The notes under the pieces: generated by a model | Databases searched by the model: none | What the model saw: the letters and a program-made list of their open reading frames with translations, nothing else | Told to the model about the DNA's origin: nothing | Shown: positions 1 to 64,000 of the stretch, in pieces | Numbering within the stretch: position 1 is the stretch's first letter | Layout of the letters: every line of letters starts with the position of its first letter | Origin: Candidatus Eisenbergiella stercoravium | GTDB taxonomy: Bacteria > Bacillota > Clostridia > Lachnospirales > Lachnospiraceae | Assembly: GCA_019113175.1 (NCBI GenBank) | Contig: DXHY01000027.1 | Span: 1 to 64,000 of the forward strand | Length of the DNA: 64,000 nucleotides | Reading direction: 5' to 3' | Translations under genes and position numbers: made by a program

Positions 1-638
1 TCCTTTGCCATGGCGAGGAACATCTTTCTTAAGTTCTCCGCCTGCACCTCCTGCTGATCCGGCGTCCTGCTTTCCCCGTTCTCCTTATCGCTGCGGAAAT
101 TGATGTGCTGCAGCTTGGTCACGCCGTCCACAAGAAGCGCCACGTCCGGCCCGAATTCCTTCGTGATCTCATCCACCGTCATGATGGTGTCCTCCACCAC
201 GTCATGCAGCAGTCCGGCCTCAATGGTTTCCTTATCCAGCTCCAGATCGGCCAGAATGATGGCTACACACAGGGGATGGATGATATAGGGCTCACCCGAT
301 TTGCGCACCTGTCCCTCATGAGCCTTTGCCGCAACCTGATAGGCCTTTTCAATCATGGAGATATCGTCCGAAGGGTGATATCTGCGCACCCGGGCGATCA
401 GATCCTGGTACAGCTCTTCCGGACTCAGGTACTCCTTCATGGCCTCAATGCGCCCATCGTCAATGAGAACCCCGTCCTCATCCTGACCGGGTCTGGCATC
501 CAGGCTGCCGCCGCCCTCATATACGATTCTGGTTTCCTCTTCCTTCCCGGCCTCCCTGTGCGCAGGAGCCTGCTTAACGTCTTCTTTTTTCTGAACGCTT
601 CCTGTCAGCTTTTCTTCTGTCGTAACCGTTTTATCCAT
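1..638 (-). CDS. relA: RelA/SpoT-family (p)ppGpp synthetase/hydrolase, N-terminal part (runs off left edge)
   Basis: Reverse-strand translation MDKTVTTEEKLTG...RRYHPSDDISMIEKAYQVAAKAHEGQVRKSGEPYIIHPLCVAIILADLELDKETIEAGLLHDVVEDT is the HD hydrolase domain. Absent from the ORF track because it is truncated. Confidence 0.93.
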   Translation of the reverse strand, partial: MDKTVTTEEKLTGSVQKKEDVKQAPAHREAGKEEETRIVYEGGGSLDARPGQDEDGVLIDDGRIEAMKEYLSPEELYQDLIARVRRYHPSDDISMIEKAYQVAAKAHEGQVRKSGEPYIIHPLCVAIILADLELDKETIEAGLLHDVVEDTIMTVDEITKEFGPDVALLVDGVTKLQHINFRSDKENGESRTPDQQEVQAENLRKMFLAMAK

Positions 639-761
639 ATATCATCACCGACATCTCTCATCTCCGGCATGTACCGCATATTCCGCCCATGCGTCACTGC
701 CGCTCAGCCTGCTGTCCCTGAAAAAACAGGCGCACACTGCAGCTTCCCTCACATCAACACG

Positions 762-1286
762 TCAGTTTCCTTCATACTGAATTGCGGATTCCAGACGATA
801 TCCCGCAATTTTTTCTCTGCCCTTCAGACCCTTCAGCTCCATGAGCACCACAACGCCGACTACCTGGCCGCCAAGCGATTCCACCAGACGGATCATTGCC
901 TCCGTCGTTCCTCCGGTCGCGATCAGATCATCCACGATCAGCACCTTCTGTCCAGGACGGATGGCGTCCTTGTGAATCTCGATCACTGCGGTACCATACT
1001 CCAGCTCATATTCCATGGCAACCGTCTCACAGGGCAGCTTGCCCTTCTTTCGGATCAGCACAAAGGGCTTATGATTATTGTATGCGATGGGAGTTCCAAA
1101 AATAAAGCCTCTGGACTCCGGCCCCACCACTACATCATATTCCAGATCCTTCACCAGATCCTGCATTGTGTCGATTGCCAGATGCAGTCCGTCCGCATCC
1201 TGCAGCACGCTCGTCACATCGCGGAACATCACGCCTTTCTCCGGGAAATCCGGGATACATCTTACGTATTCTTCCAGTTTTTTCAT
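762..1286 (-). CDS. apt: adenine phosphoribosyltransferase
   Basis: PRPP motif VLIVDDLIATGGTTEA and VVGPESRGFIFG. ATG at 1286 is preceded by SD GGAGGAAGAG; the ORF-track start at 1298 lies inside that SD motif. Confidence 0.95.
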   Translation of the reverse strand: MKKLEEYVRCIPDFPEKGVMFRDVTSVLQDADGLHLAIDTMQDLVKDLEYDVVVGPESRGFIFGTPIAYNNHKPFVLIRKKGKLPCETVAMEYELEYGTAVIEIHKDAIRPGQKVLIVDDLIATGGTTEAMIRLVESLGGQVVGVVVLMELKGLKGREKIAGYRLESAIQYEGN

Positions 1287-1531
1287 CTCTTCCTCCATGC
1301 CGAAGCGTTCTCACTCTGAGGCCGCGAGAAGAAATCACGCATGTGATTTCTCCTCTGCGATCACAGCAGTTTTGTGCTTCGGTGCAAAACTGCCGATTGA
1401 AAAATAAGCTGTCAAGCTTATTTTTCAATCTTCCTCCATGTCCGGGACTGTGCCTCCGGGACGCAGATTCTGCATCTGCCGCCTTCTTTTGCACGTTTTT
1501 GTGGCTATTTTTCCCTAAAAAACTATTATTT

Positions 1532-1560
1532 ATTATATTATCTATCCCGGCATAAGTCAA
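1532..1560 (-). promoter_or_regulatory. sigma70-type promoter for apt
   Basis: Minus strand TTGACT-17 nt-TATAAT (-35 1555-1560, -10 1532-1537). Confidence 0.7.
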
Positions 1561-1563
1561 CGA

Positions 1564-2313
1564 CTACCAGAGCTTCATGTTTCCGGACAGCCAGTCTTTC
1601 ATGATTCCGAAAAATTCCCGGAGCATGTTATTCGCCTGAAAAGCGATATCGCATGGAGCGGCAATTCCCCTGACCTGCCCGTAGCCCTGTCCGGCCGCCA
1701 GCCGTTCGGCACGATAAACGTGAAAATTGTTGGTTACAATTCCAACGGAAGCCCCCTCTTCCATAAAGGCCTTTGAAAACCTGAGATTTTCCACCGTATT
1801 TCCCGAACGGTCTTCCATCCGGATCCGTTCCGGGGCAATGCCGCGCCCCACCAGATAATCATACATGCCCTGAGCCTCACTGACCGGCTCATTGCTCCCC
1901 CGGCCCCCGGAAACGATCACGATGGTATCCGGATTTTCCAACAGATAATCATACGCCGTATCCAGCCGTAAGCGCAGCGCCTTACTCGGCCCGTTTTCCC
2001 GCATCTGCGCGCCCAGCACCACCAGGCAGTCAAGCCCCGGCTGGCCCTTTGCATAAAAGCGGCTCACAATCAGCCCCTCGATCAGAAGGAAAAATAGAAG
2101 CCCTGCTCCGAACAGAATTGCTGCAGCTCCTCTTATGACACCCGGCAGCCGCTTCCAGATTCCGAAAGCAAAGACTCCCGAAATTCCAAAACAGCCGATC
2201 CCCATCACTCCCCAGATCAGAAAGAACCAGGAGCCAAATACGCCTGACAGAAAAATGCCGATGCAGTAAAGGCAGCACAAAATGCCCAGAATAAGAAAAA
2301 TAACCGCTGTCAT
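1564..2313 (-). CDS. YdcF/SanA-like (DUF218) membrane protein
   Basis: CLVVLGAQMRENGPSKALRLRLDTAYDYLLENPDTIVIVSGGRG...VTNNFHVYRAERLA is the DUF218 signature; N-terminal TM segments. Confidence 0.85.
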   Translation of the reverse strand: MTAVIFLILGILCCLYCIGIFLSGVFGSWFFLIWGVMGIGCFGISGVFAFGIWKRLPGVIRGAAAILFGAGLLFFLLIEGLIVSRFYAKGQPGLDCLVVLGAQMRENGPSKALRLRLDTAYDYLLENPDTIVIVSGGRGSNEPVSEAQGMYDYLVGRGIAPERIRMEDRSGNTVENLRFSKAFMEEGASVGIVTNNFHVYRAERLAAGQGYGQVRGIAAPCDIAFQANNMLREFFGIMKDWLSGNMKLW

Positions 2314-2480
2314 AATCTCTCCTTTTTCATTTTTCCGTAGCGGATCATCTCTTCAGAGCGGAAACAGCCGCCACGGAATGAGACAGTATCACACAAAGAA
2401 TCCCGCTTGCGGGATTCTCCGCCTGCGGCGGGTCGCGTAAGCGACATCTTCCTTTCCGCCGCAGTGCGATCCACCGGAGG

Positions 2481-2521
2481 TTTTCATACGATAGGAAATG
2501 AAATTTCCTATCGTATGAAAA
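2481..2521. repeat. 19-bp perfect inverted repeat, loop GAA (stacked-hairpin element)
   Basis: TTTTCATACGATAGGAAAT-GAA-ATTTCCTATCGTATGAAAA. Confidence 0.9.
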
Positions 2522-2551
2522 AGCGGCGCCTGCTTTCCGGCAGGTGCCGCC
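2521..2551 (-). terminator. intrinsic terminator after groEL
   Basis: Minus strand GGGCGGCACCTGCCGGAAAGCAGGCGCCGCTTTTT. Confidence 0.75.
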
Positions 2552-2586
2552 CTCTAAATTCTTTCTGATCTATTGATTCGGAAGGA

Positions 2587-4239
<1,653 letters not shown>

Positions 4240-4306
4240 TCATATACATCCTGTACACTCTGGCGCATATCCGCGTCAGGTACGATTGCCGTCAGACAGG
4301 ATCTTC

Positions 4307-4594
4307 TTATTCGATAATTGCCAGAACGTCGGACTGTTTTACGATGATGTATTCCTGATCATCATCGAGTTTTACTTCCGTTCCCGCATATTTGGAATAG
4401 ATCACCTGATCTCCAACCTTCACTTCCATTTTGACTTCCTTGCCGTCAACCATTCCGCCGGGGCCTACAGCGATGACTTCCGCCTGCTGGGGCTTCTCCT
4501 TGCTCTGTCCGGGAAGAACGATTCCGGATTTGGTGGTCTCTTCAGCTTCGAGCTGCTTTAATACAATCCTGTCGCCTAAAGGTACTAATTTCAT
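4307..4594 (-). CDS. groS: co-chaperonin GroES
   Basis: MKLVPLGDRIVLKQLEAEETTKSGIVLP...; adjacent to groEL. Confidence 0.99.
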   Translation of the reverse strand: MKLVPLGDRIVLKQLEAEETTKSGIVLPGQSKEKPQQAEVIAVGPGGMVDGKEVKMEVKVGDQVIYSKYAGTEVKLDDDQEYIIVKQSDVLAIIE

Positions 4595-4642
4595 AAAAAT
4601 GCCTCCTTGATTGAATACTTCGATTCAGTATTATTTAGGCTG

Positions 4643-4669
4643 TTAGCACTCACTTATGTTGAGTGCTAA
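4643..4669 (-). promoter_or_regulatory. CIRCE operator (HrcA site)
   Basis: Perfect TTAGCACTC-N9-GAGTGCTAA upstream of groES. Confidence 0.98.
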
Positions 4670-4680
4670 ACACTATACAT

Positions 4681-4709
4681 ATATTATGTTTTCACCCTTT
4701 TTTATGCAA
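4681..4709 (-). promoter_or_regulatory. sigma70-type promoter for groESL
   Basis: Minus strand TTGCAT-17 nt-TAATAT immediately upstream of CIRCE. Confidence 0.65.
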
Positions 4710-4818
4710 CGTCATTAGCAGGAAAGAGCAATCTTTTTCCTTGAACTTTCTCTTTATTTCTTCTGTTTTCTCATATTTTCTTAATTTTTAATTTTTTTAT
4801 TTCTTTTTCAGCTGCCTG

Positions 4819-5574
4819 TTACATCCCCAGGCCAAGCCGGATGAGTCCCAGGACTAACAGATGAGCCGGATAAAAGACATAGAAAAACCATTTGGAAAAT
4901 CGTCCGCTCCGCTTTCCCTTCTTTCCATTATAAAAGCAAAGGATCACAATTCCCGATATCACGATTCCCAGACAGGAGGCCAGCGCATGTCCCAGCGCCG
5001 GAAGGGGAGCCATCTGCATTACATACGACAGCCAGTTGAAAAGAGCGAACAGAACAGCCGCAAAACCGAAGGCAGCCGCCTGCTTTTTCCGGTTTCCCGC
5101 CGCCCGGTCAAAAAGGATCGTATAAATGGCCGCAAGCAGGGACCAGTCGCAGAACAGGGTGACGAGCACCAGCAGAACCACCAGCAGATTCCGGACAAAG
5201 CCGTTGGATATCCTGTGGCGCACATGCAGGATCAGGAAACAGAAGAAGAGCGTGAAGAGCATGTTCAGCATGCCAAACTGCAGGGCCATCACATAGGGGA
5301 CCTGGGAAATCAGGGCGAAGATGAGAAGCCTGAGGGCATAGTTTTTTCTGGAATGGGTGTACTGATACCCTTCCACCAGAAAAAAGCACATCGTCACTGC
5401 CGTGAAATAGCCGATGTCTGTCATCACCTCAAACCATACGCTTTCCGGCGGTACGAAGGCATTGGCCACATGGTTGATGAACATGGTCAGCATGGCGAAA
5501 TATTTGATCGCGTCACGGCTGATGCACGGATTCTGCCAGACGCAGATTGCCTTTTCTTTGTTTTCCATAGTCAT
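4819..5574 (-). CDS. TraX family membrane protein
   Basis: RDAIKYFAMLTMFINHVANAF... with multiple TM segments. Confidence 0.85.
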   Translation of the reverse strand: MTMENKEKAICVWQNPCISRDAIKYFAMLTMFINHVANAFVPPESVWFEVMTDIGYFTAVTMCFFLVEGYQYTHSRKNYALRLLIFALISQVPYVMALQFGMLNMLFTLFFCFLILHVRHRISNGFVRNLLVVLLVLVTLFCDWSLLAAIYTILFDRAAGNRKKQAAAFGFAAVLFALFNWLSYVMQMAPLPALGHALASCLGIVISGIVILCFYNGKKGKRSGRFSKWFFYVFYPAHLLVLGLIRLGLGM

Positions 5575-5577
5575 TTC

Positions 5578-6420
5578 CTATATCTCTACCTCCATCCCGT
5601 CATAGGACACCACAAATCCATACTTCTCCGCCACAGGCACCATCTCATCATAGGTGACGCCGCCGTTATGGGTGAAATGGTTCGCCACATAGACGGTGCT
5701 TTCGTCCGCGCGCCCTTCCATCACCAGCCGGTCACGGATCTGCTCATTTGCCGCAAAGCCCATGTGGCCGCTGCTGTTTGCGTGAATCGAATGGGTGGAA
5801 TCAAAGCTCACCAGATTCAGCTTCACCGGATGGCTGATCAGATACTCCCAGGTTTTCTCCGGAAACAGACCCGTATCGTTGGCGTACAGAAGCGCCTTCC
5901 CATCCTTTTCAATGAGATAGATCACCGGCTCGCAGCGCACGTCATGCTGTGCCGCCAGCGGAGTGATCTTATACCCTTCCGCCTCAAAGGACTCAAAGGC
6001 CCTGATCCGGACCGGCACCACCCGGTTCTCCATCACGTTATGATCCGCATAGCCCGTTCCCTTGTCTATGGCCGCAACCACCTTTGCATATGCCGGATAG
6101 GTTCCATATATGAAAAGAGGCTGTCCATCGATGCCGTGAGCGAATTCCTCCTGCCGGTTGAGAAGCTCATCCTGGTACAGATGATCCTCATGGTCATGAG
6201 TGATGAGACAGGTATGGATATCCGGCAGATTCAGGCCGTAAAACAGGCTGTGGACATAGGTGTCCGCATTCAGATCCAGAAGCAGCGTGTCGTCTATGAC
6301 TGCCTGGCTCCTCGTCCGGATGTTCCTCCCTCCGGCCCTTCTGCTCCTCTCGCATACCTCGCATTTGCAGAAAGCGGCAGGCACTCCCTCGCATGCCGCA
6401 GTTCCCAGATATCTGATTTT
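5578..6420 (-). CDS. MBL-fold metallohydrolase (PhnP-like)
   Basis: MKIRYLGTAACEGVPAAFCKCEVCERSRR...THDHEDHLYQDELL. Start at 6420 preceded by SD GGAGGGAAAG. Confidence 0.88.
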   Translation of the reverse strand, partial: KIRYLGTAACEGVPAAFCKCEVCERSRRAGGRNIRTRSQAVIDDTLLLDLNADTYVHSLFYGLNLPDIHTCLITHDHEDHLYQDELLNRQEEFAHGIDGQPLFIYGTYPAYAKVVAAIDKGTGYADHNVMENRVVPVRIRAFESFEAEGYKITPLAAQHDVRCEPVIYLIEKDGKALLYANDTGLFPEKTWEYLISHPVKLNLVSFDSTHSIHANSSGHMGFAANEQIRDRLVMEGRADESTVYVANHFTHNGGVTYDEMVPVAEKYGFVVSYDGMEVEI

Positions 6421-6605
6421 CATCGTCTTTCCCTCCATACCGAAACACATTGTGTTTATAGCAATCGGATAGAGGAAGTGCCTTCCCCTCTCCGATTACG
6501 CGATGCGCCGGAATCTTTTCTGATTATCTCTTTTTTCCGGAATAAATGCAAGCTTCTTTTCCGCAAAAACAAAATTCAGGATTTGATCATTCTGACCGCT
6601 TTTTA

Positions 6606-6633
6606 TTGAAAAATCCGGCGTTTTGTGTATAAT
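6606..6633 (+). promoter_or_regulatory. sigma70-type promoter for ABC-F gene
   Basis: TTGAAA-16 nt-TATAAT. Confidence 0.6.
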
Positions 6634-6681
6634 GTAAGAGCAGCAAAAACACGGATAATTAAGAATAAGTAAGGAGTCAGA

Positions 6682-8319
6682 ATGATACAAGCGGTAAATG
6701 TCACTTTAAGACTGGGAAAAAAGGCATTGTTCGAAGATGTGAACATCAAATTTACGGAAGGCAACTGCTACGGTCTGATCGGTGCGAACGGAGCGGGAAA
6801 GTCCACCTTTTTAAAGATTCTTTCCGGCCAGCTGGAGCCCACCAACGGTGAGGTGGTCATCACTCCGGGCCAGCGTCTTTCCGTACTGGAGCAGGATCAT
6901 TTCAAATATGATGAGTTTCCGGTGCTGGACACCGTCATCATGGGAAACGCCCGTCTGTATGAGATCATGAAGGAGAAGGAGGCCATCTACGCGAAGGAGG
7001 ATTTCTCCGATGAGGACGGTATCCGGGCAAGCGAGCTGGAAGCGGAGTTTGCCGAAATGGACGGCTGGGAGGCAGAGTCCGATGCCGCAAGCCTGTTAAA
7101 CGGCCTCGGCATTGAGACCGAATATCATTACAGCCTGATGAAGGACTTAAACGGAAGTCAGAAGGTCAAGGTACTGCTGGCGAAGGCGCTGTTCGGCAAT
7201 CCGGACATCCTGCTGCTGGATGAGCCTACCAACCATCTGGATCTGGACGCCATCGCATGGCTGGAGGATTTCCTCATCGATTTTGAAAATACGGTGATCG
7301 TGGTATCCCATGACCGTTATTTCCTGAACAAGGTCTGCACCCAGATCGCGGACATCGATTATGGAAAGATTCAGCTGTACGCAGGTAACTATGATTTCTG
7401 GTATGAGTCCAGCCAGCTGCTCATCAAGCAGATGAAGGAAGCCAATAAGAAAAAGGAAGAAAAGATCAAGGAGCTGCAGGAATTCATTTCCCGTTTCTCC
7501 GCCAACGCTTCCAAGTCCAAGCAGGCGACCTCCAGAAAGCGCGCTCTTGAGAAAATCCAGCTGGATGAGATCCGTCCCTCCAGCAGAAAATACCCCTATA
7601 TTGATTTCCGTCCCGACAGGGAAATCGGGAATGAAGTGCTCACCGTGGAAGGAATTTCCAAGACCATTAACGGAGAAAAGGTGCTCAACAACATCTCCTT
7701 CATCATGGGGCACAACGACAAGATCGCTTTCGTGGGCGGAAACGAGCTGGCAAAGACCACTCTTTTCCAGATCCTCATGGGTGAGCTGGAGCCGGACGAA
7801 GGCACCTACAAATGGGGCGTGACCACATCCCAGGCCTACTTCCCCAAGGACAGCACGAAGGAGTTCGACAACGATCTGACCATCGCGGACTGGCTGATGG
7901 GCTATTCCCCGGTAAAGGATATCACCTATGTGCGCGGTTTCCTGGGAAGAATGCTGTTCGCGGGCGAGGACGGCGTGAAGAAGGTCCGCGTCCTTTCCGG
8001 AGGAGAAAAGGTGAGATGCCTGCTTTCCAAGATGATGATTTCCGGTGCGAACTGCCTGGTACTTGACGAACCCACCAACCATCTGGACATGGAATCCATT
8101 ACCGCGCTCAACAACGGACTGATCAAGTTCCCCGGCGTCGCTCTCTTCTCCTGCCGTGACCATCAGTTCGTGCAGACCACGGCCAACCGGATCATGGAGA
8201 TCCTGCCGGACGGCACGCTGATCGATAAGATTACCACCTACGACGAGTACCTGGCAAGCGATGCGATGGCAAGAAAGCGCACCATCTATACCGCCAACAA
8301 GGAAGACGACGAGAATTAA
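6682..8319 (+). CDS. ABC-F family ATPase (YbiT/YkpA-like)
   Basis: Two NBDs, GANGAGKSTFLK and LLLDEPTNHLDLDAI/LVLDEPTNHLDME; no TM segments. Confidence 0.93.
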   Translation: MIQAVNVTLRLGKKALFEDVNIKFTEGNCYGLIGANGAGKSTFLKILSGQLEPTNGEVVITPGQRLSVLEQDHFKYDEFPVLDTVIMGNARLYEIMKEKEAIYAKEDFSDEDGIRASELEAEFAEMDGWEAESDAASLLNGLGIETEYHYSLMKDLNGSQKVKVLLAKALFGNPDILLLDEPTNHLDLDAIAWLEDFLIDFENTVIVVSHDRYFLNKVCTQIADIDYGKIQLYAGNYDFWYESSQLLIKQMKEANKKKEEKIKELQEFISRFSANASKSKQATSRKRALEKIQLDEIRPSSRKYPYIDFRPDREIGNEVLTVEGISKTINGEKVLNNISFIMGHNDKIAFVGGNELAKTTLFQILMGELEPDEGTYKWGVTTSQAYFPKDSTKEFDNDLTIADWLMGYSPVKDITYVRGFLGRMLFAGEDGVKKVRVLSGGEKVRCLLSKMMISGANCLVLDEPTNHLDMESITALNNGLIKFPGVALFSCRDHQFVQTTANRIMEILPDGTLIDKITTYDEYLASDAMARKRTIYTANKEDDEN

Positions 8320-8344
8320 CGTAAAAAAACGGAGAAACAAATCT

Positions 8345-9205
8345 ATGAAAATTGTGGACCTGCATGTTCATTCCTGCAGATCCGACGGCACGTTTACCCC
8401 TTCTGAACTGGTGGAACTCGCCCTTCAGAAGGGGCTTTCCGCTTTTGCCCTGACGGACCATGATACCACGGCAGGACTGGAGGAAGCCATCGGATATGCG
8501 AACGGCCGGGATATCGAGGTGATTGCCGGCATCGAATTTTCTACGGAGTATAAGGGACGGGACATTCATATCCTTGGCCTTTCCATCGACTGGAAGCTGC
8601 CGGCCTTCGCGCAGCACATCCAGGCCTTCGTGGATTCCCGTATCGAGCGAAACCGTAAGATGTGCGGAAATCTCTCCGGAGCGGGAATCGATATTTCCTA
8701 CGAAAAGCTTCTGGACGCTTTCCCGGGCGCCGTCATCACCCGGGCGCACTATGCCCGGTATCTGCTGGAACACGGTTATGTGAAAAGCCTTCCGGAGGCC
8801 TTTGAGCGTTATGTGGGCGACCACTGTCCATACTTCGTTCCCCGGCAGAAGGTCACTCCCGCCCAGGCCGTGGAGCTCATTCTTCAGGCAAAGGGGCTTC
8901 CCATCCTGGCACATCCTACCCTGTATCATATGGGGACGGAAGCGCTGCAGACCCTGGTTTCTCAGCTGAAGGAAGCCGGCCTTGTGGGGATTGAGGCCGT
9001 CTACTCCACCTACAGCGCCGGGGAAGAGCGGGAAATGCGTCAGCTCGCCTCCAGAAACGGCCTTCTCATCAGCGGCGGATCGGATTTCCACGGGACGAAC
9101 AAGCCCGGCCTGGAGCTGGCCACCGGTTACAATGGAAAGCTGGTGATTCCCTACGATATCTGGGAACGGCTGAAAGACAGGAAAAAAGAGATGTATGGAG
9201 AATAA
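8345..9205 (+). CDS. PHP-domain phosphoesterase
   Basis: MKIVDLHVHSCRSDGTFTPSELVELALQKGLSAFALTDHDTTAGLEEA. Confidence 0.9.
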   Translation: MKIVDLHVHSCRSDGTFTPSELVELALQKGLSAFALTDHDTTAGLEEAIGYANGRDIEVIAGIEFSTEYKGRDIHILGLSIDWKLPAFAQHIQAFVDSRIERNRKMCGNLSGAGIDISYEKLLDAFPGAVITRAHYARYLLEHGYVKSLPEAFERYVGDHCPYFVPRQKVTPAQAVELILQAKGLPILAHPTLYHMGTEALQTLVSQLKEAGLVGIEAVYSTYSAGEEREMRQLASRNGLLISGGSDFHGTNKPGLELATGYNGKLVIPYDIWERLKDRKKEMYGE

Positions 9206-10073
9206 GAGGATGGAAGCAGAAACGAAACACAGAATGGAACCGAAAAACGGGGAGGAGACAAAAATTCTGTTCAGCGACATGGACGGAACCCTTCTGAAAA
9301 ATGACAGCACCGTGTCCCCGGAGACCAAACGGGTTCTGGACCGGATGAATGAAGCAGGCCACCGGCTGGTGCTCACCTCCGGCCGGCCGCTGGACAGCAT
9401 GCTGGAGGTGATGGAGACTGCCGGACTGTTTTATCCGGAGACCCTGCTCATCGCCTATAACGGCAGTCTGATCTATGACTGCACGGCCCGTGCTCCCCTT
9501 CTTTCCTGGCCGGTTCCCCTGGATGTCTGCCGTGGAATTGCTGACGCGGCCAAACGTCTCGGCATCCATTATCAGACCTATACGGAGCACGAGATCGTAT
9601 GTGAGCGGGAGGATGAAGAGATCCGTTTCTATCGGAGACGGATTCATCTTCCGCTCATCCTTTCGCCGGACCCGCTCTCCGTTCTGACTGAGCCGCCCTG
9701 CAAAATGCATGCCATCCATCTGACCGATCATGCCAGACTGGAGAAGCTGAAAAGGGAGATTGAAGAGCGCTATCCGGATGAAATCACCGTTCAGTTTTCC
9801 AACGATCAGTATCTGGAATTCTTTCACAAAAAGGCCGGAAAAGGAAATGCCATCCTGCAGGTCTGCCGGTATTTCGGCATTCCCGTAAAAAACAGCTTCG
9901 CTGCAGGGGATGCCCCTAATGATATTTCCATGCTGGAGGCCGCCGGGTGCGGGATCGCCATGAAAAATGCGGCCCCCCTGGTAAAAGAGTCCGCAGACTA
10001 TATCACACGTTATGACAATGAGCACGATGGGCTGGCCGACGCCATGGAAACGCTTCTGTTCGGCGGAAAATGA
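9195..10073 (+). CDS. Cof-type HAD-IIB hydrolase
   Basis: ILFSDMDGTLLKNDSTVSPETKRVLDRM...FAAGDAPNDISMLEAAGCGIAMKNA. Confidence 0.92.
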   Translation: MENKRMEAETKHRMEPKNGEETKILFSDMDGTLLKNDSTVSPETKRVLDRMNEAGHRLVLTSGRPLDSMLEVMETAGLFYPETLLIAYNGSLIYDCTARAPLLSWPVPLDVCRGIADAAKRLGIHYQTYTEHEIVCEREDEEIRFYRRRIHLPLILSPDPLSVLTEPPCKMHAIHLTDHARLEKLKREIEERYPDEITVQFSNDQYLEFFHKKAGKGNAILQVCRYFGIPVKNSFAAGDAPNDISMLEAAGCGIAMKNAAPLVKESADYITRYDNEHDGLADAMETLLFGGK

Positions 10074-10087
10074 CGGCCGCTCCGCAG

Positions 10088-10138
10088 GAGGGCTGCTGTC
10101 AGGCCGGAATCACCGGTCTGACAACAGCCCTCTTTTTT
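10088..10138. terminator. bidirectional intrinsic terminator
   Basis: GAGGGCTGCTGTCAG...CTGACAACAGCCCTCTTTTTT between convergent genes. Confidence 0.85.
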
Positions 10139-11198
10139 CAGCCGCCGCTTTTTTCAAAAGGCTCCTGCGGAAGGCATCATACAGCAGCTTCCCTCCCACA
10201 GGCAGGCCAATCATCGCTGCGAGATACACCACCGTTTTAAGAAGCGATATTCCAGTAAGGAAGGGAAATACCGCCGGAAGATATTCCAGGATCAGCATAT
10301 GATACAGGAAAATATAAAGGGTATAGCGTCCCAGCCAGGCGAGTACAGACAGAATACGGTCAATGACCGCGTTGTTCATAAGCGCTCCCAGGCTGCACCA
10401 GGAAAAAATCAGAAAAATTACCGCCATGGAATATACCGTCATGGTGATTCCCGGAGGATTCACCCGGAGAAGCCAGCCGAACAGGGCCTCATCCAGCGCG
10501 AGGCGATCCTTCAGCAGGAAGGCCAGCGCCGCGGCAAAGAACAGCGTCGAAGCCGCCGCGCAGATCACGGCCCGGCTCCGGTAACGGATCACAATCTGCA
10601 TGTCCGCGGCAATCATCCCCGCCACAAACAGAAACAGATAGGTTCCTCCCAGCAGGTAATTTCCTCCGCCATAAGTCTGCAGGGCAATCGTGTGCTTCAG
10701 GCAGAAAAGAGAGACCAAAAGCGCAGCTGCCAGATATCCCAGACGCCACAGGAAGCTGAATTTTCCTCTCCTGCAGAAAAGGGTCAGAAGATACAGAGCC
10801 GGTGCTGCCGCGATGAGCTGCAGATAGATCAGAACGAAGTAAAACTGCCCCTCCAGATTAAAATTCAGCGCCCACAGCACGAAGGGCCCAAGGCTGATGG
10901 TAAATCCGGTCTGCAGGAACTGACAGACCGCCACAGCCGCCAGATAGGGGACCGTAATCCGCCACAGCCGCCTCGCCACCCAGCGGCCAAAGCTTTCCTC
11001 CTCCCTTCTCCGTTTCAGAGAGTACCAGGAGGTCATTCCGGACAGGAAGAAGAACACGGATACGGAAAAGAAGGAAATATACTGAATCGTTTCTCCCTCA
11101 TACAGAATCCCCTTTCCATGGTCAATCACCACAGCCAGGATCGCCAGAAATTTGGCGCAGTCGATCCAGACGATGCTTTGTTTTTCTGTTTTCGGCAT
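10110..11198 (-). CDS. acyltransferase family 3 (OafA/WecH-like) membrane protein
   Basis: SIVWIDCAKFLAILAVVIDHGKGILY...FFFLSGMTSWYSLKRR; multiple TM segments. Confidence 0.85.
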   Translation of the reverse strand: MPKTEKQSIVWIDCAKFLAILAVVIDHGKGILYEGETIQYISFFSVSVFFFLSGMTSWYSLKRRREEESFGRWVARRLWRITVPYLAAVAVCQFLQTGFTISLGPFVLWALNFNLEGQFYFVLIYLQLIAAAPALYLLTLFCRRGKFSFLWRLGYLAAALLVSLFCLKHTIALQTYGGGNYLLGGTYLFLFVAGMIAADMQIVIRYRSRAVICAAASTLFFAAALAFLLKDRLALDEALFGWLLRVNPPGITMTVYSMAVIFLIFSWCSLGALMNNAVIDRILSVLAWLGRYTLYIFLYHMLILEYLPAVFPFLTGISLLKTVVYLAAMIGLPVGGKLLYDAFRRSLLKKAAAEKRGLLSDR

Positions 11199-11232
11199 TA
11201 TGAAATTCCCCCCTTCTCCATGTCCGGTTTTT

Positions 11233-12009
11233 TTATTCCAGGACGATCATTGCACAGCCTTCGGGAATGTACCATTCCAGCTCAAGCTTATTTCCGGAAA
11301 CCGGATTTCTGGTATAAAGAGCCTGACGACGGATCAGACTGCCGGCCGCATCGTAGAAGTTGGCGTAAAAGATGTTCATCCCGGGCGTTTTTGTGTCGCC
11401 GGACAGCAGGGTTCCCGTCACCTTCAGACAGTCCAGGCCGCTCTCGCGTTCGATTCCCATTCCCACAATGGCCGCACTTGCTCCATTGCGTCCGGTGAGC
11501 GTGCTGTTATAATACACCATCCGGTCCTCGTAAACCGTCACCAGAGAGGTGCCATTCATCTGCGTATAAACCTCGCCGTCCTGTGCGAGACCGCTGCGAA
11601 TGGTGATATAGTCCACCACCGCGGCATTGCTGATCCGGTAAACCGCAGCCACCGTAGTTCCGGGCGCAGCCGCGGCAGCCGTCAGCGTAGCGGTTCCGTC
11701 ACCGTTGTCCGTCAGCACGGCGGCGGCAATGGAAGAATCCGCCGTCAGCACAGCCAGATCGGCGAAGCCTCCCGCAAGGCTGTAATCCACCGTCACGCTT
11801 CCCGTTTCTCCCAGTCCGAGAGAAAGCACATCCTTCTCTATCGTTATGCTTCCCTCTCCCGAAACCGGAGCGGCCAGAGCGTTCACCGGAGAAAATACCG
11901 TTACGCCCAGCGCGCCTGCAAGCAGAAAGGCCGCGGCCTTTGCCGGCACAGCTCCGCTCACCTTCCGGGTTCTTTTCTGATCTTTCCATTCTGCTTTTCT
12001 TCTGAACAT
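11233..12009 (-). CDS. secreted/anchored hypothetical protein with signal segment
   Basis: Signal-like AAAFLLAGALGVTVFSPVNALA, then a Big-like beta-rich region; abuts the permease gene. Confidence 0.65.
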   Translation of the reverse strand: MFRRKAEWKDQKRTRKVSGAVPAKAAAFLLAGALGVTVFSPVNALAAPVSGEGSITIEKDVLSLGLGETGSVTVDYSLAGGFADLAVLTADSSIAAAVLTDNGDGTATLTAAAAAPGTTVAAVYRISNAAVVDYITIRSGLAQDGEVYTQMNGTSLVTVYEDRMVYYNSTLTGRNGASAAIVGMGIERESGLDCLKVTGTLLSGDTKTPGMNIFYANFYDAAGSLIRRQALYTRNPVSGNKLELEWYIPEGCAMIVLE

Positions 12010-12035
12010 ATTATCTCCTTTTTCTTTCATCCTTA

Positions 12036-13238
12036 TCATTCACTTCTCAACGCGTCGATGGGACTTAAACGGCTTGCCTTTCTTGCAGGAGCCCATCCGA
12101 AAATGATTCCCACTGCCGTGGAAAAGCCGACGCCAAGCGCCACAGCCGACGGGGAGAGAATAAATTCCGTATCCAGAAGGGCTGCCGCCGCCGCTGAAAT
12201 GAGCAGTCCCAGAATCACTCCGATGATTCCCCCGATCAGGGACAAAACCACCGATTCCAGCAGAAACTGAAGCTGGATTCTTCCAGGTGTCGCTCCCATC
12301 GCCTTCCGCAGGCCGATTTCCTGCTTCCGCTCCGAAACGGAAACCAGCATCATGTTCATGATTCCGATACCTCCCACAAGAAGGGCGATGGATGCGATGC
12401 CCGCCAGCATATAGGTGAGCATACCCATCATTTCGTTCATGGTATCCAGCAGGCTGTCCATGGCGAACACAAAATAGCTGTCCTCGTTCTGGTTGAAAGC
12501 CTGGTACAGCACGCCCTCCACCTCATCGGAAAGCTGGTCGGTATAATCCGTATTTTCAATATAAATTTCCAGGCTGCTGATATACTTCTGTCCCGTCACT
12601 TTCCGGGCCGTAGTATAGGGAATGGTTATGGTTCCGTCTGAGGAGCTTCCAAAGGTGGACATGGATGCCATCAGATCCGAGTTTTCCCCCTCCAGACCGA
12701 TAACCGTATAGGTCATCCCATTCATCGTAAGCGTTTTTCCCACCGGATTTTCCCCGGGGAACAGGCTTTCCGCAATATTCTGATCAATCACGCACACATA
12801 GGCCTCATCCTCCACATCTGACCGGCTGATGGGCCTTCCGACGGAAACGAGATCATTATGAGCATAGTAAACCTCGCTTTTTCCCTGAATGGACACCGTA
12901 TCCAGCAGAATCTGATTTCTGGCCGCCATGCCGGTTGCGCTGATGCTGGGGGATATTCCCGCCACATTATTCAGCTGCTCCAGGCTTTCCAGGTCCGTTT
13001 CCGTCAGTCCCGACTTCAGAGGCGTTCCCGTAATGGAAACGGTAAGGGTGCCCGCACCAAGGGAAGAAAACTCATTCATGGCGGAGCTGATTACGCCATT
13101 CACGATGGTAATAAGAGAAATAACCGCCGTCACGCCGATGATGATGCCCAGCGTGGTGAGCAGGGTCCGCATCTTATTGCTGCGGATATTCTCCAGGGAA
13201 AGCTGCACACTCTGTTTTACAATTCCGATATTAAGCAT
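12036..13238 (-). CDS. ABC transporter permease (MacB/FtsX type)
   Basis: [40 protein letters not shown]...ERKQEIGLRKAMGATPGRIQLQFLLESVVLS. Start overlaps upstream ATPase stop. Confidence 0.92.
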   Translation of the reverse strand: MLNIGIVKQSVQLSLENIRSNKMRTLLTTLGIIIGVTAVISLITIVNGVISSAMNEFSSLGAGTLTVSITGTPLKSGLTETDLESLEQLNNVAGISPSISATGMAARNQILLDTVSIQGKSEVYYAHNDLVSVGRPISRSDVEDEAYVCVIDQNIAESLFPGENPVGKTLTMNGMTYTVIGLEGENSDLMASMSTFGSSSDGTITIPYTTARKVTGQKYISSLEIYIENTDYTDQLSDEVEGVLYQAFNQNEDSYFVFAMDSLLDTMNEMMGMLTYMLAGIASIALLVGGIGIMNMMLVSVSERKQEIGLRKAMGATPGRIQLQFLLESVVLSLIGGIIGVILGLLISAAAAALLDTEFILSPSAVALGVGFSTAVGIIFGWAPARKASRLSPIDALRSE

Positions 13239-13926
13239 CCTCCGTGTCTCCTTCCCCGATATTTCCATCCAGGATCCGGACGATCCGCTTCGCATGCGAA
13301 GCGATTTTTGCGTCATGGGTGATCATGATAATCGTCCTTCCCTCTTCGTTGATTTCATGGAACAGCTCCATCACCTGACGGCCGGTTTTCTGATCCAGCG
13401 CGCCGGTTGGCTCGTCCGCCAGCAGAATGGCCGGATTATTGCACATCGCCCTGGCAATGGCAACCCGCTGCTGCTGTCCGCCGGAAAGCTGGTTCGGATA
13501 ATAATCCTTCTTGTCCAGAAGCCCTACCCGGCGGAGCATCTCCTCCGCCCGCTCATTCTGTTCCCGCTCCGGCACATCCGCATAGACCAGTGGAAGCTTC
13601 ACATTCTGCAGTGCGGTCTGACGCTGCATCAGAAAGAAGGACTGGAAAATAAAACCGATTTCCTGATTCCGGATTTTCGCCAGCGTCCTTTCGTCCTGAT
13701 TTCCGATCTGCCTGCCGTCCAGGATGTATTCTCCTGCCGTCGGCACATCCAGGCAGCCGATGATATTCATCAGCGTGGACTTCCCGGAGCCGGAGGGACC
13801 AAGCACTGCAAGGAATTCGCCTTCCTTCACTTCAAGGTCAATTCCCTTAAGTACCGTGGAAATCTCTCCTCCGACCACATACTGCTTCACAATTCCCTTC
13901 ATGGTGAGAATCGTCCGTTCCTCCAT
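13231..13926 (-). CDS. ABC transporter ATP-binding protein (MacB/LolD type)
   Basis: [43 protein letters not shown]. Confidence 0.95.
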
Positions 13927-13936
13927 ACGCCACCTC

Positions 13937-15409
13937 CTACTGTCCCGCCGACATCGACATCATCAGATCGGCATAGGAGGGCGTGTAGGTATAGAGCACG
14001 GTCTGGCCCTCTTCCAGGCCCTCTGTGATCTGCACCCAGGTTCCGTCCGTGGCTCCGAGTGAAACCGGCTGCTCCACCACTTCTCCGGATTCATTTCTTA
14101 TGTAAACATAGGCCGTATTGTCATCATGATAGGCTACGGCCTCAGAAGGAAGGGCAGGAACGCCAAGCTCCTGCTGGCGGATCAGACGAATCTCCGCGGA
14201 CAGGCCGTCGCGCACCTCGTCATCAGCTTCAAATTCCACCACCGCATCCAGATAGGATACCTCATTTTCCACAGTCGCCGTCCGGGAGATCCGTGAAATG
14301 GTACCCTCGTAGTCCTTATTCAGGGCATCCACATGAATCTGTACTGTATCCCCCTCCTGTACCTGAGCCACATCGTATTCGCTGATCCGTACCTCAGCCT
14401 GCATGGTATCGAAGCTGGTCACCTCCGCAACTGCGGCAGCGCTTGTGGTATACTCCCCTTCTTCCAGGGAAAGATCCGTAATATAACCGCTGATGGGGGC
14501 CGTAATGGTATAATCCTCCAGGGATTCCTTCAGATGATCGATTTCCAGCTGAGTTGCCTCCTGGGACGCCAGAGCCTGGGTCCTCTCCAGAGATTCCTCG
14601 CTGGTCTGAACATTCTGATCCATGGACAGTTCAGCCGCCTCATAATCCCGTTCCGCATCGGCCAGAGCCTCCTGCGCGGAAACCATGTCGTCATAATAAT
14701 CCTGTACTTCCTTTTCGGCGGTCTCCTCCGCAAGGCGCAGGCTCTCCTGGGCGTTGCTCAGGGTTACCGCATAGGTAGCGAGTGCCTCATCCGTGATCAG
14801 GTGATTTTCATTCTGATTCAGTGCGGAATCATAGGATGCCTGAGCGGAGGATACGCTCTGTCTGGCGGACACTACCGACTGATTGGTACCGTTCTCCAGC
14901 TCCTCCTTCGCCCGGTTATAGGTCTCCACAGCCGTCTGATAGCTCTCCTGGGCGGAAAGCAGGGTCTCCTGCGCCGTGTTCAGCGTGGAATTCAGACCGT
15001 TCTCCAGCTGGCTGTTCAGGTTATCCAGACTGGTCTGACTGTCTCTGATATTGTAGGAATCCGTCAGCTGTGCCAGCTCCAGGTTCGCTTCCTGCAGAGC
15101 GATATTGTATTCCACATCGCCGGAATCCAGCACGGCGATCACATCGCCCGCCTCCACGTAATCACCTTCCTCCACCGCGACCTCGGTCACCTGCGCGGTT
15201 ACGGAGGCATATACTGTGGAAACATCGGAGGCCTCGATATTTCCGGAAAATTCCAGATAGGAAACAATATCTCTGTTTTCCACCGTTGTTTCCAGATAGC
15301 GGCTGCTGCTTCCGCCAGCGCTCACTGCGAACACCACTGCCAGCGCGACCACCAGAATCACGACGATCAGGCCGATCAGCTTCTTTCTGCTCAGTTTCAA
15401 CTTTTTCAT
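13937..15409 (-). CDS. HlyD/MacA-type membrane fusion (adaptor) protein
   Basis: N-terminal TM, VTEVAVEEGDYVEAGDVIAVLDSGD lipoyl-type half, long coiled coil, then APISGYITDLSLEEGEY. Confidence 0.92.
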   Translation of the reverse strand: MKKLKLSRKKLIGLIVVILVVALAVVFAVSAGGSSSRYLETTVENRDIVSYLEFSGNIEASDVSTVYASVTAQVTEVAVEEGDYVEAGDVIAVLDSGDVEYNIALQEANLELAQLTDSYNIRDSQTSLDNLNSQLENGLNSTLNTAQETLLSAQESYQTAVETYNRAKEELENGTNQSVVSARQSVSSAQASYDSALNQNENHLITDEALATYAVTLSNAQESLRLAEETAEKEVQDYYDDMVSAQEALADAERDYEAAELSMDQNVQTSEESLERTQALASQEATQLEIDHLKESLEDYTITAPISGYITDLSLEEGEYTTSAAAVAEVTSFDTMQAEVRISEYDVAQVQEGDTVQIHVDALNKDYEGTISRISRTATVENEVSYLDAVVEFEADDEVRDGLSAEIRLIRQQELGVPALPSEAVAYHDDNTAYVYIRNESGEVVEQPVSLGATDGTWVQITEGLEEGQTVLYTYTPSYADLMMSMSAGQ

Positions 15410-15451
15410 AATTCTTCTCCTCTGTCATCCGAATATGGATCTTTTTATATC

Positions 15452-15488
15452 AAGAAGAAGCATTGCCCCTTTGGAGCAACGCTTCTTC
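15452..15488 (-). terminator. intrinsic terminator-like hairpin
   Basis: GAAGAAGC(G/A)TTGC inverted repeat flanking TCCAAAGGG. Confidence 0.5.
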
Positions 15489-15517
15489 CCCCTCATGAAC
15501 CGTTATGGATTCCGCCC

Positions 15518-15784
15518 TCAGCCCTCCACAATCAGATATCTGCCGTCTCCCACATCAAATACCTCGTCGGCTTCCAGCAGCTCCTCCAGGCCGGCTCCAT
15601 CCATGTCAAGCCCTTCCTCTTCAAAATACTCCTGTACTTCTTCGGCCGAATCCACTACGACCGCCATACATTCTTCCAGAAAGGCTTCTGCCTCTTCCAG
15701 GCTGGAGGCCACATCCTCCTCCGGGAACAGCTTTCCCTGATTCTCCAGAAAACATGTCAGAACCGCTTCATCATATCCCTGCAT
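15518..15784 (-). CDS. small acidic hypothetical protein
   Basis: MQGYDEAVLTCFLENQGKLFPEEDVASSLEEAEAFLEECMAVVVDS..., start preceded by GGAGGGGAGAGG. Confidence 0.65.
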   Translation of the reverse strand: MQGYDEAVLTCFLENQGKLFPEEDVASSLEEAEAFLEECMAVVVDSAEEVQEYFEEEGLDMDGAGLEELLEADEVFDVGDGRYLIVEG

Positions 15785-15906
15785 CCTCTCCCCTCCTTTC
15801 TGAAGCTTTTCTATACAAGAATATAACGTGTAGCCCGTCATGGTTCAAGCCTTTTATAAAAATTTGATATTCCATTTTCCGTCACTGTCCTGTCCCGGAC
15901 GGTCAT

Positions 15907-16698
15907 CTACATTCTTTCACGGATGATTCTCCAGACACCCTTTTCCTGCCAGGACGGGCAGGAAAAGCGGGCGGCCGCCTTCACCTCCGGCCGGGCGTTT
16001 TCCACCGCATAACTGTAATATGCCGCTTTCATCAGACCGATATCGTTTGTATTGTCTCCAAAGGCCATGGTTTCCTCCGGCAGAACGCCAAACCGGCTCT
16101 GAATCCATCCCAGGGCCGCTCCCTTATCCACCGAACGCTCCATGAAGTCCACCCATTCTTCTCCCGCCACGCAGACCTGCACCCGGTCCTTCCAGGCGGG
16201 GATCAGTTCACGTTCTCCAAGCTCCCGGATGCTTCCCTCATGGTATACGGCAATTTTCAGAATCACCGTCTCTTCCTTCAGAACGTCCTCCACCTGCCGG
16301 AAGCTGTTGTGATAACCATAGGCCATCAGATCCAGAAAAGCCCTGTTCTTTGATTCGATCAGGCTGCCCTGCGGGGTGGAAACCACAAAATCATACCCTT
16401 CTCCCAGTGCGCGAAGCTCTTCAACAATCCCGCAGACATACTCCCGCTCCATGGACGTGACCCTGAGATCCTCTCCCTGATAATGGATATGCGCTCCGTT
16501 TTCCGCAATATAGCAGATTTCCTCCGCCACATCCCGGAACACGTTCTTCACGCTGGGAAGCTGCCTGCCGCTCGCCGCGCAGAACAAAACGCCCCGCGCG
16601 GTAAGGCTGCGGATCTCCTCCGCCATCTCCGGATACAGATCCGGAGTGGATTCCTCGATCAGGGTTCCGTCAATATCCGATGCGATCAGCTTTATCAT
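15907..16698 (-). CDS. Cof-type HAD-IIB hydrolase
   Basis: MIKLIASDIDGTLIEESTPDLYPEMAEEIRSLTARGVLFCAASGRQ...MAFGDNTNDIGLMKAA. The longer ORF-track start reads through a hairpin element. Confidence 0.9.
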   Translation of the reverse strand: MIKLIASDIDGTLIEESTPDLYPEMAEEIRSLTARGVLFCAASGRQLPSVKNVFRDVAEEICYIAENGAHIHYQGEDLRVTSMEREYVCGIVEELRALGEGYDFVVSTPQGSLIESKNRAFLDLMAYGYHNSFRQVEDVLKEETVILKIAVYHEGSIRELGERELIPAWKDRVQVCVAGEEWVDFMERSVDKGAALGWIQSRFGVLPEETMAFGDNTNDIGLMKAAYYSYAVENARPEVKAAARFSCPSWQEKGVWRIIRERM

Positions 16699-16712
16699 AA
16701 ATATCCTCATTT

Positions 16713-16852
16713 CGGAGCGTAAGCGACGAGGCGAAGAGAAATCGCGAATGCGATTTCTCTGATGCCTAAGAGCAATTTGTGACGCTCCGGCACATAATTG
16801 CTGCAAAGCTTCGCTTTGCAGCGAAAAATAAGCCATCGGGCTTATTTTTCGC
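16713..16852 (-). repeat. stacked-hairpin intergenic element
   Basis: Perfect inverted repeats 16735-16760 (11 bp), 16801-16821 (9 bp), 16821-16852 (14 bp, loop ATCG); outer CGGAGCGT/ACGCTCCG. Confidence 0.85.
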
Positions 16853-16874
16853 ACTGTGTCCTCTTTCTTTTCTG

Positions 16875-17525
16875 TCATAAGTATGCGAAAAGCTCCTGCG
16901 GTCCTGCAATCACAGCATCCGCCCTGTTTTCCACAAGCTCCTTCCGGTCTCTGAAGCCCCACAGCACGCCCACGGTGAAGATTCCCGCAGCTTTTCCGGT
17001 CCTCATATCCACGCCGCTGTCTCCCACATAAAGAAAATCTGACGCCGGCAGGCCGAAGTGCTCCATGATCCGGTAAACGCCGGCAGGATCGGGTTTTCTG
17101 GGGACATCCTCTCTCTGTCCCTGCACAAAATCAAAAAATCCCTTTCCGAACAGCTCTTCCACTACCCGAAGGCTGTCCGCATCCGGCTTATTGGAAAGGA
17201 CTGCGATCCGCACCCCGAGATGCTTCAGCTTCTCCAGAAGAGGAACGATACCATCATAGGGCTTCACCTGATACATGCAGCCCTCCGCAAAAATTTTCAG
17301 ATAGGCTTCATAAACCTGATCGAAATGGGACAGCTTCCCGTCCCCCGCCGCCAGAAGCGCCCGGCGGATGAGCATGGCCGCCCCATCTCCCACAAACCGC
17401 TTATAGTCCTCCTCCTGAAAGGAGGGCAGGCCGAACCTCGAAAGCGCCAGGTTTCCGCAGTGTGTAATGGACGCAATGGTATCCGCCAGCGTCCCGTCCA
17501 GATCAAAGATAACCGCTTTTTTCAT
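16875..17525 (-). CDS. HAD hydrolase, phosphoglycolate phosphatase-like
   Basis: MKKAVIFDLDGTLADTIASITHCGN...YVGDSGVDMRTGKAAG. Confidence 0.9.
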   Translation of the reverse strand: MKKAVIFDLDGTLADTIASITHCGNLALSRFGLPSFQEEDYKRFVGDGAAMLIRRALLAAGDGKLSHFDQVYEAYLKIFAEGCMYQVKPYDGIVPLLEKLKHLGVRIAVLSNKPDADSLRVVEELFGKGFFDFVQGQREDVPRKPDPAGVYRIMEHFGLPASDFLYVGDSGVDMRTGKAAGIFTVGVLWGFRDRKELVENRADAVIAGPQELFAYL

Positions 17526-17558
17526 GGTTATGAATTTCCCTCTTTCCGCCGCAGAGCA

Positions 17559-18164
17559 TCACAGGCCTGCACGGACCGCATCCGCGCCGTCCAGCAGTCC
17601 TTCCTGCTTCATCTCCTGGTACAGCCGGCCCACGGGCAGACCGACCACATTATTGTAGTCTCCTTCGATCCTGCGGATGAACCGGGCAAACAGCCCCTGA
17701 ATTCCGTAGGCCCCCGCCTTGTCCATCGGCTCCCCGCTTCTCACATATTCCTCGATCTCTTCCTCCGTCATGGGCCATACCGTCACATCGGTACGCTCGT
17801 GGAAGCTCATCTGGCGCATGCTTCCGCCCTGGCGCCAGATGAGGGTCACGCCGGTATAGACCTGATGAGTCTGCCCCTGAAGAGCCTTCAGCATAAGGGC
17901 AGCCTCCTGTTCATTCCGCGGTTTTCCCAGAGGCTTTCCCCTGAAAAATACCAGCGTGTCCGCCCCGATGACCACCGCGTTATTTTCCGCCTTTCCGGCG
18001 ACCTCTGCTGCCTTGTGAAGAGATAACTCCTCAACCTGCTTCTGGGGAAGCCGCGCCTCACATTTTTCCTCCCCGTCTGCAGCCTGCACCGTAAAGGAAA
18101 GGCCGATCTGCTCAAGCAGCTCCTTTCTTCTGGGTGAAGCGCTCGCAAGTACAATCTGATGCTT
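17559..18164 (-). CDS. maf: Maf-like nucleotide pyrophosphatase
   Basis: MKHQIVLASASPRRKELLEQIGLSF...; GADTLVFF; SGEPMDKAGAYGIQG. Confidence 0.95.
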   Translation of the reverse strand, partial: KHQIVLASASPRRKELLEQIGLSFTVQAADGEEKCEARLPQKQVEELSLHKAAEVAGKAENNAVVIGADTLVFFRGKPLGKPRNEQEAALMLKALQGQTHQVYTGVTLIWRQGGSMRQMSFHERTDVTVWPMTEEEIEEYVRSGEPMDKAGAYGIQGLFARFIRRIEGDYNNVVGLPVGRLYQEMKQEGLLDGADAVRAGL

Positions 18165-18209
18165 CATGATTCCTCCGTTTTCTCCTGCATGCACAGAAAC
18201 GCGCGCTCT

Positions 18210-20372
18210 TTATTCTGCAGTTTCTTCCACATGTACCTCCGGGATGAACACCCGGCTGTCTCTCACATCGTCCGCTTCTTCTTCCCTCGCAGCCTCCATG
18301 GCTTCCCGGCAGAACACCTCCTGGGCGGTAACGGCCTCCTTGCCCCTGCGGTCCACCTTCTCATAGCTTCCGTCAGGCAGCAGGATCTGGGCCTTCATGG
18401 TATCCGCAAGCTGCACATCCAGGATGTGAATCAGCTTCTCCTTCAGCTTCGGATCCTCCACAGGGAACAGGATCTCCACGCGCCGCTCCAGATTTCTCGG
18501 CATCCAGTCCGCGCTGCCACAGTAAACCTCGCTCTTACCCGCGTTTTCAAAATAGAAGATGCGGCTGTGCTCCAGGAAGGTTCCCACCAGGGAACGGACA
18601 GAGATGTTCTCACTCACACCGGGAATTCCAACCTTCAGACAGCAGATTCCCCGCACGATCAGTTCGATCTTCACGCCCGCCGCGCTGGCCGCATACAGCG
18701 CTTCTATCACATCTCTGTCACAGAGAGAATTCATTTTCGCCACAATATGTCCCTTTTCCCCGGCTCTCGCATGCTCCGCCTCCCGGCCGATCAGGCGCAG
18801 GAACTTATCCTTCAGCCACAGAGGAGCAAGAGAAAGCTTATTCCAGGAAAGAGGTTCCGAATAGCCTGAGAGCATATTGAACACCGCCGTCGCGTCCTCG
18901 CCGATGGCCTCGGAGCAGGTCATCATGCCGATGTCCGTATACTGCTTCGCCGTGGCATCATTATAGTTTCCGGTTCCCAGATGCACGTAACGGCGGATGC
19001 CGTCCTCTTCCCTTCTCACCACCAGGGTGATCTTGCTGTGGGTCTTTAAGCCCACCAGTCCGTAAATAACATGGCAGCCGGCCTTCTCCAGCTTTTTCGC
19101 CCAGACAATATTGTTCTCCTCATCAAACCGGGCCTTCAGTTCCACCAGAACGGAAACCTGTTTTCCGTTTTCCGCGGCCTGAGCCAGAGCGGCGATGATC
19201 GGAGAATTGCCGCTGACCCGGTACAGGGTCTGCTTGATCGCAAGCACATCCGGGTCCTTCGCCGCCTCTCTTACGAACCTGATCACCGGCTCAAAGGACT
19301 GGTATGGGTGATGCAGCAGGATATCCCCTTTTCTGATCTGGTCAAAAACGGAGCCTTCTCCCATGAACTCCGGTACGGGCTGAGGTTCATATTTTTCCGC
19401 CTTTAAATGCTCAAAGCCTGACAGGCCATACATCTTCATCAGGAAGGTGAGATCCAGAGGGCCGTCAATCCGGTAAATGTCGTCTTCATCGATGGAAAGC
19501 TCTTTTTTAATGATGGAAAGGAGCTTTTTATCGATGCCCGCCTCCACCTCCAGGCGGATGGCCTGGCCCCACTGCCTCTTTTTCAGCTGCTTTTCGATCT
19601 CCTTCAGCAGATCCTCCGCTTCGTCCTCGTCAATGGTCAGATCAGCGTTTCTCATGATCCGGAACGGATGGGAGCAGAGAACGTCATAATTTAAGAACAG
19701 TCTGGAGATGTTGCGCTCGATGATCTCCTCCAGCAGGATCACCGCCCGGTTTCCGTCCTCTCCCGCAGGGATCTCCACAATTCTGGCAAGTACGCTCGGC
19801 ACCTGGACCGTAGCAAATTCCAGCTCCTTTTTCTCTCCCCTTCTGGAAAGCAGGGAGCCGATATTCAGGGATTTGTTGCGGATCAGCGGGAAGGGCCTGG
19901 AGGAATCCACCGCCATGGGAGTGAGCACCGGATAGACATTTTCATCAAAATAATCATCCACATAGGCAGCCTGTTCGTCATTCAGATCCTCATGCCGCTC
20001 CACCACCGTCAGGCCGTTTGCCTTCAGAAGCGGAAGGAGGGAACGGTTATAGGTGGAATACTGCTGGGCAACCAGTTCGTGGGCAGCCACCGTGATCCGG
20101 GACAGCTGCTCGGAGGCGGTCAGTCCCGCGATATCCTTCTTCGTGTATTTCGCGTTCACCATGTCCTTCAGGGACGCAACACGCACCATGAAAAACTCAT
20201 CCAGATTGGATGCGGTGATGCTTAAGAATTTCAGACGTTCAAACAGAGGGATCTGTTTGTCCCTGGCCTCTGACAGCACCCTTTTGTCAAACAAAAGCCA
20301 GCTCAGCTCCCTGTTGGTATAAAGGGAAGGATCCTTAAATCCGTTTTCCTCAATATTTTTCTTTTCAGCCAT
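18210..20372 (-). CDS. ppk1: polyphosphate kinase 1
   Basis: YTNRELSWLLFDKRVLSEARD..., HHPYQSFEPVIRFVREAAKDPDVLAIKQTLYRVSGNSPI, VVRREEDGIRRYVHLGTGNYN. Start at 20372 favoured by SD; 20384 also possible. Confidence 0.97.
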   Translation of the reverse strand: MAEKKNIEENGFKDPSLYTNRELSWLLFDKRVLSEARDKQIPLFERLKFLSITASNLDEFFMVRVASLKDMVNAKYTKKDIAGLTASEQLSRITVAAHELVAQQYSTYNRSLLPLLKANGLTVVERHEDLNDEQAAYVDDYFDENVYPVLTPMAVDSSRPFPLIRNKSLNIGSLLSRRGEKKELEFATVQVPSVLARIVEIPAGEDGNRAVILLEEIIERNISRLFLNYDVLCSHPFRIMRNADLTIDEDEAEDLLKEIEKQLKKRQWGQAIRLEVEAGIDKKLLSIIKKELSIDEDDIYRIDGPLDLTFLMKMYGLSGFEHLKAEKYEPQPVPEFMGEGSVFDQIRKGDILLHHPYQSFEPVIRFVREAAKDPDVLAIKQTLYRVSGNSPIIAALAQAAENGKQVSVLVELKARFDEENNIVWAKKLEKAGCHVIYGLVGLKTHSKITLVVRREEDGIRRYVHLGTGNYNDATAKQYTDIGMMTCSEAIGEDATAVFNMLSGYSEPLSWNKLSLAPLWLKDKFLRLIGREAEHARAGEKGHIVAKMNSLCDRDVIEALYAASAAGVKIELIVRGICCLKVGIPGVSENISVRSLVGTFLEHSRIFYFENAGKSEVYCGSADWMPRNLERRVEILFPVEDPKLKEKLIHILDVQLADTMKAQILLPDGSYEKVDRRGKEAVTAQEVFCREAMEAAREEEADDVRDSRVFIPEVHVEETAE

Positions 20373-20426
20373 TTTCTTCTCCATTCCGGGGCGTGCATTC
20401 CGGCACTTCCCACGCTTTATTGCGCT

Positions 20427-21977
20427 TTAAATGAACTTTTTCTGCTTGATGACGGGACGGACGCTGTATACCTCTTCAAAGAAGGCTGCCTTTGCTGCAA
20501 ACAGCCCCTTTTCCAGCGTGATATCCTCCGTCGTATTCACCGTGATGACCAGCTGATTATCCTTCAGCGTAGTCCTGAAATCCTTAAACTTCTGTTTATG
20601 GCTGCGGTCCAGTCCGTTCGCCACCCGCAGGATCGCCGTCAGCTTGGCGATGATCAGATAATCCGTGCTGTCCGCGCCTGTGGGCGCACTGCGCCATCCA
20701 TAATAGGCAAAGGGCTGATGATTATAGCGGACCACGTTTGCAACGATTTCCCTCTCCCGGTGGGAAAGTCCGATGATTTCCGTGGCCATGACGATCTGGT
20801 AGGAACATTCTCCCAGATTCACCATGCTGATATATTTTCCGCAGTCGTGAAGGAGGGCGGCGATGCGCAGAAGCAGCCGCTCCCTCTTCCCCAGGCCATG
20901 CAGACGCTTACAGCTGTCAAAAATCGTCACACAGATATGCTCCAGCGTCTCTCCCCGGCGTTTGCTTCCCAGGAACCGTTTGCTGATATTTCTGGCACAG
21001 GCCACGATGTCCTGCTCAAAATCATGCTTCGGCACCAGGATTTTGTTTTTCTCCGCGTACTCGTAGGCGATTCCGTCACAGAGCGTCACGCCCGGCGCCC
21101 AGATCAGCTTCGCGTCCATCAGCTTCACAGCCCGGCGGAGCAGAGTGGCGGAAATGCCGATCAGCCGGAGGTTTTCCTCCGATACGCCGAAATGAGCTGC
21201 CGCTTCCTCTTTGGAGTGGGTGCGCAGATATTCCATAAACCGTCCGTAGCCCTCGCTGTCCACATACCCGGAACGTTGAGAGCCGGCAATCCTTTTCTGC
21301 ATCAGCATGGATACATAATCGTCAACCACGATGATGTTCTCCACATTCCGGTCCTTCAGATACATTCTTTTGAATACGGAAAGCTGGCTGTCGATCATCT
21401 CCTCCAGGAGCCCCTCATGCTTGGAGGGCTTTACATTCAGCTTATCCAGAAGCTCCTGCAGGCGCAGCACTCCGATGCGCAGATTCTGGGTAGCGACCAG
21501 CGTATCCTTATCAAAGAGGGAAAGCTGGATGCTTCCGCCGCCGATATCCAGAATTGCCGTCCCCTTCTCGATGATCTTCCCGAAATCCTCTCCTTTTAAC
21601 GCGATGGACTTGTAATCCAGGAAGCGCTGCTCCGAGTTGGAGAGCACGTTTATCACGATTCCGGTTCTCTGCCGGATCTGATCCAGAATGATCGCCGTAT
21701 TATCCGTCTCCCGGATGGCGCTGGTGCCGTAGGCCTTATAGTCCTCCACCCGGTAGGTCTTCATGATATCCGCAAATTCCCGCAGGATGGAACAGAGCTC
21801 ATCCACCTTCTCGTAGCTGATCTTTCCCTCTGCGAAGGTATCGTTTCCCAGATCAATCCTGTGCCGGATATGGTCTATCTCCTTCATTCCCGTTTTTGTG
21901 GAAAATTCAAATATTTTCATGGCGAGCTCGTAGGAGCCCACGTCTATCGCTGCAAAGGTTTTCAATTTACTCTCCAT
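20427..21977 (-). CDS. ppx: Ppx/GppA-family exopolyphosphatase with C-terminal HD-type domain
   Basis: KLKTFAAIDVGSYELAMKIFEF...AILDIGGGSIQLSLFDK...LLRIAALLHDCGKYISM. Start may be TTG at 21965. Confidence 0.92.
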   Translation of the reverse strand: MESKLKTFAAIDVGSYELAMKIFEFSTKTGMKEIDHIRHRIDLGNDTFAEGKISYEKVDELCSILREFADIMKTYRVEDYKAYGTSAIRETDNTAIILDQIRQRTGIVINVLSNSEQRFLDYKSIALKGEDFGKIIEKGTAILDIGGGSIQLSLFDKDTLVATQNLRIGVLRLQELLDKLNVKPSKHEGLLEEMIDSQLSVFKRMYLKDRNVENIIVVDDYVSMLMQKRIAGSQRSGYVDSEGYGRFMEYLRTHSKEEAAAHFGVSEENLRLIGISATLLRRAVKLMDAKLIWAPGVTLCDGIAYEYAEKNKILVPKHDFEQDIVACARNISKRFLGSKRRGETLEHICVTIFDSCKRLHGLGKRERLLLRIAALLHDCGKYISMVNLGECSYQIVMATEIIGLSHREREIVANVVRYNHQPFAYYGWRSAPTGADSTDYLIIAKLTAILRVANGLDRSHKQKFKDFRTTLKDNQLVITVNTTEDITLEKGLFAAKAAFFEEVYSVRPVIKQKKFI

Positions 21978-22050
21978 TCCGGGGCATTCCACGCATTCGT
22001 CAACGCCCACTCTTCTTTCCTTCCGTACTTTTCCTCCGGTCCGAGGAGGC

Positions 22051-23349
22051 TCACAGGGTTCCGGACAGATAATCGATGAACTGCTGGGCCGTTCTTCCGG
22101 AAAGCCCTCCGTGGAACAGTTCCCATTTGTTCGCTTCCGCCAGCAGCTCTTCCTCCGGGAGCGCAATATGCGCCCTTTCCGCCAGCGCCTTCACGATCTG
22201 CTGGAACTGGGCCTTATCCGGCGCGCCGAAATAGATCGTCACGCCGAAGCGATATACCAGGGACAGCTTTTCCTGAACGGTATCGTTGGAATGCAGATCG
22301 TCGTCCCGCTCTCTTTTGTCGCTGAACTTCTCACGGATCAGGTGTCTCCGGTTGGAGGTGGCATAGATCAGCACGTTGTCCGGCTTCTTTTCCAGACCTC
22401 CCTCGATGACCGCCTTCAGATACTTGTATTCCGTCTCAAAATCCTCAAAGCTCAGATCATCCATGTAGATGATAAATTTATAATTGCGGTTCTTGATCTG
22501 AGCGATTACGTCATTCAGATCCCGGAACTGATGCCGGTATACCTCAATGATACGCAGGCCCCTGTCATAGTATTCGTTGGCGATGGCCTTGATGCTGGAG
22601 GACTTTCCGGTCCCCGCATCTCCGTAAAGCAGGCAGTTGTTTGCTTTCCTGCCCGCGACAAAAGCCTCCGTGTTTTCCACCAGCTTCTTTTTTGCCGTCT
22701 CATAGCCCACCAGATCGGAAAGCTTCACATGGGCGATATTCAGAATCGGCTCGATCACCACCGCTTCCTCACCGTCCTCCGTCCTTCTGTGTCCGATGCG
22801 GAAAGCCTTGTGAAGCCCGAATTTTCCCACACCGTACTCCCGGTAGAACTCCGTCAGCCGCTCCTTCATTTCCTCCGATGAAGGCGCCTCTGCCAGCCGC
22901 ACCGCCAGCGTACAGATCCGGTCCCTGATGCGGGTGTTGTACACCCGGCTTTCCTGCTCGTTTCCTTCATAGGAGAGCACCTGTCCGAATTCGGGAACCT
23001 GAAGCGAGCGGGATACCGCCGCAAAGTCAAAGGTAAACAGCTCCCGGAAAATGGCAATATCGTGCAGGACGGCAGCGTTGACCGTCCCTTCCACCGCCCC
23101 GCGGATCTCACAGGCGCGGCTGTAGCTGTTTTCATGATTCACCAGAAGGTTACTCAGATAGCAGTGCCACAGATTTCCGGAAAAGCCGTGGCTTCCGGCC
23201 AGTTCCAGCAGCCCGCTCATACAGGCGTACAGTTTTCCGCGCGCCTTCTCTCTTTTCTCCTGATAGTGGCGGGATATCCAGGCCATCTCCGAAAGGAGCT
23301 TCCCATCCTGCCCAAAATCTCTGTATACGATCAGCTCTTTTTCTCTCAT
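22051..23349 (-). CDS. DUF815-family AAA+ ATPase
   Basis: NCLLYGDAGTGKSSSIKAIANEYYDRGLRIIEVYRHQFRDL...FIIYMDDLSFE. Confidence 0.88.
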   Translation of the reverse strand: MREKELIVYRDFGQDGKLLSEMAWISRHYQEKREKARGKLYACMSGLLELAGSHGFSGNLWHCYLSNLLVNHENSYSRACEIRGAVEGTVNAAVLHDIAIFRELFTFDFAAVSRSLQVPEFGQVLSYEGNEQESRVYNTRIRDRICTLAVRLAEAPSSEEMKERLTEFYREYGVGKFGLHKAFRIGHRRTEDGEEAVVIEPILNIAHVKLSDLVGYETAKKKLVENTEAFVAGRKANNCLLYGDAGTGKSSSIKAIANEYYDRGLRIIEVYRHQFRDLNDVIAQIKNRNYKFIIYMDDLSFEDFETEYKYLKAVIEGGLEKKPDNVLIYATSNRRHLIREKFSDKRERDDDLHSNDTVQEKLSLVYRFGVTIYFGAPDKAQFQQIVKALAERAHIALPEEELLAEANKWELFHGGLSGRTAQQFIDYLSGTL

Positions 23350-23376
23350 TTTTTCCTCACATAAATTTCGACGGCC

Positions 23377-24501
23377 TCAGTAATTTCCCAGCACCCGCAT
23401 GTTTCTCGCCTCATCCCGAAGGCCGCGCAGGGCGTTCTTCACCGCGCTGTCCTCCAGGTTGCCGTCAAAATCGATAAAAAACCGGTATTCCCAGTTCCTT
23501 CCCTCAAGGGGACGGCTTTCGATTCTGGTCATGTTCAGATTGTTATAGATGAAATGAGAGAGCATATGATACAGAGATCCGCTCTCATTGGGAACCTCAA
23601 AGCAGATGCTGATCTTCTTCGCATCCTTCAGGAAAATCTTCTGGTTGGTGATGATGATGAACCGGGTGGAATTGGTGGCTGACTGATTCACCGGCTTCTT
23701 CAACACCTCAAGTCCGTAAACCTTTCCCGCATACTCTCCCGCGATGGCCGCCTGGCTTCTGTCCCCGTCCTCCGCCACCTTTCTCGCTGCAAAGGCGTTG
23801 TTGGGAAGGCTGATCTGCCTCCACTCATGCTGTGAAAGGAACCGGGCGGACTGCATCAGCGACTGCGGATGGGAATAGACGGTTTTGATCTCATCCATCT
23901 TCGTGCCGGGAAGGCCCAGCAGGCAGTGCTCGATTTTAATGATCTGCTCACCCACAATGTAATTTTCAAATTCCACCAGAAGATCATAGATCTCGCTCAC
24001 GATGCCGGCTGTGGAATTTTCAATGGGAAGCACCGCAAAATCCGCGCTCCCCTCCTCGATGGCGCAGAACGCGTCCCGGAAGGTGTCCACATGAAAGCTG
24101 TTGATGCCTTCTCCGAAATACTGAATCATCGCCGCCTGGGAAAAGGCGCCCTCCGCCCCCTGAAACACCACGCGCGTCCGGTCCATTTCCAGGGAATCCA
24201 CCGGGATGAAGGGAAGGCGTCCGAGAGTTCCCTTTTCCGTCAGGATCTGATACTGCAGCTTTCTGCTCATGGACATGATCTGTTCAAACAGTTCTCCTAC
24301 TCCTGTCCGGTTGAAATCGGTGTGGGTCATGGCCTGCACCGAGGCGATCTTTTCCTTCTCCCGCGTCGGGTCGAACACCTTTTTCCCCGTTTCGATCTTA
24401 TACCTTGCCACCTGCCCGGAAATCTCCATCCGCTTCTCAAACAGGTCCACAATCTGCCTGTCCACCGCGTCGATCTGCGCTCTCAGTTCCTGTAAGTCCA
24501 T
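23377..24501 (-). CDS. pheA: bifunctional chorismate mutase / prephenate dehydratase
   Basis: MDLQELRAQIDAVDRQIVDLFEKRMEISGQVARYK, then VVFQGAEGAFSQAAMIQYFGE and ESRPLEGRNWEYRFFIDFDG. Confidence 0.95.
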   Translation of the reverse strand: MDLQELRAQIDAVDRQIVDLFEKRMEISGQVARYKIETGKKVFDPTREKEKIASVQAMTHTDFNRTGVGELFEQIMSMSRKLQYQILTEKGTLGRLPFIPVDSLEMDRTRVVFQGAEGAFSQAAMIQYFGEGINSFHVDTFRDAFCAIEEGSADFAVLPIENSTAGIVSEIYDLLVEFENYIVGEQIIKIEHCLLGLPGTKMDEIKTVYSHPQSLMQSARFLSQHEWRQISLPNNAFAARKVAEDGDRSQAAIAGEYAGKVYGLEVLKKPVNQSATNSTRFIIITNQKIFLKDAKKISICFEVPNESGSLYHMLSHFIYNNLNMTRIESRPLEGRNWEYRFFIDFDGNLEDSAVKNALRGLRDEARNMRVLGNY

Positions 24502-24595
24502 AGCTCCTCCGTTCCGGAAAAATACGGATTTGTCCGTATTCTTCTCATTATCGTATCTCTTTTTTCATCATCCCGCAACAGAACGGGACAAGATT

Positions 24596-25450
24596 TTACA
24601 CAGATTTAACTCCCGCCTCCACGTGCACCTCTCCGTCCTTTTCAAGCTTCCTCAGGAGGGTGATGACGGGTCGCCTGCTCACCGGATGCACCAGCCCCGG
24701 CGCGATGTCGCAGAGGGGCTTTAATACGAAGTCCCGGTTCTCCATATCCGGATGGGGCACGATCAGGCGCGGCGTCGTAAGGATACGGTCCTCATAAAAA
24801 AGAAGATCCAGATCCAGCGTCCGGGGCCCCCAGTGCACCTTTCTCTCCCTTCCGGCCTTCTGCTCCAGCGACTGCAGAAGATCCAGAAGCGGCTCCGGCT
24901 CCAGCAGGGTTCTGACCCTCATGACCGTGTTGAGAAACTCTCCCTGTTCCACACCGCCGTATGGAGTGGTGGCATATACCGGCGCCGTCTCCTCCACCCG
25001 GCAGAGGGGATGTGCGTTCACCCCGTCAACTCCCAGTTTGAGGAAGGCCTCCCGGTCTCCCAGATTGGAGCCCAGGGCCACATATGCGGTGTGCCAGCCG
25101 CGGCGGATGCACACCGCCACATCCTCGAAGGGAAGGGGAATCGGCGCCTGCGGCTTGTGAATGGTCAGCTCCAGGCTCTCCACCGCCGGAAAGGACAGCA
25201 GGAGCTCTCTCGCCGTCCGCTCCGCCGCCGCCTCGATCAGCCGGCAGTTTTCCTCCGTCATGACCTGCGTGATCCTTTCGCAGACCGCGCCGTAATCGGT
25301 GGACAGCTTCAGGTCGTCCTTCTCTCCCGCCTCCCGCAGCCTGGTATCCAGGACGGCATCCACGAAAAAGCTCTGTCCCAGTTTTCTTTCCTCTTCAAAC
25401 ACACCGTGTCCGGCATAGACTCTGAGTCCCCTGATCCTGATCTGATCCAT
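24596..25450 (-). CDS. folBK: dihydroneopterin aldolase / HPPK fusion
   Basis: MDQIRIRGLRVYAGHGVFEEERKLGQSF (FolB), then AYVALGSNLGDREAFLK...GPRTLDLDLLFYED (FolK). Confidence 0.94.
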   Translation of the reverse strand: MDQIRIRGLRVYAGHGVFEEERKLGQSFFVDAVLDTRLREAGEKDDLKLSTDYGAVCERITQVMTEENCRLIEAAAERTARELLLSFPAVESLELTIHKPQAPIPLPFEDVAVCIRRGWHTAYVALGSNLGDREAFLKLGVDGVNAHPLCRVEETAPVYATTPYGGVEQGEFLNTVMRVRTLLEPEPLLDLLQSLEQKAGRERKVHWGPRTLDLDLLFYEDRILTTPRLIVPHPDMENRDFVLKPLCDIAPGLVHPVSRRPVITLLRKLEKDGEVHVEAGVKSV

Positions 25451-25550
25451 AACCGATTTTTCCTTTCTCTTCCCGGCAGCTTTCTTCCGGGGAATATCCT
25501 CCTCCGCCGTTCCTCCAGCCTCAGATCTTCCGGCGGCCGCGGCCTCTTTC

Positions 25551-26369
25551 TTATCTAATCCTGTATTCCGCAATTGCCTCCGCCATCCGTACGGCACGCA
25601 CATTCTCCTTCACATCATGCACCCGCACATGGGAACAGCCGGAAAGCACCGCAAACACAGTCGTCACCAGCGTTCCTTCCAGCCGCTCGGTGACCGGCAC
25701 ATCCAGCGTCAGTCCGATCACCGATTTCCGTGATGCACCCAGAAGGACCGGACAGCCGAGTTCATGAAGGCTGTCCAGACTGGCAATCACCTCCAGATTC
25801 TGCTCTCTGGTTTTGGCAAAGCCCACGCCGGGATCCAGAATAATGCTCTTCTTTTTCATGCCCGCCCGGTCAGCAATGGCAAGCGTCTCCCGCAGATCCG
25901 CCTTCAGTTCGGGGAGGAAATTCTCATATTCCGCCTGCCTGCGGTTGTGCATCAGGCAGCAGGGCAGACCGCTCTTTGCAAGAAAGGCTGCCATCTGTCC
26001 TTCATCATACTTCAGGCCCCAGATATCGTTGATCAGATCAGCCCCCGCCTGCGTCCCCGCACGGGCCACTTCATGTTTATAGGTATCCAGAGAGACCGGA
26101 ACGTCAAACCTAGCCTTTACCGCCTCGATCACCGGAGCCACCCGTTCAATCTCCTCTTCGTCGGAAATCTGCACGTGTCCGGGCCTGGTGGATTCTCCGC
26201 CGATATCCAGCACATCCATTCCCTCCTGAAGCATCCGCTCCACCTGACGCAGCGCCGCGTCCAGCCGGTCATATTTTCCTCCGTCCGAAAAGGAATCCGG
26301 TGTCACATTCAGAATTCCCCAGATGTAAGTTCTGCCGCTGTCCAAAAATTCTTTATTGCCGATACGCAT
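25551..26369 (-). CDS. folP: dihydropteroate synthase
   Basis: YIWGILNVTPDSFSDGGKYD...VLDIGGESTRPGH. Confidence 0.96.
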   Translation of the reverse strand: MRIGNKEFLDSGRTYIWGILNVTPDSFSDGGKYDRLDAALRQVERMLQEGMDVLDIGGESTRPGHVQISDEEEIERVAPVIEAVKARFDVPVSLDTYKHEVARAGTQAGADLINDIWGLKYDEGQMAAFLAKSGLPCCLMHNRRQAEYENFLPELKADLRETLAIADRAGMKKKSIILDPGVGFAKTREQNLEVIASLDSLHELGCPVLLGASRKSVIGLTLDVPVTERLEGTLVTTVFAVLSGCSHVRVHDVKENVRAVRMAEAIAEYRIR

Positions 26370-26406
26370 TGTTTCTTAAATTCCTTTCCGCTTATTCGCT
26401 TCCCGG

Positions 26407-26889
26407 TCACAGCCGGATCCTCCGGTTCTTTTTCTCCTCCGGCCAGTCGCATTCTGCGCATGCCTTACAGGAAAAACAGCTTCTGCTCAGCTTGTCTGCC
26501 CGGTAGAGAAGGCCGGTCAGGCCGCCCGCCTGTGCGTTTTCCGGATTCCGGTGTCCCAGAATTGCCACAAGGACGCTTTCCCTCTCCTCCTTTTCAAACC
26601 CGCATTCCAGCAGGATCTGCGGCGCGATCTGCGCGCTGGCCTTCTCGTGGGGCGTTCTGTCCTCATACTGCCGCCATCTGCCGCAGTCATGAAGCAGGGC
26701 CGCCGCATAGACGAGCTCCTGTTCCACTTTTGTCCCTTCCTGCAGATTCAATATCCAGGCAATGCGCGCCACATCCAGAAAATGAGCCATATCATGCCGG
26801 CAGAAGCGTCTGTCTTTTTCCGCCGCCTCATTTTTTCTCAGGCACTCCTGATAACCGTCATGCTCCAGAATCCGATTCACCCGTTCCAT
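26407..26889 (-). CDS. HD-domain phosphohydrolase with Cys-rich tail, embedded in folate operon
   Basis: HDMAHFLDVARIAW...YAAALLHDCGRWRQYED; C-terminal CFSCKACAEC. Confidence 0.85.
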   Translation of the reverse strand: MERVNRILEHDGYQECLRKNEAAEKDRRFCRHDMAHFLDVARIAWILNLQEGTKVEQELVYAAALLHDCGRWRQYEDRTPHEKASAQIAPQILLECGFEKEERESVLVAILGHRNPENAQAGGLTGLLYRADKLSRSCFSCKACAECDWPEEKKNRRIRL

Positions 26890-26942
26890 TCAGAAATCTC
26901 CCATCCATTTCGAGCATTACTGTTCACAGCACGCCAGGCACG

Positions 26943-27500
26943 TCACACGCTCAACATGCGGTAAAAGCTCTCCCGCAGCCCGGCGTCCTCTTCAAAAGCC
27001 CCCCGCATGGCCACCGTCACCGTTTTGCTGCCGGGCTTTTTGATGCCCCGCATGGTCATACACATGTGCTCCGCTTCCAGAAGCACCATGGCTCCCTTCG
27101 GATGCAGGTTCTCCATCAGCGCGTCCGCCACCTGGGCAGTGAGCCGTTCCTGCAGCTGCAGCCGTCTCGCATACACCTCCACAGTCCTGGCCAGCTTGCT
27201 CAAACCAGCCACATGTCCGTCCGGCAGATAGGCCACATGTGCCTTTCCGAAAAAAGGAAGCATGTGATGTTCACAGATGGAATAAAAGGTGATGTCCTTC
27301 TCCAGAACGATTCCGGCCTCGGTCACCTCAAACTGCCTGGAAAGCGGCTCTGCCGCATCCTGTCCCATTCCGGCAAACAGCTCCTCATACATCCGCGCGA
27401 TCCGCTGCGGTGTCTCCAGAAGCCCTTCTCTTTGCGTATCCTCCCCGATTCCCTCCAGGAGAAGACGAACCCCCTCCTCAATTTTCTCTCTGTTCATCAT
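26943..27500 (-). CDS. folE: GTP cyclohydrolase I
   Basis: [45 protein letters not shown]...[19 protein letters not shown]. Start 27500 or 27497. Confidence 0.96.
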
Positions 27501-27502
27501 GA

Positions 27503-27654
27503 TTTCCTCCATGCCGAAGCATTTTTTGCTGAGGCACGCGCGCCGAATCACAGATTCGGCGCTGCGACAACAGGATTTGCGGCGTTTCGTCGCAAATCCT
27601 GATTTGAAAATACACTATCGAGTGCATTTTCAAATCTTTCCTCCATGCCGAAGC
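27503..27654 (-). repeat. stacked-hairpin element flanked by identical 18-bp direct repeats
   Basis: TTTCCTCCATGCCGAAGC at 27503-27520 and 27637-27654; stems 27540-27562 (10 bp), 27571-27601 (11 bp), 27601-27636 (16 bp with one wobble). Confidence 0.92.
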
Positions 27655-28973
27655 GTTTTTGCCGGGGTTCGTGTTCCGTCCTTCTTAGATGTCCCGGATT
27701 CAGCGCTTCCGATGAGCTTTTTCTGAAAGGACAGGGAGCCGAAGGCCACGACGACGCCATCCTTTCCCGCAAGGAGCCTTGCCAGCTCCGCCGCCTCCTG
27801 TGGGCTGTCCGCCGCCGTCACGTTCGCGCAGTATGGCCTGACCAGATCCGCCAGCATGAGAGGCGGCATGGAACGGGGATTCGCACTGTCCGAGGTGGTG
27901 ACCACCGCTTCCGGCACATCACAGGTGAGACGGACGATCTTTTCCGCCTCCTTGTCCTTTAATATTCCCATTATATAGACGATTCTCCGATTTGTAAAAT
28001 AAAACCGGACCGATTCCATCAGGCGTCTCGCTCCGTCCTCATTGTGCGCTCCGTCTACGATGAACAAAGGCTTCCCTTCCATCACCTGAAAACGGCCGGG
28101 CCACGCAGCCTCTGAAAGCCCCTGTCTTAAGCTTTCCTCCGGAACCGGAAATCCTGTTTCAGAAAGAGCGCGTAGCGCTTCCAGTGCCAGAACCGCATTG
28201 TCAATCTGCCAGGTTCCCGCCAGAGAAATAGAAAGATTTTTCATGCCGCCGTACGAAAAACGCTGCCCCTTCAGGCTGCGGCGGATTCCGGAAGCCTTCT
28301 CCGGATCTGCCACTACAAGAGGACAGCCCTTTTCCTCACAGGCCGCCCGGATCACCTCCATGGCCTCCTCCGGCTGCTTCAGGCTCACCACCCGGCTTCC
28401 CGGCTTGATGATTCCGGCTTTTTGAGCGGCGATCTTTCCCAGGGTATCTCCCAGCACCGCCATGTGATCCATGCTGATGGAAGCAAACACACAGACCAGT
28501 GGAGCCGGAATCACGTTGGTCGCATCCTCCAGCCCTCCCATCCCCGTTTCCAGTACGACAATGTCGCAGCCCTTTTCCTGAAACCAGAGAAAAGCCAGTG
28601 CCGTTTCCACCTCAAAATATGTGGGATGCAAAAAGCCCGCTGCCGCAAGCTCTTCCGCCGCCCGGCTCACCCGTTCCATATACCTTGCATATTCCGCTTT
28701 GGCAATCATTTTCCGGTTCACCTGAAAACTCTCCCGATGCTCCAGCACGGCCGGTGAAGAATAGGCTCCCGTCCGGTATCCCGCACATGTAAGTACGGAG
28801 GAGAGCATGGCCAGCACGCTGCCCTTGCCGTTGGTGCCGGCAATATGAACGATTTTCAGCTTCTCCTGCGGATTTCCCAGCTTTTCCAGAAGCCTTTTTA
28901 TGCTGTCAAGTCCCGGAACAACACCGTACCTTTTACAATCCTGTATATATTCCAACGCTCTGTTATAGTCCAT
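27630..28973 (-). CDS. folC: folylpolyglutamate synthase / dihydrofolate synthase
   Basis: VHIAGTNGKGSVLAMLSSVLTCAGYRTGAYSSPA...FIVDGAHNEDG. Confidence 0.94.
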   Translation of the reverse strand: MDYNRALEYIQDCKRYGVVPGLDSIKRLLEKLGNPQEKLKIVHIAGTNGKGSVLAMLSSVLTCAGYRTGAYSSPAVLEHRESFQVNRKMIAKAEYARYMERVSRAAEELAAAGFLHPTYFEVETALAFLWFQEKGCDIVVLETGMGGLEDATNVIPAPLVCVFASISMDHMAVLGDTLGKIAAQKAGIIKPGSRVVSLKQPEEAMEVIRAACEEKGCPLVVADPEKASGIRRSLKGQRFSYGGMKNLSISLAGTWQIDNAVLALEALRALSETGFPVPEESLRQGLSEAAWPGRFQVMEGKPLFIVDGAHNEDGARRLMESVRFYFTNRRIVYIMGILKDKEAEKIVRLTCDVPEAVVTTSDSANPRSMPPLMLADLVRPYCANVTAADSPQEAAELARLLAGKDGVVVAFGSLSFQKKLIGSAESGTSKKDGTRTPAKTLRHGGKI

Positions 28974-29041
28974 CTGTGAAGCTCCGCCTCCTTTACGACA
29001 TTTTCAGGGATAAAAAATAAAAAAACGGATACACTGTCCGT

Positions 29042-29461
29042 ATGCGGAAATTCAGAATATTCATTCAAAACTTCATAAAATGCGGGATCCTTGGCTGGTG
29101 CCTGGAAATCATCTTCACATCCCTGCAGGCTCTGCGCAGGCGGGATTATACGCTGCGGGGCGTCACCTCCCTGTGGATGTTTCCCATCTATGGAGCAGGC
29201 TGCCTTCTCACCCCTTTTTTCCAGCTGTTCCGGCGTCTGCACTGGACAATGCGGGGCGGTATATATGCGGCATTCATTCTCGCCGCCGAATATCTGTCCG
29301 GCAGCCTGCTGTGGAAAAGAGGCCTCTGCCCATGGGATTATGGAAGAGCCCGCTGGAACATCAGCCGCGTCATACGCCTGGATTATATTCCATGCTGGGC
29401 CGCCACCGGACTTCTGATGGAACGCGCAACGAGGGACGCAGGAAGCGTCCCCCGACACTGA
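29042..29461 (+). CDS. small membrane protein resembling the 'putative ABC-transporter type IV' (PF06541) family
   Basis: GILGWCLEIIFTSLQALRRRDYTLRGVTSLWMFPIYGAGCLLTP; similar style to 48276-49277. Confidence 0.7.
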   Translation: MRKFRIFIQNFIKCGILGWCLEIIFTSLQALRRRDYTLRGVTSLWMFPIYGAGCLLTPFFQLFRRLHWTMRGGIYAAFILAAEYLSGSLLWKRGLCPWDYGRARWNISRVIRLDYIPCWAATGLLMERATRDAGSVPRH

Positions 29462-29510
29462 AGCCGAAGCCGGCTCCGGATACCTTTTTCCCGGACAGCC
29501 ATCAGATTTT

Positions 29511-30920
29511 TTACGGTACAGCGCTTCCGAAACTCTCCTGCGCCAACTGTTCCTCTGCCGCCTGTGCAAGCGCCGCAGCCTTTTCCCGTTCCATCTTTTT
29601 CATGGTAAACCGGTATGCGATAAACAGGAAAATCCCGGCGAAGCACCAGGCGCTCGCATTTGCCAGGCACACGCCCTCATAGCTTAAGAGGCTTGCGGCC
29701 ACGACAGCAAGCACCGCACGGCTGAAAAGCTCCACTACACCGCCCATCATGGGCATAAACCCATAGCCGCAGCTCTGCATCACATTCCGGTAAATGTAAA
29801 TCATACCCAGCGGAATGAAAAATGCGCCGCAGATTCCGATATAGGTTCTTGCATAGCCCAGCACCTCTGTCACATCTCCGGATACGAACAGACGGATGAT
29901 CCAGGGCAGGGCAAACTGTACCGCCACATAGATGAATACGGCATAGACTGCTGAAATCCAGAATGCGATCCGGCTTCCCTTTTTGATCCTGTCCAGATCG
30001 TTGACGCCACGGTTCTGCCCGCAGTAAGTCGCCATGGTCATTCCCATCGCAACGAATACCTGCGTCACCAGCTGCTCCACCTTGCAGGCCGCGGTATATG
30101 CCGCGATGACCGTAGAACCCAGCAGATTCAGAGCCGCCTGCACCATGATGGTTCCCACTGCCGTGATGGAAAACTGCAGTGCCATCGGCACACCCACTGA
30201 AATCTGATTGCGCACGCACCAGCGGTCCAGCCGGAAATGATCCTTTCTCAGGGAAAGTGCCGGCACCTTTTTGATCATGTAGATCAGGCAAAGAACGCCG
30301 GAAATTCCCTGTGACGCCACCGTTGCGATGGCCGCTCCCGCAACTCCCATATGGAAGTTAATGATCAGCACAAGATCGCCGACCACGTTGATAGCCGCGG
30401 ACAGAATCAGGAAATACAGCGGGACCCTGCTGTTTCCCACCGCCCGCAGGATGCTGGAAAGCAGATTGTAAAGGACGGAGCAGCCCATTCCCCAGCAGAT
30501 GATCAGAATATAGGTCTTGGACATCTGCATGATATCCTCCGGCGTCTGCATCACACGGAGCAGCCAGTCCATGATCAGCACGCTCACCGCCGTCATCACG
30601 ATGGTGACCACCACGGAAAGCACCGCGGCGTTTCCCACACTCTTCTTCATCCCTTCCAGATCACCGGCTCCAAACCGCTGCGCGGTCTGCACTGTAAAGC
30701 CGGTGGTCAGTCCCTGCAGAAAGCCAAGGATCAGGAAAGAGATTGTACCTGTGGCTCCTACGGCGGCCAGCGCCTGTACACCCACAAAGCGGCCCACAAT
30801 CACCGTGTCCGCCAGATTATACAGCTGTTGAAACAGATTTCCGAGAATGATCGGAATAATGAATTTAACGATCAGCCTGAAGGGACTGCCCTTTGTCATA
30901 TCCAGTTCCATGCTTCCCAC
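29511..30920 (-). CDS. MATE family efflux transporter
   Basis: MELDMTKGSPFRLIVKFIIPIILGNLFQQLYNLADTVIVGRFVG. Confidence 0.96.
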   Translation of the reverse strand: MGSMELDMTKGSPFRLIVKFIIPIILGNLFQQLYNLADTVIVGRFVGVQALAAVGATGTISFLILGFLQGLTTGFTVQTAQRFGAGDLEGMKKSVGNAAVLSVVVTIVMTAVSVLIMDWLLRVMQTPEDIMQMSKTYILIICWGMGCSVLYNLLSSILRAVGNSRVPLYFLILSAAINVVGDLVLIINFHMGVAGAAIATVASQGISGVLCLIYMIKKVPALSLRKDHFRLDRWCVRNQISVGVPMALQFSITAVGTIMVQAALNLLGSTVIAAYTAACKVEQLVTQVFVAMGMTMATYCGQNRGVNDLDRIKKGSRIAFWISAVYAVFIYVAVQFALPWIIRLFVSGDVTEVLGYARTYIGICGAFFIPLGMIYIYRNVMQSCGYGFMPMMGGVVELFSRAVLAVVAASLLSYEGVCLANASAWCFAGIFLFIAYRFTMKKMEREKAAALAQAAEEQLAQESFGSAVP

Positions 30921-30953
30921 CTTATCCTTCTATATGAAAAACTCCGTCAGACT

Positions 30954-31391
30954 TTACAGCCCATTGTCTTCTGCATCCGCTTCTTCTGCGCCGATATCCA
31001 GCATATTCATGGTTCTTCTGCGCATGCGCGCCTTTTCCGAAGCGTCCAGAATAAAATTCTTGATCGCCCGCGCATTCTTCACATTCCGGATCAGAAGCGT
31101 GGGGCTGGTAGTATCGCCTGTGAAGCATCTTACCGTTCCAAGGCCGAAAATACGCTGCGGCAGAGACTCCAGAAGCTCCACGTCCTGTACCTTGTACATG
31201 TAGCAGTCGTTTTCCTTCTTATTTAAAAAGCCCTCCGACACCGTAATCATATCCTCCCCCACCGTATAAACCGTAAAGGTGAAGGGAAGCGCCAACAGAA
31301 TCCATCGTTTTCTCTCGCGGAACTGAATTTCCCCATTTTTTCTTTCGTCCATCCCGGTCTCCCTTTCTGAAGCTTTTTTACGTTCTGTCAA
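30954..31391 (-). CDS. PH-domain (YdbS-like) protein
   Basis: YTVGEDMITVSEGFLNKKENDCYMYKVQDVELLESLPQRIFGLGTVRC. Confidence 0.65.
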   Translation of the reverse strand: MTERKKASERETGMDERKNGEIQFRERKRWILLALPFTFTVYTVGEDMITVSEGFLNKKENDCYMYKVQDVELLESLPQRIFGLGTVRCFTGDTTSPTLLIRNVKNARAIKNFILDASEKARMRRRTMNMLDIGAEEADAEDNGL

Positions 31392-31519
31392 GCTGTTGAT
31401 TCGTGTAGATTATAATCTATCTGATGCTCTTTTGCAAAGGTTTTCTACAGGTTTTTCCTTCTTCCTTTTCCTGCTCCGTCTTTCCGTTTTCACGCTCTTA
31501 ATTATATGTTTTTCCGTCC

Positions 31520-31548
31520 TTGAAACTGCAGGCTCCCTGTGCTATAAT
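31520..31548 (+). promoter_or_regulatory. sigma70-type promoter for pyrBI
   Basis: TTGAAA-17 nt-TATAAT. Confidence 0.75.
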
Positions 31549-31594
31549 GTCACGAAACCAAATGGGAAACGGGAAAACACGCCGGGAGGATAAA

Positions 31595-31639
31595 ATGAGG
31601 ACAAGCGCAGGCTGTTGCAACTGCAGAAATTTAAGCTGA
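31595..31639 (+). CDS. candidate leader peptide MRTSAGCCNCRNLS
   Basis: SD GGGAGG 6 nt upstream of ATG; ends at a terminator-like hairpin (31639-31669). Confidence 0.5.
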   Translation: MRTSAGCCNCRNLS

Positions 31640-31674
31640 AATCGAAGGGATTTTCTTTCTCTTCGATTTTATTT
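31639..31674 (+). terminator. terminator/attenuator-like hairpin in pyrBI leader
   Basis: AAATCGAAG-N13-CTTCGATTT followed by TATTTT. Confidence 0.5.
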
Positions 31675-31680
31675 TGCGCG

Positions 31681-31776
31681 ATAAGCCCGGCAGGCGGCCG
31701 TCATGCCTGCATGATCGGCCATTTGCCGGGCAAGTACAGCGAGCGGCATTTATGCCGTGAGATGAACGCATCCCCT
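31681..31776 (+). ncRNA. conserved structured leader element, copy A
   Basis: 83/93 identical to 45367-45459 (minus) plus one 3-nt indel; stems 31685-31691/31725-31731 and 31696-31705/31710-31720; trailing hairpin CGGCATTTATGCCG. Confidence 0.65.
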
Positions 31777-31821
31777 CCGCCGCGGTTTTCCTTCAGTCCA
31801 GGGAAGGAGACATAAATAAAT

Positions 31822-32745
31822 ATGAGACATCTGATGAACCCTCTTGATTTTTCCGTAGAGGAGCTGGACAGGCTGTTCGAGCTTGCCGCTGATATTGAGG
31901 CAAATCCCGCGGCCTATGCCCACGCCTGCGCCGGTAAAAAGCTCGCCACCTGCTTCTATGAGCCCAGCACCAGAACCCGGCTGAGCTTTGAAGCCGCCAT
32001 GCTGAATCTGGGCGGAAACGTGCTCGGCTTCTCTGACGCGGCATCCTCCTCTGCCTCCAAAGGGGAAAGCGTTGCCGATACCATCCGCATTATCTCCTGC
32101 TATGCCGATATCTGCGCCATGCGCCATCCCAAGGAAGGCGCTCCCATGGTCGCGGCATCCTTTTCCGGCATTCCCGTCATCAACGCGGGTGACGGCGGCC
32201 ACCAGCATCCCACCCAGACGCTGACGGACCTGATGACCATCCGCAGCCTGAAGGGAAGGCTGAACCACCTGACCGTCGGCCTGTGCGGAGACCTGAAATT
32301 CGGCCGCACCGTTCATTCCCTCATCAACGCGCTATCCAGATACGACGACATCCGGTTCATTTTCATCTCTCCGGAGGAGCTGCGGGTTCCGGACTATGTC
32401 ATCGAGATGCTGAAAGAGAAAAATATCCCCTATGAGGAGGTCATCCGCCTGGAGGACAGCCTGCAGCAGCTGGATCTTCTGTACATGACCCGGGTGCAGC
32501 GGGAACGCTTCTTCAACGAAGAGGACTATGTCCGCCTGAAGGATTTCTACATCCTTGACAAGGCAAAGCTGAGCCTTGCTCCCGCGGATATGCTGGTCCT
32601 GCATCCCCTTCCCAGGGTGAATGAAATTTCCGTGGATGTGGATGACGATCCCCGCGCCGTCTATTTCAAGCAGGCTCAATACGGCGTATATGTCCGCATG
32701 GCCCTGATCCTCACCCTGCTCGGCCTGACGGAAAAGAAGGCATAA
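31822..32745 (+). CDS. pyrB: aspartate carbamoyltransferase catalytic subunit
   Basis: [26 protein letters not shown]...[12 protein letters not shown]. Confidence 0.97.
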
Positions 32746-32822
32746 GAGCTCTGGATGCTCATAAAAAAGACCTTTTTCACCTGAAACACTGAGCCGCAGC
32801 TGCGGCAGAAGGGAGATTGTTT

Positions 32823-33257
32823 ATGTTAAATGTAGGAAAAATTGAGGAGGGCTTTGTACTCGACCATATCAAAGCAGGAAAAAGCATGTCCATCTATCAT
32901 CACCTGCAGCTGGACAAGCTGGACTGCCCTGTTGCCATCATCAAAAATGCCAGAAGCAATAAAATGGGAAAAAAGGACATCCTGAAAGTGGAATGTGATA
33001 TCAACACGCTCGATCTGGACGTGCTGGCCGTCATCGACCACAACATCACCGTGAATGTCATCAAAAACGGCGAAATCGTCACCAAAAAGGTAGTGTCTCT
33101 TCCAAAGGAAATCAAGAACGTCATCCACTGCAAGAATCCCCGCTGCATCACTTCCATCGAACAGGGTCTTCCGCACATTTTCGTGCTTGCGGATGAGAAA
33201 AAGGAAGTATACCGCTGCAAATACTGCGAAGAGAAATTTGACAGAAGATCTCTGTAA
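32823..33257 (+). CDS. pyrI: aspartate carbamoyltransferase regulatory subunit
   Basis: MLNVGKIEEGFVLDHIKAGKSMSIYHHLQL...CKNPRCITSIEQ...YRCKYCEEKF (Zn site). Confidence 0.96.
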   Translation: MLNVGKIEEGFVLDHIKAGKSMSIYHHLQLDKLDCPVAIIKNARSNKMGKKDILKVECDINTLDLDVLAVIDHNITVNVIKNGEIVTKKVVSLPKEIKNVIHCKNPRCITSIEQGLPHIFVLADEKKEVYRCKYCEEKFDRRSL

Positions 33258-33280
33258 GCAGCTTCAGCCATAAATACGGC

Positions 33281-33322
33281 ATGCCCGGAAAAGGAGGCTT
33301 CCTTCCGGGCACGTTCTTTTGT
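33281..33322 (+). terminator. intrinsic terminator after pyrI
   Basis: TGCCCGGAA...TTCCGGGCA followed by a T-rich tract. Confidence 0.65.
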
Positions 33323-33327
33323 TCTTT

Positions 33328-33645
33328 CTATTCGTAAAGCTTCGCAAGCAGACGAAACAGACGTTCTATTTGTTCCGTTCGTTCTTCCGGCATCTGACGG
33401 ATGACTCCCTCCGGTATCATAACCGGTGTTTCTCCGGAAAGCAGCCACGTCAGACTCACATCCATCCGTTCATGAACCAGAATCATACGTTCAATGGAAA
33501 GACGTCTGTTTCCTCTTTCAATCTCTCCATAAAAGGTTTCCGACATCTCCAAAAGCTTTGCCGCTTCCTTCTGTGTCAGCCCCAGCGCCTCCCTGCGTAG
33601 CCGAAGCCTGTCTCCAATCTCCACCAGCAGTCCAGTCGCCGCCAT
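33328..33645 (-). CDS. XRE-family transcriptional regulator
   Basis: IGDRLRLRREALGLTQKEAAKLLEMSETFYGEIERGNRRLSIERM. Confidence 0.88.
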   Translation of the reverse strand: MAATGLLVEIGDRLRLRREALGLTQKEAAKLLEMSETFYGEIERGNRRLSIERMILVHERMDVSLTWLLSGETPVMIPEGVIRQMPEERTEQIERLFRLLAKLYE

Positions 33646-33679
33646 ACCGCTTCCTCCTTCTGTAAGCAAAGCCGCTTTT

Positions 33680-34906
33680 TCAGTCTCTGTGATACAGATC
33701 TCTGGTATACACCTTTTCCCTGTAAGGCTCCAGCTCGGAAGCATAACGGTTTGCAACGATCACATCGCTGGCCTCCGCAAACTTTTCAAAATCACGAATC
33801 ACCCTGGATCCGAAGAAAGACTCATCCTTCAGCGTGGGTTCATAGAGAATCACTTCAGCCCCCTTTCCCTTCAGGCGCTTCATCACTCCCTGAATGGAGC
33901 TCTGGCGGAAATTGTCAGAATCCGTTTTCATGGTGAGACGGTATATTCCCACCGTAACCACATTTCCGCTTTTTCCGCTTCTATCAAAACCTGCTTTTTC
34001 CAGAATCCGGTCCGCGATGAAATCCTTTCTGGTCCGGTTGGCATCCACGATGGCCTCAATAATATTCTCCGGCACATCCTTATAGTTAGCAAGAAGCTGT
34101 TTGGTATCCTTAGGAAGACAGTAGCCGCCATAGCCAAAGGAAGGATTGTTATAATGCGTTCCGATTCTGGGATCCAGACAGACGCCCTCTATAATCTGCC
34201 GGGTATTCAGGCCGCGCACCTCCGCATAGGTATCCAGTTCATTGAAAAAGCAGACACGCAGCGCCAGATAAGTATTTGCAAAAAGCTTCACCGCCTCCGC
34301 TTCCGTGGAATGGGTGATCAGCGTTGGGATATCCTCCTTAATGGCGCCTTCCTTCAAAAGCTCCACAAACTGCTCTGCCTCTTTCCGCCGCTCCTCATGA
34401 TCAGCCGGAATCCCCACGATAATGCGGGAAGGATAGAGGTTATCATACAGCGCATGCCCCTCCCGTAAAAATTCCGGGCTGAACAGAATCCGGTCCGTCC
34501 CGTACTTTTCCCGGACAGCTGCTGTATAACCCACAGGAACCGTGGATTTGACAATCATGACAGCCTTCGGATTCACTCGAAGCACCGTTTCGATCACCGC
34601 CTCCACGGAGGAGGTATCAAAATAGTTTTTCTTTGGATCATAATTGGTCGGGGGGGAAATGATGACGAAATCCGCCTCTCCGTAGGCCTTATCACCATCC
34701 AGAGTGGCGGTCAGATCGAGCGGTTTCTCCGCAAGATATTCCTCAATCTCCTTATCCCGGATCGGTGATCTGCGCTGATTGATCATATCCACCTTTTCAG
34801 GCAGCACATCAACCGCCCAGACCCGGTTATGCTGAGCCAGCAGGATGGCATTGCTTAATCCGACATAACCGGTTCCTGCAATGGCTATGGTAAGCTTTGG
34901 ATTCAT
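33680..34906 (-). CDS. UDP-glucose/GDP-mannose 6-dehydrogenase family protein
   Basis: [44 protein letters not shown]...[18 protein letters not shown]. Confidence 0.93.
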
Positions 34907-34923
34907 AGTTTTTCCTCTTTTCT

Positions 34924-34938
34924 GCCGCCGGAGGCGGC
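34924..34938 (-). promoter_or_regulatory. GC-rich hairpin abutting SD
   Basis: GCCGCC-GGA-GGCGGC directly upstream of the SD of the UDP-sugar dehydrogenase gene. Confidence 0.6.
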
Positions 34939-35055
34939 GTTCTGTTTTCCACATCACTCAACGGTAATCCGTAAATCCGGTTTTTCCTGATCATTGATCT
35001 GATTATAGCGCAACGGGCCCATACACGTCAATCAACATTGATTCATTCAGCCTAT

Positions 35056-35631
35056 TCAATTCTGTTTTCTATCTTTCTGACCTTTTTTATCTACCTTATC
35101 TTTTTTCAGGGTAGATATGAGTCCGGTCACAAATACTGCAGCAACAAGCACAATAATAACAATCTTCCAGATTCTGGCCTGCTGTGCAGCTCCTCTCTGC
35201 TTTTCCAAAGAAGAAATGAAAACGGCTCCTTCCTCTGCCGAATTTCTCAGCTCCTCATCCAGCTCCGTACCGCCATCTCCGGATGCATCGGTCAGATCCT
35301 GATGCGGCACAAAAAGCGTCTGCCCCTGATAAAAAATCCTGCTCCATCCATTTTCTTCTCCTGTTACAAGGAAACTGGAGCCCGCTGGAAACTCCATTAC
35401 CACGTCAGCCTTTTCGTCGGGTTCCGCTCTCCCCTGGGTATCTTCTGCCGCCGTCATCAGATTTCCCTGCAGAATTCCGGTTCCATCCATACTCTCCTGC
35501 TCCGTATTCTCCGGTTCCGGACCTGCATCTGCATTTCCACAGCCGAAAGCCAGAGCGGCAGCCACCAGAAGACCAACCGTAGCCATATATATCCTTTTTC
35601 CTGTTTTTCTCTTTTCCATCTTTTTCCCCAA
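35056..35631 (-). CDS. SH3-like-domain membrane/lipoprotein
   Basis: VGLLVAAALAFGCGNAD (lipobox-like), EFPAGSSFLVTGEENGWSRIFYQGQTLFVPHQDL (SH3b-like), C-terminal TM. Confidence 0.65.
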   Translation of the reverse strand: MGKKMEKRKTGKRIYMATVGLLVAAALAFGCGNADAGPEPENTEQESMDGTGILQGNLMTAAEDTQGRAEPDEKADVVMEFPAGSSFLVTGEENGWSRIFYQGQTLFVPHQDLTDASGDGGTELDEELRNSAEEGAVFISSLEKQRGAAQQARIWKIVIIVLVAAVFVTGLISTLKKDKVDKKGQKDRKQN

Positions 35632-35705
35632 TATGAATGCTGGGAAACAGCCGCTGTATCAACGGCCGTTTCCCAGCTTACATAAAATCTTCTTTAACTT
35701 TCAGA

Positions 35706-36416
35706 TTATGCGGCAGGATATGCAATCATTGCATATGCACCCAGCCCCGCTGTTGTCTGGAAGGTTACAGTTGCGGAATCCCCATCCAGATCCGGAAGAA
35801 TCTCAATGGTTCCGCCAGGACGAACGCTGATCATCGCATACGCATAACCCTCTCTCACCTGATTCCGGGGAATGCTGAAGATCATGGTAATCTCTCTTCC
35901 ATTCTGTGCCAGAAGAGTAAACTCTCCGTTTTCCAGACTTCCGATTTCCATGTTTACCGCACCGATCACAGTGCCTCCAACTGCATCCGCCGTTGCTTCA
36001 ATGCTCGTCATTGCAGCAGGGGTATTTGTTTCGGAAATATCATAAATTCTGATATAGGGCTGTGCGGAAGAAGCCACACCGTACGCCGCAGCAAGAGTAT
36101 CCTTATCTGTGCCGACAACGGTTCCCTCAAATGTCTCAGACATATACGCCCCTCTTAAAGTTGTTGTCCGATATTCTCCTCCGGTTCTTACCATACTGGT
36201 GGAAGGGATTTCAACCACTTCCTCTTCTCTGTTTCCTCCCTCATCAGAAGCTCCTTCACTCTCTCCCGATTCAGCCGCAGGCGCACCCGTATTTCCCGAT
36301 ACGGACGGTCTGTTTCCGGATACAGTTTCGGCGCTTACCCCTACTACGGGGGCCATGACCAGGCTCAGAGCCAGAGCTGCAGTCAACACCTTTTTCACAA
36401 ATTTGCTCTTAATCAT
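35706..36416 (-). CDS. secreted hypothetical protein (VSGN-rich N-terminal region)
   Basis: Signal peptide MIKSKFVKKVLTAALALSLVMAPVVGVSAETVSGNRPSVSGN. Confidence 0.65.
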   Translation of the reverse strand: MIKSKFVKKVLTAALALSLVMAPVVGVSAETVSGNRPSVSGNTGAPAAESGESEGASDEGGNREEEVVEIPSTSMVRTGGEYRTTTLRGAYMSETFEGTVVGTDKDTLAAAYGVASSAQPYIRIYDISETNTPAAMTSIEATADAVGGTVIGAVNMEIGSLENGEFTLLAQNGREITMIFSIPRNQVREGYAYAMISVRPGGTIEILPDLDGDSATVTFQTTAGLGAYAMIAYPAA

Positions 36417-36862
36417 TGCAGATTCCTCCTTGCTCCTAAAGCATTTGTTTTTTTATATTCAATCGGCAACAGCTTCCGAAAGAATATTTATAGTATATTT
36501 TTTAAATCTTTTTGTGCCTATAGTATATATTTCTATCAAAATAATGTCAAGTTTTCTCCGGAATATATCCATAAAAAAGGAAAATCTACAGTTAACTGAA
36601 ACAACAAAAATGACTCTTTTCACAGTTTCCCTATTCCCTTTTCATCCTTACCTTCTTTACTTTGATACTATTAATATTATCATTTATTACTATAATATTT
36701 ATAGTCATTATATATTCTTAAATAAAGCCGATAGTATATTGAAATAAACAATCCGTATTTATAGTGTATATTTATGGTAAATTTTTCCTTATAAATATAC
36801 TGTTGATTTAAAAACAATGAAGGGAAGGGACCGTTTCCAAAGCAGAGGGAGTCAATCAAAAT

Positions 36863-37201
36863 ATGGAAGATATCAGCAAAATTATCGGCCGCAGAATACG
36901 GGGTTTTCGCAAGCAGAAGAAGCTGAGCCAGGAGGCTCTCGCTGAGAAATGTGATCTGCACCCTACCTACATCGGGCAGCTGGAACGGGGAGAGAAAAAC
37001 CCTACCGTAGAAAGCGTTATGAAAATTGCAATCGGACTCGGAATCCCTATTGAGCAGCTTTTTTCCAATATTTCCTGTTCCGAACAGGAAATTGAAAATT
37101 ATATTCCCGACAGGATTTCCTATCTCCTGTCCGATCTTCAACCGCAGGAGCAGCAGATCATATACGATCTCATTCTCACGGCACTGAAGCTGAAAGGATA
37201 A
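36863..37201 (+). CDS. XRE-family transcriptional regulator
   Basis: IGRRIRGFRKQKKLSQEALAEKCDLHPTYIGQLERGEKNPTVESVMKIA. Confidence 0.9.
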   Translation: MEDISKIIGRRIRGFRKQKKLSQEALAEKCDLHPTYIGQLERGEKNPTVESVMKIAIGLGIPIEQLFSNISCSEQEIENYIPDRISYLLSDLQPQEQQIIYDLILTALKLKG

Positions 37202-37208
37202 AAACAAT

Positions 37209-37250
37209 CCCCGCCATACCGGTTATCTTCCGATATGGCGGGGTTATTTT
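37209..37250. terminator. bidirectional intrinsic terminator
   Basis: CCCCGCCATA...TATGGCGGGGTTATTTTT between convergent genes. Confidence 0.85.
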
Positions 37251-37282
37251 TATCTTATATGCAGACAGAGAATACTCTTTTT

Positions 37283-38764
37283 TCAGGCAAACGGATTCTC
37301 AGAAGGATACAGCATGCCCTTCGGCTGGTTGAAGTTGATCTCATCCAGCTCTACGCCGATGTACTTAAACACCTCGTACAGGGCCTTTCCATAATGACCG
37401 AAGGCCACCGCACCGTGATGAGGATAGTTCTTCTCAATTAGCACATGACGGTAGAAGCGTCCCATCTCCGGAATGGCGAAAATGCCGATGCCGCCGAAGG
37501 AACGGGTTGCAACCGGAAGCACCTCGCCCTGTGCGATGTAGGCACGCAGCCTGTTGTCAGACGTGCTCTGCAGGCGGTAGAAGGTGATGGGTCCGGGAAT
37601 GATGTCTCCCTCCAGGGTACCCTGGGTCACTTCCTCAGGCAGACTTCTCGCCATGATGAACTGATACTTCATCTCACAGAATGAAAGCTTGCTGGACGGA
37701 GTATTGCCGCAGTGGAAGCCCATGAAGGTATCCTTCTGGGTGTAGTTATATTTTCCGGCAATTTCAGACTGATACATGTCAGCAGGGACGGTGTTGTTAA
37801 TATCAAGCAGGGTCACTGCATCCTGGCTGATGACGGTTCCGATGAATTCGCTCAGCGCACCGTAAATATCCACCTCACATGAAACAGGGATGCCCCGTTT
37901 GGTCAGACGGCTGTTCACATAGCAGGGCACGCAGCCAAACTGGGTCTGAAATGCGGGCCAGCATTTTCCGGCAACAACTACATGCTCCCTGCTGCCCTTA
38001 TGCTCCTCGATCCAGTCGAGCAGGGTAAGCTCATACTGAGCCAGTCTTGAAAGGATTTCCGGCTTCTTGTTTCCGGCGCCAAGTTCCGCTTCCATATCCG
38101 CAACCACGGAAGGAATTCTCTCATCTCCCGCATGGTTATTGAAGGCCTCAAACAGATCCAGCTCGGAATTCTCCTCGATTTCAACCCCCAGATTGTAAAG
38201 CTGCTTGATGGGCGCGTTGCAGGCCATGAAGTCTCTGGGACGGGGACCGAAGGAAATGATTTTCAGGCTGTGCAGACCGATGACCGCTCTGGCAACAGGT
38301 GCAAAATCCGCGATCATATCTGCGCATTCCTCCGCCGTTCCCACGGGATATTCCGGAATATAAGCCTTCAGATTTCTCAGCTTCAGGTTATAGCTTGCGT
38401 TCAGCACGCCGCAGTAGGCATCTCCTCTTCCGCCTACCAGGTTGTCTCCGGTCTCCTCCGCCGCGGCAACCACCATGGCAGGTCCGTCAAATTCCTTGAT
38501 CAGCAGGGTTTCCGGCGTCTCAGGTCCGAAGTTTCCGAGGTAAACCACGATCGCATTGCAGCCCGCAGCCTTCACATCCGCAAGGGCCTTTCTCATATCG
38601 ATTTCATTTTCGATGCAGACAGGGCACTCATACAGTCCCTCTCCATACTTCTTCGTATAAGCGGCGACTACGGCTTTTCTTCTGGATACGGACAGATCCA
38701 TGGGGAAGCAGTCGCGGCTTACCGCAACAATGGCAATTTTTTCTTTCGGCATGTTGTTCATCAT
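37283..38764 (-). CDS. L-fucose/L-arabinose isomerase family protein
   Basis: KIAIVAVSRDCFPMDLSVSRRKAVVAAYTKKYGEGLYECPV...; FucI/AraA-like length and style, substrate unknown. Confidence 0.8.
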   Translation of the reverse strand: MMNNMPKEKIAIVAVSRDCFPMDLSVSRRKAVVAAYTKKYGEGLYECPVCIENEIDMRKALADVKAAGCNAIVVYLGNFGPETPETLLIKEFDGPAMVVAAAEETGDNLVGGRGDAYCGVLNASYNLKLRNLKAYIPEYPVGTAEECADMIADFAPVARAVIGLHSLKIISFGPRPRDFMACNAPIKQLYNLGVEIEENSELDLFEAFNNHAGDERIPSVVADMEAELGAGNKKPEILSRLAQYELTLLDWIEEHKGSREHVVVAGKCWPAFQTQFGCVPCYVNSRLTKRGIPVSCEVDIYGALSEFIGTVISQDAVTLLDINNTVPADMYQSEIAGKYNYTQKDTFMGFHCGNTPSSKLSFCEMKYQFIMARSLPEEVTQGTLEGDIIPGPITFYRLQSTSDNRLRAYIAQGEVLPVATRSFGGIGIFAIPEMGRFYRHVLIEKNYPHHGAVAFGHYGKALYEVFKYIGVELDEINFNQPKGMLYPSENPFA

Positions 38765-38888
38765 TTTTCTTCCTTTCCGCGGCCCTGCGGCCGCCTTTTC
38801 AATATGGGAACAGCCTGCGGAATGCAGGCGTTCGTCCGGTTCTCTCCGCCAGAAGGCTTCTGTTGTCTGCCGGCGGTCGTTGAAAAAC

Positions 38889-39521
38889 TCAGCGCTCCAG
38901 ATCCTTCACACAGAGGTTGGTGCCCTTCAGGCCCAGGTGGGTTCCTTCGGGAAGGCCTCCCTCCGGATGGCCGATCAGCCATTTGTTCTTCGCGGTCAGC
39001 AGCCTGTCCTCTCCTCCTGCATAATGATTCTCGTCCAGTGTCTGGTTGGTTCCGTCCGGGAGTATGATCGCGCAGCGGAAGCCTTCCTCAGAAGCATTGC
39101 AGGGCGCATAATGCAGGCTGGTGGCATACAGCTCCACACCGACACCGGCGGGCAGAAGAAACGCCTCCACCTTTGCGGTATCATAGGTATCTCCTTCTTC
39201 GATATCCTGCTGGCAGCCCAGAAGCAGGATCAGATCATTTGCCGCCACATCAATCTCTGAAGTTCTGTGGTATTCCAGCGCGTTCAGATATTCATTGTTT
39301 CCGTTGCAGTAGCCGATCTGAATGGGCATCTCCCCATAGGTCACATCCTGCAGCGCCTGATAAACCGGAAGCGCTTCCAGCGACTCCACGCTGGGCTCAT
39401 ATACCACCTCCTGCGTGCATGGTGTCTTCTTCAGTTCCTCCACCAACGCTGAAAAATCCACGTTTTCCACAATTTTTCCGTACTTTTTAAAAGCCGGATC
39501 CGTTACCTTCTGCAGTTTCAT
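38889..39521 (-). CDS. DUF4867 family protein
   Basis: MKLQKVTDPAFKKYGKIVENVDFSALVEELKKTPC...VEAFLLPAGVGVELYATSLHYAPC; cupin-like, between isomerase and FGGY kinase. Confidence 0.75.
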   Translation of the reverse strand: MKLQKVTDPAFKKYGKIVENVDFSALVEELKKTPCTQEVVYEPSVESLEALPVYQALQDVTYGEMPIQIGYCNGNNEYLNALEYHRTSEIDVAANDLILLLGCQQDIEEGDTYDTAKVEAFLLPAGVGVELYATSLHYAPCNASEEGFRCAIILPDGTNQTLDENHYAGGEDRLLTAKNKWLIGHPEGGLPEGTHLGLKGTNLCVKDLER

Positions 39522-39537
39522 TCTTACCTCTTTTCCC

Positions 39538-39614
39538 GCCGCCGTCAGGCGGCATTTTTATCCAGGCACAGACCGCGCCCGTGCCATTCTTTTTCTCTGC
39601 CGCCGTCAGACGAC
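39538..39614 (-). repeat. tandemly duplicated hairpin leader unit upstream of DUF4867
   Basis: Minus strand GATAAAAATG(T/C)CG(T/C)CTGACGGCGGC twice (hairpins 39538-39553 and 39599-39614). Confidence 0.75.
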
Positions 39615-39659
39615 ATTTTTATCTCACTCAATAACAGCAGCGCCGTCTTTCGCCTTTCC

Positions 39660-41132
39660 TTAAAACACAAGCTCGTCAAACAGCTGTCTGCATGCAGGAT
39701 AAATCTGCCTAAACTGCTGATATCTGGCTTCATACTTTGCGGCAAGGGACGCATCCGGCATTTCCACACCTGCCGGCCTCACCAGCTTTTCCGCCGCTTC
39801 TTCCACGCTGGCAAACGCACCGCAGCCCACCGCTGCCAGGATCGCACCGCCAAGTCCCGGTCCTTCCTCGCTTTCGATCTGCTCCACCGGAATATTCAGA
39901 ACGTTCGCCATGATTTTTCTCCAGAGCGGGCTCTTCGCCCCGCCGCCGCAGATCCGGGTTTTCTCAATCCGAAGCCCCAGGGATTTCGCCACCTCGAAGG
40001 AATCCCGCAGAGCGAATGCCACGCCCTCCAGCACCGCCTGAGTCATATCCGCCCGCGCAGTATCCATGGTCATGCCGATGAAGGTTCCTCTCGCGTTTGG
40101 ATTGTTATGCGGAGAACGCTCCCCCATCAGATAAGGAAGGAAAAATACCCGGTTCTCTCCCAGATCTCTGATGGCTGCCTGCTCCGCCCCATAATCGGAG
40201 GTTCCCAGGATATCGTCCATCCACCACTTGTTGCAGGAGGCGGCACTGAGCATACAGCCCATCAGATGCCACTTTCCATCCGCATGCGCAAAAGCATGCA
40301 GGGCATTATTTTCATCCACGCAGAAATGCTCTGAGGAAATGAAAATCGTTCCGCTGGTTCCCAGGGAAATATTGCATTTTCCCTCTCCGACGGTTCCCGT
40401 GCCGACGGCAGCTGCCGCATTGTCTCCTGCGCCTGCGATCACTTTCACATTTTCCGGAAGCTCCAGCTCCTGCGCCACCTGAGGCAGCAGCGTTCCAACC
40501 ACCTCGTAGCTCTCATACACCTTCGCCAGCTGATCCTCACGCACGCCGCAGATCTCACACATCTCCTTCGACCAGCAGCGATTTTTCACATCAAAAAGGA
40601 GCATCCCCGAAGCGTCGGACACATCGGTACAATGCACACCGGAAAGCCGGTAGGCCAGATAGTCCTTCGGCAGCATGATCTTCGAAATCGCCGCAAAATG
40701 CTCCGGCTCATGCTTCTTCACCCACAAAATCTTCGGTGCGGTAAATCCCGCGAACGCGATATTCCCCGTGTATTCGGAAAGTTTCTCCTTTCCGATCACC
40801 TGATTCAGATAATCCGTCTCCTCTCCGGTCCTCCCGTCATTCCACAGAATGGCCGGACGAATCACCTGGTCATCCTTATCCAGAATCACCAGACCGTGCA
40901 TCTGCCCTCCAAAACTGATGCCCTCCACCTTCGACCGGTCACAGTCCGCAAGCAGTTCCTTCAGTCCTGCCATCGTCTGCTCATACCAGTCCTCCGGCCG
41001 CTGCTCCGACCAGCCCGGCTGAGGGAAAAACAGAGGATATTCCTTCGATACCACCCGGTGAATGGTTCCCCTCTCATCCATCAGAAGCAGCTTAACCGCC
41101 GAGGTTCCAAGATCCACTCCTATGTACAGCAT
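39660..41132 (-). CDS. xylB: xylulokinase-type FGGY carbohydrate kinase
   Basis: MLYIGVDLGTSAVKLLLMDERGTIHRVVSKEYPLFFPQPGWSEQRPEDWYEQT...ISFGGQMHGLVILD. Confidence 0.93.
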   Translation of the reverse strand: MLYIGVDLGTSAVKLLLMDERGTIHRVVSKEYPLFFPQPGWSEQRPEDWYEQTMAGLKELLADCDRSKVEGISFGGQMHGLVILDKDDQVIRPAILWNDGRTGEETDYLNQVIGKEKLSEYTGNIAFAGFTAPKILWVKKHEPEHFAAISKIMLPKDYLAYRLSGVHCTDVSDASGMLLFDVKNRCWSKEMCEICGVREDQLAKVYESYEVVGTLLPQVAQELELPENVKVIAGAGDNAAAAVGTGTVGEGKCNISLGTSGTIFISSEHFCVDENNALHAFAHADGKWHLMGCMLSAASCNKWWMDDILGTSDYGAEQAAIRDLGENRVFFLPYLMGERSPHNNPNARGTFIGMTMDTARADMTQAVLEGVAFALRDSFEVAKSLGLRIEKTRICGGGAKSPLWRKIMANVLNIPVEQIESEEGPGLGGAILAAVGCGAFASVEEAAEKLVRPAGVEMPDASLAAKYEARYQQFRQIYPACRQLFDELVF

Positions 41133-41173
41133 GGCGTACCTCCCTTCGTTTCCACTTCTCTGTCATGTTGCAT

Positions 41174-41224
41174 CGTGCCCGTGCACGTTACCCTTATCAT
41201 AATTGATTTTCATTAAAAAATCAA
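41174..41224 (-). promoter_or_regulatory. promoter for the FGGY kinase operon with operator-like palindrome at the start site
   Basis: Minus strand TTGATT-17 nt-TATGAT (41196-41224); palindrome CGTGC-CCGT-GCACG at 41174-41187. Confidence 0.55.
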
Positions 41225-41448
41225 TCCGCTTTTACATTTTCCCGAATATTCTATTTTTTACAATATTTCAGCGCTTTTCTTGATTTTTATTTCCTTTTTT
41301 ACAATCCGTTTCCGGTTTTCCGCAGCTGTAAAGTGCCCGGACACATCTGAAGGCGGTTTCAAATTGACTTTACGTCCTGTTTATGCTACGGTAGACAAAA
41401 GGCTGTTCTTTCTTCAGAAAGGTTCAGGCAGACAGGGAAACGGGAGGT

Positions 41449-42471
41449 GTGGGATTGGCTACCATAAAAGAAATTGCAGAACTGGCAGGTGTCTCCAGAG
41501 GGACTGTGGACCGCGTTCTCAACAACCGGGGAGCGGTCAGCGAACAGACTGCCCGCAAGGTGCTGGACATCGCCAAGGCGCTTCAATACCGCCCTAACCG
41601 GGCCGGCATCGTTCTCGCCGCCCAGAAGCGGAATCTGAAAATCGGCGTCATCCTCTTCGACAATGGCAATCCTTTCTTCGACGAGGTTCTTTCAGGCGTG
41701 CAGAAAAAAGCGCGGGAGCTTGAAGAGTACAACTGCTGCGTCTCCATCTCCCGCGTCGGCTTCGATCTTAACGCCCAGATTGCCGCCATGGAGGGAATGG
41801 CAGCTGAAGGCGCATCCGGCCTCATCCTCACCCCCTGCAATGAGCCTGCCGTCCGCGATAAAATCAACGAACTGGCCGCCAGAGGCATCCCTGTCATCAC
41901 CACCAATACTGACATTGAAAATTCCGCCCGTCTGGCATATGTGGGCTGCGACTTCTACCGTTCCGGCCAGACTGCCGCCGGCCTCATGCATCTGATCGGG
42001 AAGTCCCCCATCCGCGCCGGCATCATCACCGGCTCCTCCCGCGTTCTCTGCCATACCGACCGGATCGCGGGCTTTCAGGACCGGATCCGGTCCCACTATC
42101 CCGACATCCGCATTCTGGACACCCGCGAGAACAGCGACGACGAATTTGAGAGCTATTCAAACACCCTCGCCATGCTTCAGGAGCATCCCGATCTCAACGC
42201 CCTTTATTTCGCTGCCGGCGGTGTTTACGGCGGCTGCCGCGCTATCCTGGCTTCCGGACGCACAGACATCACCGTCATCTCCTGTGACAAAGTTCCCACC
42301 ACCAGGGAAATGCTCTTAAACGGCGTCATCGATGCCACCATCTGCCAGCAGCCTTCCATCCAGGGAAGCCTCCCCCTGGAGCTTCTCTTCACCTACCTCG
42401 CCACCGGCCAGAAACCCGCCCACGAATACAACTACACCACAGTGGATATCAGAATACGGGAAAATGTCTAA
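41449..42471 (+). CDS. LacI-family regulator (periplasmic-binding-like sugar sensor)
   Basis: GTG start; LATIKEIAELAGVSRGTVDRVLNNRGAVSEQTARKVLDIAKAL. Confidence 0.93.
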   Translation: MGLATIKEIAELAGVSRGTVDRVLNNRGAVSEQTARKVLDIAKALQYRPNRAGIVLAAQKRNLKIGVILFDNGNPFFDEVLSGVQKKARELEEYNCCVSISRVGFDLNAQIAAMEGMAAEGASGLILTPCNEPAVRDKINELAARGIPVITTNTDIENSARLAYVGCDFYRSGQTAAGLMHLIGKSPIRAGIITGSSRVLCHTDRIAGFQDRIRSHYPDIRILDTRENSDDEFESYSNTLAMLQEHPDLNALYFAAGGVYGGCRAILASGRTDITVISCDKVPTTREMLLNGVIDATICQQPSIQGSLPLELLFTYLATGQKPAHEYNYTTVDIRIRENV

Positions 42472-42484
42472 CTATGAGCCATGC

Positions 42485-42656
42485 GTCGATTCAGCCGGAG
42501 CCACTGAATCAAGCTTGCTTGATGAAGCGGCTCTGACTGAATCGACATACGGCGACAGCCGCAGCCTGAAGATGCGCCAGCAGCTTCAGGCTGGCATGGC
42601 GGCCCTCGTGCGGACAACACCCGACGTGAGCCTGCTGCTACTGCTCACTCTTTTTT
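42485..42656 (+). terminator. array of three strong hairpins ending in a T-run
   Basis: 42485-42546 nested hairpin, 42563-42592 9-bp stem, 42626-42648 GTGAGC/GCTCAC then TCTTTTTT. Confidence 0.75.
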
Positions 42657-42676
42657 CCCATAATTTCAAGAAATCC

Positions 42677-42705
42677 TTGCATATATCTCTCTTATCGCGT
42701 ATTAT
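42677..42705 (+). promoter_or_regulatory. sigma70-type promoter for sulfite/nitrite reductase
   Basis: TTGCAT-17 nt-TATTAT. Confidence 0.6.
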
Positions 42706-42891
42706 GAAAGTAATCATCCGGGCCATAAAGGCCCGTTTTCTTTCTCAGGTGACAAACGGGCAGACGCACATAAGCTTCCCGAACGACCTGCCTTCCAGAG
42801 GAAGGCTTCACCTTTCATACACAGAGGTCTGCGTCCGCGCGGCGCCCGCAGCTTCTGAACAATATAAAAGCCGCGCAGAAATGAGGGAAAA

Positions 42892-44451
42892 ATGATTGAA
42901 ACCGGAAAACAGCTTGAAATCTCTTCCATCCGTGAGGAAATGAAGGAATTCAGGGAAAAGACAGACGCTTTCTACGCGGGAGAAATGGATAAGGGGGCCT
43001 ATAAGTCCTTCTCCGGCAGATTCGGAAGCTATGCGCAGAAGGGCGGACAGGCGAGCATGCTGCGCCTACGTATGCCCGCAGGCCGCGTCACAAAGGAAAA
43101 ACTGAAATTCATCGCAGACGCCATCGCCTCCCACCAGGTAAAGCGGGCGCATTTCACCACCTGCCAGACCATCCAGCTGCATGATCTCAGTGGGGAAGAT
43201 GCTTACGAAATCATGTCGGCTGCTCTGGACGCCGGAATCATCACCCTGGGCGGCGGCGGAGATTTTCCCAGAAATGTCATGTGTTCCCCCCTTTCCGGCG
43301 TAGAACAGGGCGAATACTTTAATACTCTCCCCTGGGCAGAAGCGGCCGGCGAATACCTCATGACCTTTATTCATGCGCAGAAAATGCCGCGCAAACTGAA
43401 GGTAGCGTTTTCCAATTCTCCGAAAAACATCACCCATGCCACCTACCGTGACCTGGGTTTTGCGGCGCGTCCTGACGGAAAATTCGACGTTTACAGTGCC
43501 GGCGGCCTCGGCAACAATCCCCGTCTCGGCGTTCTGGTGGCGGAAGCCGTGGAACCGTCCGATATTCTGTATTATATCAAAGCCATGTGGCTCACCTTCC
43601 TGGCTTATGGAAACTATGAATCCCGTGCAAAGGCCCGTACCCGCTACATGCAGGAAGCATTGGGTGGTCCGGAGGCCTATGCGAAGGCTTACCGGGAAAA
43701 ACTGGCCGAAGTATACGCTTCCGGTGAAGACCTGAAGCTTTCCGTTACGGAAACGCCTCTTACCAAGCGTGGAGACGGAAGCACGGCGGAAGGATTCCGC
43801 GTGATCCCTCAGAAGCAGGAAGGTCTTTACAGCGTTCTGTACCATCCCATCGGCGGCCAGCCCCCGATCACCTGGTTTGCTTCCATTTACGGTCTGATTC
43901 AGGACATGCAGGATGTGGAGCTGCGTCTGTCTCCGGATGAAACCATCTACATCATCAATCTCACCGGAGCCGAGGCACAGGCCGTCCTGAAGGCAACGGA
44001 AGGCGGCGCGGAAACACTGTTTGAGACCTCTGTCAGCTGCATCGGCGGTACCACCTGTCAGGTTGGTCCACGGGATTCTCAGGGTCTTCTGGCTGCCTGC
44101 ATTAAGGCGGTCCGTGAAGCGGAGCTTCCCGCAGATGCCCTGCCGCAGATTCATATCTCCGGCTGCACTTCTTCCTGCGGTACCCATCAGACTGGCGCCA
44201 TCGGCTTCAACGGCACAGTAAAAATGATCGACAAGGTCGCCCATCCCGCGTTTTTCCTTCACGTAAACGGCCGGGAAGGACAGGCTGACGCCTGTATCGG
44301 CACACAGCTGGGTGCCATCCTGGAGACAGACATTCCTTCCTTCCTCGTAGAGCTTGGCAGAACCGTAGCAGAAAGCGGCCTTTCCTTCTTCGCATGGAGA
44401 GACGCCAATCCCGGAAAGCTGGAAGAACTGGCAGGAAAATACATTGGCTGA
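42892..44451 (+). CDS. siroheme/4Fe-4S sulfite or nitrite reductase (ferredoxin type)
   Basis: HFTTCQTIQLHDLSGEDAYEIM...CIGGTTCQVGPRDSQGL...HISGCTSSCGTHQTGAIGF. Confidence 0.9.
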   Translation: MIETGKQLEISSIREEMKEFREKTDAFYAGEMDKGAYKSFSGRFGSYAQKGGQASMLRLRMPAGRVTKEKLKFIADAIASHQVKRAHFTTCQTIQLHDLSGEDAYEIMSAALDAGIITLGGGGDFPRNVMCSPLSGVEQGEYFNTLPWAEAAGEYLMTFIHAQKMPRKLKVAFSNSPKNITHATYRDLGFAARPDGKFDVYSAGGLGNNPRLGVLVAEAVEPSDILYYIKAMWLTFLAYGNYESRAKARTRYMQEALGGPEAYAKAYREKLAEVYASGEDLKLSVTETPLTKRGDGSTAEGFRVIPQKQEGLYSVLYHPIGGQPPITWFASIYGLIQDMQDVELRLSPDETIYIINLTGAEAQAVLKATEGGAETLFETSVSCIGGTTCQVGPRDSQGLLAACIKAVREAELPADALPQIHISGCTSSCGTHQTGAIGFNGTVKMIDKVAHPAFFLHVNGREGQADACIGTQLGAILETDIPSFLVELGRTVAESGLSFFAWRDANPGKLEELAGKYIG

Positions 44452-44509
44452 TTTTTTTATGAAAAGGGCGGCAGGTTTCTTCTCCTGCCGCTCTTTTTCA
44501 TTTCTTTTT

Positions 44510-45301
44510 TCAGATACACGGTACCGGCCTGTGGTACAGATCATGCTTATCTCTGTAATCTCCCATCAGGCGCAGCGCATATTCCATCACATGGGTACCC
44601 ATGTCGGCCCAGTCGATCAGCGTACCTCTCAGATCCTTTCTGAGCCTGCGGATTTCCAGCTGAAACTGCCCCACAATTGCCTCATCCATGGAATCCACCA
44701 CTGTGCTGACATGATGCATTTCACTGCTGAGGTTTTCATACCCCGCATCCAGTCTGGCAACGTGCTTCTTCAGATCAGAGATATCTCCCTTCATGTCGGA
44801 GATATCCTCCTGCATCACGGTCATCTTCTCCTGCATTTCCGACATATTCTGTTTCAGGCCGGCCACATCTGTCTGCACGGCTTCCATGTTCTGCTTCAGG
44901 TCTACGATTTCCCCCTGCATGACATCCATGTTTTCCTGCATTACCGACATGTCAGCCTTCAGACCTGCAACGTCTGTCTGCAGAACCGCCACATCCTCCT
45001 TCAGGCCCGCGACATCCGATTTCAGGACGGTTACGTCCTCCTTCAGCCCGGCTACATCTGTTTTCAGGACTGCCACATCTGTCTTCAGTTCTGCAACATC
45101 TGTTTTCAATTCTGCAACATCCATCTTCAGCACGGCGACATCCGTCTTCAGTTCCGCCACATCTGTCTTCAGGCCGGCAACGTCCATTTTCAGTCCGGCA
45201 ACATCTGATTTCAGCCCGGATACATCCACCCGGATTTCCTTCACCTCGGCGCTGACGCCGTTAATCGCTTCGAGTATTCTTCTTTCTGCATCTTCGCTCA
45301 T
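44510..45301 (-). CDS. heptad-repeat coiled-coil protein
   Basis: Repeated [GEV]LK[TSME]DVA heptads, then EIRRLRKDLRGTLIDWADMGTHVMEY. Confidence 0.8.
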   Translation of the reverse strand: MSEDAERRILEAINGVSAEVKEIRVDVSGLKSDVAGLKMDVAGLKTDVAELKTDVAVLKMDVAELKTDVAELKTDVAVLKTDVAGLKEDVTVLKSDVAGLKEDVAVLQTDVAGLKADMSVMQENMDVMQGEIVDLKQNMEAVQTDVAGLKQNMSEMQEKMTVMQEDISDMKGDISDLKKHVARLDAGYENLSSEMHHVSTVVDSMDEAIVGQFQLEIRRLRKDLRGTLIDWADMGTHVMEYALRLMGDYRDKHDLYHRPVPCI

Positions 45302-45366
45302 TCCATTCCTCCTCGTATTATAAATCTTCCGCACTCCCCCGTTCGTGCAGCTGCCTGTATCTGATC

Positions 45367-45459
45367 AGGCGATGCGCACAGCTCACGGCATAAATACCGC
45401 TCGCTGTACTCGCCCGGCCAAAGGCCCATGCAGGCATGACAGCCGCCTGCCGGACTTAT
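45367..45459 (-). ncRNA. conserved structured leader element, copy B
   Basis: 83/93 identical to 31681-31776; promoter TTGAAA-17-TATTGT (45527-45555) just upstream. Confidence 0.65.
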
Positions 45460-45526
45460 CTTGCGGTATTGTTCCGGCATGAACACAGCTGTGCCCCTCC
45501 ATTTTTCAGATCGATCCGTTGCAGAT

Positions 45527-45555
45527 ACAATACCGGATTTTTCCTGCTTTTTCAA
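45527..45555 (-). promoter_or_regulatory. sigma70-type promoter for coiled-coil gene
   Basis: Minus strand TTGAAA-17 nt-TATTGT. Confidence 0.5.
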
Positions 45556-45562
45556 CAGAAAA

Positions 45563-45595
45563 AACCACTGAAATGTAGTGAATTTTTCAGTGGTT
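45563..45595 (-). terminator. intrinsic terminator after znuB
   Basis: AACCACTGAAA...TTTCAGTGGTT then TTTTC on the minus strand. Confidence 0.75.
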
Positions 45596-45672
45596 CTTAT
45601 GGCAGTTTGTGTCGTTTTTTTGTCTTTTTGGTAATGTTTTTTTATGTCACATTTGCACAGTAGATCATCTAA

Positions 45673-46500
45673 CTAATGGGCACGAATAGCCCCAAAAGCC
45701 GCGAAAATACAGTAAAATATGATGTCAACAACCACAATGCTTGCACCGGCCGGGGTAGCGAGCAGGAAGGAAACCGTCATTCCCAGCGCAAAGCTGGAAA
45801 CAGAAAGCAGGACGGCGGTCAGAATCACGGCACGGTAATGCCGGCAGACGCGCATGGCCGTCAGTGCAGGGAAGATGATCAGGCTGGAGATCAGCAGCGC
45901 TCCCATCATACGCATGCCGAGAACCACAGTCACCGCCGTCAGAACGGCCAGCACCACGTTAAAAAATCCGGTTTTCACCCCAGTCGCCCTGGCAAAAACG
46001 GGATCGAAGGTGACGGCAAAAAGCTGGTTGTAAAACAGAAGATACAAAACCAGCACCACCATTGCCAGTATGACGCTTAAAACCACATCGCTCCTGCTCA
46101 TGGCGAGAATAGAGCCGAACAGGTAGCTGTTTAAGTCCGTATTCATTCCGGTGGTCACGGACACCACCATAACACCGATGGCCAGCGCTCCGGTGGAAAA
46201 CATGGCAACCGCCGCGTCCCCCTTCAGCTTTCCATTTTCGCTGAGCCGGAGCAGTACAAAGGCAGCCAGGATCACTACGGGAATCGCCACCAGAAGGGGG
46301 GCAAGATGCAGGGCCGAAGCCACCGCCAGAGCGCCGAAGCCCACGTGGGAAAGGCCATCCCCGATCATGGAATACCGCTTCAGAACCAGGCTGACGCCCA
46401 GGAGCGAAGCGCATATGGAAATGAGAATTCCCGCCACAAAAGCTCTCTGCATGAACGGATAGGTTAACATTTCACCCAGATATGAAAGCATTTCCGTCAT
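45673..46500 (-). CDS. znuB: metal (zinc) ABC transporter permease
   Basis: ISICASLLGVSLVLKRYSMIGDGLSHVGFGALAVA; ABC-3 family. Confidence 0.92.
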   Translation of the reverse strand: MTEMLSYLGEMLTYPFMQRAFVAGILISICASLLGVSLVLKRYSMIGDGLSHVGFGALAVASALHLAPLLVAIPVVILAAFVLLRLSENGKLKGDAAVAMFSTGALAIGVMVVSVTTGMNTDLNSYLFGSILAMSRSDVVLSVILAMVVLVLYLLFYNQLFAVTFDPVFARATGVKTGFFNVVLAVLTAVTVVLGMRMMGALLISSLIIFPALTAMRVCRHYRAVILTAVLLSVSSFALGMTVSFLLATPAGASIVVVDIIFYCIFAAFGAIRAH

Positions 46501-47210
46501 TGGCGTCCGTCCTCCTCTCCCAGAAATTTTCTTCCGAATCCGCTGTTTTCATATTCCTGTGTCGTCCCGAAAAAGCATCCTTTCTGAGACAGATGCAGGA
46601 TATGGTCCGCATGTTCCACCGCCTCCCGGATCGCATGGGATACCATAATCAGCGTCATGTGATGCTTCCGGTTCAGAACATCCATCAGTTCATAAAACTC
46701 ATCAATGGCAAGGGGATCCAGTCCGGTGGTAGGCTCATCCAGCAGAAGCAGGCGTTCCGCCGCGCACAGAGAACGGGCAAGAAGCACCCGCTGACGCTGG
46801 CCGCCGGAAAGCTCCTGAAAGCTCCTGTTTTTCAGATCCGCCAGGCCAAGAAGCTCCAGATTCTCTCCGGCACGCCTCTTCTGCGCCGCGCTGTATCCTG
46901 GAAGCAGGCCCCGGCTGTTCAGGCAGCCGGAAAGAACCACCTCATAAACAGATGCGGGAAAATCCTTCTGCACCGCGTCCTGCTGAGGCACGTAGCCGAT
47001 CTGGGTGGATTTCAGGCCCTCTCCGAAAAGGAGCCGGCCTCCGGAGGGCTTCTTCAGGCCGAGAAGTCCCCGGATCAGTGTGGTTTTTCCCGTGCCGTTC
47101 TCTCCCACGATACACAGATAGTCCCCCTCGTCCACCTGAAAGCTCAGGCCGGAGACCACCATCTGGTTTTCATAGGAAAAGGACAGATTGCTGCATTTGA
47201 TCAAAGACAT
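46497..47210 (-). CDS. znuC: metal (zinc) ABC transporter ATPase
   Basis: GENGTGKTTLIRGLLGL, LSGGQRQRVLLARSL, LLLDEPTTGLD. Confidence 0.94.
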   Translation of the reverse strand: MSLIKCSNLSFSYENQMVVSGLSFQVDEGDYLCIVGENGTGKTTLIRGLLGLKKPSGGRLLFGEGLKSTQIGYVPQQDAVQKDFPASVYEVVLSGCLNSRGLLPGYSAAQKRRAGENLELLGLADLKNRSFQELSGGQRQRVLLARSLCAAERLLLLDEPTTGLDPLAIDEFYELMDVLNRKHHMTLIMVSHAIREAVEHADHILHLSQKGCFFGTTQEYENSGFGRKFLGEEDGRQ

Positions 47211-47283
47211 CCGATTTCTCCTTCTATTTCCGCGGGCAACGAGTCAGGCGGACTACCTGCATGTCCATTTAACGACTGCCGCC

Positions 47284-48279
47284 TCAGTCGTTCAGCGCCC
47301 GTTCCAGGGCCGCCAGGTTCTGCCGCATCAGCGACAGATAAGTTTCTCCCCTCTCTGACTCTTCGGCGGTCAGCGTATGGCAGGAATGGAGCATGGCCGT
47401 CTCCGCTCCGGCCGCTTCCGCTATGGCGTCCGCTACCCGACCGTTTGACAGCTCCAGATGGAATACGATGGGAATCCCGTCTTCCCTCACTTTGTCGGTC
47501 AGAAAGGCAATGGTCGCGGCACTGGGCTCCGTTTCTCCGCTGCAGCCGGGAAATGCGGCGTAATACTCCAGTCCATAGGTCCGAACCAGGTACAGGAAGG
47601 GGAAGCGGTCTCCAAATACCAGCTCCTCCCTCTCTGCGCTCCCGATCATATCCCGGTAATCCTCATCCAGCGCGTCCAGCTCCTCCAGATAGGCGGCTGC
47701 GTTCTCTTCATAGATTTCTGCCCGTTCCGGATCGATGGAAATCAGCATGTCCCGGATATTTTCCACCAGAAGCTTCGCGTTAACCGGAGAGGTCCATACG
47801 TGCTCATCATACTCCTCTTCCTCCAGATGTACACCGTCCTTTTCTCCCTCTTCATGCTCGTGGTGATGTCCTGTCACCTGCATGCCCTCCACGGTTTCTT
47901 CCTCCAGCGGATCCACCCAGTCCAGCAGACTGCAGGCCGTCACCTGCGCATCGTTCCCGTCCAGAACCTCTTCCACCCAGACATCGGATTCGCCTCCCGC
48001 ATATAAAAACAAATCACTCTTCGTAATCCGGATGATGTCCGCCGGGGAGGGCTCATAGGAATGAGCCTCCATGCCCGGTTTTAATAACTGGGTTACTTCC
48101 ACGTATTCTCCGCCGATCTGCCGTGCAAAATCAAAGGGAGGAAAAATGGTGGTGACCACCTGTATCTTTTCCCTCCCGTCCGGTGCCGGCTCCGCCTCCT
48201 TCCGCACAGCCGAACAGCCGGTCAGAAACAGGCCGGCTGTGAACACGATCATAAGCATTCCCTGCAGCAATTTTCTCAA
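47284..48279 (-). CDS. znuA: metal (zinc) ABC transporter substrate-binding lipoprotein
   Basis: GLFLTGCSAV lipobox; TTIFPPFDFARQIGG; GHHHEHEEGEKDGVHLEEEEYDEHVWTSP His/acid loop. Confidence 0.93.
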   Translation of the reverse strand: MRKLLQGMLMIVFTAGLFLTGCSAVRKEAEPAPDGREKIQVVTTIFPPFDFARQIGGEYVEVTQLLKPGMEAHSYEPSPADIIRITKSDLFLYAGGESDVWVEEVLDGNDAQVTACSLLDWVDPLEEETVEGMQVTGHHHEHEEGEKDGVHLEEEEYDEHVWTSPVNAKLLVENIRDMLISIDPERAEIYEENAAAYLEELDALDEDYRDMIGSAEREELVFGDRFPFLYLVRTYGLEYYAAFPGCSGETEPSAATIAFLTDKVREDGIPIVFHLELSNGRVADAIAEAAGAETAMLHSCHTLTAEESERGETYLSLMRQNLAALERALND

Positions 48280-49277
48280 TCTTCGTCTCTCCCGTCTTTC
48301 TGCGACTCCCCGGAAGCATTTTTTCCGGAAAACCCTTTCCGATACTGCGCAGCCGCCTTTTTCAGTTCATCCAGCGTATCCTGGAACCGCTTCGACGTCA
48401 TGGTAGGGTTCGTCCTTAACAGCCTGCGCCGGTTAATTCCCCTCATGAAAGTCTCGATCTTCTCTTCTCCCACTCTCCTGCTTCCAATAAAGCGCTCCCA
48501 CAGCTCCATCACCTCTCCGCGCTTTTCCTTCAGAAGGTCAGATGCGGGCAGAACTCTTTTCAGCGCATCAAACCGCTCCTCCATGCCGGAAAGAAGCTCT
48601 TCCATGCCGGAAAACAACTCCTCACGCCTCCGGACGCCACGCTGTACAAGGGCCTCTTTTCTGTTATCCCATTCATCTCCCGCAACTGCAATGAGTACAT
48701 CCAGCCGTTTCTGCATGCGCTCCAGTTCCTTTTTTGCCTGCTCGGTCCGCACCAGAATATCCCGCAGATCCATTGCCGCCTGGAAGGAAAAGGCGAAGTC
48801 CACGGAAAACCAGACCAGCACCACCGTCACAAGAGCTGTCAGAGCCGCAGGCGGAATCAGAAACGCCAGCCGTTCCACAGCCGGATGCAGAAAGCGCGTC
48901 ATCAGCACCGTAACCGCTCCCCAGCAGAGAGAGGAACTCAAGCAGATCTGCCCCTGAAAATTGAACCTCTTATGGGAATAATCCCAGTAACGTACCTTGA
49001 AAAGAGCCTCCATCACCACGCCCGTCACATATTCCAGCGCCGTAGCACCGATACATCCGGCGAAGAAAACCAGAACCAGGTTATCTCGCACCGGAGCGGA
49101 CACAAGAAGCATCATGATCGCCCCGGAACCATACAGCGGCAGAAAAGGCCCGCGGATAAAGCCCCGGTTCACAAATTTTCTCTTACAGATGGAAACGTAT
49201 GTGGATTCAAAGCACCAGCCGAAGAAGCAGTAAAAGAAGAAAAAGAAAAGCCACTGAACAGCCGTATAATGATACAT
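48276..49277 (-). CDS. putative ABC-transporter type IV (PF06541-like) membrane protein
   Basis: FFFFYCFFGWCFESTYVSICKRKFVNRGFIRGPFLPLYGSGAI. Confidence 0.8.
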   Translation of the reverse strand: MYHYTAVQWLFFFFFYCFFGWCFESTYVSICKRKFVNRGFIRGPFLPLYGSGAIMMLLVSAPVRDNLVLVFFAGCIGATALEYVTGVVMEALFKVRYWDYSHKRFNFQGQICLSSSLCWGAVTVLMTRFLHPAVERLAFLIPPAALTALVTVVLVWFSVDFAFSFQAAMDLRDILVRTEQAKKELERMQKRLDVLIAVAGDEWDNRKEALVQRGVRRREELFSGMEELLSGMEERFDALKRVLPASDLLKEKRGEVMELWERFIGSRRVGEEKIETFMRGINRRRLLRTNPTMTSKRFQDTLDELKKAAAQYRKGFSGKNASGESQKDGRDED

Positions 49278-49313
49278 TCCCTCACCATTTTCCTTTCCGA
49301 GCTCCGCAGGCCG

Positions 49314-50096
49314 TCAACGATAGATTCCCACCGTCACGCCCAGCCTTCCCTTTTTCGTTTCCGCCCCTTCCTCCAGGAAAACAAAGCGGCCAAAGCCCCG
49401 GACACTCACCCGGTCCTGCTCCTTTAAGGTGAGGCTGTTATTTTCACACAGTCTGCCGTTGACATAGATCTTTCCTGCCCGGAACAGGTCCAGGCTGCGG
49501 CTTCTTGACAGATTGAACACCTTCGCTGCCACCGCATCCGCCCGGTTTGCGCTCACCACCAGCCGGACGGCCTCCGGCTGCTTCGCCGCAGGCCACCCGG
49601 CGGCCCCGTCATTTTTGTCAATCTGCTCACACCGCACGGAGGTATGGCGCACCCGGTCCAGATTTTCAAAGATAAAAGGGGCAATGGTTTCCGTGCAGAA
49701 AATCCATGCCTGCTTTCCCTCCAGAAAAATATCGCCCACTGTGCTCCGGTCGATTCCCAGATGCATCAGAGCTCCCAGAAAGTCCCTGTGGGAAAAATCC
49801 TCTGAAAATTTCTCTGAAAGAGGGCTGATCCGCAGGGCAGCGATGGGAAAATCCTCCTCATACCCCAGCTCTTCGGCAGAACCGAAGCGGGCCATCCGCC
49901 TCTCGCAGTCCTCATTTCCGCCCCACAGAGAGAAGGGACAGAAGGCGTTTTTCCCCATCGCCTCCTGAAGCGCGTTCTGCTCTGCCAGGGACAAAAAACC
50001 GGTAAATGCAAACACGTTCTGTCTGTAGGATTTTTCCGCCAGATCCAGAAATCTTTTTTTCAGCTGTTCCAGTTCCTTCTGTGTTTCCGCCGCCAT
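49314..50096 (-). CDS. YlmH-like S4-domain RNA-binding protein
   Basis: VFAFTGFLSLAEQNAL...RADAVAAKVFNLSRSRSLDLFRAGKIYVNGRLCENNSLTLKEQDRVSVRGFGRF. Confidence 0.85.
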   Translation of the reverse strand: MAAETQKELEQLKKRFLDLAEKSYRQNVFAFTGFLSLAEQNALQEAMGKNAFCPFSLWGGNEDCERRMARFGSAEELGYEEDFPIAALRISPLSEKFSEDFSHRDFLGALMHLGIDRSTVGDIFLEGKQAWIFCTETIAPFIFENLDRVRHTSVRCEQIDKNDGAAGWPAAKQPEAVRLVVSANRADAVAAKVFNLSRSRSLDLFRAGKIYVNGRLCENNSLTLKEQDRVSVRGFGRFVFLEEGAETKKGRLGVTVGIYR

Positions 50097-50129
50097 TCCT
50101 TCCTCCCTGACAAAAACCGGGTTTTGAGT

Positions 50130-51065
50130 CTATACGAAGCTGATCACCTGATCCTTCGGCGCCTTCGTCTTCACCACACTGCTGGCGTGCAGCACGGGAC
50201 CTTCTCCGCCGTACTCCGCCCAGTATTCCTTTTCCACACGGGCCGTCACCTTCACCCAGTCCTGCTCCTTCAGATCCTCCGCGCCCTTATAGACGCAGAC
50301 ATATCCCAGAAACGCCATGTCCTCCGCACAGCAGGTCATCGCCATCCGCCCCGGAATAAAATGATCCTTCGGATAACCGTCCGGCTTCATAACCATGGCA
50401 GTGAACTGAATATTTTTCCCCACATACCGATCCAGGCTGTCCAGGGAATCGATATACCAGATACCGTAGCCCATGTCGTCCAGGACGATGGGATCGCTGT
50501 TCAGGTCAAACGGCAGATCCTCCTCAAACATCTGATTGATCTCACCGTTCTGGTCCTCAAAAATGATCTCACCCTGCGGGTTTACCGCCTTCACATTCCT
50601 GCGGTAGCCCGCCAGCGTCTGCTCGTCCAGTCCGTCACACCGGTTGAAAATGATCATCTCGGACTTGCGGAGCATCTCGGCAAGAAGAGATTTCATGTTC
50701 GTAAAATAAGTGGCAAATGTGGAAGCGTCGATCGTGGTGATCTGCTGTTCCACCTTCCAGTGCCAGGGCAGCTTCATGTTTTTGAAATTCCACATACCGT
50801 TGTATTCAATGATGATCCGCTCCGGCTTGTACTTCTTTTCAAATTCCAGCAGATGTTCCGGCGTGAAGTCCGCCTCATTCTCCACCGGCTCCAGCACGGA
50901 ATTGCTTCTTTTCAAAAGGGCAGGCGAATACTCATTCTCGCCGTCCTCACACAGGATGATCAGCGTCTTTCCCTTGATCTGAAAATAGGGCTGATCCAGC
51001 GTATAAGTGATAAATTCCGTCTTTCCGCTCTCCAGAAAGCCATTGATGATATATACCGGTTTCAT
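50130..51065 (-). CDS. COG0523/CobW-like GTPase with DUF1980/TIGR03943-like C-terminal domain
   Basis: MKPVYIINGFLESGKTEF; C-terminal NIQFTAMVMKPDGYPKDHFIPGRMAMTCCAEDMAFLGYVC. Confidence 0.8.
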   Translation of the reverse strand: MKPVYIINGFLESGKTEFITYTLDQPYFQIKGKTLIILCEDGENEYSPALLKRSNSVLEPVENEADFTPEHLLEFEKKYKPERIIIEYNGMWNFKNMKLPWHWKVEQQITTIDASTFATYFTNMKSLLAEMLRKSEMIIFNRCDGLDEQTLAGYRRNVKAVNPQGEIIFEDQNGEINQMFEEDLPFDLNSDPIVLDDMGYGIWYIDSLDSLDRYVGKNIQFTAMVMKPDGYPKDHFIPGRMAMTCCAEDMAFLGYVCVYKGAEDLKEQDWVKVTARVEKEYWAEYGGEGPVLHASSVVKTKAPKDQVISFV

Positions 51066-51163
51066 TTTTCCTCCATATCGGCTCAATGCCATGTAAAGTG
51101 GACATTCGAATTCCGCTTTGCTCCATGCTCATGAACGCAGGCCGCTGTGCGACTGCGTTCAAA

Positions 51164-52333
51164 TCAGGCCGTAAACAGCTCTTTGAGAGCATCCTCCTTC
51201 AATTTGGAGCCGATCACACAGAACTTTCCGGTCACGTCCGGCTTTCCTTCCCGCACGTTGCGCTCTTCCGGAACATAATCAAAGTAAACCCAGGTACCGT
51301 CTCCAGCGGGTACCATTCCCTTTGCCCGAAGTACGAAGCCATATTTTTCCTCGTCCTCCAGCGCCTTCAGAATGCTCTCCACCTTTTCTCTGGAGTAGGA
51401 TGCGGGCGTCTCCATTCCCCAGCTTGTGAACACCTCATCCGCATGATGATGGCCGTGATGATGGTCGTGGCCATGCCCGTGATCGTGACCACAGCAGCAT
51501 TCTTCTCCATCATGATCGTGATGATGCTCATGGTCGTGGTCATGTTCATGACCGCAGCCGCACTCTTCCCCATCATGATGGTGCTCATGATGATGGTCAT
51601 GATCATGATGGCCGCAACCGCAGGAAGCTTCCTCATGATCGTGGTCGTGATCATGCCCGTGATCGTGACAATGCTCATGATCATGCTCCTCTTCCCTGTG
51701 AGCCAGCACCTCCTTCATCAGCTCCTTCTCCAGATCGGAACCGTCCTCAATGGTCTTCAGGATTTCCTTTCCGTCCAGCTGGGCAAGGGGCGTGGTGATC
51801 AGCGCGGCCCTGCTGTTGTGCTCCCGGATCAGATCCACGGCCTGCTGCACCTTCTCCGGGCTGGCAACGTCCGTTCTGCTCAGGATAATCGTTCCCGCAT
51901 GCTCGATCTGGTTAATAAAAAACTCTCCGAAATTCTTAATGTACATTTTGCACTTGGAAGCATCCACCACCGCAACGGCACTGTTTAAGGTGATCTCCTC
52001 TCCCATATCGACATCTTCCACTGCCTTCATCACATCTGAAAGCTTGCCCACGCCGGAGGGCTCGATCAGGATACGGTCCGGATGGTAGGTCTCCATCACT
52101 TCCTTCAGAGATGTTCCAAAATCTCCTACCAGAGAGCAGCAGATACAGCCGGAGTTCATTTCCTTGATCTCGATTCCGGACTCCTTCAGAAATCCTCCGT
52201 CAATACCGATCTCCCCGAATTCGTTTTCAATCAGAACCACCTGGCTTCCGGCCAGAGCCTCCTTTAACAGCTTCTGAATCAGCGTGGTTTTTCCCGCTCC
52301 GAGAAAACCTGATACAATATCAATTTTTGTCAT
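51164..52333 (-). CDS. COG0523/CobW-family GTP-binding metallochaperone with long His-rich region
   Basis: IVSGFLGAGKTTLIQ, CxCC motif SGCICCS, His-rich residues ~212-298, CobW C-terminal domain. Confidence 0.92.
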   Translation of the reverse strand: MTKIDIVSGFLGAGKTTLIQKLLKEALAGSQVVLIENEFGEIGIDGGFLKESGIEIKEMNSGCICCSLVGDFGTSLKEVMETYHPDRILIEPSGVGKLSDVMKAVEDVDMGEEITLNSAVAVVDASKCKMYIKNFGEFFINQIEHAGTIILSRTDVASPEKVQQAVDLIREHNSRAALITTPLAQLDGKEILKTIEDGSDLEKELMKEVLAHREEEHDHEHCHDHGHDHDHDHEEASCGCGHHDHDHHHEHHHDGEECGCGHEHDHDHEHHHDHDGEECCCGHDHGHGHDHHHGHHHADEVFTSWGMETPASYSREKVESILKALEDEEKYGFVLRAKGMVPAGDGTWVYFDYVPEERNVREGKPDVTGKFCVIGSKLKEDALKELFTA

Positions 52334-52349
52334 TTTCTTTTTCCTTTCT

Positions 52350-52365
52350 GCCGCCGGCAGGCGGC
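52350..52365 (-). promoter_or_regulatory. GC-rich hairpin abutting SD
   Basis: GCCGCC-GGCA-GGCGGC directly upstream of the SD of the COG0523 gene; a second one at 52430-52446. Confidence 0.6.
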
Positions 52366-52567
52366 TCTCAATTTCCGGGAGAAAACCTCAGTTTTTCTCC
52401 GCCTTTCTGCACGGACTTCCGGTTCGTGCGCCGCCTGAACGGCGGCTCTATACAAAGACACAAACGTCTGTTTTTGGCGCTCTTCTTATTTTGCCGCGTT
52501 TTCCCGTTCTTGTCAACTGCCGGGAAGGGTTCGTCCTGATTCAAATTCTCAAATCAATGCAGCTTAT

Positions 52568-53464
52568 TTATCCATAGTCTTCCGTCTCACGAATCGAGCC
52601 GTAAATTTCTGCTCCGGCCTGATTCACCTGCTCCATGGAAAGAACGGCTGTCTGTCCCTGCGCTCCGCCCAGAACCAGTCCGATGAAGCTCCCGCAGCCG
52701 TCAAAAACACCGGCTCCGGAAGCGCCCTCCTGAGCGCCGCTGGAAAGAATCATCACGTTGCTGCCGAATTCCTCCCGGTACCAGGCCTTTTCCTGAAGAG
52801 AAGCATCCAGAATCAGGTCTGCACATCCATCCGGTGTTGATGCCACCACAAAAAGAGGGCTGTAGGCGTCCATAGTATCGAATCTACGCTGATGCAGGCC
52901 GACCAGAGCAGGCATTTCCGCATCGGCATCTCTGTCTGTCCCCGCAGGAGTCCCCGGCCATTCTGCCTCCACAAATCCCACATCCAGCGAAGAGCTGATG
53001 CCGATGGTCCTGCCCGGCATTTCCATTCCATCATAAAAAACAATGCGCAGAACCTCTCCCTTTCTCAGAAGATGTCCTGCGGTCGCTATGATCAGGCGGC
53101 CGTCTCTCTGGTCCCAAACGACACCGCTTCCATAATACTCTGCGTCTTCCCCTGCAACGTCCAGACGGACACAGCAGCGGACTGTCATCCGTTTTGCCTC
53201 CTGAAGCTGCTCTCCGTCCAGCACCTCCAGCACAGGAAAGCTCTGCGTCTGCTTCCGGAAGAACCGCTCCTGACTCTGGCCGGGATTTTCTGAATCATTT
53301 TCTGTCAGTCCGCCTTGCTCTTCCACACTCTGATTCGGAAGCTGCCGGCCGCAGCCCGCTGCAAAAAGCATAAAAAAGGCCGCTGCGGCGCCCGCCAGCA
53401 GCCATCCTTTCTTTCTTCCGGCCAGGGGATGCACGATATGCGGCATGTTCTGTTTCTGCCTCAT
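52568..53464 (-). CDS. trypsin-like serine protease, lipoprotein
   Basis: FFMLFAAGCGRQ lipobox; ATAGHLL (His), SLDVGFVE (Asp), GAQEGASGAGVFDG (Ser). Confidence 0.8.
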   Translation of the reverse strand: MRQKQNMPHIVHPLAGRKKGWLLAGAAAAFFMLFAAGCGRQLPNQSVEEQGGLTENDSENPGQSQERFFRKQTQSFPVLEVLDGEQLQEAKRMTVRCCVRLDVAGEDAEYYGSGVVWDQRDGRLIIATAGHLLRKGEVLRIVFYDGMEMPGRTIGISSSLDVGFVEAEWPGTPAGTDRDADAEMPALVGLHQRRFDTMDAYSPLFVVASTPDGCADLILDASLQEKAWYREEFGSNVMILSSGAQEGASGAGVFDGCGSFIGLVLGGAQGQTAVLSMEQVNQAGAEIYGSIRETEDYG

Positions 53465-53481
53465 TCCATTTCTCCAAAAAA

Positions 53482-53882
53482 GAAAATGAGCAGGACTGTA
53501 AGCCGGGTTATGTCGTGAATAATCATCTATCCAGGACTGCCGTTGCCGGCAGCCTCAAGCGACCTACCTGAAAGCAGGCCGGGCAAGCCTGTCGCTTTCT
53601 GTCTGGTCTTGCTTCGGATGGGGTTTACATGTGCCCCGCCTGTTGCCAGACGGGCGGTAGTCTCTTACTCTGCCTTTCCACCCTTACCAGGCCCGAAGGC
53701 CCTTTCCGGAAATGCTCCGTTTTCGAAGCATTCCGGGGCGGTTTATTTCTGTTGCACTGGCCTTGGAGTCGCCTCCACCGGACGTTATCCGGCATCCTGC
53801 CCTGTGAAGCCCGGACTTTCCTCACCTGCCGCCCTTCCAAAAGAAGGACGGACAGCCGCGATTATTCATCCTACTCATTTTC
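53482..53882 (-). ncRNA. rnpB: RNase P RNA, bacterial class A
   Basis: GAGGAAAGTCCGGGCTTCACAGGGCAGG, ACAGAAATAAACCGCC, GGTAAGGGTGGAAAGG, CTACCGCCCG..., ACATAACCCGGCTTACAG; P1 GAAAATGAGTAGGA/TCCTGCTCATTTTC. Confidence 0.95.
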
Positions 53883-53890
53883 TGTCATCT

Positions 53891-53919
53891 AATATACCTT
53901 TTTATACCGCCTTTGGCAA
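53891..53919 (-). promoter_or_regulatory. sigma70-type promoter for rnpB
   Basis: Minus strand TTGCCA-17 nt-TATATT. Confidence 0.65.
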
Positions 53920-53996
53920 GCCTTTTATATCAGACACTGACCTGAACCAATGCCAGGCGCTGCCGGTCACGCAGTGACATGGAACTGTCAAACACT

Positions 53997-55691
53997 CTAC
54001 ACGCGAAAACAGCTTCCGCCCACAAATTCCCTGACAATGGAATTCTGCGGGATATTCTCGCTGCTGACGCCCAGGAAATATTCCAGAAATTTCAGCAGCC
54101 GCTTTGCCTCAAAAAATTCCGGAGAATCTCTTTCTACGCTGTAAAGCAGCGGCTCCGCATACTGCTTGAGCACGGAGAGTTCATAAAGCAGAGCGGAATT
54201 AAACATGGCATCGGTGCTTTCCTGAAAGGGGAAAATATTTTCTTCTTCTCCTCTTCTGACGGAATTCCACATGCGCAGCGTATGCGTCGCACTCGCGCCG
54301 CGCGTTCTGGCGTCCCGCACCAGACGGCGGATCAGCCTTCCGTCCGTCGTAGCTATCCGGTTATGGTCATCCACGTTCAGGCTGGTCAGAGCGCTGATAT
54401 AGATCTTATATTTACTCTCCAGCGGCAGGGAATGAGACAGTTTGTCATTGAGTCCGTGGATTCCCTCGATCACCAGGATATCGTCCTTTCCCAGCTGAAG
54501 GAAATCTCCCTTATACTCCCGCAGTCCGGTTTTGAAATTAAAACGGGGCATTTCCACCCGCTTTCCGGCAAGCAGATCGCACATGTCCTCGTTGAACTTT
54601 TCCACATCAATGGCTTCCAGACACTCGAAATTATAATTTCCGTCCTCATCCAGCGGCGTTTTTTCCCGGTCCACGAAGTAATCATCCACCGCGATCGGGT
54701 GCGGGGTCAGCCCATGGGTCTTGAGCTGAATGGAAAGCCTGTGCGAAAAGGTGGTCTTTCCCGAGGAAGAAGGACCTGCGATCATGACAAACTTCACGTT
54801 GCCCCTGTGGGCGATGTCGCTGGCAATCTCTCCGATCCGCCGCTCCTGCAGGGCCTCCTGAACCAGAATCATCTCTGCGAGATTCCCTTCGCAGATCTTG
54901 TCATTCAGATCGGCCACTGTTTCAATTCCCATCTCCGATCCCCAGTCATTGGAACGCTTCAGCACGTGGAACAGTTTTTCCTTCGGTTCAAATTCAGGTA
55001 CCCGTTCCGGCTCTTTCCTGCCGGGCAGCATGAGCATCATACCGTTCCGATAGGGGATCAGGTCAAAATCCTGCAAATAACCGGTGGAAGGCACCATATA
55101 ACCGTAATTGTAGTCATAGTAACCGTCCAGACAGTACACATTAATGTAAGATCCCCTTCTGTAGCGGAACAGGCGCACCTTATCGTCCATTCCCTGGGAA
55201 TCAAACAGCTCGATTGCCTCTTCCGTGGGATAGGCATGCTTCATGATGGGGAGATCGTCCCTGACCAGCTCCTGCATTCTGGTCTTTACCTGTTCTACAA
55301 AGGAAAGATCGATCCGGCCCTCTCCATCCTGGCTTCCGGTAACCACTCTTTCTGCCAGCTTTCCCTTGGGCAGACAGAAATATCCCCGACCGATGGAATA
55401 TTCCACGGAGGCCTTTCCCTCCTGCGGAGAACCGGCCACATCGCTGATTGCCTTCAGCATGAGCATACAGGCGCTTCTCACACAGGTATCGTGGCCGATC
55501 CGGTCCGCTGTGGTCTGGAAGGTCACGGTCACATCCTTCGCCACATTTTTATACAGTTCCCTGATCTTGTTGTTTGCCACAGCAAGCACGATTCTGTGGT
55601 CATATTCCTTCTGATGTTCCCCGGCGAGCTGCTCATATGTCACGGGAGACCGGTACTCTCTGCAAATGCCGTTCACTGTCACCTTCACCAT
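53997..55691 (-). CDS. uridine kinase-like nucleoside kinase with N-terminal TGS/ThrRS-like region
   Basis: MVKVTVNGICREYRSPVTYEQLAGEHQKEYDHRIVLAVANNKI (TGS-like); VMIAGPSSSGKTTFSHRLSIQLKTHGLTPHPIAVDDYFVDREKTPLDEDG. Confidence 0.88.
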   Translation of the reverse strand: MVKVTVNGICREYRSPVTYEQLAGEHQKEYDHRIVLAVANNKIRELYKNVAKDVTVTFQTTADRIGHDTCVRSACMLMLKAISDVAGSPQEGKASVEYSIGRGYFCLPKGKLAERVVTGSQDGEGRIDLSFVEQVKTRMQELVRDDLPIMKHAYPTEEAIELFDSQGMDDKVRLFRYRRGSYINVYCLDGYYDYNYGYMVPSTGYLQDFDLIPYRNGMMLMLPGRKEPERVPEFEPKEKLFHVLKRSNDWGSEMGIETVADLNDKICEGNLAEMILVQEALQERRIGEIASDIAHRGNVKFVMIAGPSSSGKTTFSHRLSIQLKTHGLTPHPIAVDDYFVDREKTPLDEDGNYNFECLEAIDVEKFNEDMCDLLAGKRVEMPRFNFKTGLREYKGDFLQLGKDDILVIEGIHGLNDKLSHSLPLESKYKIYISALTSLNVDDHNRIATTDGRLIRRLVRDARTRGASATHTLRMWNSVRRGEEENIFPFQESTDAMFNSALLYELSVLKQYAEPLLYSVERDSPEFFEAKRLLKFLEYFLGVSSENIPQNSIVREFVGGSCFRV

Positions 55692-55788
55692 TTCGTCCCA
55701 ACTCCTTTACGATTCGCCTGTCACCCCTGCCTTGCTTTTTTCACGGAAAAGGGAAGCATGAACCTCCGGCCGGACCATGACGGAATTA

Positions 55789-56799
55789 TCAGCTACGGGT
55801 CCGCATCCATGCGGCAAGCCTTTCTTCAAGAAGAGCTTCCCTTTCCAGCTGCGTCAGCCTTTCCCGGCTTCTTACCGGCATCGAATCCGTACCGCCTTTT
55901 TCCAGACTTTCTTCCTGCGTTCCGGCAGGCATTCCGTCAGAGGCACCTGCTCCTTTCGCCCCGCGCGCACCCGCATAAATTCCCGCTCCTGCCAGAATTG
56001 CCGCCCGGGCAGCGTGTTTTTTCTGAAGGCTGTCCTCCAGATATTCCAGAAGCACCGGATGACAGTCTGCGATCAGAGGATAACCGTAACGCTCCCCCGC
56101 TTCCCGCCAGACCTCCTCTGACAGAGAAAGCCCCTGCGGCACCGCGGGGATATCCACAGCATCCGCCATGGATGAACCATCCTCTCCGCTGCCCGCCATG
56201 CGCACGTTCCGGGCAAGGATTGCGGTATAGAATTTACCGTCTTCCTTCACCATATCCTCCGCCTCGATCCGGTATCCCAGCCGGTTCAGCGTCCGGCGGA
56301 CCAGCTGAAGCTCCGACTGCGGCTGCACGATAACAGTCCGCATCCGGAAAAGCTTCTGCGCCCCGTTCTCCAGAATGCGCGCCGCGAGCCTCCCGCCGAT
56401 CCCTGCCATGAGCAGGGTATCCGCTTCCGGCCTGCTTTTACGGAGCACCTCTCCACAGAGAGTCTCTCCACGGAGTGCCTCTCCGCGGAATACCTCTCCA
56501 TGGAGTGTCTCTCCATCCGCCCCTGTTCCACCGTCCGCGCCCGCTTCTTCCACCCATTTCATGGCGGAAAGTCCGTCGGAAAGCCGCGTTTCTATGTAGG
56601 CGGACAGCCCTGCTTCCCGAATATGCTCCTTTGCACGGGCCAGAGGTCCTTCATTTACATCCATTGCGAGCACCCGTGGACAGATTCCGTTCTGTACCAG
56701 ATATATGGCAGTATAGCCGTGATCACAGCCCACATCGGCCACGATGCTTCCCCGGTCTACCATGGACGCGGTCATAAAAAGCCTTTTCGACAGCTCCAT
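55789..56799 (-). CDS. trmK: tRNA (adenine22-N1)-methyltransferase TrmK-like
   Basis: MELSKRLFMTASMVDRGSIVADVGCDHGYTAIYLVQNG...TLLMAGIGGRLAARIL; downstream of rpoD. Confidence 0.85.
   Translation of the reverse strand: MELSKRLFMTASMVDRGSIVADVGCDHGYTAIYLVQNGICPRVLAMDVNEGPLARAKEHIREAGLSAYIETRLSDGLSAMKWVEEAGADGGTGADGETLHGEVFRGEALRGETLCGEVLRKSRPEADTLLMAGIGGRLAARILENGAQKLFRMRTVIVQPQSELQLVRRTLNRLGYRIEAEDMVKEDGKFYTAILARNVRMAGSGEDGSSMADAVDIPAVPQGLSLSEEVWREAGERYGYPLIADCHPVLLEYLEDSLQKKHAARAAILAGAGIYAGARGAKGAGASDGMPAGTQEESLEKGGTDSMPVRSRERLTQLEREALLEERLAAWMRTRS
56449..56523 (-). repeat. 5 x 15-bp in-frame minisatellite in trmK
   Basis: Plus-strand units ctctccacagagagt / ctctccacggagtgc / ctctccgcggaatac / ctctccatggagtgt / ctctccatccgcccc. 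Confidence 0.85.
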
Positions 56800-56821
56800 T
56801 GCTTTCGTTCCTTCCCCGCGC

Positions 56822-58021
56822 TTAATCCAGATAGTCCTTCAGCTTGCGGCTGCGGCTGGGGTGGCGCAGCTTACGCAGCGCCTTCGCCTCGATCTGACGA
56901 ATACGTTCACGGGTCACGTTAAATTCCTTACCCACTTCCTCCAGGGTTCTTGCCCGGCCGTCATCCAGGCCGAAACGCAGACGCAGCACCTTCTGTTCTC
57001 TCTCCGTCAGCGTTCCAAGCACCTCGTTGAGCTGTTCCTTCAGGAGGGAAAACGCAGCCGCATCCGCGGGAACTGGCACATTGTCATCCTGAATGAAGTC
57101 TCCCAGATGGCTGTCCTCCTCCTCGCCGATAGGCGTCTCCAGAGAAACCGGCTCCTGGGAAATCTTCAGGATCTCACGCACACGCTCCACGGGCATGTTC
57201 ATCTCCTCCGCGATCTCCTCCGGAGTAGGTTCCCGTCCCAGCTCCTGCAGCAGCTGTCTGCTCACACGGATCAGTTTGTTGATGGTTTCCACCATGTGAA
57301 CGGGAATCCGGATCGTTCTGGCCTGATCCGCAATAGCTCTGGTGATGGCCTGGCGGATCCACCAGGTAGCATAAGTGGAAAACTTGTAGCCCTTGCGATA
57401 ATCAAACTTTTCCACCGCCTTGATCAGACCCAGATTTCCCTCCTGGATCAGATCCAGAAACAGCATGCCGCGGCCGACATAACGCTTGGCGATGCTGACC
57501 ACCAGGCGCAGGTTGGCCTCCGCCAGACGCTTCTTTGCATCCTCATCCCCATTCTCCATGCGCTGCGCCAGCTCGATCTCCTCCTCTGCGGACAGAAGCG
57601 GTACCTTTCCGATTTCCTTCAGGTACATACGCACCGGGTCCTCAATGCTGACGCCGTCCGGAACGGACAGGTCGATATTTTCCATATCCACCTCATCCTC
57701 ATCGGACAGAAGAAGCTCCTCATCCGGAATGTCATCATCGTCGCCGGTAATGCGCAGCACATCCACACCGCTCTGCTCCAGCAGCTCCAGCAGCCTGTCA
57801 AACTGCTCCTCATTGAGCTGCATATCCGCAAAGTAGTCGTTTACCTCCTGATACTCCAGGATATTCTTCTTTTTTCTTGCAACTGTAATCAGTCCACGGA
57901 CCCGCTCCAGGAACTTCGCCTCTGCCGCCGCCCGTTCCTCGGGAGTCATCTCGGAAACAGGTGTCGTTTTCTTTCCTTCTTCTGCTTTTTCCTGTGTCTT
58001 TTTACCCATCTTTACGTCCAT
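56822..58021 (-). CDS. rpoD: RNA polymerase primary sigma factor
   Basis: [79 protein letters not shown]. Confidence 0.98.
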
Positions 58022-58050
58022 CCTTCCTGCGCATGTTACTATTGTTATCC

Positions 58051-59832
58051 TTAATCAAGGGAAATATGCGTTTTGCTAAGTTCTTCCAGTGCCTTTTTCC
58101 CCGCAATCACGCGGTTCAGCGCCTCTATGTCGCTTCCGAGACGCCCGCTGTTATACTCATAGCTGATTCTTTTGACAGAAACCAGAATATCATGCAGGGC
58201 TTTCTCCTTTTCCTTCTTCGTCTCCGGTTCCACCAGGCTGGTGTTGAAAATGGCGGCCACCTCTCTCTGCTCCTCTTCCTCCGGGAACATGCTGACGATG
58301 GCAGCGGCATTCACCGTGCCCTGTGCCAGATCTTCAAACAGCCTGTCCGCCACTTTCCGGTACAGCTCCTCCGTAAAATCCTCCGGTGAAAGAAATGCGG
58401 AAATCTTCGGATATATCTGCGGCTCCTCCGCCAGCCAGGTCAGAAGCACCCTTTGCGTCTTCTTCACGTTATCCTCCGGCGTGGTCTTCTTCTGGATTCC
58501 AGACTTCGGCCGTTCCACCGGCCGGGCATAGCCGGTGCTCGCCGCAGTGGATGCAACCAGCTTCCGAAGGCTCTCAAAGCCGATATGATATTTTTCCGCC
58601 ACAGCCTCCAGGTAATTCTCCCGCTCCACCTCTTCCGGAAACTCACAGAGCTTCTTTGCCACGGCCCGGTGGAACTCCGTCTTCTTCTCCGGATCGTTCA
58701 GATCGTACTCCCGCTGCAGCATGCGGATTTCAAACAGGAAGCTGTTTTCCGCGTTGTCGATCCTCTCCTGAAAGGCCTCCGCCCCCAGATTCTTGATAAA
58801 TTCATCCGGATCCTTGTAGGGCTCCAGGTTGATTACCCGTCCGGTAAGTCCTGCCTCCTTCAGAATTCCGATGGCCCGAAGCGCCGCTTTTACTCCGGCA
58901 CCGTCACTGTCATAGGACAGGAGCACTTCCTTCGTATACCGCTTCAGAAGCCCGGCCTGTCCCAGGGTGAAGGCGGTCCCCAGAGACGCCACCGCCTGAT
59001 TGAAGCCCGCCTGATGCATGGCGATCACATCCATGTAGCCCTCACAGAGGATGATGTTTCCCTTCCGCGAGGATCTGGCAAAATTCAGCCCGTACAGGTT
59101 CCTGCTTTTATCGAAAATGGGCGTTTCCGGGGAGTTCAGGTATTTCGGCTTCCCGTCGCCCATCACCCGGCCGCCGAAACCGATAACCCGGTGGTTGATA
59201 TCTTCGATGGGAAACATCACACGGTTCCAGAATTTGTCGTACATACCGTGCTTTTCATCCGTATTGCAAAGCCCGGCCTCCCGGATCAGCTCCTCCGGAA
59301 ATCCTTTGCTCTTCAGGTAACGCACCAGATCGTCCGGAGTCTTGTTGGCATAGCCCAGGCCGAAACGGTGGATGGTTTCATCTGTCAGCTTCCGTTCCCG
59401 CAGGTAATTCAGGCCCTGCTCTCCCTGCTTCGCCCGGAGCTGAAAATAGAAATATTTTGCGGCCTCCTTATTGATGGCAAGGAGCCTGCTCCTTCTGCTC
59501 TGCTCTTTTCTTGCCTCCTCTGACTCATCTGCCTCCGGCAGGCTGATTCCCGCCCTGTCCGCCAGCGCCTTCACAGCTTCCGGAAATGTGTCGTTCTCGT
59601 ATTCCATCAGAAAGGTGAACACATTCCCGCCCGCCCCGCAGCCGAAACAGTAGTACATCTGCTTGGAACGGGAAACGGAAAAGGAGGGGGATTTCTCATT
59701 ATGAAACGGACACAGTCCGAAATAATTGGCCCCCTTCTTCTGCAGATGAACGTAACCGGAAATCACGTCCACAATATCGTTTCTGGATCTGACCTCTTCG
59801 ATCAGCTCGTCCGGATAAAACACAAGCCTCAC
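58051..59832 (-). CDS. dnaG: DNA primase
   Basis: [41 protein letters not shown]. Confidence 0.97.
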
Positions 59833-59838
59833 ACCTTT

Positions 59839-60849
59839 CTACTTAACCGGCCAGCATTTCGGAATATAGATCTCTTCGTACTGAGCGATGGCAAACCGGT
59901 CGGTCATCGCTCCTATGTAATCGCAGACCACCCGTTCCCTGGGTTCTCCCCGCTCCATGAGCATGAGATATTCCCTGGACATCTGATCCGAATGATGCAG
60001 ATAATAATCATACAGCGTTTCCACCAGAAGCTCCGCCTTTCCTTCCTCTCCCTTCGCATAGGGATTGGTATAGACATTGGTAAACAGAAAAGCGCGCAGC
60101 TTCTTCATCGCTTCACCTGCTGCAGGAGACATGCAGATTTCATTTTTTCCATAGCTGTTCGTCACAATATCGTGGATAAAATGGTCCAGGCGTTCTCCTG
60201 TGGTTTTCCCCACCGTTTCCTGAATATCCTTCGGGATGTCCTCCTCCTTCAGGATACCGGCGCGGATGGCGTCGTCGCAGTCGTGATGAATATAGGCAAT
60301 CTTATCGGAAAGGCGCACGATCTTCCCTTCAAGCGTGGCGGGATTTCCCTTCGTCTGATGGTTACGGATGCCGTCTCTCACTTCGAAGGTCAGATTCAGC
60401 CCCTGGCCGTCCTTCTCAAGCACATCCACCGTGCGCACGCTCTGCTCGCTGTGTTCAAAGCCGTAGGGACAGACCCGGTTCAGCGCGCGCTCTCCGGCAT
60501 GTCCGAATGGCGTATGCCCCAGATCATGCCCCAGGGCGATGGCCTCCACCAGATCCTCGTTCAGCCTGAGCGCCTTCGCAATGGTTCTGGCATTCTGGGA
60601 AACCTCCAGCGTATGCGTCAGCCTTGTACGGTAATGGTCTCCCTCCGGCGAAAGGAACACCTGGGTTTTATCCTTCAGTCTGCGGAATGCCTTACAGTGC
60701 AGAATTCTGTCCCGGTCCCTTTGAAAGACCGGCCGAATGTCACAGGGTTCCTCACACTTAAGCCTTCCCAGGGAATTTTTGCTCAGAGTGGCATAGGGAC
60801 TTAAATATTTTTCTTCCCACTTTTCCAGATTTTCCCGAATTGTTGTCAT
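59839..60849 (-). CDS. dgt: deoxyguanosinetriphosphate triphosphohydrolase-like protein
   Basis: FRRLKDKTQVFLSPEGDHYRTRLTHTLEVSQNARTIAKALRLNEDLVEAIALGHDLGHTPFGHAGE. Confidence 0.95.
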   Translation of the reverse strand: MTTIRENLEKWEEKYLSPYATLSKNSLGRLKCEEPCDIRPVFQRDRDRILHCKAFRRLKDKTQVFLSPEGDHYRTRLTHTLEVSQNARTIAKALRLNEDLVEAIALGHDLGHTPFGHAGERALNRVCPYGFEHSEQSVRTVDVLEKDGQGLNLTFEVRDGIRNHQTKGNPATLEGKIVRLSDKIAYIHHDCDDAIRAGILKEEDIPKDIQETVGKTTGERLDHFIHDIVTNSYGKNEICMSPAAGEAMKKLRAFLFTNVYTNPYAKGEEGKAELLVETLYDYYLHHSDQMSREYLMLMERGEPRERVVCDYIGAMTDRFAIAQYEEIYIPKCWPVK

Positions 60850-61075
60850 CTGACGTTCTCCCGCAGCATTCCGGACCTGCCGGGCATATGCTTATTTAAA
60901 GGTGAAAAAAAGAAAGGCTTTTTGTTTCCTTCCCGATCAGTTTTCAACCGTTTCGGGAACCGGAATACTCCGATTCCCGAAATCCGCTATTTTATTATTC
61001 TGCGTTTTCTTTCAAAATCCTTTTTTATTTTTTCGAAAAAGTTTTCATATCGCTTTTTCGCTTCGCAGACAGACC

Positions 61076-62212
61076 TTATGCTGCAGGGTTATGATTTCTC
61101 CTGCTCCGTCCCTGTCCGTGCCCGCCGCAGGCCTCCTCGTATTCTTTCAGCTTCTGCCGGGCCTCCCGGCTCAGATTCACAGGTACCTGGATCTGTACCG
61201 TCACGTACTGATCGCCATGAACGCCCGGATTGGACATGGACACAATGCCCTTTCCTTTCAGCCGGATCTTCGTGCCGGACTGGGTTCCTTCCTTAATTTT
61301 GCAGACCACATTTCCGGAAATGGTGGGAACCGTTACCTCTCCGCCGAAAACCGCTGTTGTAAACGGAATGGAAACGGTGGTATACACATCCATTCCCTTC
61401 CGCTCAAAACCAGACTTCTCTCCTACCGTCACCTTCAGCAGCAGATCTCCCGGCTGCGCACCGCCCGTTCCTGAAGCGCCCTTGCCCTTCAGGCGGATGC
61501 TCTTTCCGGATTCTATTCCCGCAGGAATATGCACCTGCAGAGACTGAATGCTGCCATCCTCTCTCTGAAGCCGGATCATCTTGTCGCAGCCAAAGGCTGC
61601 CTCATCAAAGGTAACGGATACCTCCGCCCTCAGATCTGCGCCCTTCCGCTGACCGCCGAAATCTCCGAAGCCGCCCTGGTAAAAGCCGCTTCCCGTTCCC
61701 TGGCCGCCGGCTCCATATCCGGTCCGGCTCCAGGATGCACCTCCATCGCCGGTTCCATGGAATCCGTTGGTTCCATGGAATCCGTTGGTTCCATGAAATC
61801 CGCCGGTTCCGTTGCTTCCATGGAAGAAGTCTCCAAACAGATCGCCAAAAAGATCATCCATATTTCCGCCTTCAAAATGAAACTCCTGATAGCCGCCGTT
61901 TCCGTCGAAACCGTGGAAGCCATTAAAGCCCTGGAAGCCGCCTGCTCCATCCGTGCCGCCATAGGCGCCCTGTCCTGCGCTGCCGTCAAAGGCCGCGTGG
62001 CCAAACCGGTCGTACAGCTTCTTCTTTTCCGGATCGCTCAGCACCTCATAGGCCTCCGTCACTTCCTTAAACATCTGTTCTGCCTGCTGGTTGCCCGCAT
62101 TCGTATCGGGATGATATTTCTTTGCCAGTTTTCTGTATGCTTTTTTAATCGCTGCGGCGTCCGCATTTCTATCAACGCCCAGCACCTCATAATAATCTCT
62201 CTTGCCAGTCAT
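61076..62212 (-). CDS. DnaJ-like co-chaperone without zinc-finger domain (CbpA type)
   Basis: [36 protein letters not shown] region; DnaJ C-terminal domain; no CxxCxGxG repeats. Confidence 0.92.
61751..61804 (-). repeat. 3 x 18-bp minisatellite in DnaJ G/F region
   Basis: ggttccatggaatccgtt x2 plus ggttccatgaaatccgcc, encoding GTNGFH-type repeats. Confidence 0.88.
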
Positions 62213-62425
62213 ATACTTCTTCACCCTTTCTTTTTCAAAACGGGATTTTCATTCTATCCTCAAAAGAACCTCCGGCGTTCTGCCAGAGGATTCTTTTGTT
62301 CTACTTGTAATATAACAGCTATTTACACTGCTGTCAAGAGTTTTCCCTGATTTTCCGCCGCTTTTCCGCCGCATGGAATTTCCGCCGGGCTTTATTTGCT
62401 GCGCCCTTCTCCGCATCCGGCAGTT

Positions 62426-62499
62426 CACAATTTCTCCTCATTTTTTTCACAATTACTCCCTACAATTGCAACCTTTTCATCACAAATTTCTCCTATACT
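62426..62499 (+). promoter_or_regulatory. three phased direct repeats plus -10 element upstream of htrA
   Basis: CACAATTTCTCC (62426), CACAATTACTCC (62448), CACAAATTTCTCC (62481), TATACT (62494-62499). Confidence 0.55.
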
Positions 62500-62612
62500 G
62501 CAAAGCATAGAAACAAAGAGAGGCAGTCAGAGATCCGCCGGATGCAAATCAGTACGGAAGCATGAATGCCAATCCTGACCAAAACAATAATCATCAGGGA
62601 AAGGAGATTTCA

Positions 62613-64000
62613 ATGATGTCTGAATATTCATATAACAATTACAACCAGAATCCTTATATGGGAAACCAGAATATGGGGAGCAATTATAATAATGTAAATA
62701 ATGTACATACGCCGGCTCCGGAACAGCCGAAGAAACATGGTGCCTCCGGCAGGGCCGTGCGTACCGCAAAGAAAATCGGAGCCATCGCGCTGAGCGCTGT
62801 TCTGTTTGGCGGCATCGCGGCAGGCACCTTCCAGGGCGTCAATTACCTGACCGGATTTATACCAGACCGAACTGCACAGGCGGCACAGGAAGCACAGGTG
62901 GAAACAGCGGAAGCCGCTTCCGGCAGTGTGGACAGCAGCCAGGTTCTTCAGGCCACCACAGCTTCCGCTTCCGGCGAGATGAGTGTGGCTGACATCGCGG
63001 ATGCCGTCATGCCATCCATTGTCTCCATCACGAACCGTTCCGTACAGGAGGTACAGAACTATTTCAGCATGTTCGGTTATTATGGCGGACAGCCGATGGA
63101 GGAAGAAACGGAAAGCGTGGGTTCCGGTATTATTATCGGACAGAATGACAGCGAGCTTCTGATCGTCACCAACAACCACGTGGTGGAAGGCGCTGATTCC
63201 CTGACCGTTTCCTTCGTTGACAATCAGGCCTATGAAGCGAACCTGAAGGGAACCGATGCAGGCAATGATCTGGCAGTCATCGCCGTACCGCTTAAGAGCA
63301 TCTCCTCCGACACCATGTCCCAGATCAAAACAGCTGCTCTGGGCGACTCCGATGCGCTTCGCGTGGGTGAGCAGGTTGTTGCAATCGGCAACGCGCTGGG
63401 TTATGGTCAGTCCGTTACTACAGGTATTGTCAGCGCCACCAACCGGACCCTGACGACACAGAACGAGAACGGCTCTGACAGCACAACGGCAACATATATC
63501 CAGACAGATGCAGCCATCAACCCCGGCAATTCCGGCGGCGCGCTGGTCAACATGAAGGGCGAAGTGGTCGGCATCAATTCTGCAAAGCTTGCCAGCACTG
63601 AGGTGGAAGGCATGGGATACGCTATCCCGATCTCGAGAGTGTCTGATATCATCAACACACTGATGAATGAAAGTACGCTGACCAGAGTGGAGGAAGCGGA
63701 CCGCGGCAGCATCGGCATCACGGTTACCACCGTTCCTTCCAGCGTGACCCAGGCCTATGGCATTCCCACGGGTATATATGTATCTGATGTTCCTGAGGGC
63801 AGCAACGCAGCGGCGGCAGGCCTCCGCAGGGGTGATGTGATCACGGCTCTGGATGGAAGAAGCGTTACGGACGTGTCCCAGCTTCAGGAGCTGCTTCAGT
63901 ATTACAGCGCCGGACAGACCGTAACTCTGACAGTACAGAGCATTGAAAACAACGCATATACGGAGAAAACCATCACCACCACGCTTGTGGCTTCTACAGA
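62613..64000 (+). CDS. htrA: HtrA/DegP-type trypsin-PDZ serine protease (runs off right edge)
   Basis: SD AAGGAGA; MMSEYSYNNYNQNPYMGNQN..., TM, VTNNHVVEGAD, GNDLAVIAV, INPGNSGGALVN, PDZ AGLRRGDVITALDG. Absent from ORF track because it is truncated. Confidence 0.95.
   Translation, partial: MMSEYSYNNYNQNPYMGNQNMGSNYNNVNNVHTPAPEQPKKHGASGRAVRTAKKIGAIALSAVLFGGIAAGTFQGVNYLTGFIPDRTAQAAQEAQVETAEAASGSVDSSQVLQATTASASGEMSVADIADAVMPSIVSITNRSVQEVQNYFSMFGYYGGQPMEEETESVGSGIIIGQNDSELLIVTNNHVVEGADSLTVSFVDNQAYEANLKGTDAGNDLAVIAVPLKSISSDTMSQIKTAALGDSDALRVGEQVVAIGNALGYGQSVTTGIVSATNRTLTTQNENGSDSTTATYIQTDAAINPGNSGGALVNMKGEVVGINSAKLASTEVEGMGYAIPISRVSDIINTLMNESTLTRVEEADRGSIGITVTTVPSSVTQAYGIPTGIYVSDVPEGSNAAAAGLRRGDVITALDGRSVTDVSQLQELLQYYSAGQTVTLTVQSIENNAYTEKTITTTLVAST

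Follow-up and report, generated by a model that had tools for sequence, protein, structure and literature searches.

Structured, probably mobile repeats behind intrinsic terminators in Lachnospiraceae, with a decaying copy in the pyrB leader of a Candidatus Eisenbergiella

Bacterial chromosomes carry several kinds of short interspersed repeats, among them the structured BOX, RUP and SPRITE repeats of pneumococci (PMC3049150) and the MITEs (PMC10969869). Group IIC introns are known for their choice of target, as they insert at intrinsic terminators (PMC4424553), and the Clostridiales-1 RNA (RF01699), listed among the orphans (PMC2864571), has been given no cis-regulatory role. Here we describe a family of structured repeats of Lachnospiraceae, starting from a 64,000-nt stretch of Candidatus Eisenbergiella stercoravium DNA (contig DXHY01000027.1, positions 1–64,000; hereafter the window, to which positions without a contig or locus prefix refer). 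An earlier note on this DNA had singled out 96 nt in the pyrBI leader (31681–31776) as a candidate structured RNA repeated in a second leader. We find that both segments belong to a dispersed family that fits the class of small interspersed structured repeats, being shorter than 200 bp, multi-copy, extragenic, foldable and present or absent between relatives. No published description of this family was found in the open-licence literature.

The pyrB leader of the window (31520–31675) comprises a promoter, a short ORF and the hairpin ATCGAAGGGATTTTCTTTCTCTTCGAT with its T-run, an attenuator-like arrangement that is conserved in the genus. Read from the sequence, the promoter is of the sigma-70 type (TTGAAA-17-TATAAT; 31520–31548, + strand), and its TATAAT box is kept in the pyrB leaders of congeners. 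A possible leader ORF of 14 codons (31595–31639, + strand) would stop just 5′ of the attenuator hairpin; several congeners have a similar ATG at this position, and the content of the ORF is poorly conserved. The attenuator-like intrinsic terminator itself (ATCGAAG...CTTCGAT and T-run; 31641–31675, + strand) is recognizable, as TCGAAGG...CTTCGA followed by a T-run, in all 12 pyrB leaders found in the genus, with or without the element. This leader has no match in Rfam and possibly acts by pyrimidine-sensing attenuation. Downstream lies pyrB (31822–32745, + strand), the ORF for aspartate carbamoyltransferase, whose orthologues in the genus are 89–97% identical. Both the gene and the terminator are outside the element, the terminator being its insertion target.

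Copy A of the element extends over 31672–31784 (+ strand; 91.4 bits and E = 6e-19 with the covariance model R1, 86 bits with the element model R2) and is 5′-complete, 3′-truncated and decaying. It retains the T-run, the 5′ strand of the stem P0 (CGCGATA; 31677–31683, + strand, model positions 6–12), hairpin H1 and the upper part of hairpin H2, whereas H3 is lost and the 3′ P0 strand and the lower H2 stem are mutated. H1 (31685–31731, + strand), the main hairpin of the earlier note, is long and imperfect, and the fold that had been drawn by eye was recovered here: an outer stem (31685–31691/31725–31731), an AGGC/ATTT internal loop, an inner stem capped by CCTG and then a second hairpin. The latter is H2 (31734–31767, + strand), which has a tandem GA/GA internal loop and whose lower stem has decayed in this copy. 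The 96-nt segment is a real part of the element, but the full unit, which begins with the T-run at 31672, normally includes H3 as well.

Copy B (45371–45460, − strand; R1, 70.2 bits) is partial, with a decayed 5′ end and H3 and with no terminator T-run directly upstream; R2 widens it to 45359–45468 at 63.4 bits. It aligns with copy A as the note had claimed, with a 3-nt indel (BLAST E = 3.8e-26, 87% identity), and precedes a 274-aa ORF (44510–45334, − strand) with many tandem heptad-like repeats (DVAELKTDVAVLK...). A third copy survives as a 3′ remnant, GGCGCATCGCGTAATCGG...CCGATT, which comprises the 3′ P0 strand and H3 (6464–6515, − strand; BLAST, 93% to the 3′ part of the element, G000:C43:6463–6508; R1, 34.8 bits). 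The only gathering-level Rfam match of the window is a bacterial RNase P RNA of class A (RF00010, 297.5 bits; 53483–53877, − strand).

The family reaches well past these copies. In the 4.1-Mb host genome, BLAST with the 96 nt of copy A gave 28 matches (E ≤ 1); copies A and B thus belong to a dispersed repeat and do not form the pair of leaders that had been proposed. With a 140-nt query the family was detected in 8 of the 13 genomes of the genus, seven of which have 13–40 matches each. Model R1, built from eight closely related copies, reaches very different sequences sharing the same fold; searched against 150 Lachnospiraceae genomes from 149 genera, it matched 25, the richest of them carrying 19, 15, 9 and 7 copies. 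Under strict filters, with which weak matches are lost, a covariance model of the element had no match in about 376 genomes of Clostridia other than Lachnospiraceae, and the phages, plasmids and viral contigs searched held no match. A pattern scan of named genomes matched two Candidatus Eisenbergiella species, one uncultured Lachnospiraceae and an uncultured Merdimonas. Many copies are truncated and decaying, as are both copies in the window.

The complete unit is about 139 nt long (for example G000:C86:7930–8068, locus L002), within a family range of roughly 125–160 nt, and the 139-nt unit has a predicted folding energy of −92 kcal/mol. From its 5′ end it consists of the T-run TTTTG, the stem P0 (GYGCGATA/TATCGCRY), which closes a three-way junction of H1 and H2, and, beyond the 3′ P0 strand, the separate hairpin H3 (ATCGGATAGGGGAAG...CTTCCCCTATCCGAT). 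The P0 strands are inverted repeats, but not terminal ones, because H3 lies past the 3′ strand. The tandem GA/GA internal loop of H2 sits between GTACAGC/GCTGTGC and GCGGCAT/ATGCCGT. Most Eisenbergiella copies start with G[TC]GCG or a similar sequence and end with AT; in a longer subfamily H1 is enlarged, and some copies stand in tandem. H3 is also seen on its own, in this form or as close variants, as a solitary terminator-like hairpin (L197, 4260–4349; G000:C88:70661; G000:C30:49535), one example being the hairpin behind ribDEAH.

The fold is preserved by compensating changes across genera, in line with the structured RNA that the earlier note had proposed. An alignment of 22 sequences has two-sided changes at 46 of the 52 pairs, with 93% of cells paired as against 30–41% when partners are slid; for 65 copies the figures are 49 of 52 pairs and 91% as against 30–42%. 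By helix, the changes cover 7 of 7 pairs in P0, 13 of 17 in H1 and 12 of 13 in H2. As both alignments had been fitted to the model, we also folded a sequence-only alignment, which recovers H1, upper H2 and H3, but not P0, and in which 28 of 35 pairs covary. Paired columns hold 145 G.U cells against 72 A.C cells, an excess that suggests that one particular strand is the folding one, with the qualification that a model-fitted alignment leans toward G.U and that the count cannot tell RNA from single-stranded DNA. Rfam contains no family that matches the element, at gathering or at relaxed thresholds, and only RF01699 comes near; Cupriavidus-1 scored 30.6 bits, under its cut-off of 45.5.

Most copies of the element stand directly behind intrinsic terminators. 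Of the 85 distinct copies analysed, TTTT stands at the 5′ boundary in 71 (5.7% at random positions of the same loci), a hairpin of −8 kcal/mol or lower lies upstream in 82 (random, 46%) and both features occur in 69 (random, 2%). The combined figure is the informative one, as the hairpin criterion by itself is lenient. The model contains the T-run, which biases matches toward copies that have it, whereas the upstream hairpin is outside the model. The upstream sequences are ordinary intrinsic terminators that differ from copy to copy; in a minority of cases, copy B among them, the T-run in front of the element is gone.

Orthologous empty sites were found at five loci, namely pyrB, the trpE T-box leader (L002), L037, L034 and L053; at the trpE leader, five congeners are without the element. 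Comparison of filled and empty sites places the junctions (marked here by slashes) at T-run / GYGCGATA ... CCGAT / flank, in a single orientation. No target duplication is visible in these comparisons, in which boundaries are uncertain by 1–3 nt, so that a very short duplication or deletion is possible. Even without the element, the trp leader site contains a Clostridiales-1 RNA; the newly arrived copy lies between that RNA and the terminator. Two near-identical copies behind different terminators of one genome (G101, L111/L134) point to recent movement. Judged from these sites, the target terminators predate the insertions, the element being the newcomer. We infer that the element is mobile from a comparison of species, not strains, in which most genomes are drafts or metagenome-assembled.

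Could the element nevertheless serve the genes beside which it stands? The earlier note had left the choice between a leader RNA motif and a mobile RNA-like repeat, and it is the mobile repeat that covariation, multi-copy insertion and the lack of an Rfam match favour. The position of copy A between attenuator and pyrB is what a pyrBI leader regulator (a riboswitch or part of an attenuator) would have, and yet the element is missing from 10 of the 12 pyrB leaders of the genus, and so is no conserved pyrBI leader RNA; apart from the host genome it is present there only in G008, where the same position holds another variant of it, and copies are found at many unrelated genes. Such a regulator is highly improbable, and what stands behind the conserved pyrB attenuator is a passenger copy in the course of decay, not a regulator. 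A coding explanation, by which ISPAGGRHACM... would be a small protein or a peptide tail, can practically be set aside. Several Eisenbergiella copies keep the frame open, but a gapless alignment of eight copies has 18, 12 and 11 variable columns at codon positions 1, 2 and 3, with no enrichment at the third, stops interrupt the frame in 61 of 86 copies, and indels disrupt it between subfamilies. By these measures the element is non-coding, which bears out the note, in which the shared ORF was judged a poorer explanation of the conservation than RNA structure. A host function could also lie behind the close conservation of the structure, the repeat being an RNA or DNA element behind terminators (a fail-safe terminator, a protector of mRNA 3′ ends or a binding site for proteins or gyrase, like some REPs) that is occasionally copied and is kept by selection. 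We consider this unlikely: the structure is strongly kept across genera and H3 resembles a terminator stem, standing alone at an operon end in L197 near 4.3 kb, but presence within one genus is patchy (8 of 13), orthologous sites are empty with their terminators intact, and many copies, both of those in the window included, are truncated and decaying.

The remaining alternatives concern the enzyme. Neither a mobiliser gene nor an autonomous copy was found in our searches, and where clustered copies surround thrS (G011:C73, G009:C1) and ribDEAH (G137:C28) and might have been an autonomous element or transposon ends, the enclosed genes are ordinary host genes. Mobilization by a single-strand HUH transposase (IS200/IS605 TnpA or RAYT) would make the element a relative of REPs and PATEs. 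The mechanism of these enzymes goes with a missing target duplication, a fixed orientation, a T-rich target and hairpins near the ends, all of which the element shows. However, Y1_Tnp was not found in the host genome (G000) or in the element-rich congeners G001, G005, G008 and G009, and across the 150 genomes the Y1 transposase is not associated with the element (17 of 25 element-positive against 68 of 125 negative genomes, p = 0.15), which leaves this reading less likely again than a host function. Lower still we place a retroelement moved in trans by a reverse transcriptase (RT), which could come from a group IIC intron or be the retron Ec107-like enzyme of Eisenbergiella. In its favour are the terminator target of group IIC introns (PMC4424553), the shared start and end of most Eisenbergiella copies and a stand-alone retron RT (RT_Ec107-like, E = 4e-129) in six element-rich Eisenbergiella genomes and in G102. 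Against it, the element has no intron domain V (RF00029 has no match at element copies and, in the host genome, matches only contigs C75 and C50), the retron RT's own upstream RNA looks unlike the element, and R2 finds no element copy upstream of the RT genes and one about 0.6 kb downstream, in L248. Across genera the retron RT shows no association either (3 of 25 element-positive against 8 of 125 negative genomes, p = 0.27), and G137 and G023 have no RVT_1 match at E ≤ 1e-10 despite their 15 and 9 copies (drafts, 95% and 86% complete). The retron RT loci are L267 (G000:C88:53146–54156), L248, L250, L252 and L251, the last four with a structured-looking upstream region. The two RF00029 loci (L085, G000:C75; L086, G000:C50) are group II intron 3′ ends slightly below the cut-off of that family, with an RT frame upstream in C75.

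The family, its fold, its position at terminators and its lineage-specific presence are firm. Beyond these points, we think it probable that copies A and B represent a family of structured Lachnospiraceae repeats that are mobile but non-autonomous and that target terminators, the copy at pyrB being a passenger in decay. Such repeats would be moved by a trans-acting enzyme that recognises one folded strand of the element, as RNA or as single-stranded DNA, and joins it at a terminator, directly 3′ of the T-run. The terminator would offer a safe harbour, as it would still work after insertion and the cost to the host would be low. The trp T-box leader shows that a copy can also insert where a related RNA stands. 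More tentatively, and with some doubt, the family may represent a new and minimal kind of mobile element, in which about 139 nt of folded RNA or single-stranded DNA, akin to Clostridiales-1, are spread by an undescribed enzyme that recognises the three-way junction and joins them to the end of the T-run without target duplication. Which enzyme moves the element is the question that the family poses. These apparently undescribed repeats, structured and probably mobile, extend across a dominant family of the gut, and they carry a warning: passenger structures in the leaders and attenuators of these genomes (pyrB, the trpE T-box, thrS) can mimic regulatory RNAs.

Among described RNAs, Clostridiales-1 resembles the element in the order of its parts: P0, H1 with a GCUUGC-type loop, H2 with a GA internal loop and then a third hairpin. 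The H2 motif ACAUGAGCA/UGCGAAUGU is common to RF01699 and to divergent element copies such as L109, and the RF01699 copies that R2 matches are in register with it and lie on the same strand (E of 7e-8 to 4e-4, with a short-calibrated model and a differing H3 topology). The two differ in that H3 lies outside P0 in the element and inside it in RF01699; no scanned element copy reaches the RF01699 gathering score of 48 bits, and the L002 element is unmatched even at E ≤ 10. RF01699 RNAs stand directly behind the trpE T-box terminator in several congeners (L166–L169 and the L002 trpE leader), whereas the copies in L117 and L186 are not behind terminators. Common descent of the two, at some distance and as judged from these comparisons, is probable but unproven, and the element offers a lead on an orphan Rfam family.

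Insertion at terminators (69 of 85 copies against 2% of random positions, and the empty sites) is common to the element and the group IIC introns, from which the rule of standing directly behind intrinsic terminators in one orientation is otherwise mainly known. Here the rule is followed without an intron core: the element has about 139 nt, no domain V and no ORF, and it is present in genomes in which no reverse transcriptase was detected. Like REP/BIME repeats with their RAYT and the PATEs derived from IS200/IS605, it is palindromic, extragenic, multi-copy and strand-specific in its folding; unlike them, it is not tracked by a Y1 transposase. The retron msDNA-like repeats of Nannocystis exedens offer a parallel in the idea of structured, RNA-derived repeats in a bacterial chromosome; the element differs in showing no association with retron RTs across genera. 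With the BOX, RUP and SPRITE repeats and with MITEs it shares being short, structured, mostly non-coding and clustered, with copies inserting near or into one another. Descriptions of MITEs, however, give them a high AT content, terminal inverted repeats and target duplications, whereas the element is GC-rich, folds into a three-way junction and a hairpin, shows no visible duplication and has a strict terminator target. In life style, BOX, RUP and SPRITE are its nearest counterparts.
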